A DNA stretch of 38,781 nt. Source: an uncultured Bacteroidia bacterium (lineage in GTDB: Bacteria > Bacteroidota > Bacteroidia > Bacteroidales > Prolixibacteraceae). Location: assembly GCA_903918045.1 (NCBI GenBank), contig CAIXCY010000082.1, positions 127,730-166,510 on the forward strand. Reading direction: 5' to 3'. The notes beneath the pieces are model-generated. The model searched no databases. It saw only the letters and a list, made by a program, of their open reading frames with translations, and was not told where the DNA came from. Positions 1 to 38,781 of this stretch are shown piece by piece. Every line of letters begins with the position of its first letter. The stretch's first letter is position 1. The position numbers were made by a program, and so were the translations under genes.

Positions 1-1406
1 AACTTTACAATAAAGAGTATGTGGCGAAATATGCCGAAGGGTTCGATGAGCTGAAAGTACATGTCCGGAATTATACCCCGGAATGGGCTTATGGAATAAC
101 GACTCTTAAACCGGAACTCATCCGTCAGACAGCCAGGGAGATGGCCAACGCTGCGCCTTCAGCAATCATTCATCCGGGGAGGCATACCACCTGGTACGGA
201 GATGATGTGCAGCGGTCGCGCGCAATCGCTATCTTAAATGCCTTATTGGGTACCTGGGGAAACAGGGGTGGCATATTTTTTAAGGAGGGGATTAAAATTC
301 CCGATTTTCCGCACCCACCTTATCCGAAACCCGCATGGTCGTGGCAGGATACACTCAACGGAAGGTATCCCTTTGCCAAGGAAGCAGTTACAAATACGGT
401 TATTGAGGCCTCAATTCCTGGAGAAGGAAAAAACCACGTGATTAAAGGGTGGATTGTTTCAGGGACAAACCTTATCGTTTCGATCCCGTTGAAGGAACAA
501 TTAATGAAGGCAATACACTCGCTCGATTTACTGGTTGTTGTGGATACGATGCCGATGGAGATTACGGGTTATGCCGATGTTGTTTTACCGGAATGTACCT
601 ATCTCGAGCGGCACGATGATTTACGTGCCACAGCCCATCGCGAACCAACACTCGCCCTTAGGATGCCTGCAGTAGAACCGCTCTATGAAACCAAACCGGC
701 CTGGTGGATTTCGAAGCAGATCGGTCAGCGGCTTGGTCTGGGACCGTATTATAATTATAAAGATTTTAAGGAGGTACTCGACTGGCAGCTCAAACAGGTG
801 GGATCATCACTTAATGAAATGGAGCAGATGGGTTTAAAAAAGTTTGAACGGAAGACTCCGGTATATATCACCCCCGGATCGGACTACAAATTTAAAACTG
901 CAAGCGGGAAAATACAGCTCTATTCACACGAACTCGAAGCAGCAGGCTTTGATCCGATGCCGAAGTTAACCCTTCACCCACAACCTGAAGAGGGATTTTA
1001 CCGGTTAATCTATGGTCGGGCTCCCATGCATACCTTCAGCCGCACAGCCAACAACCGGAATCTTGGAGCTTTGATGCCGGAAAACGCGGTGTGGATCAAC
1101 CCTCAGGTTGCCGAACTCTGGGGACTGAAAAAGGATCAATATGTATTTCTCAAGAACCAGGCAGGAGTGGTTTCAAATTTTTCGGTTAAAGTGCGAATCA
1201 CTGAACGGATCCGGTGGGATTCGGTTTATATCGTTCATGGATTCGGACACCATCATAAACCATTGACATACGCCTTCGGACGCGGGGTTAACGATACCGA
1301 ATTAATTTCAGATGTAAAAATCGACCCGGTAATGGGAGGCACCGGGATGCGTGGAAATTTTGTCACATTTATTAAAGACGCAGCAAAAAAGGAGGCTAAA
1401 TCATGA
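1..1406 (+). CDS. Molybdopterin oxidoreductase catalytic subunit, PsrA/PhsA-like (3' part)
   Basis: The open frame enters from the left edge (first full codon at base 3), so only about the last 467 residues are present; the signal peptide, [4Fe-4S] site and Mo ligand lie outside. What remains matches the C-terminal half of the DMSO-reductase superfamily: a segment with GRHTTWYGDD and NALLGTWGNRGG, then ADVVLPECTYLERHDD, then a dinucleotide-binding domain with YGRAPMHTFSRTANN. In polysulfide and thiosulfate reductases this subunit reduces the sulfur substrate at a periplasmic Mo-bis-MGD centre. The stop overlaps the next start (ATGA), and a ferredoxin subunit and an NrfD anchor follow, which is the standard three-subunit layout. 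The YeeE and rhodanese-like neighbours favour polysulfide or thiosulfate as substrate, but tetrathionate reductase or a sulfite dehydrogenase (SoeA-like) cannot be excluded. Confidence 0.85.
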   Translation, partial: LYNKEYVAKYAEGFDELKVHVRNYTPEWAYGITTLKPELIRQTAREMANAAPSAIIHPGRHTTWYGDDVQRSRAIAILNALLGTWGNRGGIFFKEGIKIPDFPHPPYPKPAWSWQDTLNGRYPFAKEAVTNTVIEASIPGEGKNHVIKGWIVSGTNLIVSIPLKEQLMKAIHSLDLLVVVDTMPMEITGYADVVLPECTYLERHDDLRATAHREPTLALRMPAVEPLYETKPAWWISKQIGQRLGLGPYYNYKDFKEVLDWQLKQVGSSLNEMEQMGLKKFERKTPVYITPGSDYKFKTASGKIQLYSHELEAAGFDPMPKLTLHPQPEEGFYRLIYGRAPMHTFSRTANNRNLGALMPENAVWINPQVAELWGLKKDQYVFLKNQAGVVSNFSVKVRITERIRWDSVYIVHGFGHHHKPLTYAFGRGVNDTELISDVKIDPVMGGTGMRGNFVTFIKDAAKKEAKS

Positions 1407-1936
1407 GGTACGGAATGGCTATTGATACCCGAAAATGTGTGGGCTGCAGCGACTGTGTCGTGGCTTGTCAGACAGAAAATAACGTCCCGATTGGATTTTG
1501 CCGCGACTGGGTGGTTGAAGTTGTTGATGGCACCTACCCCAATGTAAGTATTGAACTCAGGTCCGAAAGGTGCAACCATTGTGCAAACTCACCTTGCGTA
1601 AGATGCTGTCCAACAGGTGCAAGTCATTTCGAAGATGGTGGAATTGTCCTCGTAGAGCATAACAAGTGCATCGGCTGTGGCGCCTGTATTGAGGCATGCC
1701 CCTACGATGCCCGTTATTCCCATCCGGATGGTTACGTGGACAAATGCACCTTCTGCATTCACCGGGTACGCGAGGGTAATAATCCGGCCTGCGTAAGTGT
1801 GTGCCCCACAAGTTGCATGTATTTCGGGGATCTGGACGATCAGAATTCAAAAATTGTGAATGTACTGAAAAACCGGAAATTCAAGTCACTGGCTCCCGAA
1901 GCCGGCACAAAACCTCAGATATTTTACCTGGTTTAA
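1403..1936 (+). CDS. Four-cluster ferredoxin subunit of Psr/Phs-type reductase (PsrB-like)
   Basis: This 177-residue protein carries electrons between the membrane anchor and the Mo subunit. Sixteen cysteines form four [4Fe-4S] sets: C12/C15/C18/C22, C57/C60/C65/C69, C89/C92/C95/C99 and C115/C118/C130/C134, the arrangement of the PsrB/PhsB/DmsB family. No signal peptide is present, as expected for a subunit exported with its Tat-bearing catalytic partner. The ATG overlaps the stop of the upstream gene by four bases, and an AAGGAGG at 1389-1395 is an unusually good ribosome site for this genome. The length is normal for PsrB. Confidence 0.92.
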   Translation: MRYGMAIDTRKCVGCSDCVVACQTENNVPIGFCRDWVVEVVDGTYPNVSIELRSERCNHCANSPCVRCCPTGASHFEDGGIVLVEHNKCIGCGACIEACPYDARYSHPDGYVDKCTFCIHRVREGNNPACVSVCPTSCMYFGDLDDQNSKIVNVLKNRKFKSLAPEAGTKPQIFYLV

Positions 1937-1956
1937 ACCTGCAAAAAATAAAAAAA

Positions 1957-2898
1957 ATGAAAGAAGAATTATTTGCTAGCGGGCGAAACATCCCCAATAT
2001 TGACCCCTATCTGAACATCTGGCACTGGCAGATTCCCATCTACCTCTTCCTGGGCGGAGTAGCCGCCGGCATACTCTTTTTTGCCGGAGTATTTACCATT
2101 CTTGGCAAAGAGAATAAGATGTCAGCTACAGTCAAAAAGGCGCCGTTGCTGGTCCCGTTTCTGCTGATTTTTGGATTATTTATGCTTTTCCTCGATCTGA
2201 AACATAAGCTTTTTTTCTGGCAGCTCTATACTACAATTCGTCTCGAGTCACCAATGGGATGGGGTGCCTGGGTTTTGATGATCATTACACCAATTTCGAT
2301 TTTATGGTCGGCAAGTTATGTGAGGGAGGTCTTCCCAAACTGGGATTGGAAATATGATTTTCTGAAAACCTTTGAAGCCTGGCTAATAAAATACAGGTTA
2401 TGGATTGCCTGGCCTATGGCTGTTTACGCAGTGATTCTGGGAATTTATACGGGGATATTACTTTCCGCATTTAACGCACGCCCGCTTTGGAATACCTCTA
2501 TTCTGGGTCCACTCTTTTTGGTTTCCGGAATGTCAACAGCGGCAGCGGTAATCATAATGCTGAGCAAAGATCATAAAGAGCGAAAAATCATGGGGCGAAT
2601 CGACCTGCTTCTGATTGTTATCGAACTCTTTTTTATTGTCCATCTGCTTATGGGGTTTCTGGCCGGATCAGAAGCGCAGATCAATGCGGCCAACCTGTTC
2701 CTTGGAGGAAAATTCACCGCTCCGTTCTTTACGTTTGTGGTACTTCTGGGTCTGATTTTCCCTGCTCTACTGGAAATTTTCGAACTCAAAGGATATAAGG
2801 TTCCAATTTATATTCCGGCAATCCTTGTATTGCTTGGCGGTCTGATTTTCAGATTTTTGATGGTTGAAGCAGGACAACTAACCCGCTATTTGTATTAA
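1957..2898 (+). CDS. NrfD/PsrC-type quinol-interacting membrane anchor
   Basis: This 313-residue polytopic protein has about eight to nine hydrophobic segments and is the likely menaquinol-facing subunit of the complex. The N-terminus (MKEELFASGRNIPNIDPYLN) runs into IWHWQIPIYLFLGGVAAGI, a typical NrfD/PsrC first helix with a Gly-rich stretch. The open frame extends upstream to 1801, but that part overlaps the ferredoxin gene and reads as nonsense, so the ATG at 1957, 20 bases after the ferredoxin stop, was chosen. It is co-oriented with the two preceding subunits and completes a PsrABC-like complex. Its hydrophobic character and context are clear; the substrate of the complex is inferred. 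Confidence 0.9.
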   Translation: MKEELFASGRNIPNIDPYLNIWHWQIPIYLFLGGVAAGILFFAGVFTILGKENKMSATVKKAPLLVPFLLIFGLFMLFLDLKHKLFFWQLYTTIRLESPMGWGAWVLMIITPISILWSASYVREVFPNWDWKYDFLKTFEAWLIKYRLWIAWPMAVYAVILGIYTGILLSAFNARPLWNTSILGPLFLVSGMSTAAAVIIMLSKDHKERKIMGRIDLLLIVIELFFIVHLLMGFLAGSEAQINAANLFLGGKFTAPFFTFVVLLGLIFPALLEIFELKGYKVPIYIPAILVLLGGLIFRFLMVEAGQLTRYLY

Positions 2899-2909
2899 AA
2901 TATTATGTT

Positions 2910-3437
2910 ATGAAAAAAATAAAAAATGACGGAACGTATTACCTAAATCCCTATCTGGGTGGTGTAATACTTGGAACCTTTCTTTTTCTTGCATTTTACA
3001 TTTCCGGCCGGGGACTTGGAGCCAGTGGAGCCGTTAAAAACAGTGTTGCTGCCGGCGTAAACGTGATCGCACCAGAGCATGTCGCCAAATCCGCCTACTA
3101 CTCCCAATTTGCCGGAGGAGACAAGCAGCCGATGAGTAACTGGCTCGTCTTCGAAGTTCTGGGAGTTTTGGCAGGTGCATTTCTGTCCGGAATAATTTTC
3201 AACCGTTTAAAAATGAAGGTAGAACATTCACCTAAAATCACCTCCCGACGAAGACTCATTTTTGCCCTGGCCGGTGGATTGATTTTCGGATTTGGATCGC
3301 AACTGGGACGGGGTTGTACCAGTGGTGCCGCACTTAGCGGAATGGCGGTCCTCTCATTTGGCGGCTACATCACCATGATTGCAATATTCGGTACAGCCTT
3401 TTTAGCAGCATGGATCTTTCGTAAAAACTGGATTTAA
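2910..3437 (+). CDS. YeeE/YedE family sulfur transporter, half 1
   Basis: This 175-residue membrane protein has about four helices and the family motif GRGCTSGAALSG with Cys136. In the YeeE/YedE family (for example thiosulfate transporter TsuA) conserved cysteines in such Gly-rich loops line the substrate path. The protein is about half the size of a full-length YeeE, and the next gene supplies a second, dissimilar half, so the pair probably forms one transporter. It starts 11 bases after the PsrC-like gene. The substrate is inferred to be thiosulfate or another small sulfane-sulfur species. A periplasmic loop of about 50 residues (around 45-85) is longer than I would expect for the family. 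Confidence 0.88.
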   Translation: MKKIKNDGTYYLNPYLGGVILGTFLFLAFYISGRGLGASGAVKNSVAAGVNVIAPEHVAKSAYYSQFAGGDKQPMSNWLVFEVLGVLAGAFLSGIIFNRLKMKVEHSPKITSRRRLIFALAGGLIFGFGSQLGRGCTSGAALSGMAVLSFGGYITMIAIFGTAFLAAWIFRKNWI

Positions 3438-3457
3438 CCATTTCAAGCTATAAAACT

Positions 3458-4051
3458 ATGATTGGATCTATCATATCATCAGGAGTTATTTCCCCGGCAT
3501 GGGACAACTTCTTTGCCGTAATCCTTGGAATGGGTTTTGGCTTTGCCCTGGAGGCATCAGGTTTTTCTTCTTCCCGAAAGATTATTGGCACCTTCTTTGG
3601 TTATGACTTCGTGGTTGTAAAGGTTTTCTTTACCGCTGCAATAGTTGCGTCATTGGGATTGCTTTATTTCAGTTACCTGGGACTTTTAGATTTTTCGACC
3701 TTATACATTCAACCCACCTTTCTTACTTCCGCAATAGTAGGCGGTATAATTATGGGAATTGGATTTGCAATGGGCGGCTTTTGCCCTGGTACCAGCCTAT
3801 GTGCTACTGCAGTTGGCCGTCTTGATGGCCTAGTTTTTTTTGGCGGGATGTTTATCGGTGTCTTTCTGTTTTCTGAAGCTTTCCCCCTTTTCGAAAGTAT
3901 TTATAACAGTGGTTCGGAAGGGGCAAAAATGGTGAATACAGTCTTTGGCATTTCACCAGAACTGTTTACGTTCTTCCTCGTTTTGGCTGCAATTGGGATG
4001 TTCGCAGGTGCAGGTTGGGTTCAGAAGAGAGTAAAAAAGGTTGAATATTAA
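3458..4051 (+). CDS. YeeE/YedE family sulfur transporter, half 2
   Basis: This 197-residue membrane protein has about five helices. Two family signatures are visible: GFALEASGFSSSRKIIGTFF near the N-terminus and GGFCPGTSLCATAVGRLDG with Cys109 and Cys115. The motif differs from that of the preceding gene, so this is the complementary half and not a tandem duplicate. It starts 20 bases after half 1 and 12 bases before the first rhodanese-like gene, which supports a single operon. Import of a sulfur compound through the half1-half2 pair is inferred from family knowledge. Confidence 0.88.
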   Translation: MIGSIISSGVISPAWDNFFAVILGMGFGFALEASGFSSSRKIIGTFFGYDFVVVKVFFTAAIVASLGLLYFSYLGLLDFSTLYIQPTFLTSAIVGGIIMGIGFAMGGFCPGTSLCATAVGRLDGLVFFGGMFIGVFLFSEAFPLFESIYNSGSEGAKMVNTVFGISPELFTFFLVLAAIGMFAGAGWVQKRVKKVEY

Positions 4052-4063
4052 ACTACCCAAATT

Positions 4064-4687
4064 ATGGAACGAAAATATACACTACTTGCTATTTTCTTAA
4101 TTGTATTGGCTTTGGGATTGGTTATTCTTCCGAAGAAAAATGAACTTAAGGAAACCGATCCAAAGGCTCTGTTGTCTTCAGTGGTTGAAAAATCACGCTA
4201 TTTAACTGTCGACCAGATTACTCACCGGATCATCGAGAACGATCCCACCTTAATGCTGATCGACCTGCGATCGGCAGATCAGTTCAAAATCTTTTCACTG
4301 CCGGGATCACTTAATATCCTCACCGACTCATTGCTTACCAGAGCAAATATGGAACTTTTCAATCAGCCAGGAAAGGATAAAATATTGTATGGAAATGCAG
4401 ATCTCATGGCCGAAAAAGCCTGGCTTTTGTGTTCCCGATATGCGTTAAACCGAATCTACGTTATGAAAGGGGGGATGAACGAATGGTTCAACACGTTCGT
4501 TAAAGAAAAACTCCTTACCGGTACACCGTCTACTTCAGACCTGGATCTGATTAGTTTTAGAAAGGCGGCACGACAGTTTTTAATAGGTTCAGGTGAAACC
4601 GGGAATGCCTCTGCCACCACACCCGCTATAGAAAAGGTCCAGGTAATCCGCAAAGCACCAAAAGCTGCGGCCGGCGGTGGTTGTTAA
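4064..4687 (+). CDS. Membrane-anchored rhodanese-like protein without active-site Cys, C-terminal GGGC
   Basis: The protein has 207 residues. An N-terminal helix (about 7-24, RK before and KK after) predicts an inner-membrane anchor with the rest in the periplasm. Residues about 50-150 resemble a rhodanese domain: LIDLRSADQFKIFSLPGSLN, then ILYGNADL, then YVMKGGMNEW. At the position of the catalytic Cys (normally V-V-Y-C) there is Gly110 in LYGN, so ordinary sulfurtransferase chemistry is not expected. After a linker of about 50 residues rich in Ala, Thr and Lys the chain ends KAAAGGGC, with Cys207 the last residue. A free cysteine on a Gly arm recalls the SoxY GGCGG arm that carries sulfur intermediates. 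A persulfide or polysulfide carrier role serving the adjacent reductase or transporter is inference. The rhodanese assignment itself is good. Confidence 0.8.
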   Translation: MERKYTLLAIFLIVLALGLVILPKKNELKETDPKALLSSVVEKSRYLTVDQITHRIIENDPTLMLIDLRSADQFKIFSLPGSLNILTDSLLTRANMELFNQPGKDKILYGNADLMAEKAWLLCSRYALNRIYVMKGGMNEWFNTFVKEKLLTGTPSTSDLDLISFRKAARQFLIGSGETGNASATTPAIEKVQVIRKAPKAAAGGGC

Positions 4688-4798
4688 GTTATATAATCAG
4701 CGTTAAATATCAAAGATTCAGGACAATTTCCCAGGATAATAGTATTTCATTATGATAATTAGCAGGTGTTTTATAATTTAAACTCAAACACAAATCAA

Positions 4799-5389
4799 AT
4801 GAACCATTTCGTCAAAACCAATTCACTTTGGCTCAGCTTTCTTGGATTAGCAGTGATAATAGTAGTCCTTACTTTCCTGTTCAGACCATTATCGGCTCAT
4901 TATCAAACCAATGCTAAAGAGTCAATAACCCTGATGAATGACCCGACAACTGAAATTGAGCTAAAAGATCTTTCAGGAAAACAACTCATCGATATTCGTC
5001 AGGAGGAATTATATTCACAGGGGCACCCCTTAAACGCTATAAATATACCAATCCGCCAACTTCTGGACAAAGAATCCCTCCAACTATTTGACAACCTGCA
5101 AAAAAACAACAAGGAGGCGGTACTCTATGGAAATACGGAATTACAGGCTACAGCCCCGGTGTTCTTGCTCCGGCAACTGGGTTATAAAAACCTGAAACTT
5201 TTAAAAGGGGGAATCAATCCAACTAATGAATTTATACCACCTGCACCTGCCATGACCGAAGTATCAGTTGTAGACACTTCCTCCATTCATCAAAAAACTG
5301 AACAAACTCAGATAGCGCCAACAATTCAGAAGAAAGGCGAGGCGGTAATTCCGGTTCGTAAGGGAGCTTCCGCAGGCGGGGGGTGCTAA
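4799..5389 (+). CDS. Second membrane-anchored rhodanese-like protein without active-site Cys, C-terminal GGGC
   Basis: This 196-residue protein is a paralogue of the preceding gene product. It has an N-terminal anchor (LWLSFLGLAVIIVVLTFLF), a rhodanese-like segment with LIDIRQEELYSQGHPLNAIN and LKLLKGGI, and the same Cys-to-Gly change (Gly111 in LYGNTEL). A long polar linker leads to the C-terminus KGASAGGGC, with Cys196 last. A GTG at 4766 would give an 11-residue extension; the ATG at 4799 was preferred because it places the membrane helix near the start. Apart from the fold core and the tail the two paralogues are well diverged, so the retained LYGN and GGGC probably matter. Function is unknown; a sulfur-carrier role is inferred. 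Confidence 0.78.
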   Translation: MNHFVKTNSLWLSFLGLAVIIVVLTFLFRPLSAHYQTNAKESITLMNDPTTEIELKDLSGKQLIDIRQEELYSQGHPLNAINIPIRQLLDKESLQLFDNLQKNNKEAVLYGNTELQATAPVFLLRQLGYKNLKLLKGGINPTNEFIPPAPAMTEVSVVDTSSIHQKTEQTQIAPTIQKKGEAVIPVRKGASAGGGC

Positions 5390-5484
5390 TTACGTTTTTT
5401 TAGATTCTTTTTAACTTAAACAATTAGATAGGCTGAAGCATTGATACGACATATTTTTTTAAATCACTAAATTTAATTATTATT

Positions 5485-6777
5485 ATGAAGCATGTTATTG
5501 GAATTACATTTTTGATTCTTGTGATTATTGGAAGTCTCCTGCCGGAAAAAGTCCATGCCACGGATGGCTATTTTGGTGTTGGTTATGGGGCGCAGAACAA
5601 AGGTCTGGCCGGAGCCGGAACTGCATGGTACAAGAACGGACTTATAAACGGAAACCCTGCAGGTAATGTTTTTCTAGGCAAAAAATACCTTGTAGGTTTT
5701 GAGATTTTTAACCCCAACAGGGAATATACCATAACTGGTGCACCCTCCCAAATGCCCCAAACAATGGGATTGACCCCGGGAACAGTTGAAAGTGGCTCAA
5801 AAGCTTTTTTGGAACCAACCCTTGGAGCTAACTGGATGCTCAATGAAAAGAGCAGTTTCTCTGCAACACTTTTTGGAAACGGGGGGATGAATACCGATTA
5901 TAAAACCAAAACTTTTTATGACCAGGGATCAGAGACGACTGGAATTAATCTTGCCCAGATGTTTCTTGGACTAACCTATTCAAGGAAAATTGCAGAGAAG
6001 CATAGTTTGGGTGTAACTGCATTGGTAGTCTATCAGTATTTCAGTGCCACCGGACTAACAAATTTTGCCCAAATGTCTCAGTCTCCTACAAAATTAACGG
6101 GGAATGGGACCGATAACGCAACAGGTTTCGGATTCAAACTTGGTTATATGGGACAATTGGCAGATGGACTAACACTGGGTATAAATTTTCAGCCAAAGAT
6201 TGCAATGGCTAAATTCAGTAAATATGCCGGTCTTTTTGCCGGGCAGGGAAACTTTGACATTCCGTCTAACTTATCTGCAGGATTAGCCTGGGAAGCAAAT
6301 AAAAAATGGGCTATTCTGGCCGATTACAAGCGGATCAACTATAGTGGTGTTGCCTCTGTTTCAAATATATTTGACCCAATGTCAACCTCTCCGCTTGGTT
6401 CCAATAAGGGTGCAGGTTTTGGCTGGAAAGATATAAATGTGTATAAATTGGGGGTTGAATTCACCGGGAATAATGGCTGGACATTAAGAGGGGGATACTC
6501 ACATTCTGACCAACCTGTTCAAAAGACACAGACGTTGTTCAACATCCTAGCTCCTGCAGTCACAACAGATCACCTGACCGTCGGATTTTCAAAACAACTT
6601 GGGACATCAAAGAGTGCCGTTCATTTTGCACTCGTTTATGCCTTACCAGGAAGCGTAACCGGTTATAATCCTCTGGATTTTGATGCAACCCAGGCTATGG
6701 CCGGAAATATGGTTCCAAATCAAACCATTAATCTCAAAATGAATCAACTTGAGTTTGAAGTTGCTTTTACTTTTTAA
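5485..6777 (+). CDS. FadL/OmpP1-type outer-membrane channel
   Basis: This 430-residue protein has a signal peptide (about 1-25, ending VHA before TDGYFGVGYG) and a predicted beta-barrel: alternating polar/nonpolar strands, many Gly and aromatic residues, and a terminal Phe (EVAFTF). The N-terminal segment with NKGLAGAGTAWYKNG and NGNPAGNV matches the hatch region of the FadL/OmpP1/TodX family, which moves hydrophobic compounds across the outer membrane. It lies 95 bases after the second rhodanese-like gene and ends at a strong terminator, so it may be the last gene of the sulfur operon. Uptake of hydrophobic sulfur species such as polysulfide or S8 is a speculative reading; fatty acids or hydrocarbons are equally possible. 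Confidence 0.85.
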   Translation: MKHVIGITFLILVIIGSLLPEKVHATDGYFGVGYGAQNKGLAGAGTAWYKNGLINGNPAGNVFLGKKYLVGFEIFNPNREYTITGAPSQMPQTMGLTPGTVESGSKAFLEPTLGANWMLNEKSSFSATLFGNGGMNTDYKTKTFYDQGSETTGINLAQMFLGLTYSRKIAEKHSLGVTALVVYQYFSATGLTNFAQMSQSPTKLTGNGTDNATGFGFKLGYMGQLADGLTLGINFQPKIAMAKFSKYAGLFAGQGNFDIPSNLSAGLAWEANKKWAILADYKRINYSGVASVSNIFDPMSTSPLGSNKGAGFGWKDINVYKLGVEFTGNNGWTLRGGYSHSDQPVQKTQTLFNILAPAVTTDHLTVGFSKQLGTSKSAVHFALVYALPGSVTGYNPLDFDATQAMAGNMVPNQTINLKMNQLEFEVAFTF

Positions 6778-6799
6778 TTCAACAGATATGATTGTAAAA

Positions 6800-6837
6800 A
6801 GAGGTCTTTCCCCACAGAAAGACCTCTCTTTTTTTTT
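6800..6837. terminator. Bidirectional rho-independent terminator
   Basis: An 11-bp perfect stem (6800-6810 with 6817-6827, core GAGGTCTTTC/GAAAGACCTC) has a 6-base loop. A T-run follows on the + strand (6829-6837) and a shorter one on the - strand. It lies between the convergent ends of the OmpP1-like gene and crtI and would serve both. Confidence 0.92.
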
Positions 6838-6871
6838 ATCAGGAACATTATTGATAAATTGACACATTATC

Positions 6872-8344
6872 CTATTTCATCTTCTCAATCCTCTTTACCA
6901 CCAATTTTGAACTAATCATCGTTATTGGTAATCCCGTACCCGGAACGGTGGATGCACCAACATAAAAGACATTCTTGTACACTTCGTCAAAATTGGTTGG
7001 ACGAAAGGCGCCGATCTGCAGCATCTTATGTGATAATCCCAAACCGCTTCCGCGATGAAGGTTAAACTGGTTCTGCCAGTCAATTGGTGAATAGCTGGTA
7101 CGCGAGATAATCTCCGGAACAATATCCTTCCCAATACGCGCCGAAAAGTCGGCAATGATGCTGTCAACAATCTCATCCTTATCCTCCCAGCTTTTCTTAA
7201 ACCTCAGATCGGGAACCGGACAGACGAAGAACAGCGACTCACACCCTTCGGGGGCGCAGTCGGGATTATTCCGCGAAAGCACATTTACGTAATAATAGGG
7301 CTTCTGAATAGTCCCTGTCGATTGAAAGATCTTATTGGCATAATCCTTAAAGTTATCTCCAAGGTAGTAGTTGTGGTGCTCTACCTGCGGAAGCTTGCAC
7401 TTTAAACCGATATAGATCGTGAGCGGCCCCATCGTCCACTCCATCTTATCGAGTTTTGCCTCCGAGAACCGGGGGCGTTTAAATATTTTACCACGGAACG
7501 ACGCCGCATCGCTGTTCACAACAATAATATCACTTTGCCATTTCCCCCCGTTTTGGTCAACAAGAGCATCTAATTTCCTGCCATTTGCGAGGTAGTCAAC
7601 AATTTCGGTATTGTAGGTGATTTTAACATTCTCTTTCTTCAGCTCCTCAACGATTCCTTCCACGATCTTATACATCCCCCCTTCAACATTATAATACCCG
7701 TCATGTTGAAATTCGGTATAGGAGAGTAACGTGTAAACCGCCGGAGTATCGAAGGGTGTCCTTCCAAGGAAGAAAGCGACCAGTGAAATAATCTCACGGG
7801 CATCATCCGAAGAGAAATAATGGCACACCTGTTGCCAGAAATTCCGGAAAAGTACCGGTAAATGGATTGGATTAACCTTCATCAGGGTGAGCAGGTAGGA
7901 GAAAACGGAATTGTAGTTTTCCTTAATTACAATGTCGACCGTATCATCAAAAAGCGCCTTACCGTTTTTGAGGTATTTGCGCATTTTAATTTCGAAGTCA
8001 GGTTCAACGTCTTTAAACTGCTCAGCCAGCTTGTGAATATCTTTATAAAGCTTATAAGTCTTAGGACTTCTGCTGAAATTTACGGTATAAAGGGGGTCTA
8101 ACTCAACATATTTAAACGGGAGTTCAATGTTGCAATCGTTGGCAAATTCCTTGAATTCATAAGACATACTGAAGAAACTTGGGCCCATGTCGAAAGTAAA
8201 CCCATCTTTTTTCAACTGGTTAAGCCTCCCTCCTGCCTGACTGTTTTTTTCGATAATTTCAACCTGATAACCTCTTTTTGCCAACCTCAGGGCAGTAGCC
8301 AGGCCCCCGATTCCGGCGCCTACTATTAGAACACTTTTTGCCAT
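6872..8344 (-). CDS. crtI: Phytoene desaturase (CrtI family)
   Basis: This 490-residue FAD-dependent desaturase converts phytoene towards lycopene. The N-terminal dinucleotide-binding motif VLIVGAGIGGLATALRLA is followed by an acidic residue in EIIEKNSQAGGRL, and the C-terminus has the family's second flavin motif FYVGASTVPGTGLPI. Length and both motifs are typical of CrtI. It is the last gene of the carotenoid operon and starts two bases after the TPR gene. It is the only CrtI-like gene in the window, so the separate CrtD-type 3,4-desaturase found in some clusters is absent or elsewhere. A CrtD or carotenoid-isomerase role cannot be formally excluded, but with crtB in the same operon phytoene desaturase is the simplest reading. 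Confidence 0.9.
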   Translation of the reverse strand: MAKSVLIVGAGIGGLATALRLAKRGYQVEIIEKNSQAGGRLNQLKKDGFTFDMGPSFFSMSYEFKEFANDCNIELPFKYVELDPLYTVNFSRSPKTYKLYKDIHKLAEQFKDVEPDFEIKMRKYLKNGKALFDDTVDIVIKENYNSVFSYLLTLMKVNPIHLPVLFRNFWQQVCHYFSSDDAREIISLVAFFLGRTPFDTPAVYTLLSYTEFQHDGYYNVEGGMYKIVEGIVEELKKENVKITYNTEIVDYLANGRKLDALVDQNGGKWQSDIIVVNSDAASFRGKIFKRPRFSEAKLDKMEWTMGPLTIYIGLKCKLPQVEHHNYYLGDNFKDYANKIFQSTGTIQKPYYYVNVLSRNNPDCAPEGCESLFFVCPVPDLRFKKSWEDKDEIVDSIIADFSARIGKDIVPEIISRTSYSPIDWQNQFNLHRGSGLGLSHKMLQIGAFRPTNFDEVYKNVFYVGASTVPGTGLPITMISSKLVVKRIEKMK

Positions 8345-8346
8345 TT

Positions 8347-9081
8347 TTACTGTTTTAAGTTCTTTAATAACTTAGGATACAATTCATCCCGAACCCATTT
8401 AAAATCAGGTTCGATTTTTAGTATCTCCTCATAAACCAATTTTGCATGAGCATTATCATTTATCGCTTTATAATTCTCTGCGATAGAGCTTAACAAACTC
8501 AGGTAGTTCCAATCATCCCTCATCGTAATGGTATCCTTCTCCATTAATACCTTTGCTTTTAAATAATTCGTTAATGCTTCCTGTTTGGACCCACCAAACA
8601 GAGGGGGTGCATGAAATTGCACGTTACCTGCCTGGATATATCCGAAAAAATCATTGGGATCCAGGGAAATTGCCAGTTTGGCGCTTGCAACACTTTTAGG
8701 CCCAATAAAAGGGGCCGAGAAAATATTCAGACCGATATGAAATCCATAAAAAGCCGATTTATACCCATTAACCTTCGCCAGGTTAAATTTTTGCAATTCC
8801 AGAAATTTCAAACTCGCTTCTGCCAGTTTAAGATAATCTGAGGCTTCATCCTTGCGGTTTGTTCCCAGGCACCATCCTATGTAACCATACTGGTAATTGA
8901 TCAGTTCAAGCACCTGATCATTACTCTTTTCCTTTTTATTTTGAAGTTGATCAACAATAACCTTCCAGGCAGGCATCGAATTATTGATATAAGCATTGTA
9001 AATATCCCTTTTATTACTTCCGTGAAGCGAGATAACAAATAAGAATAAAAAAATAATTACGAAATATCCCTTCCTTTCCAT
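8347..9081 (-). CDS. Exported TPR-like protein of the carotenoid operon
   Basis: This 244-residue protein has an N-terminal hydrophobic stretch (GYFVIIFLFLFVISLHG) that looks like a signal peptide. The rest is helical with TPR-like repeats, for example AKLAISLDPNDFFGYIQAGN and AKLVYEEILKIEPDFKWVRD. It has no catalytic motif that I recognise. It overlaps the glycosyltransferase gene by 25 bases and is followed two bases later by crtI, so it is translationally embedded in the pathway. A scaffold or transport role for the finished pigment in the periplasm is possible, but nothing in the sequence proves it. Confidence 0.8.
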   Translation of the reverse strand: MERKGYFVIIFLFLFVISLHGSNKRDIYNAYINNSMPAWKVIVDQLQNKKEKSNDQVLELINYQYGYIGWCLGTNRKDEASDYLKLAEASLKFLELQKFNLAKVNGYKSAFYGFHIGLNIFSAPFIGPKSVASAKLAISLDPNDFFGYIQAGNVQFHAPPLFGGSKQEALTNYLKAKVLMEKDTITMRDDWNYLSLLSSIAENYKAINDNAHAKLVYEEILKIEPDFKWVRDELYPKLLKNLKQ

Positions 9082-10148
9082 TGATACTGATAAAAGAATT
9101 TATTTGTGAAGGCCTTGTAAATAAAAAGGGCCATTGTGAGTTGCTGCGGAATCAGATAAAGCATATTTGTTGCAATATTCTGATTACTGGCTATTGAAAC
9201 AAATATTCTGGTCACTAAGAATATAACAAGGTAGGCCCCTGAAATGTTGAGCGGAAACGCGATGAAAACAGGAATAAATCCAAAAGTTGTAATAAGCCAG
9301 AAAAACGTTGCTAAAAGGAATGAATTACCAAAGAAGGCTGTAATATTCTTTGCAAAACCATTAACCGCTTCATCAAATCCACGATACATCCGGCATTGTA
9401 TCGACTTATTTCCCGTAAGGCAAGCCACCGGAATTCCTTTTTGTTTAAAATAGTGTGCGATCGTAATATCCTCCACTTTATTTGCCCTGGCAAATTCGTG
9501 TGGGTATATTTTTTTATAAACCTGATTGTTAAACAACATAAACTGACCATTGGCAGCTGTCAATGATGGAAATCCCGATCCTAAAACCAGCGGAAGAGGG
9601 AGAAGTGACAATAAGATATAATTCATTATCGGAACCGTCATTTTCTCACCCCTGGTAATCATTAACTGATCGGGGAAAATCGAAAGAAGGCCAATATTAA
9701 ACTTTTGAGAATAGGCAGCAGCTAATTGTATGATATCATTGCCAATCCGCACATCGGCATCCAGGAACAGCAGGTAATCCCCCTTAGCCTGATGGGATAA
9801 GGAGTGACAACCAAAATTCTTCCCAAGCCACCCTTCGGGCAATTTATCAGAGCTGATTAACCTTATCCGGGGATCGGATTCACCAATCTGCTCAACTATC
9901 AGAGGCGTCTGATCAGTTGATTGATCGTCAAAGACAATAATTTCAATATTAGAGTACGATTGGCGAATCAGATCCTTTAAAATAACACCAATGTTATTCT
10001 CCTCATTTCGGGCCGGAATAAGTACTGAAATCAGGGGGTCATCATGAAGCTCATATTTCCCCAAATCGGGCTTAAACGCAAGGTTAAATGCGGCAACAAT
10101 GAACTGTAGCAAAGTAAAGGATACGACAACTATAGCCAGAATATACAT
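9057..10148 (-). CDS. Family 2 glycosyltransferase, carotenoid glycosylation (CruC/CruG-like)
   Basis: This 363-residue membrane-associated GT-A enzyme has an N-terminal helix (MYILAIVVVSFTLLQFIVAA), the nucleotide-sugar site SVLIPARNEENNIG with DDQS at 74-77, the metal motif DAD at 130-132, an ED pair in NKVEDITIAHYF, and CRMYRGFDEAVNGFAKN followed by several C-terminal membrane helices. This layout fits the carotenoid glycosyltransferases CruC/CruG and CrtQ-like proteins. The open frame begins upstream at 10184, but the ATG at 10148 forms a TGATG overlap with the acyltransferase stop and puts the membrane helix first, so it was preferred. With CruF upstream it should glycosylate the tertiary hydroxyl of the hydrated psi end. 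The sugar donor cannot be read from sequence. Confidence 0.85.
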   Translation of the reverse strand: MYILAIVVVSFTLLQFIVAAFNLAFKPDLGKYELHDDPLISVLIPARNEENNIGVILKDLIRQSYSNIEIIVFDDQSTDQTPLIVEQIGESDPRIRLISSDKLPEGWLGKNFGCHSLSHQAKGDYLLFLDADVRIGNDIIQLAAAYSQKFNIGLLSIFPDQLMITRGEKMTVPIMNYILLSLLPLPLVLGSGFPSLTAANGQFMLFNNQVYKKIYPHEFARANKVEDITIAHYFKQKGIPVACLTGNKSIQCRMYRGFDEAVNGFAKNITAFFGNSFLLATFFWLITTFGFIPVFIAFPLNISGAYLVIFLVTRIFVSIASNQNIATNMLYLIPQQLTMALFIYKAFTNKFFYQYQWKGRDIS

Positions 10149-10771
10149 CAATGTGTTGATTTTAGGGCATTCGCACTGATACACTTTTTATAAAAATGAT
10201 TGTAGGCATCCTGAATCGAACCGGTATCGAATTTGTCTCCCACAAATTCTGATATATATATAAAGAGACCTGGTTTTCGGTCTGAAAAGTAATCGACCAG
10301 ATTAGCCATAAAGATAATTTGTAAGGCCCCTGACCGTTTAATAATGTGTTTAATTCCTCCTTCAAAATTAAGCGGGAAGGTATAAGCGGATTCAATTTTA
10401 CCCTGAGGAAACACCAACACCAAATTTGCGCGGTCATTGAGTAATTCCACGGTATATTCAATAGATTCAATTGCACTTCGTGACCCTTTCCGAACGGAGT
10501 ATCCCCCGATAAGATTAGGATGAGTGAATTTGGTCAACTGCTCCTCCATCATCATAAAATGAAATTTTCTCTTTAATAGGCTAACATTTAGATATAAAGC
10601 CATGATCCCATCCCACCAGCTGAAATGGTTAGCTAATAAGAGTACAGGGAGATTTCTATCTTTAAATTCGCCATTAATTTCCACATGACCGAAATGTCGG
10701 TGGATACTCCAGCCCGCATAAAATTTAAAGAATGGATAGTAGAAAAAATGGTGTCTCGCCTTTATAATCAT
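10148..10771 (-). CDS. PlsC-like acyltransferase, probable carotenoid glycoside acyltransferase (CruD-like)
   Basis: This 207-residue member of the lysophosphatidate acyltransferase superfamily has the catalytic HX4D box at H49-D54 (NHFSWWD) and a second block FPQG at 121-124. The frame is open up to 10954, but the extra part overlaps the cruF gene and reads as nonsense; the ATG at 10771 lies two bases after the cruF stop and gives the usual domain length. Between a carotenoid hydratase and a glycosyltransferase, its likely role is esterifying a fatty acid to the carotenoid sugar, as CruD does for chlorobactene glucoside in green sulfur bacteria. A general phospholipid acyltransferase is the alternative. 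Confidence 0.82.
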   Translation of the reverse strand: MIIKARHHFFYYPFFKFYAGWSIHRHFGHVEINGEFKDRNLPVLLLANHFSWWDGIMALYLNVSLLKRKFHFMMMEEQLTKFTHPNLIGGYSVRKGSRSAIESIEYTVELLNDRANLVLVFPQGKIESAYTFPLNFEGGIKHIIKRSGALQIIFMANLVDYFSDRKPGLFIYISEFVGDKFDTGSIQDAYNHFYKKCISANALKSTH

Positions 10772-10773
10772 AT

Positions 10774-11439
10774 CTATTTTTTTACAAAAATCAGAATTGC
10801 AATAAAAAAGAGAAACTGGCAAATCAGGATGGCAGAGGCTACGGGATTTATGGTTCTGACTTTCATCCATTTCAATAATCCATGAAATCCTGCTGCCAAA
10901 ACAAACCATGCCAGATAGTTTTGAAGCGGAATGTGATTCTCTTGCCAACTCCACATACCCAGTAATGGTGCGACATGCTCCAAAACAAGGTCATAAAGGA
11001 CCAACAACCCCGAAGCCACAAGAATCTGAATTACTGAAGGCCACCTTGTCCAGGCCAGCATCGCTGCACTGCAGTAAACGACCATTACCCAGTTAATACC
11101 GATCATTAAGGGGGTGTCAAATAACTTAAATCCAAGTCCTTCTCCGTAAGTATAATGTCCAAAGATCAGATGTGTCTTAACTCCCAACACTTCAACTAAA
11201 TAACCCAGTAAATAGATTAAGGGGAAAGCAAACAGATTATCGAGACGTTTCCACGATTTATGGAAAATCATAATCAGAATAAAACTCAGTAAAAGGGCAA
11301 ATGGAATTAGTGCTCTGAAGAATGGTTGTGAACCGGGAATTGCGATACCCACGACTCCGACAACATAAAAAAGAATAACAACAAATATTGTATTTGATCT
11401 TTGCCGAAGTAAATTATTTAAGAGTAGTTCCATTTTCAT
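10774..11439 (-). CDS. cruF: Carotenoid 1,2-hydratase, CruF family
   Basis: This 221-residue integral membrane protein has about seven helices and belongs to the CruF/COG2324 family, recognised from the conserved block FGHYTYGEGLGFKLFDTPLM followed by GINWVMVVY, and from DLVLEHVA and MWSWQE further on. CruF adds water to the psi end group of gamma-carotene or related compounds to give a 1'-hydroxy carotenoid. The start codon overlaps the stop of the lycopene cyclase (ATGA) and the acyltransferase follows two bases after its stop, so these enzymes are tightly coupled. The substrate is inferred from the cluster. Confidence 0.87.
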   Translation of the reverse strand: MKMELLLNNLLRQRSNTIFVVILFYVVGVVGIAIPGSQPFFRALIPFALLLSFILIMIFHKSWKRLDNLFAFPLIYLLGYLVEVLGVKTHLIFGHYTYGEGLGFKLFDTPLMIGINWVMVVYCSAAMLAWTRWPSVIQILVASGLLVLYDLVLEHVAPLLGMWSWQENHIPLQNYLAWFVLAAGFHGLLKWMKVRTINPVASAILICQFLFFIAILIFVKK

Positions 11440-12146
11440 ATTGGTCTGGCTCTAACAGATCTTTTTCCGAAATACAAAACTAATCGATTAATTAGTAATA
11501 GATTAAAAAGAATCAGACTAAAAGCGTAACTGATATCCTCAACCGGGACTGTAAGTATACGTATTCCAAGGTTCTCCCCATTATTATACCAAACCACCGG
11601 CTCGGCTATAAAGCTCCCGGTTAGGACTGAATTTACAAGAAAGAACGGTATCAGAATAACTAAGAAAGTAAGATAAAACCTGTTTAGAATTGAGCTCCCA
11701 CTTAGCGAGGCTAATAAAATTGAAATTATTGCAACTGCCAGATAGATAGAGGTGTACAATTTATTCAGGTTCATTAGGACTACAATTCCCAGCACTAGAA
11801 CCAGTAGAATTGTAACTATTTTTGTCTGTCTGCCTGAAAGTTGACGACCGGTAAAGAGATAGATCAAAGTATCGTGCAGGAAAATACTTGCATAAGGAAT
11901 AACAATAAAGAACATCCACTCTTCAACGGGTAAATTAAAGAGAAGAATACCAGAATGATAATGGGGGTTAAATCCCCACACTCCGTATTTCGTAAACAAA
12001 ATATCACCTGCCACATAAAATGAACCTACCAGTATAAGCGATAATGCTACCGGTTTTAATTTAAGGTAAAACTTGAGTTTGCGGTCGTAGGAGAAGAGGA
12101 AAGGAATTAGAATTGCCAAAATTTCAAGCAGAAGATAAACAGACAT
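11436..12146 (-). CDS. crtYcd: Lycopene cyclase, fused CrtYc-CrtYd type
   Basis: This 236-residue membrane protein is built of two similar halves, each ending in a PxE(E/D) motif: LPVEEW around residue 73 (after GVWGFNPHYHSG) and VPVEDI around residue 201 (after VVWYNNGENLG). This duplicated pattern marks the heterodimer-derived CrtYc/CrtYd cyclases in their fused bacterial form. The enzyme forms beta-ionone rings on lycopene. With CruF acting on an open end in the same operon, a single cyclisation giving gamma-carotene is likely, though a beta,beta product is possible. It lies 10 bases downstream of crtB. Confidence 0.9.
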   Translation of the reverse strand: MSVYLLLEILAILIPFLFSYDRKLKFYLKLKPVALSLILVGSFYVAGDILFTKYGVWGFNPHYHSGILLFNLPVEEWMFFIVIPYASIFLHDTLIYLFTGRQLSGRQTKIVTILLVLVLGIVVLMNLNKLYTSIYLAVAIISILLASLSGSSILNRFYLTFLVILIPFFLVNSVLTGSFIAEPVVWYNNGENLGIRILTVPVEDISYAFSLILFNLLLINRLVLYFGKRSVRARPI

Positions 12147-12156
12147 AAAGTTAAGA

Positions 12157-13002
12157 TTAAATCATTCCAAGCTTATGAACTATCAATGCTTTTGCGAGTA
12201 AGGCCATTTTCATGGTTCCGGATACCCGTATTCGTGCTGTTAATATTTTGGTTGCCGGAGTATACTTAACCTTCTTTACTAAGCGCAAATAATAATAAAA
12301 TGCGATAAGCACAGCAAGTTGAGCATTTTGAGGCAAATCAGAGATCCCTTTTCTGGCAGACAGGAAGTCTTTTTCGATATCTGAAATTATTTCAGCTTTA
12401 ATCTGGTCGTTAAAAACACAGTTCCCCATCTCCGGGAAGTATTGCCGGTCAAGATATTCGGTATCGCTCCTTAAATCGCGCAAAAAATTAACTTTTTGAA
12501 ATGCTGAACCCAGTCTCATAGCGGGTTCCTTTAAAGACTCATACATTTCGCTGTTCCCATCTGTAAAAACCGCCAGACACATCAAGCCCACCACGTCGGC
12601 AGAGCCGTAGATGTACTGATCAATTTCGGACTTACTATTGTATGTGGATTTATGAATGTCAGATCTCATACTGAGAAGGAATGCCTTTATGAGTTCATCG
12701 GGGATTTGGTATCGTTTCACGGTTAGTTGAAACGAATGCAATACAAGATTGAGGCTAATACCGCAATTCAACGCCTCATAATAATCTGCTTCAAATTTAT
12801 CGAGCAGCATCTCTTTGTCATGCCCCAAAAATGTGTCAACAATTTCGTCAGCACAGCGGACAAAACCATAAATACTGTAAATAGCATTCTGTATTTTCAG
12901 GTCCAAAAAACTTACAGCAATAGAAAACGACGTGCTGTATGTTCTGGTAACCAAATTACTTACCTTAAATGAAACCTGGTCGTAAAGGTTTACTGAATCC
13001 AT
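12157..13002 (-). CDS. crtB: Phytoene synthase
   Basis: This 281-residue squalene/phytoene synthase family enzyme condenses two geranylgeranyl diphosphates into phytoene. The first Asp-rich motif is DEIVD at 52-56 (VRCADEIVDTF) and the second is in NFLRDLRSDTEYLDRQYFP (about 172-190), both intact. The length is normal. It is the first gene of a seven-gene operon on the - strand; the upstream 186-base gap holds the kup terminator and a 14-bp palindrome. No geranylgeranyl diphosphate synthase gene is in the window. Confidence 0.93.
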   Translation of the reverse strand: MDSVNLYDQVSFKVSNLVTRTYSTSFSIAVSFLDLKIQNAIYSIYGFVRCADEIVDTFLGHDKEMLLDKFEADYYEALNCGISLNLVLHSFQLTVKRYQIPDELIKAFLLSMRSDIHKSTYNSKSEIDQYIYGSADVVGLMCLAVFTDGNSEMYESLKEPAMRLGSAFQKVNFLRDLRSDTEYLDRQYFPEMGNCVFNDQIKAEIISDIEKDFLSARKGISDLPQNAQLAVLIAFYYYLRLVKKVKYTPATKILTARIRVSGTMKMALLAKALIVHKLGMI

Positions 13003-13073
13003 TTCGTTTAATTGATAAAAAAACTATACTATAGTACTAAAACAACTGAGGGGCTTAAATGTTTTTTACAAAT

Positions 13074-13087
13074 TCAATTGCAATTGA
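13074..13087. promoter_or_regulatory. 14-bp perfect palindrome upstream of crtB (candidate operator)
   Basis: TCAATTGCAATTGA is a perfect palindrome 72 bases upstream of the crtB start. A further 10-bp palindrome (TACTATAGTA, 13027-13036) lies nearer the gene. No good TAnnTTTG element was seen in this gap. A regulator-binding role is a guess from position and symmetry; AT-rich sequence makes such palindromes less surprising. Confidence 0.3.
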
Positions 13088-13140
13088 GTATGATACAAAA
13101 AATCAGTTAATTTAAGAATAGGTTGGAGAATGGGGGAATT

Positions 13141-13170
13141 AAAAAGCCCGACAGGGGAATCGGGCTTTTT
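13141..13170 (-). terminator. Rho-independent terminator of kup
   Basis: An 11-bp perfect stem (AAAAAGCCCGA/TCGGGCTTTTT) with an 8-base loop lies 18 bases after the kup stop codon on the - strand. The A/T arms supply the U-tract. It also separates kup from the carotenoid operon. Confidence 0.9.
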
Positions 13171-13188
13171 ATAAAAGTACCAAGTGCA

Positions 13189-15135
13189 TCACGGGTATTC
13201 GACCCGAATAATTCTTTTTTTAAGTTGTTGTTCAATAACGATAGGCACTTTCTCCTCAATTACATTTGAAGAGTCCAGTCCGAGCGCTTTTACGTCGTTA
13301 ATACTTATTTTCCGAATAAAATTATGCAGCCCCATAATAAACCCTTGCTGAAGTGGTAATTTATAATCACTAATGAGAATTCTGTCCAGATTCACATAAA
13401 GGCAATCTGCAGGTATATTGTGTGCCTTTAACGAATCATATTGACTAACCATACTGATTTCTCCACTTTTTACAAGATCTTCAATCACCTCCCTGAAGTA
13501 TAAGTTAATCTTCCGTTCGATTTTAAAGCCCAGTCTAAAGTCAACCTTGATCAACACTCCGGGGATCATGTGATGAACAACATATTCGAAGGTATTTGGA
13601 GTCTCAAGATTATCGATGTGCAGAAACCAATAGGTACTGGCCCGCTTAGGGTGTTTGTTGAAAATTGAGTACATAATTTTAGCCTCAATCTGATCACGGC
13701 GGTTTGCTTTGGTTATGTAAATCAGGTTAGTCGCGATCTTTGGAATAGAAGTATCTGCACTTAACTCCCTGAAAATGCCTGGATCTTTATTTACATTAAC
13801 AAAACTGATGTATTTGTTCTTGATCTTCCGCCCAAAATACCAGCCGTACATAACAATAAAGAAAACGAAGGCCAAAGCAATAGTTAACCAACCTCCATTT
13901 GCGAATTTGTGAAGATTCGCATAAAGGAAAGTACCTTCAATCGATAAAAAGACTGTAAGCAACAGGGCAATATAAATCCGAGGAACTTTTCGATTCCTTA
14001 AATGGTACGACAACAGTGAGGTCGTCATAATCATTGTAATTGTAATTGAAAGTCCATATGCGGCTTCCATTTTAGAGGACTCCCCAAAGTAGATCACCAC
14101 AAAAGTACATGCGATCCAAAGAAACCAGTTTACAAATGGAATATAGACCTGTCCTTTAATGTCGGTCGGATAATTTAATCTGATCTTCGGCCAGATATTC
14201 AATGAAACCGCCTCACTAATAAGCGTATAAGATCCACTTATTAAAGCCTGACTTGCGATTATTGAAGCCGCAGTAGCTATAACGGCACCAGGGAGGAGAA
14301 ACCATTGAGGCATGATGGCAAAAAATGGATTTGCACTGTTCATATGATCCATATGATTTAACAGATATGCTCCTTGTCCGAAATAATTGATAAGTAACGA
14401 TATTTTCACAAACATCCACGAAATACGAATATTCTGTATACCGCAGTGCCCCAGGTCAGAATAGAGTGCTTCGGCTCCGGTTGTGGCTAAAAATACAGCT
14501 CCAAGAAGAACCATTGCATTAGGAAATTCTGTAATAAACCGGACTGCGTATACAGGATTCATTGCAGCCAAAACGCCAGGATCTTTTACGAGATAATTAA
14601 GGCCAAGCACAGCAAGCATCGAGAACCAGATAAACATCACAGGACCAAAAGCCTTTCCCATAAAGCCAGTGCCGAATTGCTGAAAAAAGAAAAGAACAGA
14701 AAGGATAGAAATGACAATCGGGACAACTGGAATGTGCGGATAAAATAGTCCGAGACCCTCGACTGCAGAAGTAACTGTAATTGAGGGAGTAATTACACCA
14801 TCTGCCAATAAGGCACTGCCGCCAATCATTGTAAGGATAGCAATCCAATTATTTTTCCTTCGGATCAATGCAAAGAGTGCAAAGATCCCCCCTTCACCAT
14901 GGTTGTCTGCCCGAAGGGTTATGATTACATACTTAACGGTCGTTTGAAGTGTCAGGGTCCAGAAAATACAGGATAAAGCTCCAAAAATCAGCTCCTTATT
15001 ATATATTGTTGATGCATTTATGATTGCATTCATCGTGTAAAGCGGACTTGTTCCAAGATCACCAAACACAATTCCCAAGGTAATGACTAAACCTGCAAAA
15101 GATACTTTTGCAATGCCGCTATGTTGTTTATCCAT
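13189..15135 (-). CDS. kup: KUP-type potassium uptake protein
   Basis: This 648-residue inner-membrane K+ transporter has the family signature GDLGTSPLYT at 25-34 in the first helix, about twelve hydrophobic segments over the first 430 residues, and a hydrophilic C-terminal domain of about 200 residues, as in E. coli Kup. It is probably monocistronic: a terminator follows it and a TACATTTG element precedes it. It is unrelated to its neighbours in function. The assignment is secure by overall length and motif. Confidence 0.93.
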   Translation of the reverse strand: MDKQHSGIAKVSFAGLVITLGIVFGDLGTSPLYTMNAIINASTIYNKELIFGALSCIFWTLTLQTTVKYVIITLRADNHGEGGIFALFALIRRKNNWIAILTMIGGSALLADGVITPSITVTSAVEGLGLFYPHIPVVPIVISILSVLFFFQQFGTGFMGKAFGPVMFIWFSMLAVLGLNYLVKDPGVLAAMNPVYAVRFITEFPNAMVLLGAVFLATTGAEALYSDLGHCGIQNIRISWMFVKISLLINYFGQGAYLLNHMDHMNSANPFFAIMPQWFLLPGAVIATAASIIASQALISGSYTLISEAVSLNIWPKIRLNYPTDIKGQVYIPFVNWFLWIACTFVVIYFGESSKMEAAYGLSITITMIMTTSLLSYHLRNRKVPRIYIALLLTVFLSIEGTFLYANLHKFANGGWLTIALAFVFFIVMYGWYFGRKIKNKYISFVNVNKDPGIFRELSADTSIPKIATNLIYITKANRRDQIEAKIMYSIFNKHPKRASTYWFLHIDNLETPNTFEYVVHHMIPGVLIKVDFRLGFKIERKINLYFREVIEDLVKSGEISMVSQYDSLKAHNIPADCLYVNLDRILISDYKLPLQQGFIMGLHNFIRKISINDVKALGLDSSNVIEEKVPIVIEQQLKKRIIRVEYP

Positions 15136-15181
15136 AAAGACTAAACTAAATATTTTATATTTTTTTTAACGAAAACAGGGG

Positions 15182-15189
15182 CAAATGTA
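15182..15189 (-). promoter_or_regulatory. Candidate -7 element for kup
   Basis: TACATTTG on the - strand matches the Bacteroidota TAnnTTTG consensus and is followed by GCCCC, 47 bases from the kup ATG. No well-spaced -33 TTTG was found, so this is a partial promoter call. Confidence 0.4.
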
Positions 15190-15414
15190 ATCACCAAATT
15201 GAAAAAATATCCTTTCAACAAATGAATATTGTCATTAAAATCGGAATCTGATCGTCCATGGTTACACTATTATCCTAAATTTAGGATAGTTAGGTCTATA
15301 TTTTCCAATATTAAATAATTAATAAATGTTAAAAAAAGACCAAATTTATTAATATTCAGCCTTCTTTTAACTAATTTAATAGGTCTAAACCGATTTAGTT
15401 TTAACAAACATTTG

Positions 15415-16692
15415 TTATCGGATTAATTCGCACCCACCTAAATAAGGTACAAGGACCTTAGGAACGACTATTCCATCCGGAGTCTGATAATTTTCAAGGA
15501 TAGCAGCAACGATTCGTGGTAAAGCCAATGCGCTTCCATTTAGAGTATGGGCTATCATCGGTTTTGCACGTCCCTCCTCGCGGAAGCGAAGTTTAAGACG
15601 GGTGGCCTGAAAAGATTCAAAGTTAGAGACTGATGATACTTCGAGCCATCTTTCCTGTGCAGCAGACCAAACCTCAAAATCATAGGTAAGTGCCGAGGTA
15701 AAGCTCATATCGCCGCCACACAGCCTCAAGATCCGGTATGGCAGGCCAAGTTTCTCAACCAGTGTTTGAACATAAGCAACCATGTCATTCAATGAGTCGT
15801 ACGATTTATCAGGGTGGGCAACCTGAACGATCTCCACCTTATCGAACTGGTGCAGGCGGTTTAGCCCTCGAACATCCTTGCCATACGATCCGGCTTCGCG
15901 TCTGAAACACGCTGAATAGGCGGTTGTTTTAATTGGCAAATCCTTCTCTTCAACGATTACGTCGCGAAAGATATTAGTAACCGGAACTTCAGCCGTAGGA
16001 ATCAGATAAAGGTTGTCTGTGCTGTCATGATACATCTGCCCCTCTTTGTCGGGAAGCTGGCCTGTTCCAAAGCCGGAGGCTTCGTTGACCAGGTATGGTG
16101 GCTGTACTTCGAGATAGCCGTGCTCACGAGCCTGATCCAGAAAGAAATTAATCAATGCCCGCTGAATCCTGGCTCCATATCCTTTATACACCGGAAAGCC
16201 GGCTCCGGCAATCTTTACGCCGAGCTCAAAATCAATCAAATCATATTGAGAAGCCAATTCCCAGTGTGGCTTAGCCCCTTCAGGCAATACCGGCATCGTG
16301 CCACCGGTGGCCACGATTTCATTATCCTCTGCACCTTTGCCCTGAGGCACCAACGTGGATGGCAGATTTGGTAGCAACACCTGAAGCTGGGATAGCTCAT
16401 CATCGATACGATCGAATTCCACTTCAAAATTTTTAATCTGCTCCTTAAGTTGAACTGTCTGCTCTTTAGCCAGATTCACTTCTGTCACATTACCCGATTT
16501 GATAAGGTTACCAATCTCCTTTGAGATCCTGTTCATCTCAGCCTTTTGGATTTCTGCCTCATTCTGAACCTCATTACGCCTCTTATAAAGCTCAATAACC
16601 TTCTCAACAATTGCTCTGGCATCGAAACGTTTTACGGCAAGTTTTTCGATGACTAACTCAGGATTATCCTGTATGAATTTTAAGTTTAACAT
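15415..16692 (-). CDS. serS: Seryl-tRNA synthetase
   Basis: This 425-residue class II synthetase has an N-terminal tRNA-binding coiled coil (about 30-105, rich in Glu/Lys/Gln), motif 2 in ACFRREAGSYGKDVRGLNRL (261-280) and motif 3 in NGSALALPRIVAAILENYQ near the C-terminus. The TAEVPVTNI block is part of the Ser/ATP pocket. Length and motifs are standard. The 279 bases downstream, towards kup, are AT-rich with no gene seen. The upstream gap to rpmA holds the rpmA terminator and, on the serS strand, a possible -7 element TACTTTTG at 16794-16801 that overlaps the edge of that terminator. Confidence 0.97.
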   Translation of the reverse strand: MLNLKFIQDNPELVIEKLAVKRFDARAIVEKVIELYKRRNEVQNEAEIQKAEMNRISKEIGNLIKSGNVTEVNLAKEQTVQLKEQIKNFEVEFDRIDDELSQLQVLLPNLPSTLVPQGKGAEDNEIVATGGTMPVLPEGAKPHWELASQYDLIDFELGVKIAGAGFPVYKGYGARIQRALINFFLDQAREHGYLEVQPPYLVNEASGFGTGQLPDKEGQMYHDSTDNLYLIPTAEVPVTNIFRDVIVEEKDLPIKTTAYSACFRREAGSYGKDVRGLNRLHQFDKVEIVQVAHPDKSYDSLNDMVAYVQTLVEKLGLPYRILRLCGGDMSFTSALTYDFEVWSAAQERWLEVSSVSNFESFQATRLKLRFREEGRAKPMIAHTLNGSALALPRIVAAILENYQTPDGIVVPKVLVPYLGGCELIR

Positions 16693-16800
16693 GTCTTATT
16701 ATTTCTGTTGTATCTATAGTCCCTATAGTTTCTGTTTATTTCCAGATATTTCTATTTATATCAACTTATTTCTGTTTGTTTTTATACCGTTTTCAAAAGT

Positions 16801-16849
16801 ACAAATAAAAAATCTCCTGTTTCATTACACGTGTAACAAAACAGGAGAT
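16801..16849 (-). terminator. Rho-independent terminator of rplU-rpmA
   Basis: An 11-bp stem (16812-16822 with 16839-16849, ATCTCCTGTTT/AAACAGGAGAT) continues after a two-base mismatch into an inner palindrome TTACACGTGTAA (16825-16836). On the - strand it is followed by TTTTTATTTGT. It lies 26 bases after the rpmA stop. Confidence 0.88.
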
Positions 16850-16874
16850 AATTGATATTTTCGCTGAACGGGTT

Positions 16875-17141
16875 TTACTCTACCGTTTTGAAAGGGAGAA
16901 CAGAAACGTATGATTTATCATTTCTCTTCTTCTGGAACTCAACAGTGCCGTCGATCAATGCAAAAAGTGTATGATCTCTGCCAATACCTACATTAGCTCC
17001 AGGATGGTGAGCAGTTCCGCGCTGACGAATAAGAATATTACCCGCAATAGCAGCTTGTCCACCATAAATTTTAACGCCTAGACGTTTGCTTTGAGATTCG
17101 CGGCCGTTCTTCGAACTACCGGCTCCTTTTTTATGTGCCAT
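16875..17141 (-). CDS. rpmA: 50S ribosomal protein bL27
   Basis: This 88-residue protein has the invariant N-terminus [20 protein letters not shown], whose tail reaches the peptidyl-transferase centre, and the core [20 protein letters not shown]. There is no N-terminal cleavage extension of the kind known in Firmicutes. It follows rplU by 19 bases, the usual rplU-rpmA pair. Confidence 0.98.
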
Positions 17142-17160
17142 CGATAATCTTTTTTAAAAT

Positions 17161-17472
17161 TTACGCTAAAACTCCTGTAATTTGAATCTGTGTCAGGTAT
17201 TGACGGTGACCGTTTTTCTTCTTGTAACCCTTACGGCGTTTTTTCTTGAAGACGATTACTTTGTCACCCTTAAGATGTTTAAGTACCGTAGCGGTAACTT
17301 TAGCACCCTCAACGAGTGGAGCACCAATACTAATAACCCCCTCATTATCAACTAACAAAACTTTTTCAAAAGTTACATCAGCACCCTCATCCTGTGGAAG
17401 GCGGTGTACATAAACCTTTCTTTCTGCCTCAACCTTAAACTGTTGACCGGCGATTTCTACAATTGCGTACAT
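17161..17472 (-). CDS. rplU: 50S ribosomal protein bL21
   Basis: This 103-residue protein begins [15 protein letters not shown] and ends with the basic family signature [20 protein letters not shown], which binds 23S rRNA. The length is standard. It is the first gene of the rplU-rpmA operon, with a good Bacteroidota promoter about 82 bases upstream. Confidence 0.98.
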
Positions 17473-17553
17473 TCTTACAATTTATATTATTTTGGTCCGG
17501 CAGGCGGGAAACCGACGTCTCCTCTTTTAGAGCCAACCCGAACAATTGGAGTG

Positions 17554-17585
17554 CAAAGGTAAACATTCTATCCTTTTCTTCCAAA
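17554..17585 (-). promoter_or_regulatory. rplU-rpmA promoter (Bacteroidota type)
   Basis: On the - strand a -33 TTTG (17585-17582), a 20-base spacer and a -7 TACCTTTG (17561-17554) match the TTTG-N19-22-TAnnTTTG consensus, followed by CACTCC. The implied leader to the rplU ATG is about 75 bases and is GC-richer than its surroundings, with short complementary arms (CTCT-AAA-AGAG) that could fold. Confidence 0.75.
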
Positions 17586-17801
17586 GGGATTGCAAAATTA
17601 TTTTTTATCCTTTTGTTGCCCATTTTCTATTCAAGGTTATGCGGGGAGCAAAAAGTCAAATAAACAATTGAATTTAAGATTTATTTGTTCATTTACTGTA
17701 TACCGCAAACATATCCATACAAGGCAATCTATTTCGCTTATACATTAATGTGTACTTGTCTAAAAATCAATAATTTTAATGTATTATTAAAAAGTAATTT
17801 A

Positions 17802-17809
17802 TAAATTTG
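17802..17809 (+). promoter_or_regulatory. Candidate -7 element for the Gfo/Idh/MocA gene
   Basis: TAAATTTG matches TAnnTTTG and lies 45 bases before the ATG at 17855. The -33 region has no clear TTTG. The rest of the 382-base gap between rplU and this gene (17473-17854) holds the rplU promoter and leader and otherwise AT-rich sequence with no gene seen. Confidence 0.4.
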
Positions 17810-17854
17810 TATTACTGATCACCAACGATACTTCTCACCTTAAATATTACATTT

Positions 17855-19213
17855 ATGAAAAACAGCGCTTCGACACCGATGAGCCGCAGAGGATTCATAG
17901 GTAGTTCCACATTGGCCTCCGCAGGATTGATGATTGTTCCTGCTCATACCGTATCCGGATTAGGCCATATTGCACCCAGTGATAAGCTTAATGTTGCCGG
18001 CATCGGTATTGCCGGGATGGGCAAGGGAAATATTGCAAGGGTTGCCAAAACCGAAAACATCGTTGCCCTCTGCGATATTGACTGGAGGGAGCCAACCCAA
18101 AAAGTATTTGCCCTTTATCCGAAGGCAAAACAATACAAGGACTACAGGCTCATGCTTGATAATCAAAAAGACATAGATGCTGTAATCATAGCCACCCCCG
18201 ATCATACCCACGCGATAATCAGCCTTGAAGCGATCAAACGCGGTAAACATACCTTTACCCAGAAACCGCTGACGCATACAGTTCATGAAGCCAGAGTGCT
18301 GACGCAGGCTGCCCGGGAATATAAGGTTGCAACGCAGATGGGGAACCAGGGACAGGCCGGTGAACCGACCCGCCGGCTCAGGGAGATGATCTGGGATGGT
18401 GTAATTGGTCAGATACACGAGGTGCACGTATGGACAGATCGTCCTAACCGCGGATTTATTGATACTTACTGGCCCCAGGGTGTTGCCCGGCCATTAGATA
18501 CCCCCCCTGTTCCTGCAGAAGTTGACTGGGATCTGTTTATAGGACCTGCTCCGATGCGTCCATACAACCCGGCCTATCATCCATTCAGCTGGAGAGGTTG
18601 GTGGGACTTTGGGACCGGTTCGTTAGGTGATATCGGCTGTCATTCTCTGGATCCGATATTTCGTGCACTGAAACTGAAATATCCGACAAGCATCCAGGCT
18701 GTTTCAACGCTTGTGAATCAGGAATCTTATCCTTCCGGTTCAATGATTAAATATGAGTTTCCGGCACGTGAAAATATGGCACCGGTAACACTTACCTGGT
18801 ATGATGGCGGTTTACGCCCAATGCGGATTCCCGAACTGGACGAAGGGATGCAAATGGGCTCAGGTGGCACCCTTTACATTGGAGATAAGGGTAAAATTCT
18901 TGATGATAAAATCCTGCCCCGTTCGTTGCGCGATTCATACAAAGTACCGGCTCCTTACCTTCCTGCCTCTCCAGGCCATGAAGAGGAATGGATTAACGCC
19001 TGCAAGGGCGGCGTTCCCGCAGGTTCAAATTTTGACTGGGCAGGACCATTGACTGAAACAGTCCTCATGGGAAATATAGCTCTCCGGAAAGAGCTTAAGG
19101 AAAAAATGAGTATGCAGGTATTAAACTGGGATCCCGAAAAATTCGGCTTTCCAAATCTACCTGAGGCCGACAAATTCCTTCATTATGAGTATCGGAATGG
19201 TTGGAGCTTGTAG
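17855..19213 (+). CDS. Tat-exported Gfo/Idh/MocA family oxidoreductase
   Basis: This 452-residue protein has a twin-arginine signal (MSRRGFIGSS with a following hydrophobic stretch to about residue 33). The Rossmann domain starts at NVAGIGIAGMGKGN and includes ALCDID and VIIATPDHTHA. The usual EKP of the family is QKP here (Q136-K137-P138 in TFTQKPLTHT), a variant I associate with the exported Bacteroidota branch. The C-terminal half is the alpha/beta substrate domain with GSLGDIGCHSLDP. Such proteins bind NAD(P) and oxidise or reduce sugar derivatives, sometimes with a retained cofactor in the periplasm; the substrate is unknown. It lies ahead of the glycosidase genes, with a 277-base gap containing a large inverted repeat. 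Confidence 0.88.
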   Translation: MKNSASTPMSRRGFIGSSTLASAGLMIVPAHTVSGLGHIAPSDKLNVAGIGIAGMGKGNIARVAKTENIVALCDIDWREPTQKVFALYPKAKQYKDYRLMLDNQKDIDAVIIATPDHTHAIISLEAIKRGKHTFTQKPLTHTVHEARVLTQAAREYKVATQMGNQGQAGEPTRRLREMIWDGVIGQIHEVHVWTDRPNRGFIDTYWPQGVARPLDTPPVPAEVDWDLFIGPAPMRPYNPAYHPFSWRGWWDFGTGSLGDIGCHSLDPIFRALKLKYPTSIQAVSTLVNQESYPSGSMIKYEFPARENMAPVTLTWYDGGLRPMRIPELDEGMQMGSGGTLYIGDKGKILDDKILPRSLRDSYKVPAPYLPASPGHEEEWINACKGGVPAGSNFDWAGPLTETVLMGNIALRKELKEKMSMQVLNWDPEKFGFPNLPEADKFLHYEYRNGWSL

Positions 19214-19305
19214 CTAATATACCCTATGTAAGCATAAAATCAAGGCTATTTCCGGCCTTGTTCGAGGTCGCTTAAAACAAGTACCAGACAGAAAGAAATC
19301 GATGT

Positions 19306-19355
19306 TTTGTATTGGAAAACATATAGGTTAATACATATTTGTTTTCCAATACAAA
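19306..19355. promoter_or_regulatory. 16-bp inverted repeat upstream of the glycosidase operon
   Basis: Perfect 16-bp arms TTTGTATTGGAAAACA (19306-19321) and TGTTTTCCAATACAAA (19340-19355) are separated by 18 bases. They sit 135 bases before the ATG of the lipoprotein glycosidase and 92 bases after the Gfo/Idh stop. They could be two operator half-sites for the GntR/LacI-type regulator encoded two genes downstream, or an RNA stem-loop ending the upstream transcript; the T-run after the second arm is short (TTTTA). Confidence 0.6.
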
Positions 19356-19490
19356 TTTTATGCTACCGCATTATAAAAATATTAATCCACTGATATATTG
19401 CATTTAAATAATTAGTATTATTGCATAGTACTACCCAGAGGTTTGTAAGATTTCAAAACCCCTGATTTACTGTTAAAACCAATAATTACT

Positions 19491-20789
19491 ATGAAAAATC
19501 TTATTCTTTGCGCTGTTTTAGTCTTCATCGGAATTGCTTGTTCCCAGAATCCGGATCCGAAAAAAGCATTGGCAAAACAAATCCTGGGCGATACCTCCCT
19601 GATTACGGTCGATACCATGGCCCGAAATATTCTGAAAAAAGGGTTTAATGCCGGAAGCGGATATTCGCAGGTTTGGGCAAGGGATATGAACACATTCGTT
19701 GAAATTGCCCTGGAATCGGTAAATCCCAAGAATATCCGGGGGGCAATCCTTGTTTTTTTCGCACTTCAACAACCCAATAACGAAATGATTGATGGATATG
19801 TCTTAAATAAGGATTTTAATTGGGGAGATCCGAATCAGTATCGTTCATCGGCAGATACGGCTCATGTCGGATTTAAAAATACCGTTGAAACCGACCAGGA
19901 GACCTCACTGATTCAAATTGTGGGAAAGTATGTCCGAATAACGGGTGACACCTCAATACTCTCAGAAGAAATAGCCGGCAAAACAGTTCTGGAGCGTATG
20001 GAAATGATGGTGGACTATCTAATGAAAGAGCGCTATAGCGAAAAATACGGACTGCTTTGGGGGGCAATGACTGCCGACTGGGGTGATGTGCAGCCAAATA
20101 CTGACAATGTCGTTGACATCGATTCAACGACCACTCCGGCGATTGACGTGTATGATAATGCGATGTTTATCATTTCCCTGGATTACCTGACCCAAATGAC
20201 AAAAGATCGATCTCAGGCAAAAAGATGGCAATCTTTGCGTGCTAATATCGCCAGTAATGTACGTACTTATTTATGGAATGCAGGGAAACAAAAATTCATA
20301 CCACATATCTACCTAGATAAATCACCAATCCCCGCAGGGTTTGATGAATCGAAGGTTTACTATCACGGAGGTACCGCTATTGCAATAGAAGCAGGGCTTT
20401 TAACCAAAGCAGAGATTGAATCCTCGAATAAACAGATGCTTGAAAATGTCCGGTTATCGGGTGCACCTACTATTGGACTCACCCTCTACCCGGTATATCC
20501 TGAAGGTTTCTTCCATGGAGGGATGGGTAAACCTTATATTTATCAGAATGGAGGTGACTGGACCTGGTTTGGTGCGCGGATGATTCAGCAACTAACTGCT
20601 AATGGATTCGAAAAAGAAGCCTATACCGAAATCCGGCCGATGGTTGACCTTGTAATTAAAAATAAGGGTTTCTATGAATGGTATTATGTTGATGGAAAGC
20701 CCAATGGATCGGCACAATTTAAAGGTTCGGCGGGTACATTGGCAAAAGCCATTCAGATGTTGAGAATTTGGGCAGAGAAGAATAAATAG
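19491..20789 (+). CDS. Exported six-hairpin (alpha/alpha)6-barrel glycosidase
   Basis: This 432-residue protein has an N-terminal signal ending in a possible lipobox (FIGIAC, Cys17). The body looks like the six-hairpin glycosidase fold: GYSQVWARDM at 58-66, ETDQETS at 133-139, TADWGDVQP near 195, VYDNAMFIISLDY, and YIYQNGGDWTWFGARM near the end. Asp and Glu in these blocks are candidate acids and bases, as in GH15/GH37/GH63-like enzymes and amylo-1,6-glucosidases. I cannot assign a CAZy family with confidence. It is followed six bases later by the regulator gene and then by GH127 and GH2 genes, so it should act on the same glycan. Confidence 0.72.
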   Translation: MKNLILCAVLVFIGIACSQNPDPKKALAKQILGDTSLITVDTMARNILKKGFNAGSGYSQVWARDMNTFVEIALESVNPKNIRGAILVFFALQQPNNEMIDGYVLNKDFNWGDPNQYRSSADTAHVGFKNTVETDQETSLIQIVGKYVRITGDTSILSEEIAGKTVLERMEMMVDYLMKERYSEKYGLLWGAMTADWGDVQPNTDNVVDIDSTTTPAIDVYDNAMFIISLDYLTQMTKDRSQAKRWQSLRANIASNVRTYLWNAGKQKFIPHIYLDKSPIPAGFDESKVYYHGGTAIAIEAGLLTKAEIESSNKQMLENVRLSGAPTIGLTLYPVYPEGFFHGGMGKPYIYQNGGDWTWFGARMIQQLTANGFEKEAYTEIRPMVDLVIKNKGFYEWYYVDGKPNGSAQFKGSAGTLAKAIQMLRIWAEKNK

Positions 20790-20795
20790 ACGAGT

Positions 20796-21803
20796 ATGAC
20801 ATTCGATATTCAGTTCGAAGATAATCCTTCGGTTCCAAAATACCGGCAGATTATTGATGCGGTTCATCAAAAACTCAAAACCGGCGAGTTTAAAAAAGGG
20901 GATAAAATACCGTCTCTGAATATGCTATGCAGGCAGTATGGATTATCTCAGGATACTGTACTAACCGCATACAATGAACTAAAATCCAAAGGAGTTATTA
21001 TTTCTCAGGTCGGTAAAGGATATTTTATATTGAATGAAAATGCGGAATTTAAGCACAAGGTCCTGCTGGTTTTTGATCGTCTTACGGCTTACAAGGAAGA
21101 GTTATACGATTCGTTTAAAGAGACTCTGAATAAAGATGGCACCGAGCAGATCTTTTTTCATCACAATAACCTGAAGATGTTTCAGACGATTATCGAAGGG
21201 GCAATTGGCGATTATTCGGAATATGTGATTATGCCCATCGATCATCCGGATACCGGTTCCATCCTTGGAAGACTGCCATCCCATAAAGTTTTTATTCTGG
21301 ATCAGGGGCGCAAACAATATAAAGGTACATATCCTTATGTATGTCAGGATTTTGAAAGGGACATCTACCGGATTTTAAAGGAGAATGATCTGCTTGTAAA
21401 TAAATATCGGAGGATGGTTCTGGTCATTCGGCATCAGAAATCCCATTTCCGGGATATTGCAACCGGATTCCGAAATTTTTGCAGGTATCATCCCATCGAT
21501 TTTGAAATTATCAGCGATTTGCATCTATTCGGAATAAGGAAGAGTGATGCTTTCGTGGTGGTTGACGACCGTGATCTTGAGTTTTTGGTCCTGTATTCGA
21601 TAGAAAATCAACTTATTCCTGGTAAAGACATGGGAATTATCTCCTACAACGAAGCACCACTGAAAAGAATTGTCGCCGCTGGAATAACGACAATAACCAC
21701 CGATTTTGCAAAAATGGGAAAAAGTATGGCGCTGATGATCCTGAATGGGAAAAAAGAAAAAATCGATAACCCATTTCATTTAATCCGGAGAAATTCTTTT
21801 TAA
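20796..21803 (+). CDS. GntR-type regulator with LacI-like sugar-binding domain
   Basis: The protein has 335 residues. Residues about 5-75 form a GntR winged helix (PKYRQIIDAVHQKLKTGEF, then KIPSLNMLCRQYGLSQDTVL and a wing at GKGYFI). The rest, from about 85, has the look of a periplasmic-binding-protein domain (HKVLLVFDRLTAYKEELYD, then DMGIISYNEAPLKRI and TTITTDFAKMGKSMALMI), as in AraR-like GntR/LacI hybrids. Such regulators sense a free sugar or sugar phosphate in the cytoplasm. It is embedded in the operon, six bases after the upstream glycosidase and 30 bases before the GH127 gene, so it probably controls its own operon; the inverted repeat at 19306-19355 is a candidate site. Confidence 0.88.
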   Translation: MTFDIQFEDNPSVPKYRQIIDAVHQKLKTGEFKKGDKIPSLNMLCRQYGLSQDTVLTAYNELKSKGVIISQVGKGYFILNENAEFKHKVLLVFDRLTAYKEELYDSFKETLNKDGTEQIFFHHNNLKMFQTIIEGAIGDYSEYVIMPIDHPDTGSILGRLPSHKVFILDQGRKQYKGTYPYVCQDFERDIYRILKENDLLVNKYRRMVLVIRHQKSHFRDIATGFRNFCRYHPIDFEIISDLHLFGIRKSDAFVVVDDRDLEFLVLYSIENQLIPGKDMGIISYNEAPLKRIVAAGITTITTDFAKMGKSMALMILNGKKEKIDNPFHLIRRNSF

Positions 21804-21833
21804 ACACCTGATAATTACTAATAATTTAGAATT

Positions 21834-23885
21834 ATGAAAAGAATATTTAGAGTACAGTCTCTTTTCATTTGGATGATTTTAATTCTATTAATTGGATGTA
21901 CCCGGAAACCAAATCCTGAAATAACTGATACTATGATAAGCAACAGTATCGGGTTAAAGGTTGCACCGGTATTTTTTCCACTGAAACCGGGAGCTGTTTC
22001 ACCAAAAGGTTGGATTAAAGATTGGGCCTGGGATGCCGTCAACGGGATTACCGGTCATCTGGATGAGTATTCTCCAACTTTCGGGGAGGCCTGGAAAGGA
22101 TATGGTTTTAAGGCCAGAGGAGCCACCGCCAACGGAGGAGGATGGCCACTCGAACAATGCAGCTACTGGCTCGATGGGGCTGTAAGGCTGAGTTATATTC
22201 TTGGGGATTCTGCTTTAATCAAAAAGGTATCTGCAAGACTCGACACTGTGGTGGAAGGTGTTTTAAAACGGGGAGACAATTTTATTTACTGGCTTCCCAA
22301 AAAGATGTTAATAGACAGTACTCAGGGTTGGGCCGAATTTAACAGCTGGGCCCATTCCCACATGGGACGTGCACTGGTTGCTTATTACCAGGCATCCGGA
22401 AAACCGAAGATTTTGCAAGCCCTTACAAAAGTCTACCAAAATTATTCCCTTCCAAAATTAATGAACCATTTTACTGCGGTATCGGGTTCGGTTAATATTG
22501 ACCCAATGATGGATACTTATCTGATGACCGGCGATACAATTATTCGAAATAACATCCGTAGTTTTGGGAATACAGGGGAATATCAATCACTCGCTCAAAA
22601 CTGGAATGCCGGCAGACTCCAACCGGGGCATAATGTGATTTATTATGAGAATATCCGTGTTCCTGCGCTACTATACCTGTTTACCGGGAAAAAAGAGGAC
22701 CTCGGAGCATCCTTGAATGCTCTGAATTGGGGAGAAAAAACCAATTTACTTCCTGTTGGAGTTACCTCAGGTGAAGAGTTTCATGCCGGAATTGGCGCAA
22801 CCCGAAACATTGAAACCTGTGATGTTTCAGCAGCCATAAATACCTTTAACAGGCTGCTTCAGATTACTGGGGATCAGAAATATTCCGATAAAATAGAGAA
22901 AATTTTCTTTAACGCTGCAGCAGTACCCGTTGCCCGCGATTTCTCGACAATGTGCTATTATCAGTCAATGAATCGTTACAGTAGTCAGCTACCTGGCGAA
23001 GAGCCGGGTTCGCCAGGAAAAGAGTGTTATAAATTTACCAAACTGGGACATTCGGTGTTGTGCTGTGTGGCCAATAATTGCCGGATACTTCCTAATTACA
23101 TCATGAATATGTGGATGGCTACCTCCGACCATGGAGTTGCTGCAACAATGTACGGGCCAAGTGTAGTAACCGCTTTGGTCGCAGATCATATTACCACTAA
23201 AATAGTCAGCTCGACAAACTATCCATTTGATGAAACAATAAAATTGACAGTCAATCCATACAAATCCTCCACATTTCCAATCTACCTGCGTATTCCCGAA
23301 TGGTGTACGACCCCTTCCATAAAGGTAAACGGGAAAATTACTGTTATTGAAAAACTGGTAAGCGGATTTGCGAGGTTAAATCAAACCTGGAATGCCGGAG
23401 ATATTATTGATCTGTCATTACCGATGATTGCAAGGGTGGTGCACGGAAATGAGACCCCCTATCCGCAAATTTCCTATTTTGATTCCTATCACAAAATGGC
23501 AAAGGATACATCGATTCGAAACCCTTATGCCTGCGTTTATTATGGTCCCTTACTTTTTTCGTTACCTATTCCGGATCTAACGCCGGATCAGGAAGCAAAG
23601 GGAGCAAAATTCAATTATGCCCTTGACGTATCACCTCAAGATGCTTCCAAAACTATCGGTGTTGAACGAAAGAAGATGCCAATACATTGGGAGTGGTCCC
23701 TCGACTCGCCGGTAAAACTTACGGTGAACGCCAGGGAATTTGAGTGGAAGCCAACGGAAAATAAGGTACTCCCTGACAAGCCAGTCGAAAATGGAAAGCC
23801 GGCTAAGATTCAGTTAGTCCCTTATGGAGCAACCAAATTCAGGGTATCGATGTTTCCCGTAACTGCTGATTCATACCATAACTAA
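21834..23885 (+). CDS. GH127-like beta-L-arabinofuranosidase (DUF1680 family), lipoprotein
   Basis: This 683-residue protein has a lipoprotein signal (LILLIGC, Cys22). The catalytic (alpha/alpha)6 domain contains the GH127 metal and nucleophile set: ETC at E327-T328-C329 and the double cysteine C410-C411 in HSVLCCVANN. In the characterised enzyme HypBA1 the equivalent Glu, Cys, Cys and Cys bind zinc and one Cys is the nucleophile; the spacing here is similar. A beta-sandwich part follows from about 450 (YLRIPEWCTTPSIKVNG). The expected reaction is release of beta-L-arabinofuranose or a related sugar from plant or algal glycans in the periplasm. GH146, which shares this site, is an alternative. 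It lies 10 bases before a GH2 gene. Confidence 0.85.
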   Translation: MKRIFRVQSLFIWMILILLIGCTRKPNPEITDTMISNSIGLKVAPVFFPLKPGAVSPKGWIKDWAWDAVNGITGHLDEYSPTFGEAWKGYGFKARGATANGGGWPLEQCSYWLDGAVRLSYILGDSALIKKVSARLDTVVEGVLKRGDNFIYWLPKKMLIDSTQGWAEFNSWAHSHMGRALVAYYQASGKPKILQALTKVYQNYSLPKLMNHFTAVSGSVNIDPMMDTYLMTGDTIIRNNIRSFGNTGEYQSLAQNWNAGRLQPGHNVIYYENIRVPALLYLFTGKKEDLGASLNALNWGEKTNLLPVGVTSGEEFHAGIGATRNIETCDVSAAINTFNRLLQITGDQKYSDKIEKIFFNAAAVPVARDFSTMCYYQSMNRYSSQLPGEEPGSPGKECYKFTKLGHSVLCCVANNCRILPNYIMNMWMATSDHGVAATMYGPSVVTALVADHITTKIVSSTNYPFDETIKLTVNPYKSSTFPIYLRIPEWCTTPSIKVNGKITVIEKLVSGFARLNQTWNAGDIIDLSLPMIARVVHGNETPYPQISYFDSYHKMAKDTSIRNPYACVYYGPLLFSLPIPDLTPDQEAKGAKFNYALDVSPQDASKTIGVERKKMPIHWEWSLDSPVKLTVNAREFEWKPTENKVLPDKPVENGKPAKIQLVPYGATKFRVSMFPVTADSYHN

Positions 23886-23895
23886 TACCTCTAAA

Positions 23896-26127
23896 ATGAA
23901 AATTTCAGCACTTTTTTTGGTCCTGCTATTTTGCGGAAGCGCTCTCTTTTCGCAGAATGAACCCCGAACGACAATCAATTTAAATGGGATTTGGAATTTT
24001 GATCAGACGATCAATGCCTTCCCTCCATCAAAATTCACGCGGGTTATTCCGGTTCCGGGACTTGTTCATCTGGCGACACCTAAAATCGAGGATTACGACA
24101 AATTTTTCAAACGTGCCGATAAGGTGGTTGCAAAGGATCAGCACAATCTTTACAACATCGACTATACGCCAAGGTACAGCTGGTATCGCAAGGCTATCTT
24201 CATCCCTAAAAATCTTGATGAAAGAGAGGCTATGATCACTATTAAAAAGAGCCAGTATGTAACACAGGTCTATGTAAATGGCTTTGATATGGGAACTTCT
24301 GTCGCCTGTTATACTCCCGTTGAATTCCCGGTTACGGGGGCTATTAAGTTTGGGATGGAAAATGAAATCCTGATTAAAGTTGGTGACCGTGTCTGGCTTC
24401 CAAGTGATGCTGCGGGTGGAACAGACAAGGAGAAAGAGCATTATCTTCCAGGGATATGGGACGATGTTCTGATCTCATTTACAGGAAAAACCAGGATAAA
24501 CCGGCTCTTGGCATTACCTTCTGTAAGCGAAAGAAAGGTAACAATTAAGGCTCAAATCCGAAATCTGATTCCCGCACAGATTTATGTGGGTGATGCAATG
24601 GGTGATTCCGTTACACTTGACATCGCTATAAGTGAAAAGATTACAGGGAAAGTTGTGGCACAACAGAGTGGACGGTTTCTTGCCAAACGTGATAATCTGA
24701 CGGAAGCTGACCTTGAGATTCCGATAGCTGAGTTTACCAATTGGACACCTGACAACCCTTTTCTTTACAAGGCCATCGCAACACTTAAAAACGACAAAGG
24801 CACTTCTGATAAACTGGAGAAACAGTTTGGAATGCGCGATTTTACCCGTAAGGGGAAATTCTTCTATCTGAACGGTGAGAAGATAATCCTTCGCGGAACC
24901 AACGTAACCCTTCAACGTTTTTTCGAAGATCCCGACTGTGGCAACCTGGTCTGGGACCATGAGTGGGTGAAGAAACTGTTATTCGATCTTCCAAAAAAAC
25001 TCAGCTGGAATATGATGCGTATCTGTGTGGGCATTGCACCCGATTTCTGGTACGACCTGGCTGATGAATATGGAATAATGTTCCAGAATGAATGGCTTTA
25101 CTGGCAAAACCACGGCTGGGACGATCAGCTTCGCAAGGAATATACCGACTGGGTCTGGTCCGACGGAAACCATCCAAGCATCGCAATTTGGGATGCGATC
25201 AATGAGAACTGGGATGACTATATTGGGAATAAGCTGATTCCTGAATTAAAAAAACTCGATCCTACCCGTATTTGGGATTCCGGATATATGACGTCCGACC
25301 AGATGCCACAGGACGAGATGGATGAGCCCCACCCCTATCAGGGACCAATGCCCTGGAAATCATTACCCGAATTTGAGAAAAATCCGTATCCTTTAGGTAA
25401 TCTGAATTTCAAACCGGCGGTAACCCAGCGAATTGACGCAGCAGGGGTTCCGCAGCTCATCAACGAATACGGGTGGAACTGGCTTTGGAGAAACGGGACT
25501 CCGAGTAAACTAACAGTCAACACCTATAATTACTATTTAGGTCCAAACTCAACACCTGATCAAAATCGAGAACTTCAGGCCTACTGGCAGGAACTGGAGA
25601 CCGAATGGCTTCGGAGCAATCCAAATCCTGCAGGAGTGCTGGCTTTTTGTTATCTGGCCAATAATTATGGCTACACCGGCGACTGGTTTATGGGTAATAT
25701 TAAAGATTTGATTCCCTCTCCTACCCTTGACTGGTTCAGGCATGCGTTTGCTCCAACCGCTGCGTTTATAAACCTGACGGATGAACGTTATGTCAAAAAC
25801 AGCATACCTCATGAGTCGGGATCGACATTGCTTTTTAACCTTTGCGGAATTAATAACCTATCCAATACCATAAAGGGCACCATTAAAGTCAGATTTATTA
25901 ATTCGGCAGGGGAAAGTTCAAAAGAGCAGACGCTTTCAGTAGAACTGGATTCCTTTGTACGTAGCGATATTCCGGTTTCAATGGTCCTGCCAGCCGAAAC
26001 TGGAGGTTTTGTGTTGGTTGCAGAATTCACACCTGACAACGGAACGCGGGTAATAAGCCGAAGGTTTTTGAAGATTGGTCAGGCTGCAAATTATTCCTAT
26101 TATAATTTAAGTCCATTCGAAAAATGA
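23896..26127 (+). CDS. Exported glycoside hydrolase family 2 enzyme
   Basis: This 743-residue protein has a signal peptide (KISALFLVLLFCGSALFS before QNEP). A jelly-roll sugar-binding domain (LNGIWNFDQ, VPGLVH, YRKAIFIPKN) and an immunoglobulin-like domain precede a TIM barrel starting near FYLNGEKIILRGTN. The GH2 acid/base Asn-Glu is N436-E437 (WDAINENWDD) and the nucleophile is E524 in LINEYGWNW, so the enzyme should be active. The sugar specificity (galactosidase, glucuronidase, mannosidase or other) cannot be read from sequence. It is a paralogue of the GH2 gene at 28166: both share RGTNV followed by FFED and NEY(G/C)W. Its stop overlaps the start of the cupin isomerase gene (ATGA). Confidence 0.9.
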   Translation: MKISALFLVLLFCGSALFSQNEPRTTINLNGIWNFDQTINAFPPSKFTRVIPVPGLVHLATPKIEDYDKFFKRADKVVAKDQHNLYNIDYTPRYSWYRKAIFIPKNLDEREAMITIKKSQYVTQVYVNGFDMGTSVACYTPVEFPVTGAIKFGMENEILIKVGDRVWLPSDAAGGTDKEKEHYLPGIWDDVLISFTGKTRINRLLALPSVSERKVTIKAQIRNLIPAQIYVGDAMGDSVTLDIAISEKITGKVVAQQSGRFLAKRDNLTEADLEIPIAEFTNWTPDNPFLYKAIATLKNDKGTSDKLEKQFGMRDFTRKGKFFYLNGEKIILRGTNVTLQRFFEDPDCGNLVWDHEWVKKLLFDLPKKLSWNMMRICVGIAPDFWYDLADEYGIMFQNEWLYWQNHGWDDQLRKEYTDWVWSDGNHPSIAIWDAINENWDDYIGNKLIPELKKLDPTRIWDSGYMTSDQMPQDEMDEPHPYQGPMPWKSLPEFEKNPYPLGNLNFKPAVTQRIDAAGVPQLINEYGWNWLWRNGTPSKLTVNTYNYYLGPNSTPDQNRELQAYWQELETEWLRSNPNPAGVLAFCYLANNYGYTGDWFMGNIKDLIPSPTLDWFRHAFAPTAAFINLTDERYVKNSIPHESGSTLLFNLCGINNLSNTIKGTIKVRFINSAGESSKEQTLSVELDSFVRSDIPVSMVLPAETGGFVLVAEFTPDNGTRVISRRFLKIGQAANYSYYNLSPFEK

Positions 26128-26693
26128 AGCATTTGGAAATAATAAGATCTCCTGTTGAATTTAATACGGACAATATTGAATTGAAAGGTTCCCCCGTTGT
26201 CTTTCTAAATCGTACTTTAGCTGAGATTATTGATATCTTTCTGGATCAGGAGGCAGTTAAACTAATTTCACCTCACACTCCGGTTTATACTGTTCACTCA
26301 TGGTTGCCTGTCAAAGTAGGGACTTCGGGCGGTTTGTTTTTCGGAACCTCAGCTATAATGCCAGGTAAAGTTGGAAACGAATATTTTATGACCAGAGGGC
26401 ATTTTCATGAATTGGCCGATCGTTCAGAATTCTACTGGGGAATTCAGGGGAGAGGGGTTCTGATTCTAATGGATCGTGACCGCAATACCTGGGGTGAGGC
26501 GGTATACCCGGGTAGTCTTCACTACATTGGCGCGGAAACCGCCCATCGTCTGGCGAATACCTGTGAAGAAAACCTTCTGGTTGGTGCCTGCTGGCCTTCG
26601 GACGCAGGACACAATTACGACGATATTGCAATCAACGGATTTTCAGCACGATTGGTTGAAATCGACGGAAAACCGGTTTTGGTTCCACAATAA
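26124..26693 (+). CDS. Cupin-type glucose-6-phosphate isomerase
   Basis: This 189-residue cytoplasmic cupin interconverts glucose 6-phosphate and fructose 6-phosphate. The metal ligands H93, H95 (TRGHFHE), E102 (SEFYW) and H141 (TAHRLAN) fall exactly five residues after H88, H90, E97 and H136 of the Pyrococcus furiosus enzyme, which has the same length. The tail DAGHNYDDIAINGFSARLVE is also family-typical. Its start overlaps the preceding GH2 stop, which ties it to glycan use rather than housekeeping. It is unrelated to conventional Pgi. A second, larger cupin isomerase lies at 32699. Confidence 0.88.
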   Translation: MKHLEIIRSPVEFNTDNIELKGSPVVFLNRTLAEIIDIFLDQEAVKLISPHTPVYTVHSWLPVKVGTSGGLFFGTSAIMPGKVGNEYFMTRGHFHELADRSEFYWGIQGRGVLILMDRDRNTWGEAVYPGSLHYIGAETAHRLANTCEENLLVGACWPSDAGHNYDDIAINGFSARLVEIDGKPVLVPQ

Positions 26694-26707
26694 TATATAA
26701 TTAACCA

Positions 26708-26735
26708 GTAGAGACGAGGCATGCCTGGCATCTAC
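26708..26735. repeat. 28-bp imperfect palindrome
   Basis: GTAGA and TCTAC ends flank a central perfect AGGCATGCCT, with four mismatched bases on each side; the centre is at 26721/26722. GTAGAGACG at an end recalls palindromic repeats with GTAGAGACG...CGTCTCTAC arms seen between genes in many bacteria, so this may be a decayed copy. It lies in the short gap before the transporter gene. Confidence 0.4.
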
Positions 26736-26778
26736 AAAAAATCCAACAAATTTAATATCAATAAATTATATTGAACAA

Positions 26779-28107
26779 ATGAAAGGATATGTTATTCTGA
26801 TATCGGTGGTTGCTGCGCTTGGCGGACTTCTTTTTGGATTTGATACTGCCGTAATTTCCGGAACGATAAATTTTATCCAGCCTTATTTTGGATTATCCGA
26901 AGCCGGATTGGGCTGGACCGTGAGTAGTTTGTTGTTTGGTTGTATTGCAGGGGTAATCCTTGCCGGGAAAGCAGGTGATCACTATGGCCGCAAGAAAGTG
27001 CTCATGTTTGCAGCCATGTTGTTTTTTATTTCGGCGGTGGGGAGTGCCTCCGCACATGTGCTTATCTATTTTGTTGCTGCGCGGATCCTGGGTGGTCTTG
27101 CCGTTGGAGTTGCATCAATTCTTTCTCCAATGTATATTGCTGAAATTGCTCCGGCTAAATACCGGGGATCGCTGGTGTCTATGAACCAGCTTGCCATAGT
27201 GATTGGTATTTTGGTTGCCTTTTTCACCAATTATCTTCTGGTTGATACCGGAATAAATAACTGGCGTTGGATGTTGCTGGTGATGGCCGCTCCGGCAATA
27301 CTGCTGTTTTTTAGCCTGTTTCTGGTTCCTGAAAGTCCCCGTTGGTTGGTTGCCCGCCAACGAAATGTGGAAGCTCTTGCCGTACTGATAAAAACTTCCG
27401 GTGAAGAACTTGCCAAAAGTGAACTGCAGGAAATTGAAGAGACACTTAAGAACCATAAGGAATCAGTTTTCCGCGATTTAACTGAACCAAAAATCAGAAA
27501 ACTCGTATTCATCGGAATCATTCTGGCAGTTTTTCAGCAAATAACCGGAATAAATACAATCATGTATTATGCCCCTAAGATTTTTGCCAGTCTGGGCGAC
27601 TCTAATCAATCGGCATTACTGCAAACCTTAGCTATAGGTTGTACAAATGTGGTTTTCACATTTATTGCCATAGCGTTCATCGATCGTTTTGGCAGAAAAT
27701 TGCTTCTGCTTATCGGATCAGGTGGAATGATGATTTTTCTTCTGGGATTGTCCTCTTTGTATTTTATGAAGCAAACCTCCGGCATCATGGTTCTTGTATT
27801 CATTTTAGGATATATTGCCTGTTTTTGCGCCTCCCTGGGACCAGTAGTGTGGGTTGTCATTTCTGAATTATTTCCGAACCGGCTTCGAAGTAAAGGGATG
27901 TCTGTGGCCATTGTTGCACTTTGGATTGCCTGCACAATTGTCTCTGTTGCGTTTCCAATCATGCTGGAAAAGTTGAGTGGTGGGATCACTTTTCTGATTT
28001 TCGCAGTGATATGTCTGGCAAATCTGTTGTATGTTTGGCAGTATGTTCCCGAAACAAAGGGAAAAACACTGGAGGAACTTGAACATGAACTAGGTAGAAA
28101 TTTATAA
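26779..28107 (+). CDS. Sugar:H+ symporter, major facilitator superfamily (XylE-like)
   Basis: This 442-residue inner-membrane protein has twelve predicted helices. Sugar-porter signatures are present: GGLLFGFDTAVISGT in helix 1, DHYGRKKVL, VPESPRWLVARQ after helix 6, QQITGINTIMYYAP in helix 7, DRFGRKLLL, and PETKGKTLEELE at the C-terminus. This is the XylE/GLUT-like family that imports hexoses or pentoses with protons. It would bring in the monosaccharides released by the exported glycosidases, and it is the only transporter in this locus because no SusC/SusD pair is present. The exact sugar is not readable. Confidence 0.92.
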   Translation: MKGYVILISVVAALGGLLFGFDTAVISGTINFIQPYFGLSEAGLGWTVSSLLFGCIAGVILAGKAGDHYGRKKVLMFAAMLFFISAVGSASAHVLIYFVAARILGGLAVGVASILSPMYIAEIAPAKYRGSLVSMNQLAIVIGILVAFFTNYLLVDTGINNWRWMLLVMAAPAILLFFSLFLVPESPRWLVARQRNVEALAVLIKTSGEELAKSELQEIEETLKNHKESVFRDLTEPKIRKLVFIGIILAVFQQITGINTIMYYAPKIFASLGDSNQSALLQTLAIGCTNVVFTFIAIAFIDRFGRKLLLLIGSGGMMIFLLGLSSLYFMKQTSGIMVLVFILGYIACFCASLGPVVWVVISELFPNRLRSKGMSVAIVALWIACTIVSVAFPIMLEKLSGGITFLIFAVICLANLLYVWQYVPETKGKTLEELEHELGRNL

Positions 28108-28165
28108 TTATGGATTTGGAGAAGTTTGACCCTATTTCAGTACAAATGCCAAAGAATTAAGCATC

Positions 28166-30301
28166 ATGAAAAACGCTATTCTATTATTCTATTTAGTGAT
28201 CTTTTCAAGCAGTTGCCGGGAAAAGGTGATTCACCGGCAGATCATCAGTCTGAATGGTATCTGGGAAATCGCTAAAACCGATTCGATGACTGCCATTCCT
28301 ACTGAATTTAACTCCAAAATTGAAGTTCCGGGATTGGTGGATATGTCCATGCCAAAAATCGAAAGTCAGGATTCAGTATATAATAATTCGGTCTACTGGT
28401 ACAAGCGCTCTTTTTCCCTTGAGGATTTGAATGTTCCTGTAGTTCGACTAAAGATCAATAAATCAGCTTATCATACCTGGGTTTTTTTAAACAAAAAGTT
28501 GGTTGGTGAGAATGTATACAACTTCACTCCGTCACTATTCGAGCTGAAGCCCTTTCTCAACGCGGGAAGTAATGAAAATGAACTTATCATTGCTGTCGGA
28601 TGCAGGAACAACCTCCCCGATACCGTAGTAAACGGGAATGATTTCGAGAAAATAAAATATGTCCCGGGGATCTACGATGATGTAAAATTAATCATTTCGG
28701 ATTATCCATTTATTTCGAATGTTCAGACTGTACCAGATGTAATAAATAAGCGTCTTCGGGTAATCGCAGAGATCTTAACCAAAACCGGTACAGCAAATAC
28801 AGAAGTTTCATATATTATCCGTGAAACTGTTTCGGGAAAAGTTGTTGCTAATGGATCTTTATCGCCAATTTACAAATCAGGGACAAATCTCCAAAGAGTA
28901 GATTTTACTACAAATATGTCGGGGTGCAGTTTATGGACACCTGAACATCCATTCCTTTACGATCTCGAGCTAAGTACTTCGGGAGATAATTCCAAGACGC
29001 GCTTTGGGATGCGTACTTTTGCAGTCAGCCGGGACAGCGCACTCTTTTTGTTAAACAATAAGCCCTATTTCCTGCGTGGAACAAATGTTTGTATTTTCCG
29101 GTTTTTTGAAGATTCGGAAAGGGGAGCTCTTCCCTGGAATCCGCAATGGGTAACTAAATTACATCGTAGGTTTAAAGAGATGAACTGGAACAGTATTCGT
29201 TATTGCATCGGATTTCCACCAGAAAGATGGTACGAAATTGCAGATAGCCTGGGATTGCTGATCCAGGACGAATTTCCTGTCTGGACAGGTGGTGAGAAAG
29301 GAGGTTTTGAAAAAATTCAGAAAAGAATTACTTCAAAACAACTTTCGTTTGAATATCTGGAGTGGATGCGTGAGCGATGGAATCATCCATGCGTTGCTGT
29401 ATGGGATGGGCAAAACGAATCGGTGAATGATACTACCGGTAAAGCAATCAGGCTGGTTCGTGCACTTGATTTATCAAACCGGCCTTGGGATAATGGATGG
29501 GCTGCTCCAGAGAGCGAAACAGACGCTATAGAATCGCATCCTTACCTCTTTTACAGATATAATGAAGGAAAAAACCCATCGGACGAAGGATATTTGAAAG
29601 ACTTATTTTCAATAATTCGGATTCCAGATTACGATCCCAATGATAAGAGTCCCGCGCCTAACGGCCTGCGTTACCATAATCCGGTAATTGCAAATGAGTA
29701 TTGCTGGCTTTGGCTTAACCGCGACGGAACAACAACCAGCCTAACCGATCGGATTTATCATGTAATTTTCCCGGAAGCAATTACCGCCGATCAGAAATTT
29801 GAAACTTGTGCTAAAAATATCGCCATCCATACTGAATATTGGAGAGCTTATCGTAAATGTGCCGGACTCATGCACTTTTGCGGCCTAGGATATTGCCGCA
29901 CCGGAAAGCCCCGCGGGCAGACCAGTGACAATTTCACTGATATAAAAATGCTCACTTTTGAACCTCATTTTGTGAAATATGTGAAGCCTGCATTCAACCC
30001 GGTTGGATTGATGATCGAACTATGGGAAAAATCGTATGTGCCCGGAAGCAAAATATCAGTCCCAGTTCATGTGTTTAATGAGATTGAAGAAGAATGGAAA
30101 GGATCAGTAAAATTGTCGGTATTTAGTGACGGAAAGGATCTTTCGGTTCAAAGAGAGCCGCTAGTACTTAATAAATACGAAGTCAAAGTGATCGGATTTA
30201 AAATCAACATGCCTTTGATCAAAGGAAATTACCAGGTGGAGGCTGAAATTGATTATAAAGGCGAATCTGTAAAAAGTTACAGGGATTTAAAGATTAAATA
30301 A
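28166..30301 (+). CDS. Exported glycoside hydrolase family 2 enzyme, lipoprotein
   Basis: This 711-residue protein has a signal with a possible lipobox (IFSSSC, Cys17). The domain order is as in the GH2 protein at 23896: jelly roll (LNGIWEIAK, VPGLVDMSMPKIES), Ig-like, TIM barrel from FLLNNKPYFLRGTN. The acid/base is N417-E418 (DGQNESVND) and the nucleophile is E511 (ANEYCWLWL), both intact. Shared blocks (RFFED, NEY-W-WLW/WLN) mark it as a diverged paralogue of the 23896 protein. It sits between the sugar transporter and the mannose-6-phosphate isomerase gene (gap of three bases). Specificity is unknown. Confidence 0.88.
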   Translation: MKNAILLFYLVIFSSSCREKVIHRQIISLNGIWEIAKTDSMTAIPTEFNSKIEVPGLVDMSMPKIESQDSVYNNSVYWYKRSFSLEDLNVPVVRLKINKSAYHTWVFLNKKLVGENVYNFTPSLFELKPFLNAGSNENELIIAVGCRNNLPDTVVNGNDFEKIKYVPGIYDDVKLIISDYPFISNVQTVPDVINKRLRVIAEILTKTGTANTEVSYIIRETVSGKVVANGSLSPIYKSGTNLQRVDFTTNMSGCSLWTPEHPFLYDLELSTSGDNSKTRFGMRTFAVSRDSALFLLNNKPYFLRGTNVCIFRFFEDSERGALPWNPQWVTKLHRRFKEMNWNSIRYCIGFPPERWYEIADSLGLLIQDEFPVWTGGEKGGFEKIQKRITSKQLSFEYLEWMRERWNHPCVAVWDGQNESVNDTTGKAIRLVRALDLSNRPWDNGWAAPESETDAIESHPYLFYRYNEGKNPSDEGYLKDLFSIIRIPDYDPNDKSPAPNGLRYHNPVIANEYCWLWLNRDGTTTSLTDRIYHVIFPEAITADQKFETCAKNIAIHTEYWRAYRKCAGLMHFCGLGYCRTGKPRGQTSDNFTDIKMLTFEPHFVKYVKPAFNPVGLMIELWEKSYVPGSKISVPVHVFNEIEEEWKGSVKLSVFSDGKDLSVQREPLVLNKYEVKVIGFKINMPLIKGNYQVEAEIDYKGESVKSYRDLKIK

Positions 30302-30304
30302 AAA

Positions 30305-32113
30305 ATGACAAAAAACTATTTAAAAGAAACTTCAAAATTCAATAATCTGCCGGTTGTTGAGGTAAAGAATGGACAGTATCGGGTTGAAAACGGGTGGGAT
30401 GATATTTGTACCCGGTTAACCCTGGCAATCCATAAAATTCCGACAAAGAAAAAGCTCGTGGTCGTCGAAACATACCAGGGGGTCATCCATGAAGAACTGA
30501 TTAACAATCTTCAGACCGGACTTAAACCCTCGGTTTTTATTCATGCTTCAGATTTTATGCTGCCAGAGGAGGAGATCATAAAACTGACGTTCCCTGACGT
30601 TACCAATGACCGGATTTTTGGGTTTCTGACCCGCCTCACGATGGATGCTTTTTTCGACCCTGAAAAAGTGAGAGTTATTCAATCTGAAATTGAGGAGATA
30701 AAAGAGGGAACGATTATAATTTATGGATGTGGCGCTTCATTACTTTATCCAAAATCCTCCTCTTTAGGAGGGGTTTGGGAGGAGCCTTCTCTTCTGGTCT
30801 ACGCCGATATGGCCCGGTGGGAAATACAACTGCGCATGCGGAAACATATGGTTGATAACCTTGGGGTGAAAAACAGGGATACTGCCGATTGGATGTTGCT
30901 CTATAAACAGGGATTCTTTGTAGACTGGCGGGTATGCGACCGGTTGAAAAAAACGCTGTTCGACAAGATCGATTATCTGCTTGACACGAATAAGATCAGT
31001 GAACCTAAACTCGTTGAAGGAAAAGCCATTCTTGAAGGTATGGAACTTGCAATAAATCGTCCCTTCAGCGTAGTGCCGTTTTTTGATCCGGGACCGTGGG
31101 GTGGCCAGTGGATGAAGGAGGTTTGTAATCTTGATCCATCGGCTCCAAACTATGCCTGGTGCTTTAACTGTGTTCCGGAAGAAAACAGCCTTTTGCTTAA
31201 ATTCGGAGATGATATCATCGAAATACCCTCAATTAACCTTGTATTCCGACACCCGAAGGAGTTGCTTGGCGATCCGGTTCATGGCCGCTTTGGGGATGAA
31301 TTCCCGATCCGATTCGACTTTCTTGATACAATGGATGGGGGTCATCTGAGCCTTCAGGTTCACCCGCTCACCGAATATATTCAGGAGAAATTCGGGATGC
31401 ATTACACCCAGGACGAAAGTTATTACATGATGGAAACTGGCGATGACGCGTTTGTCTATCTTGGACTTAAGGAGGGTGTTAATCCGGAAGCAATGATGGC
31501 TGAACTTGAACAGGCTCAGGCCGGCGGAGTATCATTCGATGCCGAAAAACATGTGCAAACCTGGCCGATGAAAAAACATGATCATGTGCTGATTCCTGCA
31601 GGAACAATTCACTGCTCGGGGAAAAGCAGTATGGTACTCGAGATCAGCGCAACACCTTACATCTTTACGTTCAAATTATGGGACTGGGGCCGCTTGGGAA
31701 TGGATGGAAAACCACGCCCGATTAATATCGAACACGGCAAAAAGGTGATCCAATGGGACCGCACGACCCAATGGACCAAGGAAAATCTGGTAAACAATGT
31801 TCATGTAGTCGCCGAAGGTGATGGCTGGATCGAGGAAAGTACCGGACTTCACGAACGCGAATTTATCGAGACTCGTCGTCACTGGTTTACAAAAATGGTG
31901 GAACATAACACTAACGGAGGGGTTCATGTTATTTGTCTGGTCGAAGGTGACGAGGTGATTGTTGAGAGTCCGGTGAATGCCTTTGAACCGTTTGTGGTAC
32001 ACTATGCAGAGGTGTTTATTGTTCCCGCAAAGGTGGGAGCATACACGATACAACCCTTTGGTTCTGGTGAAGGGCAGAAATGTGGAACGTTAAAGGGGTA
32101 TGTAAGGGTTTAA
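30305..32113 (+). CDS. Class I mannose-6-phosphate isomerase with N-terminal extra domain
   Basis: The protein has 602 residues. From about residue 265 (FFDPGPWGGQW) it matches type I phosphomannose isomerases: QVHP at 351-354, the acidic ligand E371 (TQDESYYM), and H436 (PAGTIHCSG), giving the Gln-His-Glu-His zinc set, followed by MVLEISATPY. It should interconvert mannose 6-phosphate and fructose 6-phosphate. The first 240 residues are an additional domain (VVVETYQGVIHEEL, TIIIYGCGASLL, YADMARWEIQLRMRKH, FVDWRVCDRLKKTLFDKIDY) that looks like an alpha/beta kinase-type fold without a visible Walker A loop; I cannot name its function. Residues about 148-165 seem to be encoded by a palindromic repeat inserted in frame. 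Confidence 0.85.
   Translation: MTKNYLKETSKFNNLPVVEVKNGQYRVENGWDDICTRLTLAIHKIPTKKKLVVVETYQGVIHEELINNLQTGLKPSVFIHASDFMLPEEEIIKLTFPDVTNDRIFGFLTRLTMDAFFDPEKVRVIQSEIEEIKEGTIIIYGCGASLLYPKSSSLGGVWEEPSLLVYADMARWEIQLRMRKHMVDNLGVKNRDTADWMLLYKQGFFVDWRVCDRLKKTLFDKIDYLLDTNKISEPKLVEGKAILEGMELAINRPFSVVPFFDPGPWGGQWMKEVCNLDPSAPNYAWCFNCVPEENSLLLKFGDDIIEIPSINLVFRHPKELLGDPVHGRFGDEFPIRFDFLDTMDGGHLSLQVHPLTEYIQEKFGMHYTQDESYYMMETGDDAFVYLGLKEGVNPEAMMAELEQAQAGGVSFDAEKHVQTWPMKKHDHVLIPAGTIHCSGKSSMVLEISATPYIFTFKLWDWGRLGMDGKPRPINIEHGKKVIQWDRTTQWTKENLVNNVHVVAEGDGWIEESTGLHEREFIETRRHWFTKMVEHNTNGGVHVICLVEGDEVIVESPVNAFEPFVVHYAEVFIVPAKVGAYTIQPFGSGEGQKCGTLKGYVRV
30746..30799 (+). repeat. Palindromic repeat read through in frame inside the isomerase gene
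   Basis: CCTCCT (30756-30761) and AGGAGG (30766-30771) form a hairpin with a 4-base loop, followed by GGTTTGGGAGGAGCC. The pattern is like the two repeats at 33482-33633. The encoded residues Y148-V165 interrupt an otherwise smooth GCGASLL...YADMARWEIQ segment, and Ser-Leu-Leu appears on both sides. The frame is kept through the element, so the protein is probably still made. Confidence 0.55.
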
Positions 32114-32152
32114 ATAGTTGGGAAGGCTTCAAAAATGCTTCGGGTAATTGCT

Positions 32153-32247
32153 AATTATCCAAAAATTGCGCACCTTATAGACAAATTTGACTTGTTTAAC
32201 AATTAATCTGTCTCCAATGTAAAATTTGTCCAAAGTGCAGGATAATT
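32153..32247. repeat. Imperfect inverted repeat upstream of the pseudogene
   Basis: AATTATCC (32153-32160), GCAC (32170-32173) and GACAAATTT (32180-32188) pair in order with AAATTTGTC (32222-32230), GTGC (32235-32238) and GGATAATT (32240-32247), giving a broken 95-base hairpin. It lies just before the four-helix-bundle pseudogene and may be part of the same element. Confidence 0.4.
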
Positions 32248-32262
32248 GTAAATTTGATTAAA

Positions 32263-32692
32263 ATGGATAAGCAATACAAACCCCGACGGTTTTATCCCCA
32301 AACATGGCGGTTACGAAAAGTTGATAACCTACAAAAAATCGGAGATCATCTATGATGGAACTTACTTTTTTACCAGGTAATACTTTAAGCCCTTTGACCG
32401 CACAATCGATCCGATGGTGCAGGCTGCCCGTTCAGGTAAACAAAATATCATAGAAGGGAGCATGGCATCCGGCACTTCTAAAGAGACAGAAATTAAACTT
32501 ACTAATGTAGCCCGTGCCTCGTTAGAAGAACTTTTAGCCGATTAAAAAGATTTTGTACGTGTGAGGAATTTGAAACAATGGGATAAAAATCACGAATACT
32601 ATGGCCCACTTACAAAATTACTTATAACGCAGGATGCCAACTACCACACGTATCAAAAAGGAATTGAGAAAAGATATTTATTCAGTAATTAA
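32263..32692 (+). pseudogene. Four-helix-bundle (suffix-domain type) protein, broken
   Basis: Frame 32309-32692 reads GGYEKLITYKKSEIIYDGTY, then FDRTIDPMVQAARSGKQNII, then EGSMASGTSKETEIKLTNVA, matching small Bacteroidota four-helix-bundle proteins. It has two in-frame TAA stops, at 32378-32380 and 32543-32545. The only nearby ATG (32263, MDKQYKPRR) is in another frame, so a frameshift near 32290 is also likely. The C-terminal part (WDKNHEYYGPLTKLL) looks shortened. It ends six bases before the second cupin isomerase gene and interrupts the metabolic operon. Function is lost; relatives are known as 23S rRNA intervening-sequence proteins and as accessory proteins of diversity-generating retroelements, but their role is mostly undefined. 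Confidence 0.85.
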
Positions 32693-32698
32693 AAGGAC

Positions 32699-33478
32699 AT
32701 GACCTTCTACCCCGGATTTGATATCTTTCCAGCAACCAATCCTTTGGGATTCGATTACGGACCCGGAGTATTTGGCCCGCAGGTCGAGAACCGCACGCTT
32801 GATTCGATACGCAGGAGCTTGCAGCATCCAGATTGTTCAGGGCCCGATATCGTTTATTCCATTGCCATGGATATTGGCAAAACCAAAGACCACCACCGAC
32901 TAGAGCAACACCACTTATTGTATGGAGCGGTAACTTACGCGGCAGGTCGTTTGGGTGACGAGCCGATCCGGAGCCAGGGACATATTCACAAAGTTTCGTC
33001 CTATTCAGGGTGGTCTACCCCTGAAGTTTATGAGATCTGGTCAGGGAAAGCAATCATATTTATGCAGGAATCTGCCAATGATCAGCCGGGCCGCTGTTTC
33101 GCCGTTGAAGCCTCGCCGGGTGATGTGGTGATTGTTCCACCCTCATGGGCACATGCAACAATCAATGCCGATACAACACAACCCCTTACTTTTGGCGCAT
33201 GGTGCGATCGCGAATACGGATTTGAATATGATGATGTGAGGCGTCACAAGGGACTTGCCTGGTTTGCTGTCATTTTGGAAAACGGAAATATCGGATGGGA
33301 GAAAAACCCTTGTTATCTGGAATGCGCGTTAATTATCAAAAATCCGGAAAAATATACTGCTTTGGGATTTGAATACGGAAAATCAATCTATGCGCAGTTT
33401 GAGGAAGATCCCGAAAGATTCATATTTGTTCCAAAACCTCAAACAGTTGCTGAGGTCTGGAATCAGTTTATTCCATAA
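32699..33478 (+). CDS. Cupin-type glucose-6-phosphate isomerase, longer form
   Basis: This 259-residue cupin has metal ligands H95 and H97 (SQGHIHKV), E109 (TPEVYEIW) and H152 (PSWAHATIN), followed by AWCDREYGFEYDDVR, which parallels the AGHxYxxI segment of cupin phosphoglucose isomerases. It is about 70 residues longer than the 189-residue enzyme at 26124, with extra sequence at the N-terminus and a longer loop between His97 and Glu109. It should isomerise glucose 6-phosphate or a related sugar phosphate in the cytoplasm. Two divergent cupin isomerases in one locus suggest that they act on different sugar phosphates. Confidence 0.83.
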   Translation: MTFYPGFDIFPATNPLGFDYGPGVFGPQVENRTLDSIRRSLQHPDCSGPDIVYSIAMDIGKTKDHHRLEQHHLLYGAVTYAAGRLGDEPIRSQGHIHKVSSYSGWSTPEVYEIWSGKAIIFMQESANDQPGRCFAVEASPGDVVIVPPSWAHATINADTTQPLTFGAWCDREYGFEYDDVRRHKGLAWFAVILENGNIGWEKNPCYLECALIIKNPEKYTALGFEYGKSIYAQFEEDPERFIFVPKPQTVAEVWNQFIP

Positions 33479-33481
33479 ATT

Positions 33482-33633
33482 AAATCTCCCTTGGTCCCCT
33501 ATTTTTCGAAGGGGGATAACTTACAGATGATTCTATTTACCTATATGTGTGTAAATTATACAAAAATCATTGTTATTCAATTCCCTTTATCCGTAGATCT
33601 CCCCCTTTTCCAAAAGGGAGCAGGGGGGGATTT
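33482..33633. repeat. Pair of inverted copies of a short C-rich/G-rich repeat
   Basis: Copy A (33482-33520, AAATCTCCCTTGGTCCCC then CGAAGGGGGATAAC) and copy B (33596-33633, GATCTCCCCCTTTTCC then AAAAGGGAGCAGGGGGGATT) are related in opposite orientation: A resembles the reverse complement of B. Each has its own internal hairpin, and 75 AT-rich bases lie between them. They occupy the 336-base gap 33479-33814, in which no gene was seen. A TAGCTTTG at 33750-33757 is a possible -7 element for the next gene. Confidence 0.65.
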
Positions 33634-33814
33634 CACCACATATTTCTGTTTCCATATTACTACCTGGGGGAATTCAGCTTAGTTTAAAAATAATCATTTT
33701 AAATTAACTAACATTCACCTTTTACGAGCAAAATATAGCTCTTTTTTTCTAGCTTTGTTTTGAAAATCCCACTCCTAAACGTCATATAAACAACTCTAAA
33801 AGAACCTTTTTAGT

Positions 33815-34702
33815 ATGAAAAATATTCCTGTTATCTCTATCATAGAAAAAACATTAGCCGAAGCTTATGAAGCTGCAATATTGGCTGTTTACGAACGGGG
33901 GACCCGATTTGAAACCCAATACGACAAGCCGGAGGATCCTGAAAGTATGGATTGCACAATGAACATCACAATCGAGGAACCAGAAACCGATCCGATGATC
34001 CATATGGCCTTTCCTGGGGGAATTGAGGAGCTCAAGGAATATGTGATGGAATTAAAGGGGATCAAAGACCACTGGACTAAAAACATGAATGTCGAGAATG
34101 ATAAGCGGTGGGAATATACTTATCATGGCCGATTGCAGAATTATGGTGTCTGGAAGGAGTTAATTGATGAAAAATCGCAGGAAGCTGGTCCATTCAAGGT
34201 TGATCAGATTCAATCGGTGATCAACAAACTGTCAAAACAGCCGTTCACACGTCAGGCGCAGATGATCACCTGGATGCCAAGCATCGATCTTGACTGCTAT
34301 GATCCCCCTTGTCTTCAGTCGTTGTGGTACAGGATTCTTGAAGATGAAGAGGGTGTTTACTGGCTCAACTGCAATGTCAGGTTCCGGAGTAATGATGCCT
34401 GGGGAGCCAACTTTATGAATATGTTTGGATTCATTCAGTTCAACAAGGAAGTGATCGCGGCAGGAGTTGCAGAAAAGACAGGAAAGGTTGTAAAACTTGG
34501 ACGTTTAAACTGGCATGCCGATTCATTCCACATCTACGGTAAAGATCTTCAGACAGCAAAGGATAGGCTATTTGACCGGATTCAGGATATGCGTTTCGAG
34601 GAGCGGACCATGAATTTTAATGATGAATATATCCGGGAAATTTACGACAGTGCCGAGGAGCAGATCCTAAAGAAAATTAAAACTTACGACGAAAGTCATT
34701 AA
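33815..34702 (+). CDS. Thymidylate-synthase-family protein, divergent (methanogen-type features)
   Basis: This 295-residue protein has recognisable thymidylate synthase blocks: GRLQNYG, VDQIQSVINKL, FTRQAQMITW, the catalytic Cys166 in DPPCLQ, FRSNDAWGANFMNMFGF and DSFHIYGKD. The bacterial ThyA motif PPCH is PPCL here, as I recall for the methanogen-type branch. The Asn aligned with the dUMP-selecting Asn (in MNM) is retained, which argues against a dCMP hydroxymethylase. The protein is longer at the N-terminus than ThyA (about 264). It could methylate or hydroxymethylate a pyrimidine nucleotide, but its place at the end of a sugar locus does not explain the role. It ends 17 bases from the convergent TIM-barrel gene. 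Confidence 0.78.
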   Translation: MKNIPVISIIEKTLAEAYEAAILAVYERGTRFETQYDKPEDPESMDCTMNITIEEPETDPMIHMAFPGGIEELKEYVMELKGIKDHWTKNMNVENDKRWEYTYHGRLQNYGVWKELIDEKSQEAGPFKVDQIQSVINKLSKQPFTRQAQMITWMPSIDLDCYDPPCLQSLWYRILEDEEGVYWLNCNVRFRSNDAWGANFMNMFGFIQFNKEVIAAGVAEKTGKVVKLGRLNWHADSFHIYGKDLQTAKDRLFDRIQDMRFEERTMNFNDEYIREIYDSAEEQILKKIKTYDESH

Positions 34703-34719
34703 AAAAAGTAAGATATAGA

Positions 34720-35541
34720 TTATAGCAATATTTTAGTGGTAAGGTTTGAAATACTTGAACGTATCGAATCAAACGGTTTTCCATCCTTTGTCGAATCTTG
34801 TTCCACAAACATATATTTGAACCCGGCAGTTTCTTTGGAAGCCAAAATATCTTTAAAATTAAGAAGCCCGGCTCCTACCGGTGCAAAATCAGAGGTGTCA
34901 GGGGTAAAGAAAGGCGTTTCCTGAGTAAACATATCCTTCAGATGGAAAAGTTGAAATCTGCCGGGGTATTTCCTGAACATTTCAATAGGGTTCTGCCCCC
35001 CCTTCACGGCCCAGAAAAGATCAAGTTCCATTGTGACCAGATCGTTGTCAAGCTCCTTCAAAAGGATATCATAGTATGGTATCTCTCCTTCAATAAGATC
35101 AAATTCAAAATTGTGGTTGTGGTAACCAAACTGAATCTGATACTCGTTCATGATAAGACCCGCCTGATTCCAGGCAGCTGCCATCTTTTTATAGCTGTCA
35201 AGCGTTGTCCGTTCCTCCTCAAATACCCACGGTTGTATGCAATATCTGACACCCAATTCCGAATGAGCCTCTGCCATTTTTTTTGTGATATCTGAGGTTT
35301 TACCGGAAATCTCAACCATAGCATGGCTGCTAATGACTTCCATACCCAGGTCATCTGCAATTTTCCTGAACTCAGCAGGTGCATAGCCATAAAACAGGCC
35401 ATCAGAATAACCTGCAAGTTCCAGATATTTAAATCCCAGATCAGAAACTTTTTTCAATGATCCCAGCGGATCACCCGACATCGCATCCCTGATTGTATAT
35501 AGCTGAAGTCCGACCCCAAAGTTTTTTATGTTATTCTCCAT
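34720..35541 (-). CDS. Sugar phosphate isomerase/epimerase, xylose-isomerase-like TIM barrel
   Basis: This 273-residue protein has the fold of AP endonuclease family 2 / sugar isomerases: VGLQLYTIRDAM at the start, LGFKYLELAGYSD, EVISSHAMVE, FGYHNHNFEF, TMELDLFWAVKGGQ, FQLFHLKDM and YMFVEQDS. The Glu, Asp, His and Glu in these blocks are the usual metal ligands. A GTG start four codons upstream (35553) is possible; the ATG at 35541 was preferred. There is no signal peptide, so it is cytoplasmic, or would need a partner signal if it worked on exported substrates as some relatives do. It lies downstream of the beta-galactosidase gene on the same strand (77-base gap). The substrate is unknown. 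Confidence 0.85.
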   Translation of the reverse strand: MENNIKNFGVGLQLYTIRDAMSGDPLGSLKKVSDLGFKYLELAGYSDGLFYGYAPAEFRKIADDLGMEVISSHAMVEISGKTSDITKKMAEAHSELGVRYCIQPWVFEEERTTLDSYKKMAAAWNQAGLIMNEYQIQFGYHNHNFEFDLIEGEIPYYDILLKELDNDLVTMELDLFWAVKGGQNPIEMFRKYPGRFQLFHLKDMFTQETPFFTPDTSDFAPVGAGLLNFKDILASKETAGFKYMFVEQDSTKDGKPFDSIRSSISNLTTKILL

Positions 35542-35618
35542 TATTCCAATCACTTAACATTACACTATTTCACATTTATTCCAGGCTTCCAAAATGCTCA
35601 TCCCATTCTGAATAGCGA

Positions 35619-38528
35619 TTAAAACGTTTTGAGACTAATTTGTCCGCTGATTTTTTGTCCCTGCTTAAGCGGCTGATCAAATTTGGAGGCATGGTCGACA
35701 AAATTACGCAGAAACCGCTCCGATCCGGGGTTATCGTATTCCGCGATAAGCATATGAATATTATCATCTATTTTCCAGCAACGCAGGTGCTGCAATCCAT
35801 CCGAAATCACACTAAGCCCTGCGCCTCCCTCTGAGCGGAGATTAGCGATGTAAACATTCCGTTTAGTCGATCTGAAATCGTTACTTCCAAACTGATTCTG
35901 GTCCTGACTGTAACTCCATGTTGGTTTTGATGAAGGTCCTGCAAGGCCGCATAACGGATGATCATAGAAAAGTTTCGCAGTACCTTCAGACCGCCCGATA
36001 TGATCCGTTGGGTAAACACTCCACAACCCTTTTCGTTTCCAGTCGAGGGTAGTCATCGTCCGTGGAAGTGTAAATGAAATACCCCACTGACGCAGGTTGG
36101 CATCCATAAGCATTTTATAATCATACGAAATTCCAATACGACCATCTGCATAAATATGCATAATCATCCGACCCACAGCCTCCGTGTAACTCTCTTTTAA
36201 ATTCAAGGTTATAGCTGAAGATTCCTTTTCTAATTCGATACTTTCAATCTTGCGGTTTGAAGCAGTTGGCGAAAAAAGACCATATTCGGGGGTAACCTTC
36301 GTCATCTGGGTATCACCTGTACTGTTAAAGGGGATAAACATCAGAACCGGCCACCCATTAAGTATCTCATTGCCATTATGATCACTGACCACCAATTTCT
36401 CATCACCTATACTTACCCTTAAGTTGCTGCTTTCCCCGACCTGAGTATTCCCCTTCATCGACCATTTAAACGACTCACTTTTTGTCGTATGCTCTATGAT
36501 TTTGGGTTTGCTAAGGTCAAACAGGTATTGGTCGCAAGGGACTTCTGAATTATGAAAAATATTAATTGAAAGTTTTTGAAGCGAGGCGTATGATATCGGA
36601 AGATGAACCATCTCTTTAGCTCCGGCCATAATATCAGTATGAATTTCCCCTGTTTGGTCCCCGTTTTTCCAGATAATGCGGCATTCGTTAAGATTCGAAA
36701 AAAAGAAGCGGTTTTCCATTTCCAGAATGACCGGATGATCCCCTTCCCCTTCTAAAAGTTTCACTTTGACAGGTGTGAAAATTTTCTTCATGTGCCAGTA
36801 TTCGGGTTTGGGTCTTCTCCAGCCATCAATCGGCCCCCAGGTTCCGTACCCGACAACCGCACCGTCAGGAAGGAAAAAAGTGTCGTCAATCCCCGCCCAG
36901 AGCGCACCTCCAAGAACACCTTTCGAATTATACATCCCTTCCCACATTTTGAGTAAGATATCTCCGTAAAAATCGCGAACTCCGGGATCTGTCATCAGCT
37001 CATTCCTGTTATAGGCATTCAGGTGACAATATTCGTCAAAGGTTACGGGTCGTTGGTTTTCGCGATATTTATCAGGGCCGCCGGAACCCGGATAATGATG
37101 ATTCCCAATCTCCAGGTATTCACTATCCGCCTTTTCGCTGTATTGACTAAAATTACGGGGTCGGGAAGGATCGGCAGCTTTGACCAGGTCGGCAGAAGTT
37201 TTAAAAAGTTCACTAAAATTCTCAGATTCATTCGCCAGTGACCATTGAAGAATGCACGGGTGTGATTTATCCCTTTCGACCATTTCGAGTGTTGGCTGAA
37301 GGATCGCCTCAAAAAAATTGGAATCATTTACAGGGTCTTTTGTTGCCCAGCAGAACGGAGCCTCCTCTTCAACAAACATTCCCTGCTCATCGCAAGCTTC
37401 CATCAATTTCTCATTGGGGGGATAATGGGATGTACGAATATAATTGATATTCCCTTCCTTGAAAATCCGAACATCTTCAGCCCACTGATTTCCCATAAGC
37501 GAACGCCCCCGTTCCGGTGAGACCTCATGGCGGCAGACCCCCTTAAGTTTGATAGGATGATTATTTACAAAAACCTGGTTTCCATGAACCTTAATCTGGC
37601 GAAATCCGAACCGGCGAACAACACGGGTAATCTCCTTCCCATCAATGGTGATTTTGCACTCCAGAAAATAGAGATTGGGATGTTCCGGATCCCATTTCGC
37701 GGGGTTGGCCACATTCAGATCAAGTATTTGCCTGGTGATCACTTTGGAGAGTAAGGCTCTTTTAATCGTATTTTTCTTCTCATCTGAGATTATTTTTCCG
37801 GATACATCCCGAAGAGTCAGTGCTATATCCACTGTTTGTTGAGCCGCTGTTTCGTTGGCAATCATCAGTTCTGCTTTAAGTACAGCGTTCTCATATTTGG
37901 CATCGAAGGTTGTACTTACATGAAATGAAGCTACGTTTAGGTCGGGAATAGCAATCAGGTAGATCGGACGGGTAATCCCTCCCAGCGCGTGAACCGCATA
38001 TTTTGAAGCGCTTGACAAGGTATCGGCAAGACTTTCACTGCGAACGGCAATGGAGAGTTTGTTTATACCGGTTTTCACCAAATCGGTGATATCCGTTTCA
38101 AAGGGTGTCATTCCGCCCAGGTGTTTCCCTCCGGCTTGACCATTTACCCAAATTTTACACTCGCTGTAAATTGCCTCACATTTAAGGATAATCCGTTTCC
38201 CGTTCCATGTCTCCGGTTTATTAAAGTCCTTTGAATAGCCGGCATATTCACCGCTTTTAACCTCAAAGCCTTGCATCACCCATTCACCGGGAACCCCGAT
38301 GGTTTTCCAGTTTGAGTTATTTTGGTTCTGAAAAAACTCCTTTTCAGGGGAAGGATTAAAATACCAGGAGCCATTCAAATCTATTTTTGTATCCTTCAGA
38401 TCTCCGGATAACTCGGGAATCGGTGTCCACCGGATCGCTGACACTTTTTGGGGATCAAAGCTGAATTGGGCATTTGATGCAAAATTTAGCATGAAAACAA
38501 TGAGGGTGATTGAGCCTATAAGTCTCAT
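35619..38528 (-). CDS. Exported glycoside hydrolase family 2 beta-galactosidase-like enzyme
   Basis: This 969-residue protein has a signal peptide (about 1-20, NFASNA before QFSFD). The domain order is as in LacZ: jelly roll (LNGSWYFNPSP, VPGEWVMQGF), Ig-like, TIM barrel from VNNHPIKLKGVCRHE, Ig-like, and a C-terminal beta-sandwich like LacZ domain 5 (about 700-969). The acid/base is N433-E434 (SLANESEN) and the nucleophile is E499 (TFDEYCH). The hallmark SHYPPNEKLMEACDEQGMFV is present. It should release terminal beta-galactose or a related sugar in the periplasm. It is convergent with the main glycan operon and pairs with the TIM-barrel isomerase gene. The specificity call is moderate; a different beta-glycosidase within GH2 is possible. 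Confidence 0.87.
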   Translation of the reverse strand: MRLIGSITLIVFMLNFASNAQFSFDPQKVSAIRWTPIPELSGDLKDTKIDLNGSWYFNPSPEKEFFQNQNNSNWKTIGVPGEWVMQGFEVKSGEYAGYSKDFNKPETWNGKRIILKCEAIYSECKIWVNGQAGGKHLGGMTPFETDITDLVKTGINKLSIAVRSESLADTLSSASKYAVHALGGITRPIYLIAIPDLNVASFHVSTTFDAKYENAVLKAELMIANETAAQQTVDIALTLRDVSGKIISDEKKNTIKRALLSKVITRQILDLNVANPAKWDPEHPNLYFLECKITIDGKEITRVVRRFGFRQIKVHGNQVFVNNHPIKLKGVCRHEVSPERGRSLMGNQWAEDVRIFKEGNINYIRTSHYPPNEKLMEACDEQGMFVEEEAPFCWATKDPVNDSNFFEAILQPTLEMVERDKSHPCILQWSLANESENFSELFKTSADLVKAADPSRPRNFSQYSEKADSEYLEIGNHHYPGSGGPDKYRENQRPVTFDEYCHLNAYNRNELMTDPGVRDFYGDILLKMWEGMYNSKGVLGGALWAGIDDTFFLPDGAVVGYGTWGPIDGWRRPKPEYWHMKKIFTPVKVKLLEGEGDHPVILEMENRFFFSNLNECRIIWKNGDQTGEIHTDIMAGAKEMVHLPISYASLQKLSINIFHNSEVPCDQYLFDLSKPKIIEHTTKSESFKWSMKGNTQVGESSNLRVSIGDEKLVVSDHNGNEILNGWPVLMFIPFNSTGDTQMTKVTPEYGLFSPTASNRKIESIELEKESSAITLNLKESYTEAVGRMIMHIYADGRIGISYDYKMLMDANLRQWGISFTLPRTMTTLDWKRKGLWSVYPTDHIGRSEGTAKLFYDHPLCGLAGPSSKPTWSYSQDQNQFGSNDFRSTKRNVYIANLRSEGGAGLSVISDGLQHLRCWKIDDNIHMLIAEYDNPGSERFLRNFVDHASKFDQPLKQGQKISGQISLKTF

Positions 38529-38781
38529 GATTAATATTTTAGAGAATTATACTTAAATCTGCCTGATAACTTAACCATTGACATATCTCACAAATAGTCA
38601 ACTCTTTCAGGGTATTATCTAATTTATAGAATACAAAATAAGTAACTACTCAGGTCTTTATTACAATTTTTGACAAAAATCCGCGTCGGGTTAAAATTTC
38701 TAATTTTTCCTGAACTCGCCATGGCTAGCTTGCGGGGTGAATTTCTGTTTTGTTTTCGTGTGTCAGAGTGTCGCGGGGGTA

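Follow-up and report, generated by a model that had tools for sequence, protein, structure and literature searches.

What work is left for a rhodanese-like protein that has lost the catalytic cysteine of its domain and carries a cysteine at the very end of a C-terminal tail? Two neighboring genes of this kind, here RhdA and RhdB, were singled out by a first-pass annotation of the 38,781-nucleotide stretch of DNA analyzed here (the window), which proposed that they encode a new class of periplasmic sulfane-sulfur carrier resembling the swinging arm of SoxY. The two open reading frames, their rhodanese domains, the glycine at the active site, and the GGGC ends were all seen again in the window and in close relatives. 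The earlier observation was right and understated, in that the GGC-tail family is wider than claimed and the tail is common to up to three proteins per operon.

An operon with two degenerate rhodaneses

RhdA and RhdB belong to an operon-like run on the + strand, in the first 6.8 kb of the window, that leads from the end of a psr module through YeeE1 and YeeE2 to RhdA, RhdB, and a FadL-family channel (Table 1). The product of the first, truncated gene scored 275 bits against the PhsA model, below the cut-off of 694, and the oxidoreductase subunits also scored below cut-off against arsenate reductase models. Judging by Pfam profile positions, the Sulf_transp domain of the transporter is split across the two YeeE genes, with the order of its halves swapped. 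A FadL-like gene also adjoins RhdA in loci L009, L189, L190, L194, and L196 and YeeE2-RhdA fusions in L242 and L256. The two rhodanese-like proteins share only 27% identity over 162 aligned positions, yet comparison of the family profiles shows a clear relationship (hhalign E value of 7.8e-45), and both have the same layout of an N-terminal hydrophobic anchor, a rhodanese domain, and a C-terminal stretch with GGGC. We place the start of RhdB most likely at the ATG at 4799, and not at the GTG at 4766 of the listed open reading frame, because its orthologues begin at this ATG.

Table 1. Features of the RhdA/RhdB operon in the window, with the second GGC locus of the same genome
Feature	Position	Strand	Basis
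PsrA/PhsA-like molybdopterin oxidoreductase, C-terminal part (start precedes window)	21..1406	+	PF00384, PF01568
PsrB-like 4Fe-4S subunit	1403..1936	+	PF13247
PsrC/NrfD-like membrane subunit	1957..2898	+	PF03916, 144 bits
YeeE1, half transporter, C-terminal half of Sulf_transp, GCTSG cysteine	2910..3437	+	PF04143 profile positions 177-309
YeeE2, half transporter, N-terminal half of Sulf_transp, CPGTSLCA cysteines	3458..4051	+	PF04143 profile positions 13-150
RhdA, membrane-anchored rhodanese-like candidate carrier, 207 aa	4064..4687	+	PF00581, orthologues
RhdA rhodanese domain, residues 57-143	4232..4492	+	Pfam
RhdA Gly110 in place of catalytic Cys	codon 4391-4393	+	
RhdA tail AAAGGGC	4664..4684	+	sequence and close relatives
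RhdA terminal Cys207	codon 4682-4684	+	
RhdB, second anchored rhodanese-like candidate carrier, 196 aa	4799..5389	+	PF00581, orthologues
RhdB rhodanese domain	4961..5218	+	Pfam
RhdB Gly111 in place of catalytic Cys	codon 5129-5131	+	
RhdB tail ASAGGGC	5366..5386	+	sequence and close relatives
RhdB terminal Cys196, sole Cys of RhdB	codon 5384-5386	+	
FadL/OMPP1-family outer-membrane channel, possible sulfur entry	5485..6777	+	PF03349, 72 bits
Second GGC locus: octaheme tetrathionate-reductase-family cytochrome, cytochrome b, YeeE1, YeeE2-rhodanese fusion, then DUF134 protein	L072:3974-7989 (contig C143, window's genome)		

We compared these proteins with relatives from two samples. In the order of the window's genome, 117 of 295 genomes had a match at E ≤1e-10; 120 regions from this search and 11 close-set loci, with the window itself left uncounted, make up 131 loci that encode 108 RhdA proteins, 23 YeeE2-RhdA fusions, 86 RhdB proteins, and 47 double rhodaneses. 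Across the phylum, 81 of 395 genomes had a match at the same threshold, and the phylum set comprises all 63 matches at E ≤7.6e-15 in genomes other than that of the window (60 genomes); weaker matches were left out, save two that are the RhdB genes of the L170 and L174 loci. Neighboring genes were typed by similarity to proteins of the window, L072, and L076 within eight open reading frames on the same strand. A search of viral contigs gave 66 pattern matches and no relatives, plasmids held no RhdA match, and no PHROGs entry matched.

Both window proteins scored above the PF00581 (rhodanese superfamily) cut-off of 22.2 bits (43 bits for RhdA and 53 bits for RhdB). When RhdA was compared with solved structures by phmmer, the best match, a weak one (E value of 0.0039), was 1qxn, named sulfide dehydrogenase in the PDB and presumably the Sud protein of Wolinella succinogenes, and Gly110 fell opposite its cysteine. 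A profile of 21 diverse RhdA sequences likewise set the active-site column, serine in the family, opposite the cysteine of the solved rhodanese 6mxv. Among the 108 RhdA proteins this column holds Ser in 91, Gly in 8, Ala in 7, Thr in 1, and Cys in 1, so that the cysteine expected in the loop of a catalytic rhodanese, where both window proteins have glycine, is missing from 107 (the sole exception being L144). It is also absent from all 23 fusions, from 77 of the 86 RhdB proteins, and from 61 of the 63 loci elsewhere in the phylum, and the replacement is mostly Ser or Ala across the family. The first-pass annotation had emphasized a Gly-for-Cys exchange within an LYGN motif; the loss proved to be family wide, whereas the glycine is a local variant, since the family column is mostly Ser. 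Judged by these alignments, loss of the active-site cysteine is a property of the whole family, and with Ser, Ala, or Gly in place of the catalytic residue the domain presumably no longer forms a persulfide of its own. The proteins that keep the cysteine (9/86 RhdB, 1/108 RhdA, and 2/63 phylum loci) count against a carrier function of the kind discussed below.

The membrane anchor that had been proposed was borne out by a strongly hydrophobic segment in 107/108 RhdA proteins. More positive charge lies before than after this anchor in 76/108 RhdA and 50/86 RhdB proteins, a moderate bias, and the C-terminal end is net positive in 72/106 unfused YeeE2 proteins. These charge data moderately favor a cytoplasmic YeeE2 end and an RhdA anchor that would carry the rhodanese domain to the periplasm. 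A twin-arginine-like motif near the N-terminal start, found in all 80 PsrA homologues longer than 650 aa, indicates that PsrA probably works outside too. A structure model of RhdA built from 12 sequences, of low to middling confidence (mean pLDDT of 64.8, pTM of 0.52, with the five models ranging from 33.9 to 64.8), arranges its strands and helices in a rhodanese-like order; pLDDT in this model is below 50 for residues 176 to 207.

A cysteine at the end of the chain

The GGGC end is invariant among close relatives, being present in 11/11 RhdA proteins (12 rows with the window's own) and 10/10 RhdB proteins (11 rows with the window's own); RhdB is missing beside RhdA in L013, one of the 11 close loci. 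Among the 108 RhdA proteins with a called end, 104 end in G[GS]C plus zero to two residues and two in EGC (L059 and L094), which puts the tail cysteine in 106; of the other two, L113 is cut at a contig edge and L143 is frame-shifted, with a KKAVQGGCS tail present in another frame. The same pattern closes 76 of the 86 RhdB proteins, and one more (L059) has EGC, for a total of 77. The double rhodaneses match in 34 of 47 cases, with VCD in two and no tail in eleven. Natural YeeE2-RhdA fusions mostly retain the tail: 19 of 23 match and two end in GGLCx, giving 21 with a tail cysteine. Farther afield, cysteine is last or next to last in 62 of the 63 phylum loci (GGC in 31, EGC in 18, GGCx in 7, MGC in 4, DGC in 1, and FQC in 1), and in the remaining one, L262, a frameshift has put KKKKREGC into another frame. 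A cysteine at or next to the C terminus, as on a swinging arm, is thus present in 106/108 RhdA proteins and 62/63 phylum loci. The claim that it is the very last residue holds for the window and many relatives and not for the family as a whole, in which GGCS, GGCE, GGCG, GGCD, and GGCN variants also occur. Because Gly-Gly is replaceable and the cysteine is not, the tail cysteine is the likely working residue.

None of the other 1,351 complete open reading frames of the 131 loci ends in GGC or GGC plus one residue. In the window's genome, a DNA search for codons of GGC ahead of a TAA or TGA stop gave 35 matches, and among the 30 inspected, RhdA and RhdB alone close an open reading frame of at least 70 aa with GGC. 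On these sequence counts, chance is excluded as the origin of the GGGC ends. Two outcomes that would count against the original proposal, in-context homologues that have a normal active-site cysteine but are without the tail, and failure of the tail to be conserved in other genomes, were looked for, and neither was found for RhdA.

The tail cysteine is the sole cysteine in 65 of 106 RhdA proteins. Several observations weigh against a carrier function: the tail cysteine is the sole one in just 30/77 RhdB proteins and 10/21 fusions, nine RhdB proteins have no matching tail (four have DEECPDLN-like tails with cysteine and five have none), 13/47 double rhodaneses are without GGC, and two fusions (L152, and L149, where the match spans a stop) have no tail.

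Two minor observations concern variant ends. In L107, L111, L115, and L116, RhdB ends in DEECPDLN or similar, and RhdA and the double rhodanese retain GGCG or GGCS. Open reading frames near GGC operons at L010:11314-11994 and L072:1631-2275 end in GGCCS and GGCCC, and we take the product of the former to resemble an arsenite methyltransferase.

Matched tails and the genes around them

RhdA, RhdB, and the double rhodanese have nearly identical tails when they come from one operon, and the tails differ between operons. Examples are KSVQGGCS in L065 (with KAVQGGCS in RhdA), KKEEEGGC three times in L066, KQVGGGCE in L102, QAAAGGCE in L091, and ESAGGGCN in L108. After greedy clustering at 50% RhdA identity, which retained 37 of 76 RhdA-RhdB pairs, 3.57 of the 6 residues before xGC agreed on average, compared to 1.26 when pairs were shuffled (maximum of 1.86 in 2,000 shuffles), and the residue after the cysteine agreed in 35/37 pairs, compared to 23.9 (maximum of 30 in 10,000). 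The other two pairings behaved alike, at 3.30 against 1.21 shuffled (20 pairs) and 3.41 against 1.15 (22 pairs). This excess identity is strong in the last ∼13 residues, weak to about position −22, and absent further back; together, the shuffles and the position profile rule out chance or composition as the source of the matching. Where RhdA and RhdB agree in a tail residue, the codon is also the same in 249 of 508 cases, compared to 206 predicted by pooled codon usage; for the other pairings the figures are 129 of 235 (98 expected) and 91 of 195 (80 expected). Recent gene conversion as the sole cause was not supported, since about half of the codons differ; some DNA copying or a shared codon bias may have contributed, codon identity being somewhat above expectation in all three pairings.

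In genomes with two fetched loci the tails differ in seven of eight (the window's genome, G167, G072, G014, G308, G356, and G547), and the eighth, G249, has identical tails from two contigs that resemble copies of one locus. The paired loci mostly lie in different branches of the family, so the differing tails show only that tails are not uniform within a genome. Matching inside operons combined with this lack of genome-wide uniformity suggests that whatever reads the tail is a product of the same operon. An association of tail extension with YeeE and Psr alignment columns placed the top column in YeeE2; the tail state changes only five times on the tree, no column shares more than three of the five tail-change branches, and no partner was singled out.

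The composition of the operons bears on which gene product the reader might be. A YeeE gene lies near 107 of the 108 RhdA genes, with the exception (L084) at a contig end; the fusions were kept out of this count, as YeeE2 is by definition part of them. Psr genes lie near 93/108, an octaheme cytochrome gene like that of L072, usually with cytochrome b, near 22/23 fusions, and an SQR gene near five RhdA genes (type III in L076), joined by DUF1641 and DsrC genes in L076, L084, and L124. The window's genome itself has two kinds of operon, the Psr operon and, in L072, a YeeE2-RhdA fusion with a KIKGGC end beside an octaheme cytochrome (TIGR04315, 557 bits against a cut-off of 375). The redox module thus varies between operons and YeeE is near constant. 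Psr is an unlikely constant partner of the tail, because tails persist in operons without it; the link to psrABC and yeeE that had been drawn from the window was borne out, with YeeE a nearly constant neighbor and Psr a frequent but not constant one. Among the YeeE2 proteins, 111/129 have the motif GG[FY]CPGTS and just 62/129 have the next cysteine, the latter counting against a carrier reading.

The double rhodanese, a gene absent between RhdB and FadL in the window operon, is often the last of its operon. By loose patterns, two CxxG active-site motifs are present in 27/47 of these proteins, one in 17/47, and none in 3/47, and a lipobox-like start is found in 38/47. With a GGC tail in 34/47, the double rhodanese is a plausible loader of the tails.

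We note two further arrangements. In L076, L084, and L124, GGC-rhodanese genes are followed by SQR, DUF1641, and a DsrC-family gene, which suggests a sulfide-oxidizing version of the relay proposed below; an SQR gene also occurs in L103. A divergent branch (L252, L253, L260, and L263) has an RhdA ending in RMGC that adjoins YeeE1 and YeeE2; a further rhodanese, upstream, has no tail, and typing of the stretch returned neither a Psr nor an octaheme gene.

A candidate sulfur carrier and its alternatives

The domain, the lost cysteine, the conservation and matching of the tails, the gene context, and the fusions are all read directly from the sequences, and taken together they lead us to favor, with measured confidence, the hypothesis that RhdA and RhdB are tethered periplasmic carriers of sulfane sulfur, whose tail cysteine would be charged and then read by one operon-encoded partner, probably YeeE. 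The persulfide chemistry, the direction of flow, the partner, and the side of the membrane are what we infer here. Polysulfide or thiosulfate, entering through the FadL homologue or a comparable channel of the outer membrane, would be the sulfur source, and in other operons sulfur could be handed on by the double rhodanese that retains active-site motifs. The sulfur would be loaded on the tail cysteine, riding at the tip of a probably disordered arm of ∼30 residues, and then be presented to a single operon-encoded port. This port would most likely be the split YeeE1/YeeE2 transporter, whose own cysteines could relay the sulfur; YeeE is nearly always a neighbor, in some loci forms one protein with RhdA, and possesses cysteines, which makes it the most likely docking partner on sequence grounds. 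The redox enzyme of the operon would consume or produce the sulfur, namely PsrABC here and an octaheme cytochrome or SQR elsewhere, and matching tails would allow several carriers to use one common port.

A more tentative extension, which we consider possible and would not yet bet on, is a keyed-plug relay. Two or three unlike carriers (degenerate single rhodaneses, a catalytic double rhodanese, and a transporter-fused rhodanese) would share an operon-specific tail that fits one cognate split YeeE port, and persulfide would be swapped among these carriers without mixing with another relay of that cell. The Tus relay is a cytoplasmic sulfur relay, and the keyed-plug relay, if true, would be its phylum-wide periplasmic counterpart, with interchangeable redox modules.

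The strongest competitor, although we judge it unlikely, is that the tail serves to dock or tether the protein and carries no sulfur cargo, its cysteine forming a structural disulfide with YeeE, Psr, or another tail to assemble the operon's complex. The operon-specific match of the last 8 to 13 residues, often basic and variable between operons, does resemble a recognition tag, and the cysteine is retained where Gly-Gly is lost (EGC, MGC, DGC, and FQC). A pure tag, however, has no obvious need for the cysteine found at or next to the end of nearly all distant loci (a disulfide tether would need one), and the neighboring genes are for sulfur transport and sulfur redox chemistry. The same neighbors speak against a second, improbable idea, that the tails are sensors or protective thiols against excess sulfane sulfur: most RhdA genes have a respiratory Psr gene nearby and nearly all fusions an octaheme cytochrome gene. 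That idea draws on the YeeE-like SoxT1B, described in passages of PMC11582611 as signal transducing and working with a repressor, and on the DUF134 protein encoded after the L072 fusion. Other proteins bind metals through C-terminal cysteines, and the oxidoreductase subunits did give sub-cut-off scores with arsenate reductase models, but binding of a metal or metalloid by the tail, in an operon that handles it, is very doubtful given one cysteine per tail, no His or second Cys conserved beside it, and a sulfur-related context (Sulf_transp, SQR, DsrC, and the tetrathionate-reductase-family cytochrome). We reject as hardly credible a trimmed and thiocarboxylated Gly-Gly end like those of the carrier families ThiS, MoaD, and CysO, which the frequent Gly-Gly before the cysteine might recall, since the cysteine is conserved and Gly-Gly is not (many ends are EGC, MGC, DGC, or FQC, with variable residues past the cysteine) and the domain is a rhodanese, not a ubiquitin-like fold, predicted to lie outside the cytoplasm and away from ATP-dependent activation.

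The preferred carrier reading has partial precedents. The sulfur-carrying cysteine of SoxY sits in a GGCGG motif, unlike that of RhdA and RhdB, which lies at or next to the end; a Pfam scan of both proteins for domains at E ≤0.001 returned Rhodanese alone and no SoxY domain, so that the likeness first noted to SoxY stands by function only. SoxY of SoxYZ is treated in portions of PMC11237559, whose text gave no match to GGCGG, as a periplasmic carrier with its cysteine on a swinging arm, and lucinid symbionts are reported there to have a divergent soxY next to a gene for octaheme tetrathionate reductase, much as the GGC fusions here adjoin an octaheme cytochrome gene. Sud appears in excerpts of PMC2754497 as a periplasmic polysulfide-sulfur transferase serving polysulfide reductase, and a title in its reference list states that Sud requires its single cysteine. 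Like Sud, RhdA is rhodanese-like and predicted to be periplasmic, and its gene usually lies near psr genes; unlike Sud, RhdA and RhdB have no sulfur-binding cysteine at the rhodanese active site by the 1qxn alignment and have a terminal cysteine and a membrane anchor.

On the transporter side, TsuA and SoxT are placed in the YeeE family, with three conserved cysteines, in the available part of PMC11582611, which calls passage of sulfur from the SoxY cysteine along the cysteines of YeeE-like SoxT conceivable and the route of SoxYZ-bound sulfur to the cytoplasm unknown. Unlike SoxT and TsuA, the transporter here is split in two genes with its halves swapped, and a rhodanese-like protein takes the place of SoxYZ. 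In Desulfurivibrio, according to the sections consulted of PMC12142623, a Psr operon includes a secreted triple rhodanese, periplasmic rhodaneses lie beside YeeE and a porin, and sulfur is proposed to pass from periplasmic sulfurtransferases to YeeE; these sections make no mention of a terminal-cysteine tail, a lost active site, or tail matching. The YTD cluster, as outlined in part of PMC12998232, combines a yedE-related gene with sulfur carriers and is defined also by tusA and dsrE, and it resembles our loci in pairing a YeeE-type gene with candidate carriers. An open-access full-text search, a corpus outside which most subscription papers fall, yielded no description of a terminal-cysteine rhodanese, a lost active site in such a setting, or matching tails.

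Little is known of how sulfane sulfur is held outside the cytoplasm and delivered to respiratory enzymes and YeeE-type importers. The GGC-tail family opens this problem to experiment: one terminal cysteine is a definite site to test, YeeE is a candidate for the partner, and a carrier fitted with a tail from a different operon would serve as a natural control. What is new is the operon-specific shared tail, which makes the question of the partner testable and points to an undescribed sulfur hand-over between proteins outside the inner membrane. Given matches in 117 of 295 genomes of the order and strong ones in 60 other genomes of the 395 in the phylum sample, the family may be relevant to sulfur metabolism in many Bacteroidota. 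The rhodanese fold appears to have been reused as a scaffold for a terminal cysteine, so that a purely domain-based annotation would label RhdA and RhdB as active sulfurtransferases.

Elsewhere in the window, positions 6872-13002 on the − strand hold what we take to be a carotenoid-synthesis-like run, with a phytoene desaturase-like gene at 6872-8344, a phytoene synthase-like gene at 12157-13002, and genes presumably for two cyclase-like membrane proteins, a glycosyltransferase, and an acyltransferase. It is followed at 13189-15135 by a presumed KUP-like potassium transporter. In L013 (RhdA at 3359-3982, without RhdB), a KUP-like gene comes directly after RhdA on the opposite strand.
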